Below, in pieces: positions 1-64,000 of a DNA stretch of 64,000 nucleotides. A program made the translations under genes and the position numbers. The notes beneath the pieces were generated by a model that worked only from the letters and a program-made list of their open reading frames with translations, had not been told where the DNA came from and did not search any database. Location: positions 62,001 to 126,000 of the forward strand of contig MCGO01000101.1 in the NCBI GenBank assembly GCA_002104985.1, read 5' to 3'. The stretch comes from Rhizoclosmatium globosum. Lineage: Eukaryota; Chytridiomycota; Chytridiomycetes; Chytridiales; Chytriomycetaceae. Each line of letters starts with the position of its first letter. Within the stretch, counting starts at the first letter, position 1.

Positions 1-2259
1 ATAACTAGCTCGGTTGATAAGAGTAAGAGCGCGATAGAAAGCGAAGGGGGGCCAAAGGAAGTAAGCCATTGGTGCTGTGGTCTTCGCAAAAAGCTGCTCT
101 GCCACTAATGAAATAATCACTCCAACTAAAACGATGAGAAAGACCAAAACTGTAAATTATGTTAGGTCTTCTATGTATAATTGAGAAAAATTTACCTAGA
201 GCTATTCGACTGCGGCTGAAAAGAGTACTGAAAAAGAAGGCGAGAATAATTTGATTATGTCCCCAAATGAAAAAGAGAAGAACAAGAACTCCTGTCTCGG
301 TTCGCGTGAAAAACGTCAGAGTTGTGTTTTTCCCGACAAGAGGAAAACGGCCGTGGAAAATAGGTATAGAACATAAAATGTCGCATAGTGGCTTAAATAG
401 TACGTCCATGCTTTAAGACCGTTCAGTTTCATCATAATGAATCTAAAGAAAAGTTATTTTTTGTCTTTAATTATAGATGAATATTATTCTTACATCCTGT
501 CTTCCTTTTCCTTCACCAGCATAATTGTGAAGATTGGGAGTAGAAATGAAACACCGAACGGATATAGGATACGACCTATGAGACCACCTATAGGAACGTC
601 GAGAAGTGTGCTGGTCGTTTGAGGAAATGCGCGAATTCCTTGCGTTATTGTTGCTCCAGAATATGTTGACGATAGTAAGGCCCTCAACGAAACTTGTCCT
701 AACTGTGCAACCATCGTCAGCTGGCGCTGTCCTTGTGACGGAAAGTTTCCAGCTCCTTCGATTCTAACATCGGTCCCGAAATGCAAAATCCATTGAGCAT
801 ATAGATTAGTTTGGTCGAAGGTGTTCAAATATACTGCCCCGTACGGCATATTCTGTGTGACAAGCTGTGCACTTTTGTAAAAATTGGCCAGTTCCAAGGC
901 GGTTGGATTCGTTTTTAACAGAACTGATTTATCAAGGCCAGCAAGACCTGCAATAACAGAGCTCATCAGTGAGGAGAGGGAATCATCAAGGTCGTTGTCA
1001 ACAGACGACGACGAAAGCTGAGCATAAGGAACTCGATTGAATGTCATCGCTGTCAAGGTTGTTGCGGATGACAGATTCAAATACAAACGACCCTATCATA
1101 TGTAAATTAAGATCGAAAATGAAATCAAGGAATTACCTCAATAGATCCTAGCATTCCTGAATAACCATTCGAGTCTGCTGATGTAGAATAACTAACAAAT
1201 GGCGTCGAAGAAGCCGCTGTTCCAACTGTTTGGGCACCTGTGTATGTGAGTGCAGCCAGAGCTGGCCTTGCCCCAAGGCATGTTGAAAGTCCCACCCCAC
1301 TCGCAGCCAGAAACCATTGATTTGTTTGATAAGTGGAAAGAAGCGACTGGGCAGTAATGAAGTCGGTGGATGGAACCGTTGGGCTAGCTTGATACAGTGT
1401 AATCAAAGATCCGACCCATCCATTATCTGGAGGTGACATGTACGTGCTATTTTGACATAAGTTGAAATAATTAGTGGAATCTTCAACTCACGTGTCAAGT
1501 TTGGATAATCCTGTCAAGGCCGCATTCTTTTCATAGATTGCACTGTCTTGAGGATAGTTTTCACCAAACCTGTTTCGAATTAGCTCTTTGTTTTAGGTAC
1601 AACCCAAAACAACAAACCAATATACACAAGCATGGCTCGTCTGTGTAACCGTATAACTGAGAACTTGATCGCTATAGTACATAAAGTTAACACTCTTTCC
1701 ATTTTGGGTGCCATATCCATAGATTCGCGAATCAGACGTATTGAAGTACGGAAAACCATAAGATGTGAGAGAATTATTGTTCGAGCAGTATTGTATATTC
1801 TCGACTGTATATGATTGTTGGATAAGTTTACCCAACACAGTTCCAAGTACAGACGAGATGATGACCATCATTAATGGACAGCAGCTGTTCCAAATAATAA
1901 GTCTATGCAAACAATTTTCTAGATATATACCAAACACAGCAAATATTGGTGAACATCTGACGTTTTTGGTAACTGATGGCTTTTCGTGTCAAAGCACGAA
2001 GTTGGTTGCTCTTCAGCGGACCTTGTGAGGCTCCGGAAGACTCCGCCGCGATTTGAGAATGAGATTTGACCCGGATCGTTACAGGTTCTGGGTAAATCTG
2101 CTTTCCGCTCCCTTTGAACGAAGGAATAGATCCGATCCCTCCGACCCCAGCTTGATCTATCGGCTCAACATGAACCTTCCTGCTAGTACTCGAAGCGACG
2201 ACAACTCGGGTGGAATCGAGCCATAGAGCCTGTCGTTGGTGATGACATGGAGAAGAAAG
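1..2259 (-). CDS. ABCA-type ABC transporter, N-terminal half (runs off left edge)
   Basis: Multi-exon gene on the minus strand. It aligns throughout with the complete ABCA gene at 2332-6072: the first membrane helix after CCPLMMV, a long extracellular loop, then the helices at 490-610 and 5-409. The ATP-binding domain would lie left of the window. The visible product is a lipid or xenobiotic exporter half-molecule (family knowledge); its substrate cannot be told. An intron of about 50 bp separates the cysteine-rich N-terminus (KSNQLRALTRKA) from CCPLMMV, as in the neighbour. The 5' end is unresolved: the frame stays open to 2259 with no in-frame ATG, while the neighbour starts with an ATG eight codons before the shared motif. 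Either a first exon is missed or the start has decayed. The two genes are tandem duplicates with diverged codons. The family call is sure, the start is not. Confidence 0.8.
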
Positions 2260-2331
2260 TTATAATGTATTCTGATTTGTCACCATCTGACAATTTCTGA
2301 AGTTCAAAAACCCATTAAAAATAAGAAGGGG

Positions 2332-5300
2332 CTAATCTGCGTTCGCGTCGTCATCAGAAATAAGTTTGACGAAAACGCTATATATATGACTCTGTTAGTT
2401 ATTCTCGCTTATTTTGGGAAAACTTACTCTTCCAAACTCGTTTGACTTATTCCCCAATCTAAAATACCATTCTGTGCCTTTCCACTCTCCATTTTCTCAA
2501 ATACTGCTGAAATAATGTTTGGCACAGATGGGAACTCGTACGACGTCCTAATTTGATTTGATAAGAAAGAGACGACGTCCGTGTAAAATTACATCGTTGC
2601 GAATGAATCAATCTTTCTAAATCCTTCTGGCAAAAACGTCTCCACCCAAGTGCACGCGCGAGGCATGTCATCTTTGTTTGTGTTGAAGTAGATTCGGAAA
2701 CCACTTCCATAGAGCTCCTTCAACCTCAAAGAGTTGCCAATACAACGAAGAGTACCCTTAGCCATGATTCCAATTCTTTGACACAATGCCTCAGCTTCCT
2801 CCATCGAATGCGTTGTTCTGTATATAAATTCAGTAACGGGTTAAGTGGATACTGAACGTACAATACAACAGTCTTTCCTTCTTTCGCCGATTGCACAATG
2901 TCCCAGATTAGTCGACGAACTTCAGGATCCAACCCAGTCTAAGTCGACAATATTAAAATCAGTTTGAGACAACTACAAGGGAAACAGAACTCACAGTTGG
3001 TTCGTCCAAGAAAACAACTTTGGGATCTCCAATTAATGCGATCGCAATAGAAAGCCGTCTCTTTTCTCCACCAGAGAGTCTTTTCGTTAGACGATTCGCT
3101 AAACTGGTCAACGACACGTTTTCAAGAGCCTTCGCAACGTATTCACGCTCGTTTGATGAGTTCGCACCTTTCAGACGAGCCTGGTTGACAAGTCAGTAAT
3201 TCCGCGAGAATCAATTCGGTTCTTACGTAGAAGTATAAATGCTCCTCGATCGTAAGATCTTCCCAAGAATATCAAACTGAGGACAAATCCCAAGCACTTG
3301 ACAGATTTCGGTAGGTTCACTGCGAATGTCGTATCCTGCTAATATGGCGTTTCCAAAGCTTGGAGGGTAGAGTCCGGTCAATATACTGATCAGAGTTGTT
3401 TTTCCAGCTCCGTTCGGACTATAAGTCAAAAGAAATTAATCTATCGAAGTTCACAGGACGATGAGAAACTTGCCCTAGAAGACCAAACACAGTTCCAGCT
3501 TCAGCAGCAAATGAAACATCCTTGACCGCAAACTTAGGGCCAAGACCACCACGACTTGGATATACTTTCCGCATATGGAGAGAATCAAGGGACTCCCCTT
3601 AGGAAACTCTCCTTTCTCCACCCGCGCCTTTTCTTCCTTGACATCAGCGTCCTCGAATTTTGTCTCGCTTGCGTCGATAGCAAGTGCTTGAGCGAGTTGC
3701 GTCTCAGACAGAGGGTCCTTTTCGGAACAATTAGCGACAATCCGTTAATACGCCCTATTACTCACAATTCCGTTATTAAGTTTACGTCTCTGCATTTTCT
3801 GGTATCTCGCAATCGGGAGTGTGATTGGGAAATGCCAGTCCAGAGGTTTCCCAAACTCAGATGGAATAACGTACGAGAGGTAGCTTGCGATAGCTCCATA
3901 GATAAAGATTTCGGCAAGAAGAAAGTTAATGCATGTTCGAACTTCGTTTCCGGCTGTCAAAGTCGAAATCCTGTAAGGCTGTAGCGGGAAAGATGGTTAG
4001 CTTTGGAAATAATTCGAGGGTCCGACTGTGAAATTACCGCCATAGTCTTCGTATAACTCGCTGTATTAATCAATGTCAAGGCACGGTAGAACGCAAAAGG
4101 AGGCCATATGAAAAAAGCCAGTGGCGCACCACCCTTTGCAAAAAGTCGTTCTGCGACCAAAGAAACAATCACTCCAACAAGTACAATCAAGAAAACCTGA
4201 ATTGATGGTTAAAATTGTTTAAAAGCGAGAAAACGCGTACCATAACCAACGCAATACGACTACGACTAAAGAGCGTGCTAAAGAGAAACGACAGGACAAT
4301 CTGAATGTGACCCCAGATGAAAAAGATGAGAATCAAAACAGCGGTTTGAGTTTGCGTAAAGAAAGTGAGAGAAGACCGAGACCCAACAATAAGGAATACA
4401 GCCGTCGAAAAGATGTAGAGGATGTAGAATGTGACGTAGTGGCTCAAGTAATAAGTCCATCCTTTCAAACCATTCAGTTTCATCATGATGAAGCTTAAAG
4501 TTGAGAAAGCAGTTAGCTTGACCATGATTTAACAATCAAGCAAACTCACATCCTCTCCTCCTTCTCCTTCACCAACATGATTGTAAATATCGGAAGCAAA
4601 AACGACACCCCAAACGGATACAGAATACGTCCAATAATCCCTCCAAACGGCAAAACCAAAGACGTATCCGTCACTTGCGGAAACGCTCTAATCCCCTGAG
4701 TAACAGTTGCCCCCGCGAAATCACCACCAAGTAAACCCCTCAAACACGCCTGCCCAAGCTGCGCAACCATAATAATCATTCGGTTTCCAGTCGTCGGGAA
4801 ATTCGCTGCATTCGAGATGCGCAGGTCACTTCCGAAATGTAATATCGGACGAGCCATTAGATTCGCGGGATCAAATGCGTCAAGATATAACGCTCCGTAC
4901 GGCATAATTTTTGTTACTTGCGACGCGCTCGCGTAGAATGCGAGAAGCTCTTCTGTTGATGGATCATCTTCGAGTAGCGCCGTTTTGTTGAGTGCAGCGA
5001 GTTGAGCAATTACTTGATTAATTAGTGCTGATAACGAGTCATTCAAATCCTGGTCAGATGTAGTTTGGACAGGTTGGGTGTATGGGACACGGTTGAATGA
5101 GATTGAGGAAAAGTCTGTGAGTGATGCGTTGAGGTATAGACGGTCTTCGAGTGAGCCAAGGAGTCCATAAAATCCGTTTTTGTTTGAAGTTGGAGATGTT
5201 GTGAAGTTAAGGAATGGTTTTGGTACAGTGGAAGCACCATATTGGATGGCAGAGAGAGCGTCTAGCCCTGGAAGCTGGGGACGCGCTCCCAGATACGTAG

Positions 5301-6072
5301 AGACTGAAGGATTCGATGATGTGAGATACCATGAGCTTGTTTGACTGATGGAAAGCAAGTTTGCCATCGCATTGAAATCATCATTTGATTGTAGTTTTTT
5401 TAAAGTTTGAAGCGCTTGAAACCAACCTCCATCTGGAGGCGGTGAGTATGTGCTAACCAGAAATTATCAGTTCAAGAGATAGAGCTTATTTCACGCAAAC
5501 CTGTCCAGCGCTGCAAACCCAGTCAAATTCGCATTTCTTTCGTAGATTTGCGAGTTTCTCGGATAATTAGATCCAAACCAAAACACACATTGATGAGCTG
5601 GACTCGCGCCGGCAAACGCGTTTTGTTGTTGACTCAAGTCAATGTCCAAGTACGTGAGAATATTGTAGCTTTTTCCGTCCTTCACATTGGCTCCATACAA
5701 ACGCGGATCTGATTTATTGTAGATTGGATATCCGACTGAGTTTAACGATGCGTTGTTTCCACAGTAGAGTACGACTGGAAAGATGGGTGTTATCTGAGAG
5801 AAGGTTGTTCAGAGACAGAAAGCTCACATTCAGCAGGATTGGACTTCTCAATCAGCTTATTGATCACAGTCCCCAGAATAGCAGATATAAGCACCATCAT
5901 CAATGGACAGCAGCTGTCAGAGTGGGTGGGAGTTAGTTGATTCGAATACAATTTCAATCACTTCGAACCAGATACAGCAGCAGTTTGTGAAACATTGTCG
6001 CTTTTGGAAGCTCACTGCTTTACGCGATAAAGCCCTGAACTGGTTACTTTTACGCGACGGGACATCGGCCAT
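2332..6072 (-). CDS. ABCA-type half-size ABC transporter
   Basis: Complete multi-exon gene. The start ATG at 6070-6072 gives [12 protein letters not shown]; the stop is TAG at 2332-2334 after SDDDANAD. Order: cysteine-rich N-terminus, one helix ([14 protein letters not shown]), a large extracellular domain, a membrane block of about five or six helices, then one nucleotide-binding domain. The Walker A is PNGAGKTT near 3400, the signature [14 protein letters not shown] near 3080, Walker [14 protein letters not shown] near 3010, and the H-loop and MEEAEALC near 2800. A C-terminal TSLEEVFVKL motif typical of ABCA proteins follows. There is only one NBD, so it should act as a dimer. The intron at 3419-3473, just before Walker A, has a GC donor (GCAAGT); read this way it restores GPNGAGKTT. 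It probably moves lipids or amphipathic compounds across a membrane (family inference). The next gene upstream is MoaE, on the same strand. Confidence 0.92.
3419..3473 (-). other. GC-AG intron in ABCA gene
   Basis: On the minus strand the exon ends CTTCTAGG, the intron begins GCAAGTTTC and ends TTATAG, and the next exon begins TCCGAACGG. Only this junction gives an uninterrupted Walker A (LLG then PNGAGKTT). The donor is GC rather than GT. A second GCAAGT donor occurs in the pfkB gene near 37799. Confidence 0.8.
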
Positions 6073-6213
6073 TGAGCTGAGGTTATGATTTGATGAAAAG
6101 GATTGTCACTCTTGATGATAAATTCACAACGTAAATACCAAATGAATCCTGTGCCCATTTTATTTAAGCATATAAATGCTTCTTACGTGAAAGATCTCAT
6201 TCTAGTCATCCAT

Positions 6214-6780
6214 CTAGTGATTACAATTCTCTTTCCACGAACACGACCCATCCGCATAAATCTCTTTCTTCCAGATCGGAGCTATCCGTTTCACTTCATC
6301 AATCAAGAACTCACAAGCATGAAGGGCCTAAATTCAAAATTAGGTTTAAGCTTACACCTAAAAGATTCGAAATCACAAACAAACGTACATCTTTTCTGTG
6401 AGGCGAAGAAGCCGCAATAATAACCGACGAGTCTCCACACGGAACAATTCCAAGTTTATGATGCACGGCAACATGGACAAGTTGAGGCCATTTTGATCTT
6501 GCTGAAGCGATTGCAATCTCGATTTGTTTGATTGCCATTGGAATGTAGGCTTCGTAGGCTAGTTCAGTTACTTGTTTTCCTGTTTGGATTCGATGGTGTT
6601 CAGTGGTTGTTTGGTGATGAAGACAGCGAAGTTACCTTGGAAGTTGTTTCGGGTTGTTCCGGAGAAGGTTGCAATGGCTCCGCATGAATCGTCTCCAACT
6701 GCGCGGACTAGTTCATCAAGTGTACCGATTGTGTCGGCGACAACGATGAGGGTCTTGGGATTGGCTGATTCAGAACTCAT
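6214..6780 (-). CDS. moaE: Molybdopterin synthase large subunit (MoaE/MOCS2B)
   Basis: Three exons split by introns at 6580-6635 and 6328-6388 give about 149 aa, the usual MoaE length. Visible signatures are CGAIATFSGTTR near residue 35, LAYEAYIPMA, HKLGIVPCGDSSV and SSPHRKDALHACEFLIDE, followed by PIWKKE with the conserved catalytic lysine region. MoaE converts cyclic pyranopterin monophosphate to molybdopterin, using sulfur carried on the C-terminus of the small subunit MoaD/MOCS2A. The small subunit is not visible in this window. The start is the only ATG ahead of the conserved SGTTR block. Ends in WKENCNH. The gene reads toward the ABCA gene, with about 140 bp between them. Confidence 0.95.
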
Positions 6781-6888
6781 TTTGAAAGTGGAACAATGAA
6801 ATGGAACAAAGAAAGTAACATTTACTTTATCTAAATTAAGAATGAAACAATGAATGTTTTTAAAACGATACGTGCTCCTTCCTTTTCT

Positions 6889-8315
6889 CTACGCCATTCC
6901 CACATCATTTAGCTTTCCGTCGTTGTGAGCGCTATTCGCCTGACTGCCTTGTCTTGTCTTTTCCTTTCCAGTGTTATTGACACTGCTGGATTGACTCGCC
7001 GTCCCATCTTTTATAACTGTTGAACTATAATCAGCCGCAAATAATGGAAAATCTTAAGCTTACTATGCTCCTTCAAGCCCTTTCCGAAATGCGACATACA
7101 CAAACCAGTTACCGCCAGTGATAGTGTAACGACAATAATACTCAATGCAGCTGTTGAAAAACACGAACACAAAATAAGAGACCGATATATGCAACAAACA
7201 TCAAATAAAACATACCAAAGAACGTCAGATACTTTTTCGTGTACTGATACTTTTCAGGCTTTGTGTAAATACGATAAATCTTGAAACCAAAGTATCCGTC
7301 CGCCAGAATCAGACCACACATGAAAGCGATTGTGATACTTTTGTTTTCACTGCGGACCTATTTCAATGAACGGAACCATCAGTCCAGATCCATAAGAGAA
7401 CAACCCATACCCCATGTAAAGCAAACGCCAGAATCGCCATCAAAATCGGAATCGCTGCGATCGTGATACTGAACTCTGGATCTCCCGGTTGGATAATAAG
7501 AACCAAGAACTGGATTCCAAAGCCAAACATGAAAAACACGTCGAGTTTGAGCAGGAGCACGAAGATTTGATAGACTTGATACATATCTGATTGATTCAAA
7601 TTATATATTTATATTTTAGAGGCATGTGTAGGAGAACAAGAAAACTCACATCGCATCGTCGGATCCGCTCCAATTTTTTTATAAATCTTCCATCCAAAGT
7701 CAAGATAAAGGTGATAAAAGAGGTAACAATAGAAAACACTACATATCGCCATTATCGCAGGTACAACATGAAGTAAAGCCCGCATCGTCTGCTTCTGGGT
7801 CGGGTCAGCGATGTAAAGAGCGTCTCCAGCCGCTATTCCATTCATCAGACTGTTTGCTTGCCACGCATCTCCAATATTCATGTTGGATTGAATAGATCCA
7901 TCCTGAAACCCAGCATACGCCGTCGCGCTGAGCGTAAAGAACAAGAACCCAACAATTTGGATCGTGTTTTGATGAAATAGCTGTTTAGTAGAGTAGTCAG
8001 TAAAACGCCCGGTTTGATGTCAGAAGTTGGGGAATAGACTTACAGCGTCCCAACACAAGATGATTTGGAACAGCTGCGCGAGACAGAAGATGATCAAATA
8101 TACGACGATACTTTTGTCCTCGCCGACAGAGTTGAAAGGGTTTGAGTTTTGAAAGTATATGACTGTTATAACTGCTTCGATTGGTATGATGCAGCAGGCT
8201 TCTATCAGCACCGTCGCGAGTGTAATATATGCAGTCTAATAAAGGGTTAGTACTTTTTACAGCGACGTATCTGTTGGACTTGTACCGTTGATGCAGCAGC
8301 GGGAAGTAGAATCAT
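6889..8315 (-). CDS. UPF0658-type Golgi multi-pass membrane protein
   Basis: Multi-exon membrane protein with about seven predicted helices. The hallmark block is FGWKIYKKIGADP, continuing after an intron to MYQVYQIFVLLLKLDVFF, which I recognise from the fungal UPF0658 family (Golgi membrane proteins of unknown function, common in Mucoromycota and chytrids). The N-terminus reads MILLPAAAST and, after an intron, TAYITLATVLIEACCIIPIEA. The C-terminal exon encodes a hydrophilic Ser/Asn/Lys-rich tail ending NDVGMA, stop at 6889-6891. No catalytic motif is visible. It is divergent from the plus-strand gene at 8541, about 225 bp apart. Family assignment is from recalled sequence pattern; function is unknown. 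Confidence 0.75.
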
Positions 8316-8540
8316 CGAACGCGTTCTGTTGGGGAGGAAAATCTGACAATCTTTTCAGTAAAGCTCGTTTCTTGTTACAAGTGATAAGGGTGGGAAATGT
8401 GTGGCTCAAAAACTAGTGTCTGATGCCCGACCAAATGATGCCGTCCGTGCACTGTCAGAACCTCATCTGAAAAGTCACTGGTTCACTTCAGGCAACCTTA
8501 TTTTCCTGACTCCAAACTCTGACCAATCAGAAAAAAAGGG

Positions 8541-9546
8541 ATGGATCCGCCTTTACCCAACCGACTCCCCAACCGCCCTCGAGCCCGATCAATTGCCTTC
8601 CGCCCACGAGTCTCATACATCGAACCAAAACGTTCTTCAAGCGTCGATGGATTAGCACCTCCAACTCCAGCAGCCCAGTTCAACGAACCAGAGACAGAAT
8701 CCCTCATTGCAATCCCCGAACACCAAATCCAAATCCACGAAGAAGACGAAGACGAAGATGAACCCTACATCGCCCCGCAAACCAGACACCTTGAATCCCT
8801 TTCCTCCTTCATCCCCCTTTCTCCGCCCAACTCCGTAAAGATGATTGCAAAGATAGTGTGCACGGAAACAGCAACGGGAACTGTGGCGTTTCCGCTCACC
8901 CCACCTCCGCAGTTACACACACGCATCGCAGCACAAGTATACACTGCACGGATAAATGCAATCAATGAGTTGTTGAAGGATATCAAGTCTCTCAACGATT
9001 TTTCCCCTTTGTGGTTCGTTATGCCGGTTTTCTATGTCGGAGTTGCGGCGGCAGTGTCGTTTGGTGTTCCGCTGGCACAGAACTCTCCTGCCAATATTGC
9101 GTTCTTGGTGGCGTTTGTGCCGGTTGCAGTGTTGGCCTACTTTCTGGCTTCAAGGCTGCATCGCCCCAAGGTACCACACAATCTCCTTTTTTCTCCATCT
9201 CCATAATCTATCTCTCCCGTAACTTTTAAATACTCAGACCACTTTTTCTTTTGAATAGTACGTGTCGGAGATAGAGAAGCTACTACAGACATGGGAAGCG
9301 CAGGATGGAACACATTCAATCAAGTTTCTGTTACAGAGGCATCGAAGGCAGAATTCGTGGTTCGGAGTTGAATTGTCTGTGTTTGTGTTTGATGGGCCAA
9401 CTCAAATGAGAGAACGGCGGGATTCTGCACGTTCTTATGATACTTCGTTCCGGCTTCCAACATATGCAAGTAAAGCTCCGAGTTACAAGAGTTCTCGAGG
9501 ATCTTTTTCTACTATGAGAAGCAGTGTTAGACTGTCAGATCGATAG
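8541..9546 (+). CDS. Uncharacterised two-helix membrane protein
   Basis: Two exons joined across an intron of about 90 bp that begins gtaccacaca near 9170 and ends ttgaatag near 9258; the join reads LHRPK-YVSEIEKLL. The product is about 310 aa. Residues 1-90 are disordered, Pro/Arg-rich then acidic (HEEDEDEDEP). A central alpha-helical stretch follows (ARINAINELLKDIKSLNDFSP), then two membrane helices (LWFVMPVFYVGVAAAVSFG and IAFLVAFVPVAVLAYFLA). The cytosolic C-terminus includes HSIKFLLQRHRRQNSWFG and a Ser/Tyr-rich tail with RLPTYASKAPSYKSS. The SIKFLLQRHR-NSWFG block looks conserved, but I do not recognise the family. No signal peptide. The start is the first ATG of the open frame. Confidence 0.7.
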
Positions 9547-9839
9547 AAAATGAGGAGTATTGTTAAACTAATAATCGTTATCTATGTTCAATTCACTAGT
9601 AATTCTTTGTTCCACTTTTAATTTTGATCTATAAACCTTTTTGAGTTCTTTGTGAGTTCGTTTGATTGCCTTTTCATACGATGTTCGATTGTTGTCCTGA
9701 GGCTATCCTGGTCCTGAAGTAACGTCAAGATACTCTTTATTTCTGTATGGCATTGATTCATAGAGTTACCTGTACTATTCTCTCTATATCCTTTATTGGG
9801 AGAAGGTCGCGTTTCTTCCAGTTTTCAGACTCAGCCAAA

Positions 9840-11034
9840 ATGGTACGACCACCCTCCAACCCACCGCCAATCCCCATCGATCAGACCATCGCACACCACG
9901 AACGACTCTGGATACGACCATGAACACTGTTATACTGATCGGATCTGATGCTGTTGGAGGAACTTGCGCTGTGATGGACTTACGAAGGGAGATGTCCTTG
10001 TGACACAACACACTCTCAAAAACAACACCACGAAGAATACCCAAACTAACCCTTCTCTCAATTCGCAGCCATTCGTTAAGCTCGTCAAGAACAAGGCTTA
10101 CTACAAGCGTTTCCAGACCAAGTACCGCAGAAGAAGAGGTTCGTTTCCTATGAGACCCCTAAAGGAAACTAAGTAACTAACTCTGTAAAAACCCAAACCA
10201 AAAAGAGGGTAAGACCGACTACTACGCCAGAAAGCGTCTTGTCGCCCAGGCCAAGAACAAGTACAACTCTCCAAAGTACAGACTTGTTGTTCGTATCACA
10301 AACGCCGACATCATTGCCCAGATCGTCTACGCCAAGATCACCGGTGATGTCGTCATGTGCTCAGCCTACTCGCACGAGCTTCCAAAGTACGGAGTCGAGG
10401 TTGGTCTCACCAACTGGTCCGCTGCCTACTGTACCGGTCTCCTCGTTGCCAGACGTCTCCTCACCCAGCTCAACTTGGCGACAAGTACGAGGGTAACCAG
10501 GAGGTTGATGGTTCCTACTACGAGGTTGAGCCTGTCGACGACGCCCCACGTCCATTCCAGTGTTTCTTGGACGTTGGTCTCCGCCGCACCACCACTGGTT
10601 CCCGTGTTTTCGGTGTCCTCAAGGGTGCCGTTGACGGTGGTCTCTTGATCCCACACTCTGAGAACCGTTTCCCAGGTTGGGACTCTGCCAAGAAGGAGCT
10701 TGACGCCGAGACCCTCCACCGTTACATTCTCGGTGGCCACGTCTCTGACTACATGGCTGAGCTCGAGGAGGACGATGAGGACTCTTACAAGCGTCAGTTT
10801 GCTCGTTACATTGAGAAGGAGATTACTCCAGACGACTTTGAGGAGCTTTACGAGAAGGCTCACGAGGCTATTCGTGCTGACCCAACTCGTGAGGCTAAGG
10901 CTCACGTCTACGACGAGGAGGCCAAGAACAAGCTCAAGAAGTACAAGATGACCAAGAGAAACTTGAAGCAGCGTGTCGACCGTGTCAAGCAGAAGAAGGC
11001 TGCTTGGTTGGCTGCCCGTGCCTCCGACGAGTAA
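9840..11034 (+). CDS. RPL5: 60S ribosomal protein L5 (uL18), with apparent 1-nt frameshift
   Basis: The first exon is just the ATG at 9840-9842. An intron at 9843-10068 follows, then [23 protein letters not shown], an intron at 10139-10205, then [20 protein letters not shown]. Conserved uL18 features follow: [50 protein letters not shown] and a basic C-terminal helix ([11 protein letters not shown]). uL18 binds 5S rRNA and is essential. Codon use is strongly biased, as expected for a highly expressed gene. The frame breaks at about 10477: NLATS in frame 2 must switch to GDKYEGN in frame 1, which one extra G in ttgg(g)cgac would repair. Both sides are perfectly conserved, so I treat this as a consensus error. 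About 296 aa once repaired. Confidence 0.95.
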
Positions 11035-11412
11035 ATGGTTTGTTCATGAACCAACTCTGTCTTTTTTCTTGCCAAATTTATTGTGGTAATTTGAACTACT
11101 TTGTGTTTGATGGAATGTGGTGTCTTTTTGATAATAAACTGTCAAGTAGATATTCCTCCAATTTATTTGGTTTTCTTCTAGTATTTTTTGGGTTCACAGT
11201 CTTGGGATGCGGCTTCACTATCTGCATCACCACCCATTACAGTTCTCTATCGATTCCAAAATCCCGAATCTTATCGATGCAACGCCTCTAATGAATATAC
11301 TCTGGCGAATAGTTGCAACGTCGGGACAGCTTTTACTTTAAATTGATGTAGCCGTCATAATTAGTCGCCTCTTTTATCCATGCACTTGATGACAATTAAT
11401 ATGTAAAACATA
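11035..11412. other. RPL5 3' flank up to the transposon
   Basis: T-rich sequence with no supported gene. It holds the RPL5 3' UTR (aataaac near 11130) and ends at the TA target duplication at 11411-11412. Confidence 0.5.
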
Positions 11413-11436
11413 CCGTATTTACTCTATCTTCTCAGA
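11413..11436 (+). repeat. Left terminal inverted repeat of the transposon
   Basis: Begins CCGTATTTACTC. It matches the reverse complement of 14304-14327 at 18 of 24 positions, including the first seven. The TA at 11411-11412 precedes it. Confidence 0.85.
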
Positions 11437-11555
11437 TTGGAAAATGTCAGATCAATAAATAATAATTATAAGTTCTCGGATTTATTTCAAAAAGGAATTT
11501 CATAAGTCGGATTCTCTCTTTGTAACATTATCTCACACGTCACGTCACGTCCACC

Positions 11556-14223
11556 TCACCACACTTCCACCTCACTCTCATAATCTACATCCTCACTGTC
11601 ATCATCGTCGCTCTCGCTTTCCTCAGACTGCAAGTTGACTTCCTCTGCTTCTACACCCTCTCTTTCCTCTTCCTCGACCTCTTCCTCCTCTACATCGTCC
11701 TCCTGCTGCGCAGCTTGCTGGTCCTCAGTCAAGTCTCCTTCTCTCCCTTTCCTGTACTCAGCAACAAAGCTTTGGAGGTCGGCCCACCACCCACTCAATT
11801 CAATTTTCGACTTCAAGTCAATGAGCCGCCCTCTCCCTACCACTTCCACATCCTTCGATTTCAGGAATGCTTTCATTTCTTTTACCATTGGAGCTCTGGA
11901 AACGTTGGAGGGTCCTTTGCGACGTGCCTTGGTTACACGTTCAGCTACCATTCTCTCCACAGCAGATCCTGTTCCCAATTTCCGCTTCAGTGACTTTCCT
12001 TTGCCAGGTCTTGGTTTGGCAGAGGAACGGAGAGTCCGTTTCTTAGGGATCTGGCCTTCGTGAAACGCAGCTTCAGCCCTGGCTACAACTTGAACATCAT
12101 CCCATCCCAGTGGATTGTTGGCTGCCTCTCTTGCTGCTGCAGCAACAGCATTTCTTGCCTCTGTCATTGCAGCAACGATTTCTCCTGGCGGCATTCCAAC
12201 AGCAGTAATCAATACAGCGGCTTGGGCCGCCTCCTCCTTTTCTTTCAATTCCGCAGCTTGTTTTGCGGCACGTTCAGCCTTCCGAAAACGAGCTGCAACA
12301 ATGAAATCTGGATCCAAAGCTTTGTCCAGGTAAATGTCGTTCCATCCTCTTTGAATGATGTTCTTTCCATCGTCACCAATCTCTTCCAATCTGTTACAGG
12401 CCCTTTCTGTCCAGTCCACAGCCAAATCCTTCAACGAATCCATTCTTAAGCGTCGCTTCAATGCTGCAATTCGATTTGCTTCTGCTTCAAGGGGTGGTAA
12501 TCCTGCTGCCAAGTCAGCCGCTTTTTGCTCCTTCAAATCAGTCAAAACTCTGAATATGAATGAGCTTGTAAGGTTTTTCAGCATGTCTTTCAATGGCTTA
12601 TGGAGATGTGTGTCATTGATCTGTTGATTATTTGAAATAAATGCTGCACTGATCAAAAAAACTCACCTGATATGTCCCTGTTCCTCCAGCTGGAATAAAA
12701 AATAGAAGCATTCCAGGACATTTCTCCTTGATTTTGGATCGAAATTTGGCAGTGAGATTCACAGGCCAGCAATCAAGCAAGAGAACGCAAAGAAAAGAGG
12801 TTACATCCGCAACAGAAATTCTGCGGCGAGAAGCCTCCTTTTCCTTCAAAACAGTGTAGATTCGTACCACAAATCCAACTTTGGTGTCATGATCACACCA
12901 ATGATTGCTTGTTTTGTGGAAAACAAAACGAGGAAACAATTCTCGGGTTTCTTGCGATGGCAAACTGCGATCAGTCTTTCCAGCAAGGATCATGTGAATT
13001 GCAACAACGTTTCCAGTTGCGTCCACTGCAAGATTTCCAGTGTATTGGCGTTTATCCTTGGGAAACATCGATTCCACATGTTTTGACCCTTTCAACTCCC
13101 ATTTCCTGTCGCCTTGTGGGATGAGATGCGCCCCATATTCATCGCAGCAAACTAGGTGGGTCAAAGGCATGCCATTGGCAATAAGAATGGCCAACTCGTC
13201 CAACAACAAGCCAAACAACCTCTCCTGCTCAACAACTTGGGCAGCAGTAGCCTTAGAACCAGTCACACGACGATTACAAAATTGCGCTTCTGATAGTAGG
13301 AACCAATAGGCGTACGTGGAGCTTGGAGTCCAATCAGGCTCAAATGGGTAGTGACGCTTGTGCACTTGATTGGCAAACGCCGCCACAATCTCAACACCAA
13401 ACCCTGGATAGTCCTTGTGCTCAATACAAAGGGCAACAAGTTCGGCAGCTGCGACAGGACCCAACTTCATACGATCAGAAGGTGGTTCCAATTGGGCCTT
13501 TCGCTGGGCTCTCTCCTTTGCAGCAACAACAACAGCTTCGACCAGATTTGGCTTGACTCTCAATGCCTGACGCTTCCACTTTACAGCAAGGGGGCCATTT
13601 GATCCCCAATTATTGGCACGACATTCATTGTAAAGTGTAATGTACCGTTTTCGATAATCCCCAGCAGTTGAACGAGCAACAGTAATATTGTACGCTACTT
13701 GTATATCCGTAATCCACTGATCAATAGTTTTAAACCCGATGTGAGAGCCTAATGACAGTTTTAGTTTGACGTTGACGTGGAGACGGAACTCACCATCTCC
13801 AGCCCAAAAATGCCACTTCTCGTCATACAACTTCTGGACAGATGGGTCTTTTGAGTAATATGTCTTTGGTTCAGAGTTTTCTGTATGCTTGCTTGCAAAA
13901 GTTGCTGGGGGTAGTGCAGGAAGGTCCTGCTCTGCATACCACTCTGCCACAGTTTGGGGACCATCCAAAGCCATGTATTCTTTCAAAAGCTCGCCACGTT
14001 TAGCAACCTTTTCCAGGTAGTCTTTTGTTGGCCGTCCGACCAGAACAGCAGTTGGGAGGTTCAGTTTTTCCGTGAAGAACTCAAATGCAGCTCTTTTCTT
14101 GGCAGCCGCGGCATTTTGAGCTACTTGCTCGGGTGTTGGGGCAAAATTTGGCGCGACGCCCTTTCCCCTCGCAAGAAATGCCTTCATCATTTTGACGTTT
14201 GTTGGTTTGGCGGAAAACGTCAA
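11556..14223 (-). CDS. DDE transposase (pogo/Tc1-like, spacing DD37D)
   Basis: Exon 1 is 12667-14223, the intron is 12621-12666 (gtgagt...caacag), and exon 2 is 11556-12620, giving 873 aa. The N-terminal third includes a helical region (IGFKTIDQWITDIQVAYN) that may bind DNA. The catalytic core shows LVCCDEYGAHL (first Asp), SVADV...LLLDCWPVN (second Asp) and FFIPAGGTGTYQ-INDTHLHKPLK (third Asp). The last two Asps are 37 residues apart, and the intron falls just before the third. This order matches the DDE superfamily of pogo-type transposases. The C-terminal 200 residues are unusual: a basic stretch, a possible SAP-like helix pair (APMVKEMKAFLKSKDVEV) and a long Glu/Asp tail ending EVEVW. It cuts and re-inserts the surrounding element; the reading frame looks intact. 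Confidence 0.9.
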
Positions 14224-14303
14224 AACAAATAATAAAAAAGTCGGATTACATATTTAAGGGATTATTTTTGTCGGATTAAGACAGGAAGATATTTAATTTC
14301 TTG

Positions 14304-14327
14304 TCCGGGAAAATGCAGTGAATACGG
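14304..14327 (-). repeat. Right terminal inverted repeat of the transposon
   Basis: Read inward on the minus strand it begins CCGTATTCACTG. It is followed on the plus strand by TA at 14328-14329. Confidence 0.85.
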
Positions 14328-14415
14328 TAATCCACATGAATTGACTCGGTCGATTGACACAACAAAATTCCTTCCCTCCCAACAAACATTCCTATCAACC
14401 GTCACCATCTTTATA

Positions 14416-14615
14416 ATGGCATTAACAAAACACAGTCGTCGCGAGCAGGCCCTAAAAGAAAGCCAAATATTGGGAGTTGTATGGTGAGTGAGTGCGCGCG
14501 GTTGAATCCACTAAACCCTTACCAACAAAGACATAGAAACGAGTTTTCAAGGCATCGTATCCCTAGTCCACAATCTGATTCGGGTTTTGTCACAACTAAG
14601 AGCCCGCTTGAATAG
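14416..14615 (+). CDS. Possible very small two-exon gene
   Basis: An ATG in good context after a pyrimidine-rich leader opens MALTKHSRREQALK and runs into a strong donor (gtgagtgag) at 14484. Joining to an acceptor at 14551 (tttcaag) gives about 45 aa ending TTKSPLE. No family is recognised, and a splice form with more exons cannot be excluded. Support is only the start context, the donor and an open frame. Confidence 0.2.
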
Positions 14616-16326
14616 TTTGGTACTCAACTGTTCTGAAGCAAAACCCTATCTGCTATTCGATCTCAACTTAACAATGCAGTCGGAAACTCGCCGCCTTCGT
14701 GAAACAAACATCTAATTAGTATTGGACCTTTCAAGACTACAGTTACCAGTGACAACCATCGAAACCATACCCCTCGACTTTCCGCTTCACCAATCTCTTC
14801 ACCACTCGCCATTACGCCACAACTCTCCAACAAGTTCTTGACCAATGGAAGATAGAAGCTTTTCGTAACGGCTTGTTTATTACTCGCAAAGATTGATCTT
14901 CAGTATTGGTCAATGACTTCAGTTATTAGTCACGTTGTAAAGAATTCACAACAAAGCCATCTATGGAAACCGTGAACCGATTGCTCTGAAATATCTTCGT
15001 TCAAATGACGCTGTATTCCGTGATATAGGTGTGTCTTTGCAAATAGTGTGTGGTCACTCTCAAAGTTGCTCGCAGCCATAACAGCCAAGAAGAAGGAAAT
15101 AATTGTGGTTAGACGGCATTCATTGATCAATTATTTAATGAAGCTTTGTTTGAAGTTTAATAAAGCAGCGGTGTTGTGGTTGTATGTTGATTTGGCTTTG
15201 ATTTTTTCTGTTTCTTTCCAATATCCAAACAAACTACTTCGATCAACACTAGCAATACGCTAATTGAATAGAGCTTTCCATTTTAAACTGGATATGTTGA
15301 AAATATGCGATTGTTTGCTGCGGATATGTGCCCAATATGTGCCAATTTACACGGATTGACTCGATTGACAAACCAATTTACTTCAGTTCACAGGGACAAA
15401 ATTTGCAGAACCCGCCAACTTCATTCCAACAGAGCTCTACAAAGCATCTACAACAACGTCTTTATTTTATATACAGATTCGGAATCGTTGGAGTGTAAGG
15501 AACGCATGTATACCCAGGTTGCCCCTGGTATTGTGGGTGGCTCTCGAGTAAATCGCACAGAGAGAAGGAGTCAATTCAACAGTATATGTCATATTCATAC
15601 ATCTTTGGCATTTTAATACACAGTATCAAGTAAAACCTTCGTCCAGCTCAGTCTGAAACAGTTCTATTAGCATACTAAAGAGCCAAGAGCCCATGTGTAT
15701 CAGCGAAGCCCCCTTGAGTCTCCTGTTTCACGAGTATCCCGACGTAGATTTCAAGGTGGCTCCCTCGCTGGATCTCTCGGGAATTTGCGGAACCACATTC
15801 TCCTCCCTCGAAGCCGCACCCCCTTCCACTGCTGAATCTGGACCTCCTACGCACCTAAACTCCTTCGGAACAACTAAACCCATGTACTGTCCACAAAATC
15901 TTATCATATTCGCCACCAAGAACCAAGAAATCTAAGTTTGGAAAAAAAAGGTGAAAATTTTCGATATCGGGATTTGATTAAATCTGAGCCCGTGGCTACT
16001 TAAGGCACCCTCGTTTTCTTTTTCCTTTCCCCAACACCACTTTGTTCCAAAACCAATATCGTACGTTGTCCCATCACATCGTGCCCCCCATTAGCTTGAA
16101 CGCTCAAGGATTTGGATGATTACATGCCATACGAGCGGCTTCACTTGCTGGTTGTTCAGCCTCACAGTCCTCACAGTCGTGCGCCGCGGCCCGTCCTGGC
16201 AGAACTGAGCTGTTATAGCATGCATCAGATATCATCAACAGCAGCAGCAGTGGCGACATCAGACAGTTCCCCTTGCCCTCCTTTCATCATGATCAAATTG
16301 ACTGACCACCCTACCTCCTCAACCAG
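14616..16326. other. Gene-poor stretch upstream of the CNT genes
   Basis: Only short open frames (60-108 aa) without recognisable motifs or coding-like composition. Two similar short segments, near 14332-14370 and 15348-15380, share the core attgactcg/cgattgaca and may be remnants of one repeat. 16020-16326 probably holds the promoter and 5' UTR of the first CNT gene, with a ctcaaccag acceptor-like site right before its ATG. Confidence 0.4.
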
Positions 16327-18075
16327 ATGGACTCCAAGCCTGTTGAGATCCACCTCGCTGAACCAGTCACCAAGCCAATCGTTGGCAAGAGAGACACCAA
16401 GACTGCTCTCTACCACTTGGCCATCTGGGTCCCATTGACCGCCTTCATCATTGCCCTCATCATTAAGGGTCAGGGCAAGGAAGGATACGAGTTCGCCATC
16501 TTCCTCTATGTGATCATCACCCTCCGTTTCCTTGCCAAGCACATTTCCATGAGCCAGCTCATCTATGGTGAGTGGCGGTGTTAATTGAAAAAAAAAAAAG
16601 AAACAACAACATAACTGACAAATTTAAATGTTACAGCTCCAGTTGGAAAGGTCTGGGACATGACTATCGGCGCTGCCGTTAGAGCCGTTCCACAAAAGTT
16701 CCACTTGGCTATTGGAGGAATTGTCTACTTTGCCTTGGTGTTCGGAGTTGCCTGTGGAACCCCAGAGTCCGAGACCGGAACCATCCCACAAAGAATCCAG
16801 TCTATCGGAGGAGTCGTCATCATGACTCTTATCCTTGTTGCCTTCTCCCGTGACAGAAAGAACATTCCATGGGGAACTGTCGTTGTTGGTTTCTTGCTCC
16901 AGTTCCTTTTGGCCTTGTTCATTCTCAAGACCCAGATCGGTGTCAACATTTTCTACTTTATTTCCAAGTTGATCACCACCTTCCTTGAGGAGTCTGTTGC
17001 CGGTCTTGAGTTTGTCCTTGGACCAAAAGCCAGTAACCCATTCCAGTACACTTTCGCTGTTGCCGTTCTCCCAGCTATTCTCTTCTTTGTTGCCTTCATT
17101 TCCATCATTTACTACATTGGTGGTATGCAGTACATTGTTGCCAAGTTCGCCTGGATCATGGTCCGTTTGATGAACACTTCTGGAGCCGAGTCCGTTGTCG
17201 CTGCCGCTTCTCCATTCGTTGGTCAGGGAGAGTCTGCTCTTCTCGTGAAGCCATTCATTGAGTTCATGACCCGTTCCGAGCTCCACTCCGCCATGGTTTC
17301 CGGATTCTCCACCATTGCCGGTTCCGTCTTGATTGCCTACATCAACTACACTGGTAACAACCCAGCCTCGACTTCGACCCTTCTTGCTTCCTGCTTGATG
17401 TCCGTTCCATGCTCTTTGATGGTCTCCAAGATTGTCTACCCAGAGACCGAGGAATCCCTCACCAAGGGTACCGTTACCGTCCCAGAGTCTGAGGAGAAGG
17501 ACGCCAACTTGCTCGACGCCGCTTCCAAGGGAGCCGCTATCGGTGTTCAGTTGTGTTTGCTCATCACCGGTTCCCTCTTGGCCATCATCTCTCTCTACGC
17601 GTGTGCCAACGACTTGACCGCCTGGGCCTTTGACATTGTTGGAATCAAGAACTGGATCGACGGGTCTCAACCAGTTTCCATTCAGCTTCTTTTGTCCTAC
17701 GTTTTCTGGCCAATTGCTTTCTGTCTTGGTATTCCAGTTGGAGATGCGAGAAAGTCTGCTGAGTTTATGGCTACCAAGATTGTTGTGAACGAGTTTGCTG
17801 CTTACGCCAACTTCCACGATTACGCTTTCCAGGTTAACGCTACTGCTGATGGTTCTTACCCATTGAACGGTGCTTTCCCACTCCGTACTGTCCGTTTGAT
17901 GTCTTTCGCTCTTTGTGGTTTCGCCAACATTGGTTCCATCGGTATCCAGACTTCCATCTTGGGTCACATTGCTCCATCCCGTAAGAGAGATCTTGCTGAG
18001 TTGGCCCTCTCTGCCATGTTGACTGGTGCTTTCTCCACCTGGATCTCTGCCGCCGTTGCTGGAGCCATCTTGTAA
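16327..18075 (+). CDS. Concentrative nucleoside transporter (CNT/SLC28 family)
   Basis: Two exons, with an intron at 16568-16636, give 559 aa. About a dozen hydrophobic helices are visible. CNT family features include VACGTPESETGTIPQR, AGGM-like IYYIGGMQYIV, NTSGAESVVAAASPFVGQGES with the nucleoside/sodium-binding GQ-E-S core, PFIEFMTRSELHSAMVSGFSTIAGS, and C-terminal GFANIGSIGIQTSILG followed by AMLTGAFSTW. The protein takes up nucleosides coupled to sodium or protons (family knowledge). Codons are strongly biased (AAG, GTT/GTC, CCA), like RPL5, which suggests high expression. The start ATG sits directly after an acceptor-like cag, so a 5' UTR intron is possible. A tandem copy follows 456 bp downstream. 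Confidence 0.93.
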
Positions 18076-18531
18076 GCTGTCACGCTGACTACTCCATTGT
18101 TTTTATTTAAATCTATCCTCGGGGTTCTTTTACTTTTTCTTACCCGTTTTGTTTGGGCTTTTGATTGTAAGAAATAATAGAAAAAAGAGAGAGGTGTATA
18201 CCTTGCTCTTTTCACCAAGCAAATCATTTTCCTTCCCATTTTTGTACTATTAGTAAGGTTATTTTCGACAATGATGCCTGATCACACTATAATTTCAAGA
18301 TTCAGTTTGGATTGTTTCATCTTTAGAAGATCTTACATCTCCTCAAGGTATTTGCCTTGAACCCCTCAGTATCCCAACCTCCCCCTTCTCTGGTACTACA
18401 TCCAGCAATCGATAGAAACCTTTCGCAATCTGTTGCTTGTCAGATAGAGTTGAATGCATCAAGCTGTCACTCTTTCCCACCCAATTTGATCCACAAAACA
18501 CCGTCACTTAATCACAACTCCACCACCCAGA
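18076..18531. other. Spacer between the two CNT genes
   Basis: Contains the 3' UTR of the first CNT and the promoter/leader of the second. The frame from 18357 is open into the second gene, but the conserved homology begins after the ATG at 18532. Confidence 0.4.
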
Positions 18532-20342
18532 TGAACACCTCCAAAGTCATCGTCGACCCAATTCTAGGCTTATCAGTGCCAGCCGTCAACGCTCCTCAAA
18601 AGCCCAAGTTCGGCAAACGAGATGCAAAGGCTGCGTTCTACCACTTGGCCATCTGGATTCCACTGACTGCTTTCATCATTGCTTTGATCATTAAAGGAAA
18701 AGGAAAGCCTGGGTACGAGTTTGCCATTGTCATGTATGTCCTCATTACTCTGAGGTTACTTGCGAAACATGTTTAAATGAGTCAGCTTGTCTACGGTACG
18801 GCTGTTTACCCTCTTCTTTTCCTTCCACCGCGACACAGATCTAATGCTACAAGAGGGTGTACTATTGACGGGTGATACTGACTTTTCCCTTCATGTGAAA
18901 CAGATCCTTTGGAGAGAGGGTGGGACGCCACCGTTGGAACAGCTTTCAGATCGATTCCAGCGACATTCAGAGTTCCTCTTGGATTGGTTGCTTACTTGGC
19001 AGTTATGATTGGAGTTGCTTGTGGAACACCTGCAAGTGAAACAGGAACGATCCCGCAACGACTTCAATCCATTGGTGGTGTCATTGTCATGACAGCTATT
19101 CTTGTCGCCTTCTCTCGAGACAGAAAGAATATTCCATGGGGTACTGTTGTGGTTGGATTCTGGCTGCAGTTCCTCATGGCGCTGTTCATTCTCAAGACTC
19201 AACTCGGTGTCGACATCTTTTACTTTATTTCGCAGCTGATTACTACGTTTTTGGGTGAATCGAATGCGGGTCTGGAGTTTGTGTTGGGTTCCACTGTCAC
19301 GAATCCGTTCAAGGATACTTTTGTTGTGTCTGTCTTGCCAGCTATTCTCTTCTTTGTGGCCTTCATTTCCATCATCTACTATATTGGTGGAATGCAATAT
19401 GTCGTCGAAAAGTTTGCATGGGTCATGGTGCGCTTGATGAACACCTCCGGAGCTGAGTCAGTTGTCGCTGCTGCCTCCCCCTTTGTCGGACAAGGAGAAT
19501 CAGCTCTCCTCGTCAAACCATTCATCGAATTCATGACCCGCTCTGAACTCCACTCCGCAATGGTCTCTGGATTCTCCACAATCGCTGGATCCGTTTTGAT
19601 CGCCTACATCAACTACACGGGAAACAACCCAACCTCAACATCAACTCTTTTGGCCTCATGTTTAATGTCTGTTCCGTGTTCGTTGATGGTTTCGAAGATC
19701 ATTTATCCCGAAGTTGAAGAATCAATCACAAAGGGAACTGTTACTGTACCTGAAGCAGAAGAGAAAGACGCAAACTTACTCGACGCTGCTTCAAAAGGTG
19801 CTGCTATCGGTGTCCAGCTTTGCTTGCTTATCACTGGTTCTCTCTTGGCAATTATCTCCCTCTACGCTTGTGCAAATGACCTTGTCGGATGGGCTTTCAA
19901 TATGATCAGTGTTTCAAACTGGATCGATGCCTCGCAGCCAGTGTCTATTCAGCTTTTGCTTTCATACATCTTCTGGCCTATCGCTGTTTGTGTGGGTATT
20001 CCAGTCGGTGATGCGAGAAAGTCTGCCGAATTCATGGCTACCAAAGTGGTTGTCAACGAGTTTGTTGCCTACGCGAATCTACACGATTATGCCTTCTTGG
20101 CGAATGCTACTGCAGATGGTTCTTATGTGTCGAATGGTGCTTTTGGACTTCGTACTATTCGCTTGTTGGCTTTTGCTCTCTGTGGATTTGCGAATATCGG
20201 GTCAATTGGTATCCAAACTTCCATTCTCGGCCATATTGCACCATCCCGCAAGAGAGATCTTGCTGAGTTGGCCCTGTCTGCCATGTTGACTGGAGCTTTC
20301 TCTACTTGGATCTCAGCAGCTGTTGCGGGTGCCATCTTGTAA
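18532..20342 (+). CDS. Second CNT nucleoside transporter, exon 1 interrupted by an in-frame TAA
   Basis: Tandem paralogue of the gene at 16327. Exon 1 starts MNTSKVIVDPILG, then KRDAKAAFYHLAIWIPLTAF. The intron is 18796-18903, at the same place as in the first copy. Exon 2 is fully open for about 477 codons, with every CNT motif present. At 18774-18776 the codon matching a serine in copy 1 (HISMSQLIY) is TAA (HV-stop-MSQLVY), directly followed by an in-frame ATG at 18777. Exon 2 differs from copy 1 mostly at third positions, so it has been under protein selection. Possible readings are reinitiation or an alternative promoter giving an N-terminally shortened CNT without its first two helices, stop readthrough, or a very young null allele. 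Codon bias is weaker than in copy 1. Confidence 0.85.
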
Positions 20343-20389
20343 ACAATTAATTTTTATTCGTTAACTTCAGTGCTTCACCAAAAATATAA

Positions 20390-21686
20390 CTAAAGCTTTA
20401 CATTTGCCGAATTGTTTCCTATCTCAACCACAACTTTTCCAAATGTCTTGCGACTTCCCAAATCTACGAGAGCTTCAGGGATAGATTCAAGTCCTTTGTA
20501 TGGTTTGGAATCAAAAAGGAGAGGACGGACTGGCTTTCCGTTGTGTTTTGCAGTTTCAAAGAAGTTGAAGATTCCCTGAAGTTAAATTTCAGAGGCGAAA
20601 CTTGAATCATTTCGTAATTACCTTCCAGGTTCTCTCCGCGACTATTGGTTCATTAATAATCGAAGCTCCCCAAAACACACCAATCATAGCAGCACTCTTC
20701 AACAACAACCGATTCGCAGGAACGGCTTCAATCCTGCCCCCAGTTCCAGCAAATCCAACCACCAAAATACGGCCATTCCACCCAATACATTTCGTGTCTT
20801 GAATGAAATACCCAACAGGGTCGTAAATCACGTCCACACCAGATGAAGTTCTTCCTGGAATAGAATTCGCAATTTCATTGACTTCCTTAACCCAATCCCC
20901 CTTCGTATAATCAACGACGTAATCCGCTCCAAGACGCGATTTGACGAGTTGACACTTTTCAGGACCACCTGCTGTAGCAATCACCACCGCACCAATCTGT
21001 TTCGCGATTTGAACTGCAGCAGAACCAACTACATCCAAAACTTTGTGTCACGAAATATAGTTCACATTTCGATAAACAAACATACCTCCCCCAGCAGCAG
21101 CGTGAACCAAACAGACTTCCCCCTTCTGCAGTTTCGCCTTCTCCACAATACCCAACCAACTTGTCGGATACGTAATATAACACCCCGCAGCTTCTTTGAA
21201 CGAGAGAGTGGGTGGAATCACAAAGAGATTGAGGGGAGTTGGTGTAAGCGACACGTGGGTGGCAAATGCCCCGATTCCAAGTGGCGTGGATCCGAATACT
21301 CTGTCTCCAACCTGTTTTTTTCCCTTTGTGTATTAGTTTCGATCAGGAGGGAACTGGGGAATGGAGACCTTGAATCCCGCCACACTGGATCCTGCTTTCA
21401 CAATCACTCCTGCGAATTCAGCACCAGGAACAAACGGTCTTTCTGGTCGGACCTTTTTAGGTATACTGGTTAGCATTTGATAAGCTGGAAGAGTACGAAA
21501 GAAAGTAACCTGGTATTTGCCTTGGACGAGGAGAATGTCCGCAAAGTTGATTCCCGTTGCTTTGATTTCAACGAGAACTTGGTCGTCGATGCATTCGATT
21601 TGAGATGGCGGAAGCGGAGAGACGGTGAGCTGATTGGGCTGGATCCAGTCTTGGACAATGATTGCCTTTGCGTTTGAAATGGTCAT
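20390..21686 (-). CDS. Medium-chain NADPH:quinone oxidoreductase-like protein
   Basis: Multi-exon MDR-superfamily enzyme of about 335 aa. The N-terminal GroES-like domain has QVLVEIKATGINFADIL and RPERPFVPGAEFAGVIV. The nucleotide-binding domain has CLVHAAAGG-VLDVVGSAAVQIA (AAxGGVG-type fingerprint split by an intron near 21055) and GADYVVDYTK. VDVIYDPVG and RILVVGFAGT follow. The C-terminus is GKVVVEIGNN. The catalytic zinc ligands of alcohol dehydrogenases are not evident, which fits the zinc-free quinone oxidoreductase/ZADH2-like group. It would reduce quinones or enones with NADPH. Convergent with CNT2 (about 50 bp between stops) and divergent from THI5 (200 bp). Confidence 0.9.
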
Positions 21687-21886
21687 TTGTAATGTTTCTT
21701 TTACTGCTTAGTAAACTGCGAATTCTATTTAATTTAAACTTCTTTCACCTCATTTATTCACTACATTAATCAATTATTAATTCCCGATGATTCGATCTGT
21801 TTACCACCACAAAACGCCCCCAAAAAGCCAACTTCCGCAATTCATCCGTTTCCCCAAAACTACCACAAAAAAGATAACTTGAAAAA

Positions 21887-22953
21887 ATGACCATCTTGGG
21901 ACACACTGACAAGATCACCGTTCTCCTCAACTGGGCTGCTAATCCTTACCACGCCCCGCTCTACCTTGCCCAACAGCTCGGCTACTTTGCCGACGAGGGC
22001 ATCAAAGTCGCGATCCTCGAGCCATCCGATCCTTCCGATGTAACTGAGATCATTGGCAGTGGTAAGATCCAACTCGTTCTTTAATATCAGATTCGGTCAA
22101 GTTTCTAATATTTCACCCCACATTCCAGGTAAGGTCGACCTCGGTTGCAAGGCCATGATCCACACCATCGCCGGTGCTGCCAGAGGGTTCCCCGTGACTT
22201 CCATCGGAACTCTTCTCGACGAGCCTTTCACTGGCGTCGTGTACCTCAAGAGTAGCGGAACGATCACGGAGGACTTCCATTCCCTCAAGGGCCGCAAGAT
22301 TGGGTATGTTGGTGAATTCGGGAAGGTGATTATCGATAACTTGACTAAGCGTTATGGTATGACTGTGAGTGTTTTTTGATTTTGATTGATGTTGATTGGT
22401 TAGACTTATCCGGATGGACTCTTGATAACATTAGCCTGAGGATTATACTGCCGTCCGTGTAGGTATGAATGTTTCTGATGCCATTATTCGCGGTGTCATT
22501 GATGCCGGAGTTGGGCTTGAGAACATTCAACAAGTCGAGTTGGAGGAATGGTCCAAAGCCCAAGGCCGTACCGCTGATGACGTTGGAATGCTTCGTATCG
22601 ATGAACTCGCCGACTTGGGTTGCTGCTGCTTCTGTTCCATCTTGTACATTGGGAACGACAAGTTCATCGCTGAGAATCCTGAAAAGGTTCGCGCGTTCAT
22701 GAAGGCTGTCAAGCGTGCCACAGACTTTTTGTTGGAGAACCCAGAGAAGGCATACAACCAATACGTTGAAATCAAGCCGTACTTGGGTTCAGACTTGAAC
22801 CGCAAGATGTTTCAACGCTCTTTGCCTTACTTTTCCAAGTCTTTGGAGAATGTTCAACGCGACTGGACCAAGGTTGTCAACTTTAGTAAGACTCTTGGTG
22901 TTGTTGATGAGTCCTTTGTCCAGAACATGACCAATGAGTTTTTGGACGTCTAA
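21887..22953 (+). CDS. THI5: HMP-P synthase (THI5/NMT1 family), thiamine pyrimidine biosynthesis
   Basis: Three exons, with introns at 22062-22128 and 22365-22434, give 309 aa. THI5 makes the pyrimidine half of thiamine (HMP phosphate) from its own active-site histidine and pyridoxal phosphate, a suicide reaction known from yeast and Candida. Visible here: [36 protein letters not shown], the KAMIHT motif with the PLP-binding lysine and donor histidine, [16 protein letters not shown] [27 protein letters not shown], and the iron-binding cysteine motif CCCFC. All key residues are present. The C-terminus stops about 30 residues earlier than the yeast protein, after TNEFLDV. Regulation: a TPP aptamer lies in the 3' UTR (see 23001-23076). 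The promoter is shared with the minus-strand oxidoreductase. Confidence 0.96.
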
Positions 22954-23000
22954 TTGGGCTCTCTGTGCTCTTCTCTCTTTCTTTGTTCCTTCTTTAAATT

Positions 23001-23076
23001 GCGAAACGGGTGCTTAATTGAGCTGAGAGGATAACCGTCATAACCCGAACATGGTAATGCATGCGTGGGGATTTGC
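23001..23076 (+). promoter_or_regulatory. TPP riboswitch aptamer in the THI5 3' UTR
   Basis: All conserved TPP-aptamer parts can be placed. P1 is GCGAA (23001-23005) with TTTGC (23072-23076, one GU pair). P2 is ACGG/CCGT. P3 is a short hairpin GCTT-AATT-GAGC, followed at once by the invariant CTGAGA (23023-23028). P4 is CCC/GGG, J4/5 is GAA, and P5/L5 is CATG-G-TAAT-G-CATG followed by CG. The usual P5 is CTGG/CCAG; both strands have changed to CATG/CATG and still pair, a compensatory change. It begins 47 nt after the stop codon, and an AATAAA poly(A) signal lies just after P1 at 23083-23088. TPP binding should lower THI5 output; the mechanism is inferred. Confidence 0.9.
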
Positions 23077-23082
23077 CAACAA

Positions 23083-23088
23083 AATAAA
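23083..23088 (+). terminator. Candidate poly(A) signal of THI5
   Basis: AATAAA seven nucleotides after the end of aptamer stem P1. It lies inside the possible 3'UTR intron 23054-23150. Confidence 0.5.
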
Positions 23089-23202
23089 CCTTTTCTACTT
23101 TGATTGAATTTGATAGGAAACCTGAGATAATTATATTAAATTAATTACAGATCAATTGAGGATCAATGCCTGGTGGAATGATGCTCGGACGTTAATGATT
23201 CT

Positions 23203-24492
23203 TTATTCCAGACCTGATGACCTTAATTTATCCCACATCTCTTTCTGGTCCAGCTCTTCAATCATACGAGATAAAAAGACAACCATGTCCATATCACTCA
23301 TATTTTCGGCTATTCCAACAGCGTTCTCCAAAGTTTCCATCGTTTTTACTCGAGAATCCTTCAACAATAAACCAACAGCTTCCTTGTTTTGACTTCGAAC
23401 TGCCGTCAAAAGAGCCTCATTATTGTTCTGAGACGGATCCACGCGCAAATCACCAACAAGTAACCTGACGCAATCCATGCTTTCACCATGTAGCGCTTCA
23501 ATAATTGCTTCACTACCGACTTGAGCGGGATCAACTCGCTCATGCTTCAACAAAAGTTCCAAAAGGTCCGTCCATCCATGTCGGGCAACAGCTGGAATCG
23601 CCATATTATTGCGAATAGATGGGTCGACGCGTGGATCGGTCAATAAAAATGCAGCAAACTCCTTGTTCCGATTCAACGCCATCAGAAATGCTCGATTATT
23701 GTTTGCTGCTGGATTAACGCGACCATCTTCAAGTAGAACCCGAAGAACATCAACCGACGCCTCATTCCAACACGCAACAGACACACAGAAGCTGTCGCCT
23801 ACACATGGATCGACTTTGTCGGACGCAAGTAATATCTTGATAATCTCCACATTGCTTTGCTGGCACGCAACCAGGAACGGCTCATAACCTCCATGCGACA
23901 GATCAACTTTGTCACAATTCACAAGGAGCCGCACAATATCAGTGGAGTTGTTGATAATTGCGGTTATGATACAATAATCATTATCAGCCCGTGGATCCAC
24001 CTTCTCAATAGAAAGAAGGAACTCGACAGTGGAGGTATACCCCAACATAACAGCAACTCGAAGTGCCCGGTCTTTCTGTGAAGTTACATCCATCACACCA
24101 ACCAGAGTCTTGATAATCCGCAGTGATACCTCTTCGGGAACTCTCCACCGTTCATGATACATCAAGTTAGCATCGCTGAGCCCAATTTGTGCGTTTAGAT
24201 GCCACGTCGGCTCTGCGAGAATCAAGCTGTACACTGCGCATTTGTAGTTGAAGGGCAGCGACTTCCACTCGTTGTACTTGATGCCGTTATCATCGAGATA
24301 CTCCCACAGTGTCAGTGAAGGACGGGGTATGAGTGATTGGACGTGGAGGCGGGCAAAGGTGAGGTCGTTGAGGATAGTTTCGCTGAAGAGAAGTTTGGAT
24401 GACAGCGCCACTGATCGCAGGTGTTTGTCGATGGGAAGATGCGATATAATACTGCGAATAAGCTCGTGAGGAAGGATTGTGACATGATTCAT
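23203..24492 (-). CDS. F-box-like ankyrin-repeat protein
   Basis: Single-exon gene of 429 aa. The first 45 residues look like an F-box (ILPHELIRSIISHLPIDKHL). A family-specific middle region follows (LWEYLDDNGIKYNEWKSLPF), then about eight degenerate ankyrin repeats of the form LL-DxRVDPS-NNxA. Such proteins probably recruit substrates to SCF ubiquitin ligases (inference from architecture). The frame extends upstream to 24558, but that would overlap the start of the divergent LRR gene, so the ATG at 24492 before NHVTILPHEL is preferred; the paralogue at 53987 starts at the same place. It converges on THI5; 250 bp separate the two stop codons and hold the THI5 3' UTR. Confidence 0.88.
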   Translation of the reverse strand: MNHVTILPHELIRSIISHLPIDKHLRSVALSSKLLFSETILNDLTFARLHVQSLIPRPSLTLWEYLDDNGIKYNEWKSLPFNYKCAVYSLILAEPTWHLNAQIGLSDANLMYHERWRVPEEVSLRIIKTLVGVMDVTSQKDRALRVAVMLGYTSTVEFLLSIEKVDPRADNDYCIITAIINNSTDIVRLLVNCDKVDLSHGGYEPFLVACQQSNVEIIKILLASDKVDPCVGDSFCVSVACWNEASVDVLRVLLEDGRVNPAANNNRAFLMALNRNKEFAAFLLTDPRVDPSIRNNMAIPAVARHGWTDLLELLLKHERVDPAQVGSEAIIEALHGESMDCVRLLVGDLRVDPSQNNNEALLTAVRSQNKEAVGLLLKDSRVKTMETLENAVGIAENMSDMDMVVFLSRMIEELDQKEMWDKLRSSGLE

Positions 24493-24557
24493 TTTTGAGA
24501 AGGTTATTAAATAGATGGTTATTACATTATTTGTCTCATCAAAACCTTTCTTCACCA

Positions 24558-25781
24558 ATGGTCACCTTCTCAGACCTTCCTGTTGAGATAGTGACATACA
24601 TCCTACTCATGGTTAGACTGCCTGGTCTGTTTCGTTACCGCGGACTATCAAGACGCATCAACGAGATCATCTCATCAGAGCAATTTGCCATTGCCTCCCT
24701 CGAAAGAGTATTCAGCCCAGTTATTAAACGACCTAAAGTGACGAATTACGAACCATTGTCCCAATTATTCTTTTCAGTGATTGCGACTCCACCACCTGCG
24801 TTCCAAGAAGCCATTGCCACGTTGTACTGGAAAGATACTACCCACATTCAATTGGATCTGCAGAAACATTACGAAACTCGCCTTGCTCGATACAATGAAG
24901 ACTTGAAGGGATGGTGGGAGAACAAGACTAGTCACCCAATCAAACCTGTACTTTCGGCGGCGATCTGCCTTATCTCAAAACTCACAGATCTGAATTTGAA
25001 CGGCATAGACGGATATATTCCACACCAAATTGGAGAACTAAAGAGCTTAACTTATTTGTTTCTTTCCGGATCATCTCAGAGAGGTGGACTACCAGATGAA
25101 ATGGCGCAATTGATTCATCTTAGGGAGTTGAGTCTGCCTGAATTCATTTCTGGTCCCTTTCCAGAAGTTGTCTGTAAATTGACAAACCTCAGAAAGCTTG
25201 CATTGTATCGCAATGATTTAGAAGGGCCTATTCCTGCTGCGATTGGAAACTTGACGGAACTAGAAGGGCTCTATTTGCAACACAATCAACTGACTGGACC
25301 CATCCCGCAAGAAATCAAAAAATTATTTAACCTAGATAATCTTCATCTTGACTTTAACTGTATTACGGGTGAGATTCCAAAGGGAGTCGGAAACTTGACA
25401 AAGTTGATCCAATGTGGGCTTTCCTATAACGAGCTGTCGGGTCCTATCCCTGCAGAATTTGGACGATTGTCAAGGCTCTATAATTTACATATGAGGGGCA
25501 ACAATTTGGTTGGTCCAGTCCCAGATTCTATTTCTTTGCACAAACAGTTGGGGTTTTTGAGTATTTGTGAGGACCAGCTCAATCATCCTTTCTCTCACGC
25601 ATTCGTGGATCACATATACAGAAGGAAATTGTGCAATTCTGTAAATGGAAAACCGTTCTACTTGGAAGAGAGGAAAGTGGAAGGCAGTGATACTACTCTT
25701 TTTTACGCGACAAGGCAGCCTCGTGATAAGGAACATCCCCATGGTTACGTGTACAGACTTGAAAATGAAAGAGAAGTTTAA
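24558..25781 (+). CDS. F-box-like protein with plant-type leucine-rich repeats
   Basis: Single exon, 407 aa. N-terminal F-box-like helix (SDLPVEIVTYILLMVRLPGL). A helical linker follows, then about seven LRRs of the plant-specific kind, for example LEGPIPAAIGNLTELEGLYL, LTGPIPQEIKKL and LSGPIPAEFGRL. There is no signal peptide or transmembrane helix, so unlike plant receptor kinases this is a cytosolic protein. The C-terminal cap region is Lys/Arg-rich. The ATG follows the 65-bp promoter shared with the minus-strand ankyrin gene. It probably acts as an adaptor in ubiquitination or another protein-interaction role (inference). A decayed LRR fragment of the same type lies at 57260-57402. Confidence 0.88.
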   Translation: MVTFSDLPVEIVTYILLMVRLPGLFRYRGLSRRINEIISSEQFAIASLERVFSPVIKRPKVTNYEPLSQLFFSVIATPPPAFQEAIATLYWKDTTHIQLDLQKHYETRLARYNEDLKGWWENKTSHPIKPVLSAAICLISKLTDLNLNGIDGYIPHQIGELKSLTYLFLSGSSQRGGLPDEMAQLIHLRELSLPEFISGPFPEVVCKLTNLRKLALYRNDLEGPIPAAIGNLTELEGLYLQHNQLTGPIPQEIKKLFNLDNLHLDFNCITGEIPKGVGNLTKLIQCGLSYNELSGPIPAEFGRLSRLYNLHMRGNNLVGPVPDSISLHKQLGFLSICEDQLNHPFSHAFVDHIYRRKLCNSVNGKPFYLEERKVEGSDTTLFYATRQPRDKEHPHGYVYRLENEREV

Positions 25782-25839
25782 AATAAATGAAAGCCCCATC
25801 CTTTGTCCTTTGGCATATTAATTATTATTCAAGTTTATC

Positions 25840-27677
25840 TCAAAATAAGAAAATAAAGGAAACTACTGTTAACATTAAAAATGCACCGAGTTTAGCAGCC
25901 GAAGATGTCCTATTGGTTGTTTGTGCTCCAGGTGAAACTGCTGCTGCATTATTCGATGGATCAGGCTGCCCCAAGAACACCAGAGCCGCGGAAAAAGCTG
26001 GGACTGTGACAGAATACAACGAGTTTGATGCTGATATTTTCGCTGCATTGTATAATCCGACAGGGAATCCATCTCTCGTTCCATCAAACGTCTGGCCACC
26101 AATCGATATACCACTGACCGCCGAGATGTCTCCAGTGGTCTGCTGAATCAACTCAACGCTCCCTTTGTAATTAAATTGTTATTTTGATGTGGAAATACGT
26201 ATCGCGCGCGTTTACATACCTGTAAGACTCGTAGCGAAACCCGTCGGTGGCCCAAACTGAATCACAACCTCCGTCGAATTCTTATTCACAATCACAGCAG
26301 ACCATCTCGAAGTAACAGTAGGATCCACAAACGCAAAATACTTTACACCGCGAACCGCATCCACCTTCACTTGAGCCCCACCACCTCTCACAATTTGTAT
26401 CCCAGCCGTCCCAACCCAATTCAACACTCTCGTGAAACCAAGCAACGCGTAAAACCCAGGCCGCGCATTGATAAGCGTAGGATCGTTCAAGTTCACGTAG
26501 ATGGGAGAATACCCGCCCGCAGAAGCAACAAACACATTTGAAGTTGCTTTATCAGTCGAACCTTGCACTGCACCGTGGAACCAAGCGCCTTTAAATCCAC
26601 TCCACGCGGAAGTTGCGAGATGGTCGAGCGTCCATAACGTTGCAGCGTATACATTTGAAACGCCGCCTGTTCCCCCACTTGACCGTGAATTCGTCTCGCC
26701 GAGTACGAAATCGTATTTTGGTGTGTGAACGGTCGAAAGGAAAGAGTATGTTGTGTCGGTGGGGTATTGCAGGAGGTCTTTTGGATCTGTCGAGCTTTTA
26801 ATGTTTTCGGCGTAGTAGTGGAGTGTGATTGGGTTGACGGATGGTTTTGTGGATAGAAAGGATTGAAGGATTGATCTTCCAAGGGATGTTCCTATACTTG
26901 TCGCGGGTCCAACAAATTGGGTGGGTTGTCCCAACCCAGATGTGATTCCAGTCGCAAGAGCCGCCCATTCGGTTGGATATGCTGTTGTGATGTTATACGG
27001 CTTGGCGGGACGAATCTTTCCCTGCAATAAATACAATAATTTTAGTTTAGTGCTATATATGGTGAAAGAAGTGAGTAGAATCACCTGAACCCAATCTTCT
27101 GGTTCATTCCCAAGTTCAACTCCTAGGAATTGCTCAGACTTCCAGTTTGGTAGAACTGCGCCCTTCAAGTATTGGACAGCCATGCTAATTTGGTCGTTTG
27201 TTGAAGTAGGAGCCATATTGACACCGACAGAAGTCTTCACAGGTACTGCCAAAGCAGAATAGAAAGTGGACACGTTCTTCATTCCATTTGAATCAACCTT
27301 CGTTATCCACGTTCGGTTAGTCCATTAAAATACAAGGTTCTCTTAAAAGGACATACCACGCAAGTTGTATTGACGCCTTTCTCAACGCCTGTAGTCTGAG
27401 CATACCAAACATTGTCGGCTGAGTTTCCACCAATTCGAAGAAAGAAGGGAAAGCTCGAAGTTGTTCGGTTGTTCAGAGTGTTCATCAAGTTGATAAGGCC
27501 TGGATTCGGAGTTCCGTTGGAGAGGACAAGGGGAGACCTGGCCACGCAGGGCTCCTCCATCGAGAAGCCAACATAGTTTGGAGCGATAGTGTGGCCTGAT
27601 ATTGGTGGAGGGAGGGCATCAGCTGCCAAGAAAGATACTACAGACATAATTGTTGACAGAAAATGGGCACGCTCCAA
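25840..27677 (-). CDS. GH79-family (heparanase/beta-glucuronidase-like) secreted glycosidase
   Basis: Four exons. The last intron is 26163-26219, joined as TSLTG-SVELIQQTTGD; another lies near 27020-27085. The protein starts MERAHFLSTIMSVVSFLAADA, a signal peptide. The TIM-barrel shows FLRIGGNSADN, FLGVELGNEPEDWVQ (general acid Glu in GNEPED) and KYDFVLGETNSRSSGG (nucleophile Glu). GAWFHGAVQ and a C-terminal beta domain with WSAVIVNKNSTEVVIQFG follow. It ends with a Ser/Thr/Asn stretch and a hydrophobic tail (LGAFLMLTVVSFIFLF), the pattern of a GPI-anchor signal. It would cleave glucuronides of cell-wall or extracellular glycans while attached to the outer membrane face. The exact substrate is unknown. 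Confidence 0.85.
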
Positions 27678-27932
27678 ACAATCTAGAGTATTCTTTCGAA
27701 AGAAGCTGTTTCTCTGACTTTGGCATTAAAACAAGTTAATTCTCACCAGTTACCAAATACTTTGTATATGTTGACTACGATCATAGCATACTTGGAAGTC
27801 TCCTTTATACCATCGCTAAATCAAAGCATCATTCTTATTACAAATGTATAAATGAGGCAATTCCCGTTTCTCTGATGTAGTATATTTGTTATTTACTTTC
27901 GTTCCCTTCTTTTTCCATTTCCAAAAACAACC

Positions 27933-28756
27933 ATGAGTGACGGCATCCCTCCAAGAAAGGTAAGCTCTTCCTACATCCAGTCACATTCTGTAGCATTATC
28001 ATTCATGAATGATGTTTTTAATGAAGGAGAAAGAGGAAAGGGCAGAGTATATAACCCCAACTAACCCTCTTCTTTCCTTCAGCGTTTGAGCATCTACGAC
28101 GAGCCATCAGCTCCAAAGACTATTCCAACTCCAGAACCAACTCAGGTTGAACTAGCTTTGCGATCGGTGCGTTGTTGACCAATTGACTCAACGATTAACC
28201 ATGTTTGATCTAAACCAGTCCCGCCACACTGTCTCAGACTACTTCAAAGAGACCAGAGTACGTCATTCCTCAAACTCTACCCTTCCTCCAGTACCTAACC
28301 TCTGCCAACACTACTCCATCAAAACAACCCTTTCCAAAATAGGCAACACTCCAATCCTACACAAACAGCTACCTCGCCTTCGAACAATCCGTAATCGACT
28401 CCGCAAAGCCATTCGTAACCCCATCCGAACCACTCCTCCCCAACTTTCTCTACGTTACCCTCGCAACATGCGGAGGTCTCGTTGCAACAGCTTCTTCAAA
28501 ACGTTTCTCGTCACGTGTGTTTGTTCCGCTTGGATTGGGGACGGCGGCTGTTGGGTGGTGGTACCCTAAGACGTCTGGGAACTTGATCAAGGCTGCTGCG
28601 AAGGCGAGTGGAATCGATGAGCAGATTGAGAGTGCGGCTACTACTTTGAACGCGCAGTGGGGGGCTGTGAAGGGGAGTGTTGGAGCTGCGTACAAGGATG
28701 CTAATGAGGCTGTTTTGAATGGTGTGGCTAGTGTTACCGGTCAAGCGAGAAAGTAG
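27933..28756 (+). CDS. MICOS subunit of the MIC26/MIC27 (apolipoprotein O) family
   Basis: Four exons: the first reads MSDGIPPRK, the second RLSIYDEPSAPKTIPTPEPTQ, and introns at 27960-28082 and two further sites lead to SSRHTVSDYFKETR and then ATLQSYTNSYLAFEQSVIDS. The final exon has a membrane helix (LLPNFLYVTLATCGGLVATA), a second helix (FVPLGLGTAAVGWWYPKT) and a C-terminal amphipathic region. The IYDEP opening, the two helices with glycine motifs and the size of about 200 aa match fungal MIC26/27. They sit in the mitochondrial inner membrane and shape crista junctions. Stop at 28754-28756; convergent with the LACTB-like gene. Confidence 0.88.
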
Positions 28757-28862
28757 ATTGAAACGGAGGATACTGTTTGCATCTGTCAGAAATTATGGTC
28801 AGAATAAATTCTCGGTGTTTTTGAAAGAGTCGTTTATGAACATTTATTGGTGAAATCAAGAA

Positions 28863-30490
28863 TCACAACTCATCCCTTCCACTGTCCTCATCCTTATGCT
28901 TCTCACCCGTCTCAATGGACTTCTTGCTACGTTTTTCCTTCACAACACGCACAAGCTCCTCAATCAAACGCCAACTTCTCTGATCCCCAACTGCCTGAAA
29001 CTCCATAAAGTTTGGCGTAAAACTGAGACTAATTCCAAACTCCTCACTGAAAAACACTACACTCCCTCCAGCCCCAGTCCACCCAACAAATTCAACCCCA
29101 GCCCCCGCCTTCGAAGGCCCGAACCCATCCCTAAACACCCCCATTCCACATTGAGTGAAAGTAATATTCCCCAACAAAACACGATCCACCTCCGTCACCC
29201 GATTCTCCTTATACCCAAACCCATACACCTCCTTCGCCAACATCGCCGCCTCCCCTCCCTCCGCCGACCGTCGAACCACCTCCGCAAGCCACGCAAGCGA
29301 CCTCGAATTCGTCAACACATTAAACGAAGGCGACTGCGACCGTCTCAACACAGCGTCATTATAACTCCACGGGAACTCAGCCTCCCTCCCCTTGAAATCC
29401 GGGCCCGACCCAATCAGCGATTTACTCGACTCCGTGTCTTTGAAAAAGTACGCGTTGATCAGCGCTGGGTCTACTTTCAAGTGTCCAAACAGGGAGAGGA
29501 ACGAATTGGGTGCGATGGCGTGGAATATCTTGTATATGTAGCTGGCGGAGTCAAGTGGCGCGACGCGGACGCCAAGAGACTCGACGAGATCCGCGGGGCC
29601 GTCTGGGATTCCGTAGTGGAATTCAAAGGGAGAGTCGGGGTGGTTTTTGTTGAGGAGGGGCATGATTTCCGTGTACATGATTTCACGGACTGTGAGACCT
29701 GTGACTCTACGTGCGATTTCGTTGAGGTACCAGCCACGTGTGACGGCGTGGTATGCACTGACTTGGGTTCCGTTGAAGTTGTGAGGTTGTCCTGCGATTT
29801 TTGAAGCGAGGAGGTCGAGGTTGAGTAAATCTTCTGGCGTGGGAATACGTTCTTTGTCGAGGAACGCGACGCCGCTTCTGTGTTGGAGAAGATGTTGGAT
29901 TGTGACATGGGATTTGTTTCCGTGGCTGAATTCCGGCCAGTGTTTTGAGATTGGGTCGGAGAGATTGATTCTGTTTGTGTTCGCGAGATGGAGAAATACG
30001 GTGGAGGTTACGAATTTTGAGCATGAAAAGACTTGTTGGAGGTGGTAGGGTCTGTATCGTGTTTTGTAATGTGTTGTTGTGAATCCACCTGCGATGTCTG
30101 CCACAAGGTTGCCATCAACTGGTTTAAATGTGTGAATAGTTAGTAAAACTGATGAAGGAAGGGGATGTTGGGGGCGTTGGAGGCTGACAGACGAACCATA
30201 GGCTGTGAACTGGGACCCAAGGTCTTCGCCATTCTTGAGACCCTCTGGCGTACTCATTAGTTATTAAGCTTAACCAGTAGCACAAGCTTACTGTGCATGA
30301 TTGTCTTCAGGTTCTCGTACCCTGGTTCTGTGGTTCCGTACACTCCGACCAATGGCTGTGCATACAGCCCAAACATCTTGTGCTGCCAGTGAAACACGGG
30401 TCCATACCGAAGAAAGTACGAGTAGAAACAGTTGAGCAATCCGAGGACCACTACAATTCGCATCCATCCAAATCCATCGCCATTTGTCAT
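28863..30490 (-). CDS. LACTB/class C beta-lactamase-fold protein, copy 1
   Basis: An N-terminal membrane helix (MRIVVVLGLLNCFYSYFL) is followed by a penicillin-binding-like serine hydrolase domain. The nucleophile motif SxxK is seen as SCSKFVTS, then HLLQHRSGVAFLD and a Tyr-containing motif YHAVTRGWYLNEI. The C-terminus has WTGAGGSVVFFS and SFTPNFMEFQAVGDQR. An intron at 30119-30196 is clear (TAY-VDGNLVADI). The first junction near 30257-30297 is not: GT-AG splicing after IMH gives the wrong frame, so a one-base error, a non-canonical site or a start at MSTPEGLKNG is possible. Homologues are esterases or filament-forming mitochondrial LACTB. Divergent from copy 2. Confidence 0.88.
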
Positions 30491-30602
30491 TTTGAAGGGA
30501 TAACAAATTCCTTCTCAATTATCCTGCCAATTTAATTCTTAAATCGCCTGTCCTTTCTTCTTTTAAATTGATTACAATATCTTCCCTGAAAGAAATTGAG
30601 CC

Positions 30603-32150
30603 ATGAGTGATGCTGTTGCCATTGCCGTCCCAGTCACGATCGTGGCCCTAATTGCAGCAACAGCCACCGCAGCGTACCTTCACTTCATCCGCAAAGGCCC
30701 AGCCTTGACTGCCAAGTACAAGCTCTTGGGTTTGTCCAAACCTCCTGCTCCAACAGTCGTAGGTTTCACTGCCAAAGGATACGAACAACTCGCAGAGCTT
30801 GTCAGAAAAGAGTTTGTCGATGGTGATTCATGGGGCTCTCAGCTAGCTGTCTATGGTGAGTGGTGATGACTTGATGTACTGGAAGTAGTCAGGGCAGAAC
30901 ACTGATTTCCACTTGTTCCAGTCAAGGGCGAACTTAAAGTCGACATTGCATCTGGATACACTGATACCACCTACAAGACCCCATATTCTCAGGACAATTT
31001 ACAATTAGTCTTCTCATCCTCCAAATTCGTTGTCTCTGCTGTAGTTTTGCACCTCATCAACACTGGCCGCATCAAGCTCTCTGACCGCATTGCTCAATAC
31101 TGGCCGGAATTCGGTGCTGGAGGAAAAGAAAATGTTACAATTGGACAGTTGATGTCACACCGATCCGGAGTCGCATTCCTTGATCCAGAACGTGCACCCA
31201 CTCCAGAAGACATTCTCGACTTGGACCACCTTGCCCAAAAGATTGCAGGCCAGCCACACAATTTTGATGGAAAGGAAGTCAGTGCTTACCACGCCGTCAC
31301 TCGCGACTGGTTCTCCAACGAAGTAATTCGACGTGCAACAGGAAAGACGATTCGAGACATTATGTACGATGAAATCATGCCCCTCCTCAACAAAGACAAC
31401 ACGTCCGGTGTCCCTTACGAATTCCACTTTGGTGTTCCCGAGGATGCAGTCATCAGACAATCCGTCCTCTCCAGACTCACAAAGTTGCACGGACACACGT
31501 TCTTTGAAAAGTTGTTTTTCATTGTGATGCCATCCAAGTTTTTGAAGTGGCTTGGCGTGTGGCCAGTTCCACCGAACCTGATGACCGCCTACTTGAGCAA
31601 AGGCACACCACAGAACAATTCTCTGTTTAAATCGGGACCAGACTTCAAAGGAAGAGAGACGGAGTGGCCGTGGTGCTACAACGACGAGACGCTGTTGAAG
31701 GGACAAAGTGGTTCGTTCGGGTGCTTGACAAACGCGCATTCTCTTGCAAGACTCGCTGAATTCGTGCGCAGAAGTTACAACGGAGAAAACGGGCTTGTGT
31801 CGAAAGAGGTTTGTCGCGACTCGATCAATGAGTTGGATACTCAGTTTGACTGTGTGGTTGGACATGATCTTCGAATGACCCAGATTGGATTCGGCATCTT
31901 TGGTTCTTGGCGGGACTTGGATATGACGGAGGATATTCCAAAAGAGAATGTGAAATGGATTGGATGGGCTGGTGCAGGTGGCTCGATGGTCATCTTTTCG
32001 TTGGAGCATGAGTTGACGTTCTCGTACACTCAAAACTTTATGTTGTTGCAATCGGTGGGAGATCATAGAACTTGGAGGCTTTATAGTGAGTTGATGAGAA
32101 TTTTGGAGCGTGGTGGAAACCAAGACACCTCTGTATACATTTCCTCCTGA
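30603..32150 (+). CDS. LACTB/class C beta-lactamase-fold protein, copy 2
   Basis: Exon 1 starts MSDAVAIAVPVTIVALIAAT, a membrane anchor. The intron 30856-30921 joins SQLAVY-VKGELKVDIASGYTD. The SxxK motif is SSSKFVVS, the second motif is YHAVTRDWFSNEV, and WAGAGGSMVIFSLEH sits near the C-terminus. At 493 aa it aligns along its length with copy 1 on the opposite strand; the two starts are about 110 bp apart across a shared promoter. A serine hydrolase acting on an ester, amide or peptide is expected; the natural substrate is unknown. Confidence 0.9.
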
Positions 32151-32245
32151 GAAAATAACGACAGCCTAATTCATAAACAGTTTATTAAATGCAGTGCAGT
32201 ATGATTCCTGAATTAAAGCTCCATACAGGTGGACATCTTCTTATT

Positions 32246-34072
32246 TTATACACTTAAGTTACAAGAATAGAACGCGAGCAACAAAGCCTGCTTCACTTCA
32301 AGCGGCATCCTCCAGTCATTCAACAAAAGCTGGCAAATATCCATATGTCCTTGCTTCGCAGCTGTTACAATCGCAGTACAATCATCCTCCAGCAGATTCA
32401 CCTTCTTATCCTCCAATATAATTTTACACACATCCATCCGTCCAAGGAAACACGCGTAATTCAGTAAAACAGTACTCTTGAGTTCTGATGACACACGTGC
32501 ATCTGTAAGAAGCTTTCTCGCTACTTCAGATGACCCATGTTCAATATAGAAATGCAGTGTCTCGTATTCCTTATCAATTGGATTTAGCCGAGGATTCATA
32601 AGCAGCATTTCCGTTATTTCTTTGAAGTCAGTGGATGCCGACAACCTCAACGCCGCGTTCTCGCACAGAGAAGGATCTATTCTTGCGTCTTTGAGGAATA
32701 ATTCGACGATGGGAGTGTGTCCTGCCTGTATGGCGACCATGAAAGGAAATTGGCTGTTGTGGGAGGGATCCACACGCCAATCACTCAAAAGGGCTTTACA
32801 GACTTCGACGTTTCCTTCGTTTGCGGCAAAGAGGATGGGTGTGTTGTCGTCGATGGATGGGTTGACTCGGGGATCCGCGAGAAGCAATCTAATGATGTCG
32901 ATGTGTCCGTTTCGAATGGCTGAAAATAAAGGTGCATTGTTCCTGGCAGTTGGGTTCACACGTAGATCTGAGAGATATATCTCAACTTGTTCCGCCATTC
33001 CATTTTGAGCACTGATGCATATGAGTTGATTATCGTTGTTTGCAGGGTTCATACGAGGGTCTTCGAGAAGGCGTCTCACGATATCAGTAAAGTTGGACTT
33101 GGCGGCTTGATTTAACGCCGAACTGTTTCGTATGGATGGATCCACACGAGAATCCTGCAATAAGCGCTCGACAATTTCCACTTTTCCAGATTTTGCAGCC
33201 CATACAATCATGTTTCGCGACCGCGGATCCACGCGGGGATCTTTCAATAATCGATCGACTATCCCCAAATGTCCTCCAGTGATTGCCATCTTCAACGCCA
33301 AGTTGTCTTTGAAAGACGGATCAATTCGAGGGTCTTGGATCCAAGTATCAAGTTCAGCTTCATATCCATATTGAGCAAAATACGACAGAATATTCATTTT
33401 GTCCGTTTGTGGGTTCAGACGCGGGTCATTTAACAACAATTTAACGATTTCTTCGTAATGAAAGTGACAGGCACAACCAAGCGCTGAATTCTGGTTCGCT
33501 GACGGATCTGTTTGAGGGTATGCCAAACAAAGCTCGACGACTTCGCGGTATCCTAGCATACAAGACCATCGCAGAAGCCGAAACTCTTCTCTTGACATGT
33601 CATAATCCAGTTCATTGATCAATGTCTTCGCGATATCCAAGGCCTTTAGCGGAGGTAGCTTCCACCTGACAAGCAGAGAGTAAAACTGATCTAATTTCGA
33701 GTCTGAGCTATTTGGCAATGACGACGGAGATTTAAGAGGAGGGCCACACATGAGTTGGTGATAGACAGCAACTTGGAGGGTAAATGGAAGACTCCTCCAC
33801 TTTGCATCTCTGATTCCTTCACTATCAAGAAACTCTGAAACATTAGCGCCAGAGAACTGAATCTTTGCTTTGAGAAAGACAAGGGAAAATCCGTGTGAGC
33901 TGAAAACAGATGCGGAAAAGATGTGTTTGTTTGAGAGCGCAAATTCAATCAGCGACGATTCAAATGGAAGATGGAGCATGATCTCTTGCAGGATTTCAAT
34001 TGAGATCGATTCGAAAGGACTGGAAATATTGGTATCATTGGTATTGGAATGGGTGGGTATCAATGTCGTCAT
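32246..34072 (-). CDS. F-box-like ankyrin-repeat protein, long form
   Basis: Single exon, 608 aa from the ATG at 34072 (MTTLIPTHSN). The frame is open to 34147, but those extra 25 residues are Lys/Glu/Gly-rich leader-like sequence. F-box-like helices are seen near residue 30 (SISIEILQEIMLHLPFESSL). About 14 repeats of about 34 aa follow, with the family signature LL-DPRVDPS-NNxA. It has the same domain plan as the genes at 23203 and 53987, but more repeats and low sequence identity. It is likely a protein-binding adaptor of a ubiquitin ligase (inference). Divergent from the seven-helix gene at 34263. Confidence 0.85.
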   Translation of the reverse strand: MTTLIPTHSNTNDTNISSPFESISIEILQEIMLHLPFESSLIEFALSNKHIFSASVFSSHGFSLVFLKAKIQFSGANVSEFLDSEGIRDAKWRSLPFTLQVAVYHQLMCGPPLKSPSSLPNSSDSKLDQFYSLLVRWKLPPLKALDIAKTLINELDYDMSREEFRLLRWSCMLGYREVVELCLAYPQTDPSANQNSALGCACHFHYEEIVKLLLNDPRLNPQTDKMNILSYFAQYGYEAELDTWIQDPRIDPSFKDNLALKMAITGGHLGIVDRLLKDPRVDPRSRNMIVWAAKSGKVEIVERLLQDSRVDPSIRNSSALNQAAKSNFTDIVRRLLEDPRMNPANNDNQLICISAQNGMAEQVEIYLSDLRVNPTARNNAPLFSAIRNGHIDIIRLLLADPRVNPSIDDNTPILFAANEGNVEVCKALLSDWRVDPSHNSQFPFMVAIQAGHTPIVELFLKDARIDPSLCENAALRLSASTDFKEITEMLLMNPRLNPIDKEYETLHFYIEHGSSEVARKLLTDARVSSELKSTVLLNYACFLGRMDVCKIILEDKKVNLLEDDCTAIVTAAKQGHMDICQLLLNDWRMPLEVKQALLLAFYSCNLSV

Positions 34073-34262
34073 TTCGAATAGAGGTTGTTTGAAATGATTT
34101 CCTCCCCTGTTTCCACCCTCTTCCTCCTTTCTTGTTCTTTTTAACAAATAATAAATTATAAAATTGAGAAGTTAACGTAATTTTGAGAAGAATATCCTTT
34201 GTTCTCAAACAATCAGACTTTGCATATCGATAAAATTGCAACTTGTAGCTTTATCAACAGTA

Positions 34263-35151
34263 TGACACAACCTGAACTGTACATTTCGATAGTGATGGCG
34301 TCAATCTCGTTCCTCGAGATATGGGCACTTCTATACTATGCTATTGTCGAAGAAAATATGAAAATGGGATCCAAAGTCACATTCAAAACGATCTTCACAC
34401 CTTTCACAGCACTCCTATTCGTCATAATAATCGCCAATGTCGGAGAATACTCAGTTCAAGCCATGTTATTTGCTGAAGATTCGAAATCTATATTTCCAAC
34501 TGACATTTTGAAAACGATTCGTTCATGTTGTGACTGTGCTGGTGAATATTGTTATGTCGTCTACAGTTTACTTCGAGCCGATGCAATCGTCAAAATAGTA
34601 TTACCCAAAATCCAGCCTGCTCTCAAAGTGATTCGACGTTTTGTCGTGCCGGTGGCTTTTTTGGCTCAAGCTGGTACGAGGGTTGTGGCTATTGCCTTAG
34701 CAAGTGAACCAGATAAAGTCGAAAAAATTGTATTAATGTCTCCACTGCGTTCAACGGCGTGTTGGTTATATTTATCGATGCAATTTGTTTAGGCACTTTC
34801 ATACAGTTTTTGCGAAGAATCCAAAAGGATGTCGATTCCTTGGACAAACGTTTCATCATTATATCGCAGCATGGTATCGTCAGTGTGATTGTATGCACGT
34901 TATCGTTAGTTTTCTCTATCATATACGCTTGCACAAAATCAGAACGCTGGCTGCTTATTATGTACCTGCATTTTTCAGTCGTAGTTCTTGTTTTATTTCT
35001 GATGAAGCGAGCACTACTCGAAGACAGAAAGACAACGAACGATACACCATCGAAACGATTGGAATCAGGAGAGCATTCTTTTAAAAAGAGGATGACTGAG
35101 ACGAAGGAGACAAAAACAATGGAAGCCACTTTGACTAACCATCGTATTTGA
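34263..35151 (+). pseudogene. Seven-helix membrane protein, copy 1 (broken by a deletion)
   Basis: First of three tandem paralogues. It opens MTQPELYISIVMASISFLE and keeps four or five helices with family motifs (YYAIVEENMKMGSKVTFKTI, GEYCYVVYSLLRADAIVK). Near 34739 the alignment to copies 2 and 3 loses about 10 bp where they read LLVH; the frame then shifts, and the conserved FNGVLVIFIDAICLG to MKRALLEDRK part continues in another frame. A 10-bp gap is not a homopolymer artefact, so I call it a real deletion. No intron with usable splice sites bridges it. The rest is well conserved, so the inactivation is recent. Confidence 0.7.
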
Positions 35152-35389
35152 AGGGACTTTCTGAAACATAACTAATAATAATACTCTAATAAAATTTTAA
35201 TGCGCGAATTGGTTGAAGATAGAGGGGGAAAACGTGTTTTTAATTCGCCTTACATCCATCTCAATTCCAAATTTATGTTAATATATGATAAGTTCAGACA
35301 CAGCATTTCTGATGCAGATTCGTAATCGACATTGTTATCAAATTGAAAAGAACAATCAACAACTCCGCCACAACTGTCAGCAAGTCGCA

Positions 35390-36286
35390 ATGACCCATAT
35401 CAAACGAAACGTTTCAATCGTAATGGCTTCCTTCGCTTTCATCCTGATATGGGTACTGCTATATTACGCTATTGTGGAGGAAAATGTAAAAATGGGGTCC
35501 AAGGTTACGCTCAAAACAATCTTCACACCGTTCACCACGCTCCTGCTCGTCATGATTATCGCCAATCTTGGAGAATATGTGATTGAGGCATTGTTATTTG
35601 ATCAATACGCGAGCTCGCTCGTTTCAACTGAGATTTTGGAAACAATTCGTACAGTGTGTGATTGTGCTGGTGAATATAGTTATCTGACCTATGGATTACT
35701 TCGGGCCGACGCGATTGTCAAAATGATATTTCCCAAATTTCAGCCCATTCTCAAAAAACTTCAACGGTTTGCTGTCCCCGTGGCTTTCCTCGTTGAGGCT
35801 GGTTCCAGGATTTTAGCTTTTGTGTACGCGACCAACATTCTCGACAACACTATTTTACTTGTTCATTACATTGTGAGTGCCGTAAATGGATTATTGATTA
35901 TATTTGTCGATGCAGTTTGCTTGATTGCCTTCATTCGGTTTTTGAGAAGAATCCAAGAAGATGTTGATTCGTTGGACAACCGCTTTATTATTATCTCGCG
36001 TTATGGTATCGTCAGTGTAATTGTATGCATATCAGCGTTGGGGTTCTCAATTGCGTATTCTTTTACGCAAGAAGAAACTTGGTCCTTGATTATTTACCTA
36101 CATTTTTCAGCCATTGTTCTCGTTTTATTTTTGATGAAACGAGCGCTGCTTGAGGATAGGAAAACAACAAACGAGGCACCATCTAGAAGATTGGAATCAG
36201 GAGAGCATTCCATCATAAAGAGGATGACTGTGACGAAGGAAGCCAAAACGATGGAAACCTCGTTTACCAAGAAGAGCCACATTTAA
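35390..36286 (+). CDS. Seven-helix membrane protein, copy 2
   Basis: Single exon of 298 aa from the ATG at 35390 (MTHIKRNVSIVMASFAF), the position equal to the starts of copies 1 and 3. The frame is open further to 35285. Seven hydrophobic segments are evident, with an N-terminal YYAIVEENVKMGSK loop, CDCAGEYSYLTYGLLRADA, FLRRIQEDVDSLDNRFIIIS and a basic cytosolic tail. The topology resembles a receptor, but I see no motif of a known GPCR class, so the function is open. The family is repeated three times here and is unknown to me outside such fungi. Confidence 0.8.
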   Translation: MTHIKRNVSIVMASFAFILIWVLLYYAIVEENVKMGSKVTLKTIFTPFTTLLLVMIIANLGEYVIEALLFDQYASSLVSTEILETIRTVCDCAGEYSYLTYGLLRADAIVKMIFPKFQPILKKLQRFAVPVAFLVEAGSRILAFVYATNILDNTILLVHYIVSAVNGLLIIFVDAVCLIAFIRFLRRIQEDVDSLDNRFIIISRYGIVSVIVCISALGFSIAYSFTQEETWSLIIYLHFSAIVLVLFLMKRALLEDRKTTNEAPSRRLESGEHSIIKRMTVTKEAKTMETSFTKKSHI

Positions 36287-36585
36287 TTGGACTGTCTAAA
36301 AATTCGATGCTTAAACGTTAATAAACCTATTTATTATGAGTAATCGACATGAAAATGTAACTTTTTGAATACTTAGATAGTTTCGTATTAATCCAAAAGT
36401 AATCGACAGTAACTAGCGTTTCTAAATGTTGGTTATAATCGTTTATAATCGTTTACTACTTGCGAACCTTCCTTCCTTAAATGGCTCGCGTTAATAAATT
36501 TAAGGCATGCCATTTTGATACGCGTCAGAACCGTTTCTAGAAATGGTAGTGTCATTGTCTTCAATTCAATCAATGGAAAAACGGA

Positions 36586-37398
36586 ATGACACTGACCGAA
36601 CGAAACATATCAATAGCAATGGCATGTTTGTCATTCTTCAAAATAGGAGCTCTACTTTACTATGCTGTCATTGAAGAAAATGTAAAGATGGGAACCAAAG
36701 CCACAATGAAAACAGTATTCACACCATTCACAATCCTCCTTCTCGTTATGATCATCGCTAATCTCGGAGAATTCATAATTCAAGCCCTGGTGTTTTCTAA
36801 TTCATTCTATCCAATGGAGGCATTGAAAACGATTCGATCGATTTGTGATTGTGTTGGTGAATATAGCTATTTGATTTATGGCTTGCTTCGAGCAGACGCA
36901 ATTGTCAAAGCCGTATTTCCTCGATTTCAGCCTTTCCTCAAATCTATTCGCCAATATGTTATTCCGATAGCATTTGTGGTTCAAGCTGGTACGAGGATTG
37001 TGTCTGTCATGTTACCGAACAAATCTGAGAAGGTCGAAATAATTATGTTGCTTGTTCATGATGTCTCGAGTGGGATTAATGGATTATTGGTTATATTTAT
37101 TGATACAGTTTGTTTTTTTGCATTTGTCCAGTTTCTGCGAAGAACTAAAATGGATATTGATTCAGTGGACCTACGGTTCATTATAATATCGCGCTATGGA
37201 ATTGCCAGTGTGGTTATATGCACATCATCGTTCGGGTTCTCCATTTTATATGGTTCTACGAAAGCAGAAACCTGGTTACTTGTGGTGTACCTTCCCTTTT
37301 CGGCAATAGTTCTGGTATTATTTCTTATGAAATGTGCATTACTCGCAGAAAGGAAGAAGACCAAAGAATCACTTAATGGGAAGCTAGAAACAGGATAG
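36586..37398 (+). CDS. Seven-helix membrane protein, copy 3
   Basis: Single exon, 270 aa, opening MTLTERNISIAMACLSFFK. It shares with copies 1 and 2 the motifs YYAVIEENVKMGTKATMK, CDCVGEYSYLIYGLLRADAIVK and RFIIISRYGIAS, and seven helices. The cytosolic tail is shorter (ESLNGKLETG). It is intact and the last of the array. About 300 bp of AT-rich sequence separate it from copy 2. Function unknown. Confidence 0.8.
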   Translation: MTLTERNISIAMACLSFFKIGALLYYAVIEENVKMGTKATMKTVFTPFTILLLVMIIANLGEFIIQALVFSNSFYPMEALKTIRSICDCVGEYSYLIYGLLRADAIVKAVFPRFQPFLKSIRQYVIPIAFVVQAGTRIVSVMLPNKSEKVEIIMLLVHDVSSGINGLLVIFIDTVCFFAFVQFLRRTKMDIDSVDLRFIIISRYGIASVVICTSSFGFSILYGSTKAETWLLVVYLPFSAIVLVLFLMKCALLAERKKTKESLNGKLETG

Positions 37399-37667
37399 AT
37401 ATTGTTGGCCGACACCTTGAAACATGTCAAGGCTGAGGCTCATGATTCTAGGATAATCTTAAAATGCAAAGAGTAAACGATTAGATGGCATAGACTTAGA
37501 GTTAAATACCTGATGTTGCGATAGGAGTTCCAAGACTGCACGTCAGTTTGTTTCTTTGGATGAGCTCTCTCTTTATTTCTGATCGGTCTTTATAAATCGC
37601 TATAATTATTATCCTGCATTTAATTGCTCCAGATCTGGTTTCTCCTGTTATTTTGTTTGTTTAAATA

Positions 37668-38911
37668 ATGAGCGAAGGACCAGTAACATTCACATCTGCC
37701 GCCTCCTTTATTATCGACGACATCCGAATAACGCACAATGGATCCACCGAAGAAAGAAAGAATCTTTTGGGAGGGGCTGGAGCCTATGCATTATATGGCA
37801 AGTACCATTCTTCTTCACCAATCAACAGCTTATTCCAATCAGGCAGCCGGCTGTTTCTGAATCCCTCGAATGCCACTTCACTTTCGTATGTCGTCCATGA
37901 AGGAAGAGGCTGCTCGGCGATTGGCAGTCTCGAGGGCCTTGGCGTTACTCTGCACAAAATACAACATCCAACAATGGACCATCCTCGAGCCTGGAATATC
38001 TTTGTACCTTGCTTTCCGTCTTTATTTTCGTCGATCTTATGCCCATGTTAGAACACAGGAGACCCCCTGGACCTCAATGACACCCGAGGATTCTACTTCC
38101 AAACTCCAGAAATCGAATACGCCAATCACTTCCGGATATTGCCAGAACACTTGCCACAAAGCTGGTGTGACTCTCTCGAATATATTCACGTTTGCACTTC
38201 TGGGACTCGATTGATCAAGTGGGTGAAATCGTTTCGAGAGAGAACAACCAGGTTAGCCTCTCAGTTATATTTGATTGTACTGAAGTTTCACATGTGTAGG
38301 CCCGTTCGATTCATTTGGGAACCAAGTCCCAACTCTTGCAAACACGAACATCTTCAGGAATTCCTTGATGCCCTTCCATATGCCGATATTGTATCTCCAA
38401 ATCATGAAGAGCTCGCCGCTTTATATGGGATGGAAACGAATATCGTTGATTTACACGCCCTTCAAGAACGAAGCATTCCACTTGTCTCTAAAACCAACAA
38501 TGGCGCGTTCGTGATCAGAGCTGGAGCAAGAGGCTGTATTGTTTTGAGACAGGGCGAGACTAAAGGTGTTATGGTTCCTGCGTATTGGAGTGCAGAGAAA
38601 TCAGGTTAGGAATGATTCCTGAAAGTTGTAAAAAATTGATAAAAATCTACAGATAATGTTGTTGACGTTACTGGCGCGGGTAATGCATTCCTTGGGGATT
38701 CATGGTTGGGTTGAAAGAATCTGGTGGTGACATTTTAGAATCCGTCCTTTACGGAAGTGTAGCGGCAAGCTTTGTTGTACAACAATTTGGCCCGCCAATT
38801 CGCAGCTATACGGTTATCGACGGCCGTGATGAGGAGACGTGGAATGGGGACTTCGTGCGTGAGAGGCTGTTGAAATTGAAAGGGCGTATGGCGTCTCATT
38901 TATTCCATTGA
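37668..38911 (+). CDS. pfkB-family carbohydrate kinase (Mak32-like), with apparent 1-nt frameshift
   Basis: Multi-exon. Exon 1 ends LGGAGAYALYG at a GC donor (gcaagt near 37799) and joins SRLFLNPSNATSLSYVV. Further exons give RAWNIF-NTGDPLDLNDTRGFYFQTPE and SFRERTTR-PVRFIWEPSPN, then DIVSPNHEELAALYG. The last introns lead to the PfkB signature DVTGAGNAFLG (usual DTxGAGDxFxGG). It would phosphorylate a sugar or nucleoside-like substrate. The order and the GGAGAYA motif resemble yeast Mak32 and related fungal proteins. The G-run at 38694-38697 is one base short: FLGG-FMVGLKESGG needs five Gs. This is probably a sequence error because both flanks are conserved. It neighbours a glycosyltransferase gene. 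Confidence 0.82.
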
Positions 38912-39080
38912 ATGCGATGAAAAGTTACAATAGCATTTAAATAATTATCAAGTTAAACTTGTGTGTGGCTGGGTTTATCGCATTGAAGCTTCCGATCTCC
39001 ACATTCAATCTCCTCTGTTCCATGGATTTTGCGCTGAAGTTCCTCTTGCCGAGGAAAAAAGACAATTGAGAAAACGATCG

Positions 39081-42000
39081 ATGACTTCAACGCTGTTACC
39101 GTCGTCCAGCGCAAACGACCAAGCTCAGGCCAAAATTGAGCCTTCCACCAGAGTTGAGCCACGACTTCAAAGAACCTACCTACTCAAAGATGTTCTTCTG
39201 AAACTGACTTCATTTCTGGCGTCTCTTATGGTTGTGACTTGCAGTGTCGCTTCGTTCGTTGGATTGAGATCGCCACTTTTGTATGCAACTTCTTGTTGTT
39301 TGATACTTTTCCTCTTCTTACACGAACTTACAGGGATTCAAAGTGGCCAATAACGTTCATCCTAATGATGAAGGGGTACACAAGCTATAATCTCATACAA
39401 GATGAGCATATTATCCCTGTTATAGCCTCATCGCTGTTATCGGTTCAATTCTGCCTTGTTGCGTTTACTCTCATTATATCAGCATTACAAGCTGGATTGT
39501 GTTCCGAACTTCGATATGCAACAGCGGCAAGCATCATGTTTCAAAACATGACTTCATCTCCTTTTGGAGAAGAATACGCGGCAATTCCTAATTGGTGTGA
39601 GTTGCGGACAATTTCAGATTGGGCTGTCTTCAACAATAATTTGGTGAGACTTCCGCGTTTTCAGTTGACGTACTCTAAAATCCATGACCAAGTTCACACT
39701 CAACACTGATGACTGGACTGATTTTATTAACATGGGAACAATGTTGTGGATTACTCCTGCTCTGTTTATTGGTGAGTTTAAGGCGTTGGTTTTTAGAAAC
39801 TGAACGTTTAGCAGGTGGAATCTTTGCTGTCATAATTTCATCTTTAATTCGCGGACTTCCGAAGACGAGAATTTTGATTTACGCTGCAGTGGCAGCTTTT
39901 TCATGGGCAACTTGGACTTACAACGCTGTAATTGATTCGTTATGTTCAAACAGTCCAACTGATCTCGTATATAGGTGTTAATTTTTGGCATCGGAATAGC
40001 GGATTTTGCAAATTCCGCCGCATTGAGGTGGCTTCAAGAGTCTACTTTGAGGTTGGCCAAACTTCAAGTTGCACTGGTCGGATGTTTTGCTGGTGTCATA
40101 GCTGCGAGAAGTTGGGTTGATTCCGGATTCTATTCGTGGCAGGTCTTTCCAAAGTTCGAGCAAGTAAGGAAAGTTGTGTATTGTGCTCAAAGTTGAGAAC
40201 CTTTTTCAAGTTCACAGCTTCAAACATCATCATCTCGGCTTTATTCGCTTCGATGATCGTATCCTTGGCACGGAAAGTCCAAGCTCCGGCTGGGTTTGTG
40301 GGAATTATTAATTTCCTGCATAAATTGGTTCTACCCATTCTTCTCCTACACCCCGTGATTCTATTCACGGTGTACCCTCGCCTTGCATTATACTCGGAGG
40401 CTATACGTGATTTCGGCCTCGCGGCTTTTGTTGTCAGTTGCGTCACGGTTCTCTGTAGCGTGCCGCTTGCCCTAATTGCCGACTTAATTTGTCATATTTG
40501 CAACTCTTGTGCTAAAAGTGATTGCGACACGTTTTGCTACGTGTGTCGTTTCATTGGTTCAAATTCTTCATCAGAATCTCGACAAGATAAAAAACTCTCA
40601 CAATCAAATGAAGTGAGCAGAATAACTTGGTTGGATGGAATGCGAGGTCTATCTGCCGCTTTCATATTTGCAGACACTTTTGGAACCCATGTTGACGGCG
40701 CTAACTTTCACAATTTTATGTGAGCGGTGTTTGTATAGTTAGCCTTCGCTCATTCAATACAGCTCAAGTCAGCTTGTTTTGAACACGTTTTACATTATAA
40801 GTGGGAGAGTCATTGCTACCAGATTCATTCACAATTTTACGGAACAATTCGACAACTGGAGATCAATGGTTTTTCGTCGAAGTCTACGATTGGGAATCCC
40901 AGTGGCCTTCGCCTTTGCAATTCAAACGTGTATCAGTTCGGATAATATTAAATCGTTTGTGGAGGTTTGTTCCTTAGTCTAGTTTCTCAATATATCTCAT
41001 AACGTTATTCAGTACTGCCAGGTTTTGATCCAACTTGTGCGTATTGCGATTTTGAGGTTGTTTCGCTAATATGAGAGTAGTTTACGCTTGAAGAAACATC
41101 CTATTCACGAGCAATTGTTGGACTGCTTTGGTGTATGAAAGTTCAGCTTTGGGGTACATGACTTTGCTATTTCTAGTGCTAAAGTCGTTTATACAGGATC
41201 ATTCTGTGTCTTATTTCTTATATTGGTGCTGAGTCCTTTTCGTTGGCATTATCGTCTTGTATTCCAAATTATTGTGTTTGCAACCCTATACATAGCCACA
41301 AACCCAACTTCGGTTTGTCTATGGATTACTTAGAGAATTTGTCTAAAAATTGATTCTAGCTCTTTGTTGCTGGTCTAATTTTCGCAGAAATGGATGCAAT
41401 CGGTATTTACCAAAAAATTGAGAAGCAGCCGTTTTATGTTCTCCTGCCGATACAATGGAGTCTGTCCGGAATCATCTTATTTTTTACGTTAAGTCCCTAC
41501 GATGCTGCGGTAGACTCTGCTATGCGCAGTGTAACTGTATTTGAAGGGATTTGGAATAATCCTGTCACTGATTCGATCACATTGACTCGTACATCCACAA
41601 TTCTATCAGCTTTGGGACTTGTGTTTATCTGTAATATTTCACCTACGTGCAAATCTTTATTGAATTTCGGCATTTTACGGAATATAGGCCAGGTGACTGC
41701 TGCTAATGAGTTTTGCTTGTTCTTATTGCCCAACAGATATCCTTCAGTTTCTTTTTAATTCAGTACACATCAATTCTATTGCTGTCTCCAAAATTTGCGG
41801 CTGTTATGAGCGTGGCTCTCAACTTTTCAATTACATTTGCGATAACGATTGTGGTTGCTTGGATCTTCTTCAAAATCATTGATTCTCCGACCGTCCATGT
41901 TTCAAAGGAGCTATGGAAACTGATACAAGATAACAATCCTCACACTACATTGTGGAAGTTGTGTGTCAAATTAGGACAATACTATGCCCAACTTCCAAGT

Positions 42001-43508
42001 TTCATCTCTCATTGGATACACAAACAAACTAAAAAATTGAAAGAAATTCAGAAACGTTTGCCAAAAGCAGCTTTGGCTGACATGAAGCCAGAGGTGGAAG
42101 GTTTACACGACACATACTGGACCACCGATGTTGCGACTGATGAAATGGCGAAAAGAGCCATATCAGTACTGAAGCTAAACAACCACTTTTGGATGTTTCA
42201 TCCAATCATTTGTCTGTCCGTCTCCCTTCTTTGGCTATATTACTTCCCTTGGGCAAGAATTTCGACAGATGTCTTGACGGTCAACACAACGTGGAGAGTC
42301 CTTTGGCTGATGATGATACCCTACGCGATTATTTCATTTCTTGGTTTAGCTGTTCCAAGGATAGCGCTTTCAAAGGCTCAAATGGATTCAAGACCTGTCA
42401 AGCGGCGATATATTCGAAACTTTTACATTGTTAATGTGACAAAAGGATCAAATGAAGAAGCCGTGCGGTCCAGTTACGACGCGATGAAGGCTTTTGATAA
42501 GTTGCATCCTGCAGTGAAAGCGATCGTCCTCTCTGATGAGCCTTACTCATTTGAAGGAACCAACAACATCGTTTGCCCTCGATTATACAAGTCACCAAAC
42601 GAAAAAGCCAAGGTATGACTACAAATTGTATTTGAATTATAACGCTAAATCTTTAAAATTAGCATAAAGCCCGTGCTCTCTCGTATTTTGCAGAAACAAT
42701 GAACTTAGATGAATATGACTGGGTCTTGCACATGGATGAAGAGTCTGTTATAGACCCAGAATCTCTGCGTCGCTGTTTTGACTTCATTCGATATGGTTCC
42801 AACGACTTTGGACAAGGGATCATCATTTACAACAGAAAATGGTATTGGAAAAGCTGGCTTATTACTGTAGCGGATGCTATTCGAGTTGGAGACGATCTTA
42901 GTAGATTCCACTTCCAAGCAACTGTATTTGAAAGACCTATTGTTGGCGTACACGGATCATTTTTGTTGTTGAATGGTAAAGTCGAGAAAGAAGTTGGCTG
43001 GGACTTTGGGTCACTTGCTGAGGACTTTGAATTCTCACACGCAGCTTGGGAAAAGGGTTTTACATTTGGAACAATTCATGGGATTGTGATGGAGCAGTCA
43101 CCAAGTTCGCTAGCAGACTTTATGAAACAAAGGCGCCGGTGGTATCTTGGTATCAGTCAAATCAAGGGCCTTTACAGCTTACCAGCTATTATGATAAAGC
43201 TATGGACAAGCGGACTCATTTGTTTGAGTGTAACTATTGTGAACATTGCCATGTCGTTCCTTGTTGATGGTTCTGGATCGCCATTATGGCTTGTGACATT
43301 GAGCGCATTTAGTGTTGGAGTTTTGGTTTGGTTGTATATTTGGGGAATCATATTCCAGGATTTGCACCACAAGACTCCCTGGTACATGATTATTGTACAC
43401 GTGTTATCTGCCGTAGTTATTCAACCTATTGCAACTATTGTGGAGGCGGCGTCTATTTGTTATGCAATCCGCGATGCAATTATGGACTTTGAAGTGATTA
43501 AAAAGTAA
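39081..43508 (+). CDS. Fusion of an acyltransferase-3 domain and an Egghead-type GT2 glycosyltransferase
   Basis: Many short introns; about 1,300 aa in total. Part 1 (39081-40560) is a polytopic membrane region I do not recognise. Part 2 (40600-41900) is an acyltransferase-3 domain: ITWLDGMRGLSAAFIFADTFGTH, FYIISGRVIATRF, FRRSLRLGIPVAF, LWCMKVQLWGSF, SLFVAGLIFAEMDAIG, FFLIQYTS. Part 3 (42100-43508) is a GT2 domain of the Egghead/BRE-3 kind: NFYIVNVTKGSN, DEYDWVLHMDEES, FGQGIIIYN, DAIRVGDDLSRF, GVHGSFLL, GSLAEDFEFSHAAW and the QxxRW-type KQRRRW, then terminal helices. Egghead transfers beta-1,4-mannose. One uninterrupted exon (41713-42618) spans the end of part 2 and the start of part 3, so the fusion is real in the sequence. 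Product and acceptor are unknown. Confidence 0.87.
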
Positions 43509-43560
43509 AAAGCAAAAGGGTTCACATGAATAAAATGAGATATGCTGTTTTATTTATCAA

Positions 43561-45375
43561 TTACAACCGGACGGTGACTATGTTGCTATAGCTACCTTGG
43601 CCATACTCATTCTCGCCAGACACTCGATATGAATATTGTCCAGTCTTCACCGCATCCTCAAGGAACGCTTCATTGCCAACAACAGCATCTGAAACATTAC
43701 CAGATAACAACAAAAATGCTAGTGTTGGGTCAGAATCCAGATTCTCCAAGCCTCGCTCAACTTTGTAACTTTGCGCACCTGTGCTTCCCCTCCACCTCAA
43801 GCCCACCTTGAATGTCTCGTTATTCAATTTCTTGATTACTGGATCGAATAATATTGGTGCAAATACAGGAGGTTTCTGATAGAATGTGTAGTTCTTCGGT
43901 GAATTGCTTGCGATCGAGAAATTCTTGATGAGCTGAACGGCCATAACTTCATCACTTCCGAACCCTGACTTGGTGATAGTTGTTCCACTACCAAGGATTT
44001 CATCTTGTACTACTTGAAATCCTGGCCAATGATACGACTGGAAAGAGTCAACTTCAGCGTGAGTCCAGAAGCTGCCGTTTCTGTTATGCGACCTCATACT
44101 CCATATCAACGCGCCAGCAGCTTGTGAAGAATTGACTGCGTTCAAAAGATTAGCGAATTCGCTGATGCTGTTGAGTCCAAATTCTCCCACGTAAAACAGC
44201 TTTTTGTACTTCAAAACCAGATCATGATCCTGCTTGAAGCGCTCTGCGTAACTTTGAGGTGGTTTTGGCTGAATGACAACTGAAATCGTAACAGAGCCAA
44301 TAATTGAACATAGACCTGCAACCAAAAACCCAAGAAACAACAGAATGGTCTTTGTTTTTACCATTTGAAGCGCATACTGTTCTTTCCCCTTTTTTGATTT
44401 GATTTTTAGAAGTGATAGAATTCCCTTCGTATCGTATGTTTCAAAACCGAATAAATCGGGTTTGAACCACATTAGACATGTCCACAAGCAAAACACCATC
44501 GTCAATCCGGCACAAAAAATTGAGCCTGCGTATTCTTTAGGATCTGTTGGCGGAGGAGGTTGAATCTCGTAGTAGTGTCCAGTAAAGCCATCAACCGAAT
44601 CATCAAGAAGGACTTTTTCTTCCCAGCCGTGGAAGCTCTCGGAACCGTCGATTACGTATTGCGTCACATTAATCTGTTGTTTTAACAATTTCGTCACTTG
44701 AAGTGTCCAAGAAGCGGGAACGGGACCACTACGAAATGAAAGCTCATTTCCAGTCTCCCACGCGTAAATGCCAGATTCCTTGGAGTATGGCACACCAGTC
44801 AGCGTATTATTTCTGCTCGCAACAAATTCTGTCATGGCGAGAAAGTTAGAAATAACGCGTTGGGAGGTGAAGAATTCGTCTTGAGTTGCGTTATGAAAGT
44901 TTGAGAAGGCTGGGACACCTCCCCACCTGCCATTCAAGAATCAACTTTTTAGCGATTGACCAGCACTTAAGCGATCAACGTACCAGTCAAGCTTGTCTAT
45001 AAGCGGCACAATGATCTTAATCCCAATGTCAGAAGCTGTTTTAAAGACTTCATCCATCACTCGGAACAGATCTTCGTTTGCATATAGAACTGGGTCTTTG
45101 GTATTTGGGATCACAGTCCAGTTGAATCCGGTCTCAAGGTACTGCGATACCGATATGTGCGTGAGCTTGTTGACGGGAGCACCATATGCCAAGGTATACA
45201 TGCGAGTGACTGAGGTTCCAGCTTGGGCAAGCGATATCAATGTGTCTTGGATTTCGAAAGAGTTTGGAACGACGAAGGGTGTTGGATTGGCATCGTCAAT
45301 AAGATGCAAGGCCGGGACATTGAAACCAAAGAATTTAGGGGCGCTCAGAGCCATGCTTGTCTTGTTGCTTTTCAA
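43561..45375 (-). CDS. GH5-family (mannanase-like) glycosidase with two membrane helices inside the barrel and a C-terminal FN3-like domain
   Basis: Two exons, with an intron at 44927-44983 joined as IDKLDW-WGGVPAF, give 585 aa. The catalytic domain resembles GH5 beta-mannanases: KFFGFNVPALHL, IKIIVPLIDKLDW, ASRNNTLTGVPYSKES, IYAWETGNELS (acid/base Glu about residue 192) and KLFYVGEFGLNS (nucleophile Glu about 379). Between them, where a barrel strand-loop is expected, lie two strong hydrophobic segments at about residues 264-285 and 323-349, joined by a Lys-rich 37-residue loop. A FN3-like domain ends the protein (GAQSYKVERGLE, YSYRVSGENEYGQGSYSN). No classical signal peptide is seen at the start (MKSNKTSMALSAPK). 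Tail-to-tail with the AT3-GT2 gene, 52 bp between stops. Confidence 0.85.
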
Positions 45376-46034
45376 TCGACTTCAATTCGTTTTTGGGGGG
45401 GAAGCCTTGACGGGACAAGGATCCACTTCCGATCTCCACATTTTCAACCAGCCACATTAAATCGCATGCACCATAAAAAGGTGATAACTGTTGAGGGATG
45501 GGATCTTGGTTTGGGTAAAAAATCATTTATTGATTTCATTACAACTGTGAAAATACTCAAAAACGAAACCTCACCAGAACAAGCTACCTACGCTCAAAAA
45601 AGAAGCTAACCGTGCCACAAAGTCTCGTAAGTGCTTCCATCTGAGGCATCCTGCCTCCCAGATTCAGACTTTGGTCTAATTCTCAGCACGATACAGCGGT
45701 CACCCCATTTGAATGATGGGAGACTGTATCATGAACCCTGTCAAATCGATTTGAAATTTGTGATGGTGATGTTTTATGGCGTGATCCAATTCCGCTTATC
45801 TTTAAAGTATACCAAGAGTCGGTTTCATGTTGCAGTGTCTCCTTATGAAGAGATAAAGTTCATAAATGGACTTGTAAGTCAATTTAGATGATTTTCATAC
45901 GATACTTGCGAATGCGGATACATCTTGGATACCGAGGCTGAAGAATAACCAAATTCCGAATTTTGATTGATTGAGAAGAAAATTAAAGTTGTACTGACGA
46001 AAGTGCTTTTCATATTCCAACAAGGTTTCACTGA
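45376..46034. other. Spacer between GH5 and CSN5
   Basis: Contains the GH5 promoter and the CSN5 3' flank. Short open frames on both strands carry no recognisable motif. A copy of cttccgatctccacatt near 45427 recurs near 38991, upstream of the AT3-GT2 gene, as a shared short word. Confidence 0.4.
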
Positions 46035-47441
46035 TTATACACCCTCGTTGAACAAAACATTTTTAAGAACCTGTGCCATGACTCCGTGCAAACTCTCGAC
46101 CCCAATCTTACATCCATCTTTGCTCACTTTCGCCAACTCACCACCCGACGATGCGTCACCCTTTCCACCTTTCTTCTTACCAACTTCACCAATCATCATC
46201 GGTGCAGCCCTCGAAAGCGCCACCTCCGACTGCTCAATCTTGTCCGCAAGATCCGCAATCTGGCGCGCGGTATAATCCCAATTCTGGTATAAATCAATCA
46301 GCCCTGAATCCAATCACATAAACAAAACAAAATCAACCAGAAAACTCAACTGCAAGAATGGGATTCGCACTCAAAGTCCCAACCCAATACTTATTCCACA
46401 ACAACTCCAACACGCCTTTATCCATCGCACTCGTGAAATAATCGACATCCATTTCGTAGTATCTGTTTGCATGGACACCGAAATCTTCAATTTTGTTGAG
46501 TGGGATGCTTTGGTACTCAGACTGGGGCACGTCTGGAGGGGTGTAGGATTCGGGGTAGGTACGGAAGGCGCCGAGAGAGACTGCTCCGGATGAGATTGTG
46601 CGGTTTGGGTCGATGACTACGGCGCAGAAGGGCTCTTGGTAGGTTTGGTTGAGGAGTTGGGTTGAGACGTCGATTCCGGAGAGCCAGCAGCCGTAGCCTG
46701 GGTGGGAGTGGTACCAGCCGATAACGTTTTCGAGACGGCCAACCTGTTTTTTATGAGGATATTTTAGTAAATGGGTCTCTTTCATTGGGTAGGGGATTTG
46801 AGTACGACATGGAATCAGTTGAAAGCCTTCTCCTTCACATTCACGTTCAATTATTTCGTTCCCACTTGATTCTTTCCAAACACGACTTCAATCCTTCAGT
46901 GTATTCTCATTACACTCCGCGATCCACTTCCCCGATTCCTGACATCCACAAAGATACTACAAAAACTCACCTCCTTCCCTTTAATAACATAATCAACCAT
47001 ATATTCATACCCTTCCTGTGCAGCATTCACTCTCGTCTCGGTTCCTTCAACAGGAAGTGCAAACGCATCCATCACAATCATTTGATCACCAACAACCTTC
47101 CCTTGCATAAGTCCCATGACTTCAATGCTTCCACCTGAGCGCGCGTGCATAACCTATGAATAATGCAGTGTTAGAAGGGGGAGTGTGGAGAGTGGGTTGG
47201 GGGTATACAAGAAACCATTTTGACCAATGCCACGGCTGAAATGCGGACTTTCTTGAAATGGTTTGGATCTTTTGTCCATGGCTTCTCCTTCATGATTTGT
47301 TGCTGTTGGGCATTGTCGTAGGCAAAGATGTTGTCGACTTCGGAGATGTTGTTGTTGAGGGCAAAGGTCTGGTGTGCGTGGTTAGTACAGTAGCAAGGGT
47401 AACCATGGTAGCGATACCTTGAAAGCATCCTGGGCCTGCAT
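46035..47441 (-). CDS. CSN5: COP9 signalosome subunit 5 (CSN5/JAB1)
   Basis: Five or more exons. The start ATG at 47441 gives [21 protein letters not shown], then [20 protein letters not shown]. The MPN+ domain has [19 protein letters not shown], and the JAMM metalloprotease motif is complete: Glu in IEVMGLM, then [57 protein letters not shown] and [14 protein letters not shown] follow. The C-terminal helices end [18 protein letters not shown]5 is the zinc enzyme that removes NEDD8 from cullins, controlling the SCF ligases that F-box proteins such as those in this window would serve. Divergent from the UEV gene, 92 bp between starts. Confidence 0.97.
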
Positions 47442-47533
47442 CTTTGAAAGGGATTCAAAGGATGGATTGAAGGTGGAGAATGGTTGCTTTGCAGTGTAGA
47501 AAAAAGACACGTTAAACTCTTCTTCCACAGACA

Positions 47534-48544
47534 ATGGCGACAGGTGCGTGCAAGATTAGGATTAGGAGAGAAGCTACGAGGTGGTAGTCCTTGAATTGTG
47601 TGAATTGGATTTGGGATTGGATTGGGATTGGCAAGGAGACCTTGGAGACCTTAAAACCATCCGTAACTAACTCATCCAACCTCACCTCTTTAGTCCCACG
47701 TAACTTTAGGCTTCTCGAAGGTACATTATCATTCATTGAACCTCTTGCCATCCGTCTTCGAATCGACCAAGCTCTTGACAAACCCCCAACCCAACCCTCA
47801 CAAACCAACAAACCAACAGAACTCGAAAAGGGCGAAAAGGGAATCGGAGACGGAACAATCTCATACGGTCTCTCAGACGGCGACGACCTTCTCATGACAA
47901 ACTGGCATGGAACTATCATTGGCCCTGGAAACGTTCGTGCTTTCAACAGTCTATACTACCCATAACCAAAACGTGTGACTCACCTTGTTTTGTCATAGAC
48001 TGTCCATGAAAACAGAATTTACAGCTTGAGAATCGTGTGTGGGCCAGAGTACCCTGGAAAGGCGCCACTCGTGTCTTTTGCTAGTCGTGTGAATATGAGT
48101 GGTGTGAATCAGACGAATGGAAAGGTTCGTTTTTATTTTTTTGGCTCTGATGTGAGAGTGGGAGGGAGGGATGTGAATGCGTGGTTTATCGTGGTTCCGA
48201 AGGGTTTCGAATCGTGTGGAAGGCGATATTAACGCGATGTTCATCGAGTTGGATAAATATTGAGGATTCTATCGTGTTCAGGAATTATGGGAATACTCTT
48301 CGCATGGATGGACATTGTCTCGTAGTCGCAGGAGCTTGCCTCTTTCTCATGTTATTGTTCTAGGTTGAGAAACTCGGGTGCTTGGATGCATGGAAATCTA
48401 GCTATACTATTGAGAATATTCTGGTTGAATTGAGAAGGTTCGTGTTTTGTTGTTTATCTTGGGACTAACGCTGCCTGAAACAGAGAAATGGGATCGCCAG
48501 CCAACAGAAAGCTTGCTCAACCAGCAGAGGGAAGCATGTTTTGA
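47534..48544 (+). CDS. MMS2: Ubiquitin-conjugating enzyme variant Mms2/Uev1
   Basis: Six exons (47534-47543, 47694-47720, 47820-47932, 47999-48124, 48364-48437, 48484-48544) encode 136 aa. It starts [20 protein letters not shown], then [57 protein letters not shown] and ends [21 protein letters not shown]. The catalytic cysteine of E2 enzymes is absent, as in all UEVs. Mms2 pairs with Ubc13 to build K63-linked chains in post-replication repair. The tiny first exon and the 239-bp fifth intron hide the gene from simple frame searches. Shares a short bidirectional promoter with CSN5. Confidence 0.95.
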
Positions 48545-48833
48545 AGTTGCTGTTCAATAAGAATAAAACGTTGATGGCATGAATGTGCTGTGATGAAATT
48601 GATTTGGTTCATTTCGTTACTTCATTTGATAATGGCAATTTGAAGAAGATCGATTTCTCATTTTAAATAACATATCTGTCTACGTTAGTCAAATTGAATT
48701 GATTTCAATCAGACACAGACCGCAGTAAATGATTTGAGCGAATAATCCAGTGAATTTCTGTCCAAGTATATAGGTAAAAGGTAATATGCTTCAAAAGTAT
48801 GTAGGTGTATTTTACAGTTTATTGATATTGGCC

Positions 48834-49316
48834 TTATTCTTCTGTGTGGTTCAAGACAACAGACAAAAATCTTGTACGGGTAGTTGAATTATGTAATTGA
48901 GTGAAGGTGTCTGGTTCGTGTAGAGTAGCTAAACTGCACTTGTCTTGTGTGCCGTATTGTAAGCATCTCATGCAAGCGCCATTCAACTCATTTTTAAAAG
49001 TGGGGGCAACAATGACACTCAAGTTGGGGGCAACAACACACTTTTTCTTGTCTTTCCTGCAACGGGTGCATGATTTAAAGCGTTCTTCTGGTCGTTGGGT
49101 GTTCAAGTAACCTGGAGCCAAGTCACATGCGTCTTTACGACGGATGCAATTAGTACAAGGACCAGAAGTTGAGCCAGGTATTTGAATGCATTTACGCTTC
49201 CTGTAGCGACAAGTACTGCACGCCGTGGAGAGCCAGTGGGATGATGATATTTGCATAGTTTTTGAATTCGTTGATTGTGATGAAGGGAATGAGTGAGTGG
49301 TTGTGGGGTTTGGCAT
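48834..49316 (-). CDS. Small protein with two Zn2Cys6-like clusters
   Basis: 160 aa, single exon. The first cluster is near-canonical: ACSTCRYRKRKC, then CTNCIRRKDAC, with C-x2-C-x6-C on both halves and the basic recognition stretch of fungal zinc-cluster transcription factors. A second starts SCTRCRKDKKKC and ends ACMRCLQYGTQDKC, with a longer last spacing. Both lie within 95 residues and no fungal-specific regulatory domain follows. Two clusters in tandem in a mini-protein are unusual. It may bind DNA without an activation domain, perhaps as a repressor (inference). The frame has no other exon I can attach. Confidence 0.7.
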   Translation of the reverse strand: MPNPTTTHSFPSSQSTNSKTMQISSSHWLSTACSTCRYRKRKCIQIPGSTSGPCTNCIRRKDACDLAPGYLNTQRPEERFKSCTRCRKDKKKCVVAPNLSVIVAPTFKNELNGACMRCLQYGTQDKCSLATLHEPDTFTQLHNSTTRTRFLSVVLNHTEE

Positions 49317-49395
49317 TTCCTTTTGTTTTCCTCTTTTCCTTTCCTTCTCTTTCTTTTCTTTTCTTTATTTCTTCCACAATTAGTTTAGGATATTA

Positions 49396-49484
49396 CACAG
49401 CGACTCCCGGGAGTCGAAGGCTCCCCCCACTCATTGTGACTCACATGGGAGCCAGACATCATTCTCCTCCCGGGAGTCGCTGTG
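49396..49484. repeat. MITE-like 89-bp palindromic unit
   Basis: 18-bp perfect terminal inverted repeats: CACAGCGACTCCCGGGAG at 49396-49413 and its reverse complement at 49467-49484. The left end contains the 16-bp palindrome CGACTCCCGGGAGTCG. No coding potential. Confidence 0.7.
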
Positions 49485-49503
49485 GATTTGAATAGGAAAA
49501 TTT

Positions 49504-50432
49504 CCACGGCGGCTCCCAGGAGCCCTTTTGGCTTGCAAATCAAAAGTTTGTTGTTTATGATGTGAATGTGTACTTTTACACTCTTTTCAAAAAGGAAAGA
49601 ATTCCACAAATATAAGTGCTTTACCCCTCTTCTATGTGTCTTTAATTCTTTACTTCTTTCATCCCTCTTCCACTACATGAAAAATACACTTCCTTTGCAA
49701 CCTCCAATCCCATTCCTTAATTCAATGTAAGAAGTGGCAAAAGATAATGATTTATTATGTCAGATTGCAACTTTAGCATAAAATCAGAAGTTTCCATTAC
49801 CTGAGAATGAAATGCTATAATATTAACCTCTTCAGTGCACAGCGAATAATCTCAAGTACATTTTGCAGCTACCAACAACCCAACGCTGGGGCAATAATAT
49901 GGGTTGTTTCCCTTGAATAAATGGACTTGACAAGGATAAAGTGTTTCAACTGGTTGACGATGTGAATAAGGTCGCTATCTATTTAAGGGGCAGTACATAC
50001 CTCACCAACTAATGCAATACAGCGTGCTCTCCTTGTCTGTCTGCTCTTGTTTGTGAAGTCAGCGTAAGAAGAATTTGTTAACGTGATCAAGTTAAACATC
50101 TTGGCAACTACTTACTGCAAGGGTAGATAAGATCTCGAGTGAGCTCCGTAACTCCAACGGCATCATCGGGCTTCAGACAATGAGCGTTGAATGCTGTTTC
50201 CACCTCTGGTAAAAGTAGATCTCGTCCGTTGCGCTTCAACAGCCATACATGCGATGCAATGCGAAGATCTGATTGTCTGTGTTGCTTATCATTGATTGTT
50301 TTATTTGATGCTGTCCGAAAAGATGTACCCATAGAGATAAGAAGAAGAAAAAAGGGGAGAGGGAAAATGAAATTCAAATTATATGACTCATGATGAGTGG
50401 GGGGAGCCTTCGACTCCCGGGAGCCGCCGTGG
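49504..50432. mobile_element. Non-autonomous element or MITE pair with GC-rich inverted ends
   Basis: Ends are CCACGGCGGCTCCC at 49504-49517 and its reverse complement at 50419-50432. In addition 50393-50423 is a perfect 31-bp inverted copy of 49404-49434, inside the neighbouring 89-bp unit. GC-rich ends stand out from AT-rich flanks. No transposase is visible inside. The right end is 61 bp from the ATG of the trehalose synthase gene. No clear target duplication was found, so the exact borders are uncertain. Confidence 0.55.
50108..50377 (-). CDS. Short open frame inside the inverted-repeat element (doubtful)
   Basis: 89 codons opening with a hydrophobic MNFIFPLPFFLLLISMG and ending near a good donor (gtaagt) at about 50115. 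The middle (RIASHVWLLKRNGRDLLLPE) looks protein-like, but no family is recognised and no clear continuing exon was found. It could be a fragment of a captured gene. Confidence 0.2.
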   Translation of the reverse strand: MNFIFPLPFFLLLISMGTSFRTASNKTINDKQHRQSDLRIASHVWLLKRNGRDLLLPEVETAFNAHCLKPDDAVGVTELTRDLIYPCSK

Positions 50433-50493
50433 TTTTTCCATTAGTTTATTTGCATCGCCCCCAACAAACAAACAAACCAACGAATCAGAACCA

Positions 50494-53400
50494 ATGCCTG
50501 ATCTGCAAGACGAGTCGCCGACACAGCCGCACCCGCACCCGCACGGCCGCCTTCTAATCGTGTCCAATCGGCTTCCAATCACCGTGACCCGCGACAAGCA
50601 CACGGGCCAATACACATTCGTCAAGTCTTCGGGCGGCCTTGTTTCAGCGCTGAGTGGCCTTTCGAGCAATCTTCCTTTTGTTTGGATTGGATGGCCTGGT
50701 TGGTCGCCTCTTCTTTGTCTTTGTTCGTTGAAACTAAACTATCGAACTAAACTATCAAACAAACAGGCATCACAGTCGCTCAAAACGACGAAGCTACAGT
50801 CACAAACTCCCTCCTCAATTCACACGCTTCAATCCCCGTCTTTCTTCCCCCTGAAACTGCCCATGCTCACTACAATGGCTTCTCGAATGGCATTCTGTGG
50901 CCCCTGTTTCACTACCACCCAAACGAACTCAGTTTTAATAAGGAGCATTGGGATGGTTATTTGGATGCCAATAGACGGTTTGCGGAACGCGTGGCGAAGG
51001 AGTGGAGGGAGGGGGATACTGTTTGGGTGCATGACTTTCATTTGATGGATGTTCCGAGGGTTCTTCGAGCGTTGCTTCCAGGGAAGAATGTCAGGTTCGT
51101 ATGTGGTTGTGGGTGTTTTGGAGTGGCGAATGACTCACTCAACAACAGGATCGGATTCTTCCTTCACACTCCTTTTCCGTCCTCAGAAGTGTACAGAATT
51201 CTTCCAGTCAGAAAAGCGCTATTGAAAGGTGTTCTTGATTCGGACGTGATTGGGTTCCAGACATATGACTATGCGCGCCATTTCATGTCCAGTTGTGCAC
51301 GCATTCTGGGATTACATTGTTTCCCTGATGGAATTGAAGTAGAAGGACGGAAAGTGAGGGTTGGTACTTGGCCGATTGGGATTGATCCGACAAAGTTTGT
51401 GAAAGGTACCTACTTTGTCGTTACAAAAAGTGCAAAGCTGATGCTAATTTTATACGTATCACCTAGGTTTACAGTCTGAATCCATCCAAGCCCACATTGC
51501 ACGGCTACGCGCACGGTTTAAGGGTACAAAGATCATGCTCGGTATCGATCGACTAGATTACATCAAAGCACTTCCTCAAAAGATCCATGCATTCTCACAC
51601 CTCCTTCATACCCACCCATCCCTTCAATCAAAAGTCGTGCTCATTCAAATCGCTGTTCCATCGCGTGAAGATGTCTTGGAATACCAGAACCTGGATCGTG
51701 TTGTGAACGGTCTCGTGGGGAAAGTAAATGGTCGATATGGGAGCGTGGAGTTTGTGCCGATTCATTATGTGCATAAGGGTGTTGGATTTGAAGAGCTTGT
51801 GGCGTTGTATGCTGTTGCGGATGTGTGTGTTGTGAGTAGTACGAGAGATGGAATGAATCTTGTGAGTTATGAGTATATTGCGAGTCAGGAGGGGCAATGT
51901 GGTGTTCTTGTGTTGAGTGAATTTTGTGGAGCGGCTCAGAGTTTGAATGGTTTGTTCCTTTTGTATATGGTTTATGCATTCTGAATACTTTCAAAAAAAA
52001 ATAGGAGCTATTATCGTGAATCCGTGGAATACGGAAGAACTTGCTCAAGCTATGTATGACGCGTTGACTATGCCACAGAAACAGAAGGAAACGAGTTATG
52101 CAAAGTTGAATCGCTACGTCCACAAGTACACGGCTGAGCGATGGGGCTCTTCATTTGTCAATGAATTACGTTCATTGCCAAGTTCATATAATGGAACTCA
52201 GTTGACAAAGTTGACAACTCAAGTTGTTGTGGACAAATTTTTGAGGTCGCGAAAGAAGAAGGTATGCTGGTAATATATCACTATACTTACGTATTAAACT
52301 GGCATCCATAGGTCTTCTTCATTGACTACGACGGAACTTTGACTATCAACCACAGTCTTCCTGAGTTCTCAAGCCCTCCAAAAGCCATTCGCACTTTGGT
52401 GAAACGGCTTACAAGTCTCCCTGATACATTTGTCTACATCTTTTCTGGTCGTTCTCGAGCTTACTTGGATTCTTGGTTCACTGATATCAGTGTTGGTCTC
52501 TGTGCGGAGCATGGGTGCTTTTACCGTCATCCACCTTCAAAGTTTGACGATAGTCTGTTGGATTATCTCGAACCAGAAGGCGGTGCTGCGCCATTGAGCC
52601 CATACACATCTCCCAACACGCTAATAACCACAATCCCACAAACAAACTCGTTCCAAAACATCCCTGCCCTCGGAGAAACAATGCTCGCCTCCTCTCCACG
52701 TCCATTAAAATCACTTGGCTCCCTCATTGCATCCCCGCTCCCCTACTCCCCCCTCATGCGTCACATCAGTCCCTTGAAACTCGCTGCAACCGGCGGCCAA
52801 ACCACACCCTCCCCAAAACTCGGATCCTCCCTCGGCTCAACCCTAAAACCAACCCCGCGCCGTCTCCAACACGGCTGGCTCGCCCTCGTCGACGACCAAC
52901 AAGACAACACAGCATGGACACACGAAATCCGGCCCCTCTTCCAATACTACACCGAACGCACACCGGGCTCCTTCATTGAAGAAAAAGAAGTAAACCTCAC
53001 ATGGCACTACCGCAACTCGGACCCCGAATTCGGAATGTGGCAAGCAGCCGAACTCCACGTGAACCTCGAGCAAATACTCAACCACGTTGCCGTCAGTGTG
53101 ATTCTCGGGAACAAAACGGTCGAAGTCCGGCCGAGCATGGTTGATAAGGCTAGTGCTGCCCGAAGTGTTGTGCATGATTTGGGTGTCATGGGAGTCGGTG
53201 TTGATTTCTTTTGTTGTATTGGAGATGGAAAGACGGATGAAGTTGTGTTTCAGTATTTGAATGATGCGTTTGGAGGGGATGGGAGTGGGGAGGAGGTTGT
53301 TACTTGTACGGTTGGGAGGAAGCAGACGGAGGCGAAGTGGGTTTTGGAGGGGGTGAAGGAGGTGGAAGGGTTTTTGGGGGAGTTTTGCGATGTTGTGTTT

Positions 53401-53496
53401 GAGATGACTGGCGTTGGTGTTGGGGGTGTGGAAGCGGGGAAGAAGAGTTTGGATGCGCTTGGAGGTGTTGGGTTGGGAGTTGTTGATGTTGAGTGA
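50494..53496 (+). CDS. Fused trehalose-6-phosphate synthase/phosphatase
   Basis: Six exons, about 900 aa, starting MPDLQDESPTQPHPHPHG. The GT20 synthase domain keeps its substrate residues: VSNRLPITV, FVWIGWPG, NGILWPLFHYHP, VWVHDFHLMDVPR, GIDRLDYIKALPQK (Arg and Lys for the phosphate), SSTRDGMNLVSYEYIA. The HAD-type phosphatase domain follows: VFFIDYDGTLT, YIFSGRSRAYL, CAEHGCFYR, HYRNSDPEFG and IGDGKTDEVVF (usual GDDxTDE; the second Asp is Gly here). So UDP-glucose plus glucose-6-P could be taken to trehalose by one chain. A Ser/Pro-rich insert of about 100 residues splits the phosphatase. Introns include 51949-52004 and 52262-52310. MITE-like sequence lies 61 bp upstream. Confidence 0.93.
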
Positions 53497-53986
53497 ATTA
53501 GGGAATTGATGGGATTGCGGAATTGCTGGCGTTATTCATTGAATGTATATAATAAATTAGTTCAATTTAATTGTTTAGCGGAATTCATAAATGGTGGATA
53601 ACGGTACCGAGATCGGAAACCATTTTGGGGAGTTGGTATCAAGAGGTGGGTGAGTTTTTAAACTCACTCCTCAACATAATGAGCCAAAAATCGTTGCAGA
53701 ATATAGTGACCTATCAAATGATTGCATACATTCTTCAGAGACTCAAGTTTGTAATATAAAAGTCGAAATTTACAACGATAATTGAGTCACTTTGTGTTAC
53801 TCAAAGTCCACTTGCTATTCCTTTCAACATTTAGTTCAACTCTAAAGTACAACGATTGACTTGAAAAGTGACTCATGGATAAGTGAGAGAAAGTATTAAT
53901 ATTGTTTCATAGTACAGCATGGCGATGTGGAGTAGCAATTTGCTCAATTAACACAACAGAATAACCTTGCAATAACCTTGCCACAA
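53497..53986. other. Spacer between TPS/TPP and ankyrin genes
   Basis: AT-rich; a 62-codon open frame at 53571 has no recognisable content. Includes the 3' end of the TPS/TPP transcript (aataaatt near 53550). Confidence 0.4.
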
Positions 53987-55243
53987 ATGAATTATCTCAC
54001 AATCCTTCCTCACGAGCTTATTCGCAGTGTAATATTGCATCTTCCCATCAACAAACATCTGCGATCAGTGGCCCTATCGTCCAAACTCCTCTTCGGCGAT
54101 GCAATCCTCAACGACCTCACCTTGGCCCGTCTCCACGTACAATCACTGATATCCCCGTCAGTGAGCATGTGGGAGTACCTCGATGATAATGGAATCAAGT
54201 ACAATGAATGGAAGTCGCTGCCCTTCAACTACAAATGCGCAGTGTACAGCTTGATTCTCGCTGAGCCTGTGTGGCTTTTAAACGGAAATACATCACACAC
54301 TGATTTCCACGCAATGTTCCATGAGCCGTGGAGGGTTCCCGAAGAGGTATCGCTGCAGATTATCAAGACTTTGGTTGGTGTGATGGATATCACTTCACAG
54401 AAAGACCGGGCACTTCGAGTCGCTGTTATGCTGGGGTATACTTCCACTGTCGAGTTCCTTCTGTCTATTGAGAAGGTGAATCCACGGGTCGCTAATGAGT
54501 TTTGCATAATAACTGCCATCCTCAACAACTCCACTGATATTGTGGGGCTTCTTCTGAATTGTGACAAAATCGATCTGTCTTATTTAAGTTATGACCCATT
54601 CTTGATTGTATGTCAGCGATGTAATGTGGATATCGTCAAGTTATTCCTTGCCTCTGGTAAAGTGGATCCATGTGCGGGCAACAGCAGCTGTATTGTTTCT
54701 GCAAATTCGAATGATGCGTCTGTTGATGTTCTTCGTGCTCTCTTGGAAGACGGCCGCGCCAATCCAGCAGGCAACAACAATAGAGCACTTCTAATGGCAT
54801 TGTCATTTCCAACGCAAAACAAGGAGTTTGCTAAAGTTTTGCTCGCCGATCCACGCGTCGATCCGAATAGGGCAATTCCAGCTGTTGTCCTACTCGGATG
54901 GACGGACCTTTTGGAACTCTTGTTGAAGCATGAACGAGTTGATCCGAGTCAAGTTGGAAGTGAAGCTGTTATTGAAGCGATACAAAGTGGTGGAAGCATG
55001 AATTGTGTCAGGTTACTTCTCGCAGACTCGCGCGTTGATCCGTCTCAGAACGATAATGAGGCTCTGTTGACGGCAGTTCAAAGTCAAAACAAAGATGTTC
55101 TCGGTTTATTATTGAGGGATTCGCGAGTAAGAACAACGGAGTCATTAGAAAGAGCCGTTGGAATCGCTAAAAATATGGGTGATGTAGACATGGTTGTCTT
55201 TTTGTCTCAAATGATTGAAGAGCTGAACCAGAAAGAGATGTAG
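53987..55243 (+). CDS. F-box-like ankyrin-repeat protein, inverted paralogue of the gene at 23203
   Basis: Single exon, 418 aa from the ATG at 53987 (MNYLTILPHELIRSVILHLP). It is nearly colinear with the minus-strand gene at 23203-24492, with long stretches of identical nucleotides (for example in the LWEYLDDNGIKYNEWKSLPF region, where this copy reads MWEYLDD). The repeats carry the same LL-DxRVDPS-N-NEALL pattern. One repeat around PRVDPN-RAIPAVV is a few residues shorter than in the other copy. The role is presumably the same adaptor function. The two copies lie about 30 kb apart in opposite orientation. Confidence 0.88.
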   Translation: MNYLTILPHELIRSVILHLPINKHLRSVALSSKLLFGDAILNDLTLARLHVQSLISPSVSMWEYLDDNGIKYNEWKSLPFNYKCAVYSLILAEPVWLLNGNTSHTDFHAMFHEPWRVPEEVSLQIIKTLVGVMDITSQKDRALRVAVMLGYTSTVEFLLSIEKVNPRVANEFCIITAILNNSTDIVGLLLNCDKIDLSYLSYDPFLIVCQRCNVDIVKLFLASGKVDPCAGNSSCIVSANSNDASVDVLRALLEDGRANPAGNNNRALLMALSFPTQNKEFAKVLLADPRVDPNRAIPAVVLLGWTDLLELLLKHERVDPSQVGSEAVIEAIQSGGSMNCVRLLLADSRVDPSQNDNEALLTAVQSQNKDVLGLLLRDSRVRTTESLERAVGIAKNMGDVDMVVFLSQMIEELNQKEM

Positions 55244-55683
55244 GATAAGTAAAGAAAATCAGGTCTGGAATAAATCATCAATGATGAACATCACTCAGTC
55301 GGCCAAATAAATAATAAATCCTCCATTTATCTCGAATTTTGGAGCAACTATTATCACGTTTTGTCTTCAAAGATTTTACTTCGTGGACAATTCATGCAAT
55401 CAGTGTGTAAACGGCATTTTATTAAATTCCGTGATTCCATGCATACATTTCCATATTCAGAGAAGCTCAAATCTCAGCGCATATTCGTTTTGATTTTTCT
55501 TTAGCCATTTTACTTTATGAAATGACTTAATTTTCCCAGTGTGCAAGGGAATGCATATGATAAATAATATAAAAAGATGCAGCTGAATTTATCACCGATG
55601 GTTTCTAGATATTTCTCTATCGCCTTTGTTTTTTTCAGCTGTAAATCTCACCTAGTAAATCTTGCACCGAAAATATCTTCCAA
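55244..55683. other. Spacer, nothing recognisable
   Basis: AT-rich sequence with poly(A)-like signals near 55300 and a pyrimidine-rich stretch before the kinase ATG. No gene seen. Confidence 0.4.
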
Positions 55684-57126
55684 ATGCCCACCAAAATGGC
55701 CGATTCGCACAGCACGCTGCACACCTACTACCAAGGCGTAGTTCGAGGGATCACTAGCGACTTTGTCAAACTTAAAGAAGAAAAGAGTCGAATCGACGAT
55801 GAGCAGAATTTACAGTCTGTTGCATATTCTGACAGTGTCAACAGCCTTGGAACCCTTGTCTACGACATGTGGAATATACGTGATGCTGAAAGCCAGAACT
55901 ATGATGAAATTATTACTCAAAAGGACATGGAAGTTAGGAACTGGGCTGAAAAATGTCTCATGCTTGAAATGGATAACTGTGGGTTTATGGATAAAATCGC
56001 ACAACTTAAAAATGAGCTCCGTCATGCTCGAAACGAAATTAACAAAGATGATGACAAGCGAAGAAATGAAATGGCTTATTTGGGTGAGTCCTTGTCCTTG
56101 AACATAAGGCGATTAACCAGTCAGTGATTTGCAGAAAATGCGGTTGAAAACTCAGCACCATTGTCTTCTACATACAACATTGAAGGTGCTCTTGGACAAG
56201 GAAACTTTGGGACTGTCCACCTTGGTCGCCACAAGAGCACAGGGGAGCTCGTTGCAGTCAAAACAATTCCAACCACCGATATGCATACATTAGCAACAGA
56301 ATTTAAAGCCATGATGAAATGTTCCTCTCCATTTGTCGTTCAATGTCTTGGTATTTTCCAAAGTGAACAGAGATTATCAATCCACCTTACAATGGAGGTC
56401 ATGTGCAAAGGGTCACTTGACAAACTTCTTGCAGTTACAAAAATGGACGAAGTGGAGGCTGCCACTGTCTTATATCCTGTTGTTATGGGTTTGCGCCACC
56501 TTCACTTGCTTGGAATACTGCACAGAGATGTAAAGCCGGGGAATATCTTAATTAACAGATTGGGTGAAGTAAAACTCGGTCAGTAGCCCTTATTTTGAAA
56601 TGCACAGGAAAATGTCCTGAGAATATTATAGGAGACCTTGGAGAATCGTATATAATGAGTGATGTTGCTGATTTTCCTAGAGGACAAGGTGAGATTTGTC
56701 CTCTTGGAAAGAGATATTTCTAATTAAAACAGCTGGTGACCTTGTCTACTCCTGCCCAGAAGTAGTGACGGGTAAAATGCATAGCTATGAATGCGACGTT
56801 TGGATGGTTGGTACAACTTTCCGGAAGATGCTGAGTGGACCACACCAGATTTTCAATTCACGCGAATTGATTGGAATGCTGGTTGCGGGGGATTTCCCAG
56901 AGCTTTTCCACTTTCCCCAAAGCTCTGAAGCTTGTAAATTGCTGGCGTCCTGTCTTCAGCCACTATGGTCCGACAGAATCGCCAACATGGATTCCATCCT
57001 TGAGGTACGACACAGACCTTGAATACCGAATCTAAGTCTCCTTTCTTTTAGCACCCATTTATGGCTCTTCGAGCTGGACCTGAAATGGTCCTTGCCTTTT
57101 GTGAGCGATGTATCGAACTTGGCTGA
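55684..57126 (+). CDS. Serine/threonine protein kinase with N-terminal coiled coil
   Basis: Five exons. Residues 1-145 are helical and charged, probably coiled coil (KLKEEKSRIDDEQNLQ, KIAQLKNELRHARNEINK). The kinase domain follows: GALGQGNFGTVHLG (glycine loop), VAVKTIP (lysine), LGILHRDVKPGNILIN (catalytic loop), then across an intron DLGES in place of DFG, and SCPEVV in place of the APE motif. A DVW-type helix F (YECDVWMVGTTFRK) and the C-lobe close it, ending HPFMALRAGPEMVLAF. Catalytic Lys, Asp (HRD) and Asp (DLG) are all present, so it should be active. The closest type is the STE/NEK-like group by eye, but I cannot place it. Stop at 57124-57126. Confidence 0.85.
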
Positions 57127-57259
57127 ATTCTTCGCTTCTTTTTTGCCTTTGTCTGCATATTTTGGAATAAGAACTTTTCGCTACAACCGACCAATTGCAC
57201 TTGTATTTTGTTAGTGATCCAGATAGTACCCGCAAATATCAAAAATCACTTTGCGCATG

Positions 57260-57402
57260 AAGATATAGAATCTGGAGCTGGGATCTGAGAATTCATTATG
57301 GGAGAGCGTAGATTGAATCAATCGCTTCATGTTTTCGACTCCCATAAGAATCTTGCCAATCAGTGTGTTATAATCCAGTTGTAAGTTAACTAATACACGC
57401 AC
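57260..57402 (-). pseudogene. Remnant of a plant-type LRR gene
   Basis: A short open stretch reads LVNLQLDYNTLIGKILMG then VENMKRLIQSTLSHNEFSD. This is recognisably one and a half LRRs of the GxIP type (compare LFNLDNLHLDFNCITGEIP at 25300), with lost prolines and no open frame around it. It is likely a dead relative of the gene at 24558. Confidence 0.5.
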
Positions 57403-58117
57403 ATTGAAGGTGAATTGGTGAGATCTTTAACGTGTGCATGATTGAGCCTTATTCTAATATCTCTATATTCCTCTATCGTTTATCCACAATTTTTTTGGTT
57501 TGTTGAATTGTCATGTCATTCCTCCCGCCTCCAAATACCTGACCTCAAACCAGTCGCGTCCCTCATGTCCGCAACTCGTTTCTTGAGTCAAGCTCGATGA
57601 AGTCCTAGATCGTCTTTGTTCCGTAGCTGTCGTCCAGTCTCTAGATAAGTTACAACATCGGTGGCTTCCTATAATCCGTCCTCTATCTGATTATTTACGT
57701 TAAGTCATGAGCCTCGTGTCGCTGACGTCGCTTCGAACCGCCCTCAAACCAAGTCAGCTTCCTCTGAAGGCCCGCCGGATCGACTTCGCCCATTTTCTGT
57801 TTTTTATACCTTATGTTGTTGTACGTCTTGGGTGATTCAGTCAACAGTACTGTTGTTCTGTTCAACTGAATGGGATAGGTAGAATATTATGGAACTAAGA
57901 CGTTGATGAGATTTCCTCTGACGCTCACCTTGCCCTATGTTATTCGATCGCGGTGAAACCTCTCTTTGAGAATCCACTGGGTCTTTGACTGTTTGACATC
58001 ACCCTTTACTGTTATGAATAAATTGTAAATATATTTAAATAGAAGTCTGTTTATTCTCACTTTCACACTTCAATACGTCATCCATCCTCATCAAAATAAT
58101 AGCCTGATCATTTTCTG
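57403..58117. other. Gene-poor stretch
   Basis: No open frame above 60 codons and no RNA gene recognised. GC content rises between 57530 and 57800 without any visible repeat or family signal. Confidence 0.4.
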
Positions 58118-58785
58118 CTACAAAGACACTGATTCAAATTTTCTGGAGGCCATACTGCGGGCAAAGGCAAGGTTGTGGACATCGAGAAGTTCCGGAATGT
58201 TAAAAACAGGATCATATGGAGCCAAAACTTGAATTTCGCCTTCGACCGGTTCCAATGAGAAACTAAACGAAGCCATAAGCCAAAGATGTAAAGTTTAAAG
58301 TCATTTCTTACTCAAAGTCGGAAATATTTTCCGGATATTTCATATCAATCAACTCTTGTACTGTTGCAATAATGTCAGACTTCATATCCTTTAAATAGAA
58401 AGATCTTAGATCGTCTAGAGTTTTTCATCAGCATGATGGGCTTTAGGTTTTGATTGAACTTCGGATTCACCTGACACAGCTACAGGAATAGTTTACTCAA
58501 AACCATCCTCATTAATTGAAGACGCTTGAACAGCAGTAGAAGAAGTATCACGAGCTGCTCTGCTTAAACACAAGGCAGAATATCTCATTTCACGAGCACT
58601 GATTCCAACCTGGCGTATAATATGATTTTCATGAAGAACAGTGCGTTTTTTGATAATTTGGCTGATAGAAACAATTGTTTTTCATTATGGGTGTACAAAT
58701 CTATCGCAATGACTAACCTGACAATTCCAGTTGCCACACCAAGGTTTGGTTTTCGAAGTTTGGCTTTCTGGGTTTCCTTACGCAT
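58118..58785 (-). CDS. Small unknown multi-exon protein
   Basis: Read from the minus strand, four exons give about 155 aa with introns at 58661-58717, 58405-58496 and 58263-58311, all GT-AG. It starts MRKETQKAKLRKPNLGVATG, continues SQIIKKRTVLHENHIIRQVG and ISAREMRYSALCLSRAARD, then FYLKDMKSDIIATVQELIDM, FDFSLEPVEGEIQVLAPYDP and ends SRKFESVSL. The exons are too short to appear as long frames, but joined they show clear coding character. Mainly helical, basic at the start and acidic later. I do not recognise the family. The second intron contains a stretch that could be read as protein with a stop, so its borders are less sure. Confidence 0.55.
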
Positions 58786-59134
58786 CTATAGATACATGTT
58801 ATTAGATAGGATCATATGTTGAATATTCGGAAGTTCTATAAGTAGATGACAGGTGACTATTTTCTGGCAGAAGCTCGTCCTCAATTTAGAACCTCCAGTA
58901 TGCTACCGCAGATAAATGCTTCTAAATTTAGCGCGATCGGTATTCTCGCGGTATTAAAGGAGCACTTTGATTTTGTTTGTTTACCTCTAGTTTTTTGAAA
59001 GTTTGAAAAAATGTTGACAGCATCAAATTCAAAACACTGATTAGCAGCAATCGTTCGTCAATACTCTGAAGCGGGTTGACCACTACACTGTTGATAAGCC
59101 GTCGCACTTTATTTCCAATCATCACCCAGTCAAT

Positions 59135-62100
59135 TTAATTATTCCCTTCTTCTCCTCCCACTGACCGTCTTGCAGAAGCAAACTCTTGAGATGCGCTTTT
59201 TCCCATTCCAGGCGGGATTCCACCATTTGATCCACCAGGAACAATCCATCTCGGGTCTACTCTTTGTGAGAGCTGATGAGGGAGAGGAGGAGCTTGTTGC
59301 TGGTACTGGGGAATATGCTGAGGATAACCTCTTCCGCGAGCTTTCCTACTGTCCAAATCTTGACCGTAAATTTGACGTCCTCCGATATTACTGATATCTG
59401 AAGCATCAGACGCGTACATGTCTCCGGGGGGTATCGGTATTGCTGAGGTTGTGATCGTTGAGGGCCTGCTCCGGCATAAGGGTTTGTTTGCAATTCGCGT
59501 GCACTATTAGATGCGGAACGACCTAAGGCAAGTGAGGATCCACCATATGGAGTGTTTGGCATAGAAATGTCTGTCAAGATGCCATCGTCATCAATGTCTT
59601 GAATTGTTGATGGCACAATCGGCAAATAGTCCCGGTTGTTTTCTTCCAAGGTGTCTTGCCACGCGCGCGCCATTACCCTGTTGCAAGATTATCAGACAAA
59701 TAGAATACAAGAGTGTGACTCACATCATACGGTAAACTCCAATCACAACATTCACTCCAGCTCTAAACTTTTGAAGTGGTCGTAACACTGGTGCATCCAA
59801 ATCCCGTTGAGGCGCGTCCACACCCATTTCTGTAATGAACTTGACTGTCGCTTTTTGGCTTTCAGCCAAATCAGCAACTTTAAGAGCGAGATAGACTTTT
59901 TGGTATTTCAAGTCAGCTCTCCACAAGAATAGACGACTTGCCAGAGCACGTAGATAAATTACTTCGGCAATTAGTGAGCTCATTTGATTTCTGAGACGAG
60001 TCATATCGATACGCTGGGACTGGCGGACAATCATAGACGATGCGCTTGTGGCGCTGGCTGGAGCAGCGTCAATAGAAGCTTCACCGACAGTGTTAACTAG
60101 AGTATCACGGATGATATTGATGATTTCGCTGCGGGATTGTTTGGCAGAATGAAGCTCTCGTCTAAGTTGAGCAATCTCATCGTGAAGCTAGAGTCATGTT
60201 AGCAACTTTCAATTCAAGGTTATTTTATACATACTTGATCTTCTGCAGTTCCACCACGAGGTGCTGGTCGCAAAGCACTGTTGATGGACTCTTCCTGGTC
60301 TTCCAATAACCGTTGCTGATACTGATAACGGCGCTTGAGATCATCTGCCTTGACTGAAAGACGCTTTGACCGATCTTTTTCAAGAGTGAGCTGAGATTCC
60401 AGTTCCCTTCGAGCCTGTCAATCGACGTCAATAAATATATGTTCCTCCGATTTAGTATTGAATACTAACATGATCTGCGTTTGCCAACTGATTCTTCAAG
60501 TCACGGATTTGGCTGAATGATGCTTGTAAATCACGCTCCATTTCCATTTCTCTTCGACTTCCTCCAGGTCGTCGAGGAGACTCAGCTTCTTGCAACAGCT
60601 CTTGGATACGGACTTCCAGAGTATGAATTTGATTGTTTCTCAACATTAAATCATGCTCAAGATGCTCCTTCTCTGATCGGAAGACGCGAAGCGCATCCTC
60701 CATGCTTGAGTTCCCGCGTCGTCTCAAGTCCTCTTCGCGAATACGTTGCCACTCCGCCTCGCGATCCATCATTCTGCGTTCATGAACCTTACGTTCTTCG
60801 TGGAGCTGTCTTTCCAGGGCTTGCACATCCGCAACCAATTCCTGTTCCCGACGGCCCAAATCACGGTTGTCAAGGTTGCGAGATTTAAGAGATGAATTCT
60901 CTTGGCGCAAGGTATCACAGGACTTTTCAAGATCTTTTGAGTGGTCCTTCAATGAAGTGACTTCCGTCAGCAATCTGTTGCGTTCCTTCTCCAAGTTGCT
61001 AACCAACTTGTTCAAGGCAACTCTCTCCTTGTCATACATATCTTCCAACTGCTGATTCTGTTCAATGTGCTGCTGCTCCATTTCAAAGAAGCGGCTGTTA
61101 AACTGCTCCTCTGCACGAACTTCCGCGTTTCTCACCAACTCTCCTTCTTTTCCACCTCATTTCGAAGAAGATCATTTTCTGCTTGGCTTTCTTCAAACAA
61201 AACAGCAAGTTCATCGAATTCTTCTCTCAAGCTCAGATTTTGTTTTCTTGATTCCTGTTCAGCAACCATATTTTCGGCCTGGGTCTTAGCAATCAGGTTT
61301 CGCAAGATCATATTGGCACTAAGTTCGTGTGACCACACTTTCTTGAGCTCATCAATCTGTTGAGTCATAATGCGGAAGGTCTGTACATCAGAAACTCCAA
61401 CACTTCCAGTCTCACGGGCAAGCTTGAGGTTCAAGGCATCCACGGCTTGCTTGAGAATCTGAATTTCACGAACATGTTCAGCCAGCAAGGTTTGTGCATT
61501 TTCGACTTGGAGTTGGTATCGCTCGCTTTGATTCGCTTTTGTGACAAGCTCCCCGTATTCGCGAGACGACAAATGGTAATCGTTACCAGCATCTGGCTTT
61601 GAAGGAGCTTGCTTCACTTTGTTGACTAAAGAGCCAAGGTAGCTGATTTCCTTCTTCAACAAGTTGTTTTGGGATGCCACATCTTCCAGGCCACTAATCA
61701 GAATATTCAGCGAAGAAAGAATTGTTTTCGATTGGACACTGGTTGAATTCATAGCTATAAACGATTGTTATTATACAACTACAAAATCTCTCAAAAACTT
61801 GCCTCGAATGTCTTCAAGAACCGCCTGCTTTGTCAAAGCAAAGCCATTCACTGATTGCTGGTACTCTTCTACTTTCACAATGAACTTTGATACCAAAGAA
61901 AGTGTTTCCACGGAAAGGTCTTCTCCAGTACTCTTCTTTGATGATCCTGACTCCTTGAAAAGTCTCGCTAAAACTTCAACGTCATTCAACAAGCGCTTGT
62001 GGTCATCCAAAATAGAAGATTGAGATTGGACAATCAGCTTGATTTGGCCGTCGTCTGTTCTGGGGACAGAGGAGGATGGCACAATGCCGCGGGGTGATGA

Positions 62101-64000
62101 GACAGACACTTCGTTCAAAATCTTACGTGAAATAGAAACGTTGGTCTCAGTAGATCTGATCAGTGTGCTAATTTGGGATGTGAGAACATCAAGGATCTCA
62201 GCCTTTTCGATTGGACCAAAGACTGGAACAGATCTTGTTCCTCTTTGAGAAGTTGCTGACAACAGCTCATCAAGCGTTTTTGACGTCTTCCCTGCTCTGT
62301 CAATCGCCTCTTCATACTTGGAAATATCAAGCATACTAATAAAAAAGGCAAGTTTAGAAACCGAATGATTATTGCACATTGCAAACCTAGTGTCGGGAGT
62401 CTCCTTGATGGAACCAGGAATTGTAGACTTCAATCTAAACAGCTCTTCTTCGACTACATCTAGACGATCCGACTTCTTCACGAGCTCGTCACGATAGAGT
62501 TCCATAGATTGCACACTAGACTTGTTAAGTTTCGCCAAACTGTTGAGCTTCTCCTCCAATTCTGCGAGCGCAGTCTTGTATGAGGAGTGAACAGATGCAA
62601 GCTCATCTTCCTTGTTACGGACTTCAATCTTCAACAAAGCCAATTCATGCTCGACAGTGACACGCCCGCCAGTGCTTCCAGCAAAGAGAGAATCGGCGGT
62701 TGGGATTCCGGCAAACACAGGGTTTGGCGAAGCATTTAAGCTTTTCAATTGGAAGAGTTCACGCTCCAAGTTCTCGATAATTTGCTGCTTATGAGCAATA
62801 TCCTGAACCAAAGATGTTTCATTGTTGATGACGGAGTTGAATTGAGCACGTTGAGACTCAAGACTGTCGACTAATTGTTCGAGAGTTTTAATTCTTTCGT
62901 CAGATTGACTAATACGTGAATGGAGCTCTTCTAGTTCGACACGTTGAGCTGCTTCAATCTCACGGAACTCAGTCAACTGTCTGTCAAGAGAGTCACGCTC
63001 GCCAGAAATGAGAAGTCTTTCTTGTTCAGAAGCTTCCAACTTGATAGCAGCTTCTTTCAATTGGAATGAAATCGAGTCAATGGCTTGTTGTGACTGTAGC
63101 AAAAATTAAGAAACGCAGAAATAAACCAACAATTACATTACCTCAGAATATTGCGCCATCATGCCTTCCAGCTGGGCTTGTAAGCTCTTCCACTGCGACT
63201 CCGCTTCATCGCACCTTCCAGACAAACTTTGCCTTTCATGTTCGAAGTACGACTCCTTCTCCGCTGATACCCTGTAGCTTTCGTCCAGAGCGTTTTGAAG
63301 ATTATAAATCGCCGAGTCCTTTTCCGCAAGAAGCGCATTGGTCCGAGCATCACTTGACTCAAGATCATTTTTCAAAGTCTCAAGCATATTGGCCCCATCC
63401 AAGAACTTTTCTTGGATTTCGTCACGTTCGGCTTTCAGTTGCGCCACAGCCATTTCCAAGTCTCGACAAGCAGTTTCGGACCTAGTCGCTTGAGCTTCCA
63501 CATCATCGAAACGAAGCTGCAATTCAGTGACATATTTGGTTGATTCCTCGAGTTGTAGGGAAGCATTTCGTGCCTCTTTATCAGCCTGTTCAGCCTTTAT
63601 AAACATCAGTGAACGCACGACAATACAACCAACGAACCTCCAATGTAATTTGCTTCAGACGTTCTTCCAGAAGAGAAAATTCCTCCTGCTTCTCAGATTG
63701 GTATTGAGCGTAAGTGTTTGAGAACTGTTCCATTCGAATTTGAATATCGGCTTCGTGTTGTTGATGCATCAACTGAATCTGGTTTTCCAGATCCGTCAAC
63801 TTAGACTCGTACTGAGAACGGATTTCTTCCCTCTCCATTCACTCAGACCAGAGCTTTGATTCACATTGTCTAAAGTCATCTGGAACTCGTTACGTTCACC
63901 CAAAACAGCATCGCGCTCTTGCTCCAAAGCGGCAACAGCAGCTTGTAAGTCAGAAACTTGCTGTTGATAGTACGCAGAATCACGGCTTGTAGAATCAAGC
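59135..64000 (-). CDS. Pericentrin/Pcp1-like centrosomal scaffold with PACT domain (runs off right edge)
   Basis: Large minus-strand gene with many exons, of which the C-terminal 1,300 or so residues are visible. 60452-64000 is almost all coiled coil rich in Glu, Gln, Leu and Arg (EKERNRLLTEVTSLKDHSKD, ERQLHEERKVHERRMMDREA). At 59655-60034 lies a PACT-like domain: AEVIYLRALASRLFLWRADL, KYQKVYLALKVADLAESQ, VLRPLQKFRAGVNVVIGVYR, the layout that anchors pericentrin, AKAP450 and fission yeast Pcp1 to centrosomes or spindle poles via calmodulin. A disordered Pro/Gln/Ser tail follows (HIPQYQQQAPPLPHQLSQ). A homopolymer of six Cs (59427-59432) seems one short; seven restores the tail frame. It would nucleate microtubules at the basal body/centrosome. 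Confidence 0.83.

Follow-up and report, generated by a model that had tools for sequence, protein, structure and literature searches.

TPP aptamers at the poly(A) signals of chytrid thiamine genes suggest a riboswitch acting on polyadenylation

The THI5 locus and its aptamer

The window, a 64-kb stretch of Rhizoclosmatium globosum DNA, contains on its forward strand a THI5/NMT1-like gene for HMP-P synthase that is followed by a TPP aptamer and a putative poly(A) signal (Table 1). The gene comprises 3 exons (21887-22061, 22129-22364, and 22435-22953, with bounds placed by eye) and ends with the stop codon TAA at 22951-22953; the joined protein of 309 aa matches a protein of Rhizoclosmatium sp. 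JEL0117 at 99% identity along its full length. The initial annotation had described a full TPP aptamer behind the THI5 stop codon and had called for a search of the region with the Rfam model RF00059. This search (Rfam cmscan) bore out the description, with a score above the gathering score of 54.3 bits and E-values of 1.2e-10 when 10 kb were scanned and 7.9e-10 when the whole window was scanned. No other Rfam family matched at the gathering threshold within the 64-kb window. Helices P1 to P5 are all present in the Rfam alignment, together with the CUGAGA, L5 UAAU, and J4/5 GCG motifs, and the 2 strands of P5 (23050-23053 and 23060-23063) enclose the loop GTAATG. Judged from the sequence, both the identity of the TPP aptamer and its position behind THI5 are nearly certain. 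The following gene, which encodes ankyrin repeats, lies on the opposite strand, and the THI5 aptamer is therefore not the leader of an adjoining forward-strand gene; the same gene limits the space available to the THI5 transcript.

Table 1. Features of the THI5 region and of selected aptamer loci. Positions refer to the window unless a locus (L) is named.
Feature	Position	Strand	Basis or remark
THI5/NMT1-like gene (HMP-P synthase)	21887..22953	+	PF09084 in exons 2 and 3
Pyrimidine tract, THI5 stop to aptamer	22968..22996	+	20-nt window pyrimidine count
TPP aptamer, full-length RF00059 match	22996..23088	+	62.3 bits, model 1-105 of 105
P1 5′ strand GCGAA	23001..23005	+	Rfam alignment; begins 47 nt past the THI5 stop
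CTGAGA, pyrimidine-sensing motif	23023..23028	+	Rfam alignment
P5/L5 hairpin CATG-GTAATG-CATG	23050..23063	+	Rfam alignment; contains GT at 23054-23055
P1 3′ strand TTTGC	23072..23076	+	Rfam alignment
AATAAA, proposed poly(A) signal	23083..23088	+	6 bases separate P1 from the hexamer
Ankyrin-repeat gene, convergent	23203..24492	-	ORF of 429 aa, Ank_2
Leucine-rich repeat protein gene, beside the ankyrin-repeat gene	24558-25781	+	
Aptamers with a long P3 loop (MFS, SSF, ThiD-TenA)	L033 1375-1536; L029 1351-1537; L026 1484-1638		Locus coordinates
SSF-type transporter of chytrids	L029 124-1270; L045 2612-3101		Weaker matches in green algae

Aptamers of the thiamine genes across the genome

The genome search covered 56.9 Mb in 420 contigs, and all counts are lower bounds. 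RF00059 at E ≤ 0.001 recovered 11 aptamers, and local scans added 2 more, one each in the neighbourhoods L016 and L017, which led to a genome search with an L5/P4 pattern. Built from 5 of the families already found, and therefore not fully independent of Rfam, the pattern had 18 exact and 3 one-mismatch matches in the whole genome (2 for the reversed-pattern control) and revealed 2 families previously unseen. RF00059 at E ≤ 10, with 49 of 1822 candidates scored, led to the same 18 places, so that both searches agree on at least 18 TPP aptamers. When the long P3 loops are included and each aptamer is read whole, scores range over 39.7-62.3 bits and 5 of the 18 exceed the gathering score; 7 long-P3 aptamers had been missed or had scored low (26-28 bits at E ≤ 10) and reach 39.7-51.5 bits when read whole. 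The long P3 loop, of about 64-95 nt, is pyrimidine- or T-rich and characterizes the aptamers of the MFS, SSF, and ThiD-TenA genes. The 3 one-mismatch places (L042-L044), without an RF00059 match up to E 5, were set aside.

The aptamers belong to 7 gene families: THI5 (3 copies, PF09084), THI4 (3 copies, PF01946), the ThiM gene THI6a (2 copies, PF02110), THI6b with ThiE and ThiM domains (3 copies), the ThiD-TenA gene THI20 (3 copies, PF08543 and PF03070, both read in 1 copy), an MFS transporter (2 copies, PF00083), and an SSF transporter (2 copies). The labels THI6 and THI20 were taken from the yeast genes. The SSF assignment rests on homologues carrying PF00474: searches of this transporter against Pfam, NCBIfam, and PDB sequences gave only 1 weak NCBIfam and 1 weak PDB match, both of which we took as chance, and the protein is 98% identical to an R. 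hyalinum piece across 68% of its length. Other chytrids with a homologue of the SSF transporter are Obelidium, Siphonaria, Podochytrium, Chytriomyces, and Batrachochytrium. Every THI5 (3/3), full-length THI4 (3/3), ThiM-domain (5/5), and strong ThiD (3/3) locus is followed by an aptamer. No aptamer was listed at the weaker PF01946 matches or at 2 PF08543 matches of 62 bits elsewhere in the genome, which look like other enzymes. With at least 18 aptamers in this genome, each following either a thiamine-synthesis gene or a transporter gene, the one behind THI5 is not a chance match.

The thiamine loci occur in 2 or 3 copies (e.g., L001/L009/L010 and L016/L017/L018) on different contigs and with partly different flanks. 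The copies share 96-100% identity over the final 600 bases before the stop codon and may represent uncollapsed haplotypes, a hybrid genome, or recent duplication. The 18 aptamers amount to about 7 independent cases, or fewer if the 2 ThiM types are counted as one.

All 18 aptamers lie after a stop codon, with 45-87 nt between the stop and P2, and neither the whole-genome RF00059 search nor the pattern search placed any in a 5′ leader or in a coding or internal intron. The placement in a 5′-UTR or coding intron that marks the fungal splicing types I to III was accordingly seen in none of the 18. Could the aptamers instead be 5′ leaders of the next genes? We rejected this reading on the strength of the downstream frames of 5 families. 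Within 1.5 kb behind THI5, THI4, and THI6a, the opposite strand holds the longest open frame; THI20 and THI6b are followed by a close same-strand frame, and their aptamers resemble the others. The ThiD-TenA gene and THI6b form a head-to-tail pair in which both genes have a 3′ aptamer of their own (L016, L018, and the reverse strand of L017). Judged by eye, the probable start of THI6b is no more than about 100 nt away from the first, ThiD-TenA aptamer, so that this aptamer might act on THI6b as well.

Poly(A) signal, conservation, and predicted folding

The hexamer AATAAA follows the core of each of the 18 aptamers at a distance of 0-21 nt. With the closing GGA of the core as the reference point, the offset is 11 nt in THI5, THI4, and MFS, 4 nt in THI6a, 0 in THI6b, 8 nt in THI20, and 21 nt in SSF. 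Relative to the first base past P1, the hexamer begins at -1 in THI6a, -5 in THI6b, and -3 in THI20, where it overlaps P1, and at +6 in THI5 and MFS, +4 in THI4, and +9 or +10 in SSF, where it lies 4-10 nt beyond the helix. AAUAAA is thus located within or adjoining P1, as in engineered polyadenylation riboswitches, and each aptamer lies in a 3′ UTR near a predicted 3′-end processing site (as placed by AATAAA), as in the plant THIC type. In the single copy examined per family, no second AATAAA occurs within 500 nt behind THI6a, THI6b, THI20, MFS, and SSF; further hexamers are found at 294 in THI5 and at 85 and 93 in THI4.

This proximity is hardly expected from base composition. When the next 120 nt were shuffled with dinucleotides preserved (1 copy per family), AATAAA fell within 21 nt in 0.8-8% of shuffles per family, the product over the families being 1.5e-12, and 22-nt windows at 60 other gene ends contained it in 2-3% of cases. 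These background ends are those of 60 open frames of at least 200 codons, with 5 riboswitch ends removed and the near-copies L010, L013, L014, and L018 excluded. At 0-175 nt behind them AATAAA occurs 25 times (at 17 ends), whereas the dinucleotide content predicts 6.6; at 175-300 nt, 3 occurrences compare with 3.4 predicted. Some of the frames may end in introns or be non-genes, which would dilute the signal. Given the enrichment close behind other genes, AATAAA is most likely a 3′-end signal in this genome, and its link with the aptamer is strong throughout the regulon. A second shared feature, found in 6 of the 7 families and rare behind other genes, is a pyrimidine tract between the stop codon and the aptamer: in the best 20-nt window from stop to core, 16 of the 18 genes reach 18-20 pyrimidines and the 2 MFS copies 16, and 3 of the 60 other ends reach 18.

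To what extent the aptamer and the hexamer are conserved together was assessed on the most diverged copy pair of each family. The segment from the aptamer core through AATAAA differs at 3 of 585 sites, compared with 16 of 407 between stop and P1, 69 of 1042 in the first 150 nt past AATAAA, and 41 of 2095 in the final 300 bases before the stop, a stretch that may include an intron in THI20. The difference is pronounced against the downstream (Fisher p = 1e-10) and upstream (p = 1.7e-4) flanks and weak against coding sequence (p = 0.015). It is carried by THI5, THI6b, THI20, MFS, and SSF; in THI4 and THI6a the downstream stretches of the copies are nearly identical, with 0 and 1 change, respectively, in 150. 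In the THI5 pair, for instance, there is no change in the 84 sites from core through AATAAA and there are 18 in the next 149. Among the 6 families other than THI6b, P1 varies in sequence yet stays paired: counted outward from its inner end, positions 3 and 4 show 3 pair types each and position 5 shows 4.

Structure predictions were made for 1 copy per family with energies that take no account of tertiary contacts, proteins, or folding during transcription. Imposing the aptamer clearly lowered the predicted mean accessibility of AAUAAA in THI6a (0.66 to 0.33) and THI20 (0.91 to 0.48). The corresponding values are 0.74 and 0.70 in THI5, 0.24 and 0.16 in MFS, 0.89 and 0.88 in THI4, and, with P1 not imposed, 0.62 and 0.58 in THI6b; SSF stays at 0.59. 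Closure of P1 in the ligand-free state, computed for the 6 families other than THI6b, is predicted at 0.05 or less in THI5, THI6a, THI20, and MFS, up to 0.69 in THI4, and up to 1.0 in SSF. Because P1 would already be closed without ligand in SSF and mostly so in THI4, only tertiary closure or steric masking would be possible there. In the minimum-energy fold of a short THI6b segment, the pyrimidine tract pairs with an A-rich stretch that begins at the last 2 bases of AAUAAA; a longer segment has a different optimum. Since P1 of THI6b also contains mismatches in the Rfam alignment, and since alignment, script, and folds disagree, its register is uncertain. Overall, the modeled folding lends mixed support to masking of AAUAAA.

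A candidate polyadenylation switch, its alternatives, and known systems

The reading we consider most probable is that of a 3′-UTR TPP riboswitch in which the poly(A) signal is itself the expression platform and is masked directly. With TPP scarce, P1 would be open and the cleavage and polyadenylation machinery would read AAUAAA, yielding a short, stable mRNA. With TPP plentiful, P1 would close, taking in part of AAUAAA in THI6a, THI6b, and THI20, or ending 4-10 nt before it in THI5, THI4, MFS, and SSF; the near poly(A) site would then go unused, the transcript would continue and be degraded or poorly translated, and thiamine synthesis and uptake would drop. Such masking requires no splicing. 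We consider the masking model likely; it has the support of anatomy and conservation, and its ligand-dependent step is inferred. With somewhat less assurance, we lean toward the view that this is a natural polyadenylation riboswitch and the only kind of TPP switch operating throughout a eukaryotic thiamine regulon, without the use of splicing.

The initial annotation had also suggested a plant-like 3′-UTR switch for this fungal THI5, with splicing from the L5 GT to a ttacag acceptor. In plants, TPP-induced splicing within the 3′ UTR removes a polyadenylation site (per the available part of the review PMC10043782), and by analogy TPP would here free a donor, the L5 GT or another, so that splicing takes out the intron carrying the poly(A) signal and leaves the mRNA with an extended, unstable 3′ end. 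GGTAAT is indeed present in L5 of 14 of the 18 aptamers, but it is part of the aptamer consensus, the GT is missing from the other 4, and a donor in L5 would be used while the surrounding loop is needed for sensing. The acceptor ttacag ending at 23150 is found in 1 of the 3 THI5 copies, the other 2 lacking it there, and neither THI6a copy matches the donor pattern between the stop and 150 nt past AATAAA. Hence, we dropped the intron 23054-23150 as a general mechanism, and at the sequence level no 3′-UTR intron with kept donor and acceptor was found, there being no donor common to all families. The constant feature is instead the position of AATAAA, at or near the edge of P1 in 18 of 18 aptamers. 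All 3 THI5 copies share another AG, at 23115-23116 (ttgatag), which would define a 63-nt intron whose removal takes out AATAAA; an intron specific to THI5 that uses this second acceptor is therefore possible. We consider control by splicing unlikely. What survives of the earlier proposal is the placement of the aptamer at the near poly(A) site and the plant-like outcome expected from it, and not the splicing step.

The evidence for direct masking also bears on readings in which 3′-end formation is not the regulated step or is regulated with the opposite sign. The aptamer might act after 3′-end formation, through mRNA decay, export, or translation, with AATAAA lying nearby only because the 3′ UTR is short. 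We assign this a small but real probability: the hexamer lies 4-10 nt past P1 in 4 families, and its predicted accessibility there changes little or not at all on closure, but P1 and AATAAA share letters in 3 families, and offsets of 0-21 nt in 7 of 7 families stand against the low frequencies found in shuffles (0.8-8%) and at other ends (2-3%). It is quite unlikely that the aptamers are present or former TPP-binding elements that no longer switch, as was concluded for diatom THIC, the 3′-UTR aptamer of which was unresponsive in transcript levels, 3′RACE, and reporter assays (PMC9544697, cited from a partial text). Against this, every THI5, full THI4, ThiM, and strong ThiD locus has retained the aptamer, the core motifs are intact, and the element has fewer changes between copies than the flanks and, weakly, the coding sequence. 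The prevalence of the pyrimidine tract before the aptamer (16 of 18 genes with 18-20 of 20 pyrimidines, versus 3 of 60 other ends reaching 18) would suit a switch of reverse sign, in which the folded aptamer brings the upstream tract beside AAUAAA and aids processing; TPP would then, however, raise the expression of the genes for its own synthesis and uptake, and we regard this as very improbable. Known eukaryotic TPP switches of thiamine synthesis and uptake genes lower expression.

Direct masking of the poly(A) signal would share with plant THIC the expected effect of TPP, which is to abolish use of the near 3′-end processing site. It differs in that the plant switch, carried by THIC rather than by THI5 as in the window, depends on splicing, whereas the chytrid families have no splice sites in common and a poly(A) hexamer that touches or adjoins P1. 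One review states in general terms that eukaryotic riboswitches control whether splice sites or polyadenylation signals can be reached (PMC10043782). A similar layout is that of engineered polyadenylation riboswitches, in which AAUAAA is placed in or at P1 of guanine and tetracycline aptamers so that the ligand hides it and expression falls (PMC10353319, in the portion available). Those are synthetic and function in mammalian cells, whereas the chytrid elements are natural sequences that respond, if our reading holds, to TPP.

In other fungi, TPP switches of the same aptamer class and on the same genes (THI5 and THI4) have been described. According to the accessible portions of PMC5882874 and PMC5997356, those of N. 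crassa NMT1, THI4, and NCU01977 and of A. oryzae thiA are in 5′-UTR or coding introns and control splicing, as holds for most fungal TPP switches described, and a type IV is located in the 5′ UTR of single-exon genes, without splice sites and by a mechanism that is not known (PMC5882874). Most of the TPP riboswitches surveyed in 2024 across 156 fungi of medical relevance were assigned to 5′ UTRs (PMC11683625). By contrast, all 18 chytrid aptamers are 3′ of the coding region and extend to ThiM/THI6 and ThiD-TenA genes, whereas Mukherjee et al. state, in the available portion of their text, that among fungal biosynthesis genes only NMT1 and THI4 carry TPP switches (PMC5882874); the word "chytrid" is absent from the main text. 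The same source describes a fungal 3′-UTR TPP aptamer, predicted in Postia placenta eIF5B and not validated by the authors' second method; it resembles the chytrid elements in position and differs in that eIF5B is not a thiamine gene, and no poly(A) signal is mentioned for it in the portion available. We found no chytrid TPP riboswitch in the open-licence PMC literature.

Algae and diatoms provide further counterparts. In the available part of PMC9544697, all diatom TPP aptamers (THIC and SSSP) lie in 3′ UTRs and have an A-rich P1, which in PtTHIC overlaps AACAAA, a predicted poly(A) site; the authors initially proposed alternative polyadenylation, and the 3′RACE test of it, on 1 gene, was negative. 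The chytrid differs in having the canonical AATAAA at 18 of 18 aptamers, in 7 gene families of a single genome. Micromonas and Aureococcus also have 3′-UTR TPP aptamers, some on intronless SSUA/THI5-like genes, with the mechanism undocumented (PMC4260697); the position is like that in the chytrid, the organisms are algal, and "polyadenyl" does not occur in that text. 

If direct masking is correct, nature has arrived at the design of synthetic biologists, perhaps in parallel to the 3′-UTR aptamers of diatoms and Micromonas, and chytrids use the same sensor on the same genes with an expression platform other than that described in other fungi. Direct action on a poly(A) signal would constitute a new expression platform, and the present set would make testable a question that the 3′-UTR aptamers of algae and diatoms have left. 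It further adds ThiM/THI6 and ThiD-TenA to the fungal thiamine genes with a riboswitch, and its 7 natural designs in 1 organism bear on how near P1 must be to AAUAAA.

The aptamer-linked SSF transporter recalls both the diatom SSSP and the fungal DUR31. The chytrid protein may correspond to NCU01977/DUR31, and it may be a thiamine transporter like SSSP, which is described as an SSS-family thiamine transporter in the accessible text of PMC9544697.
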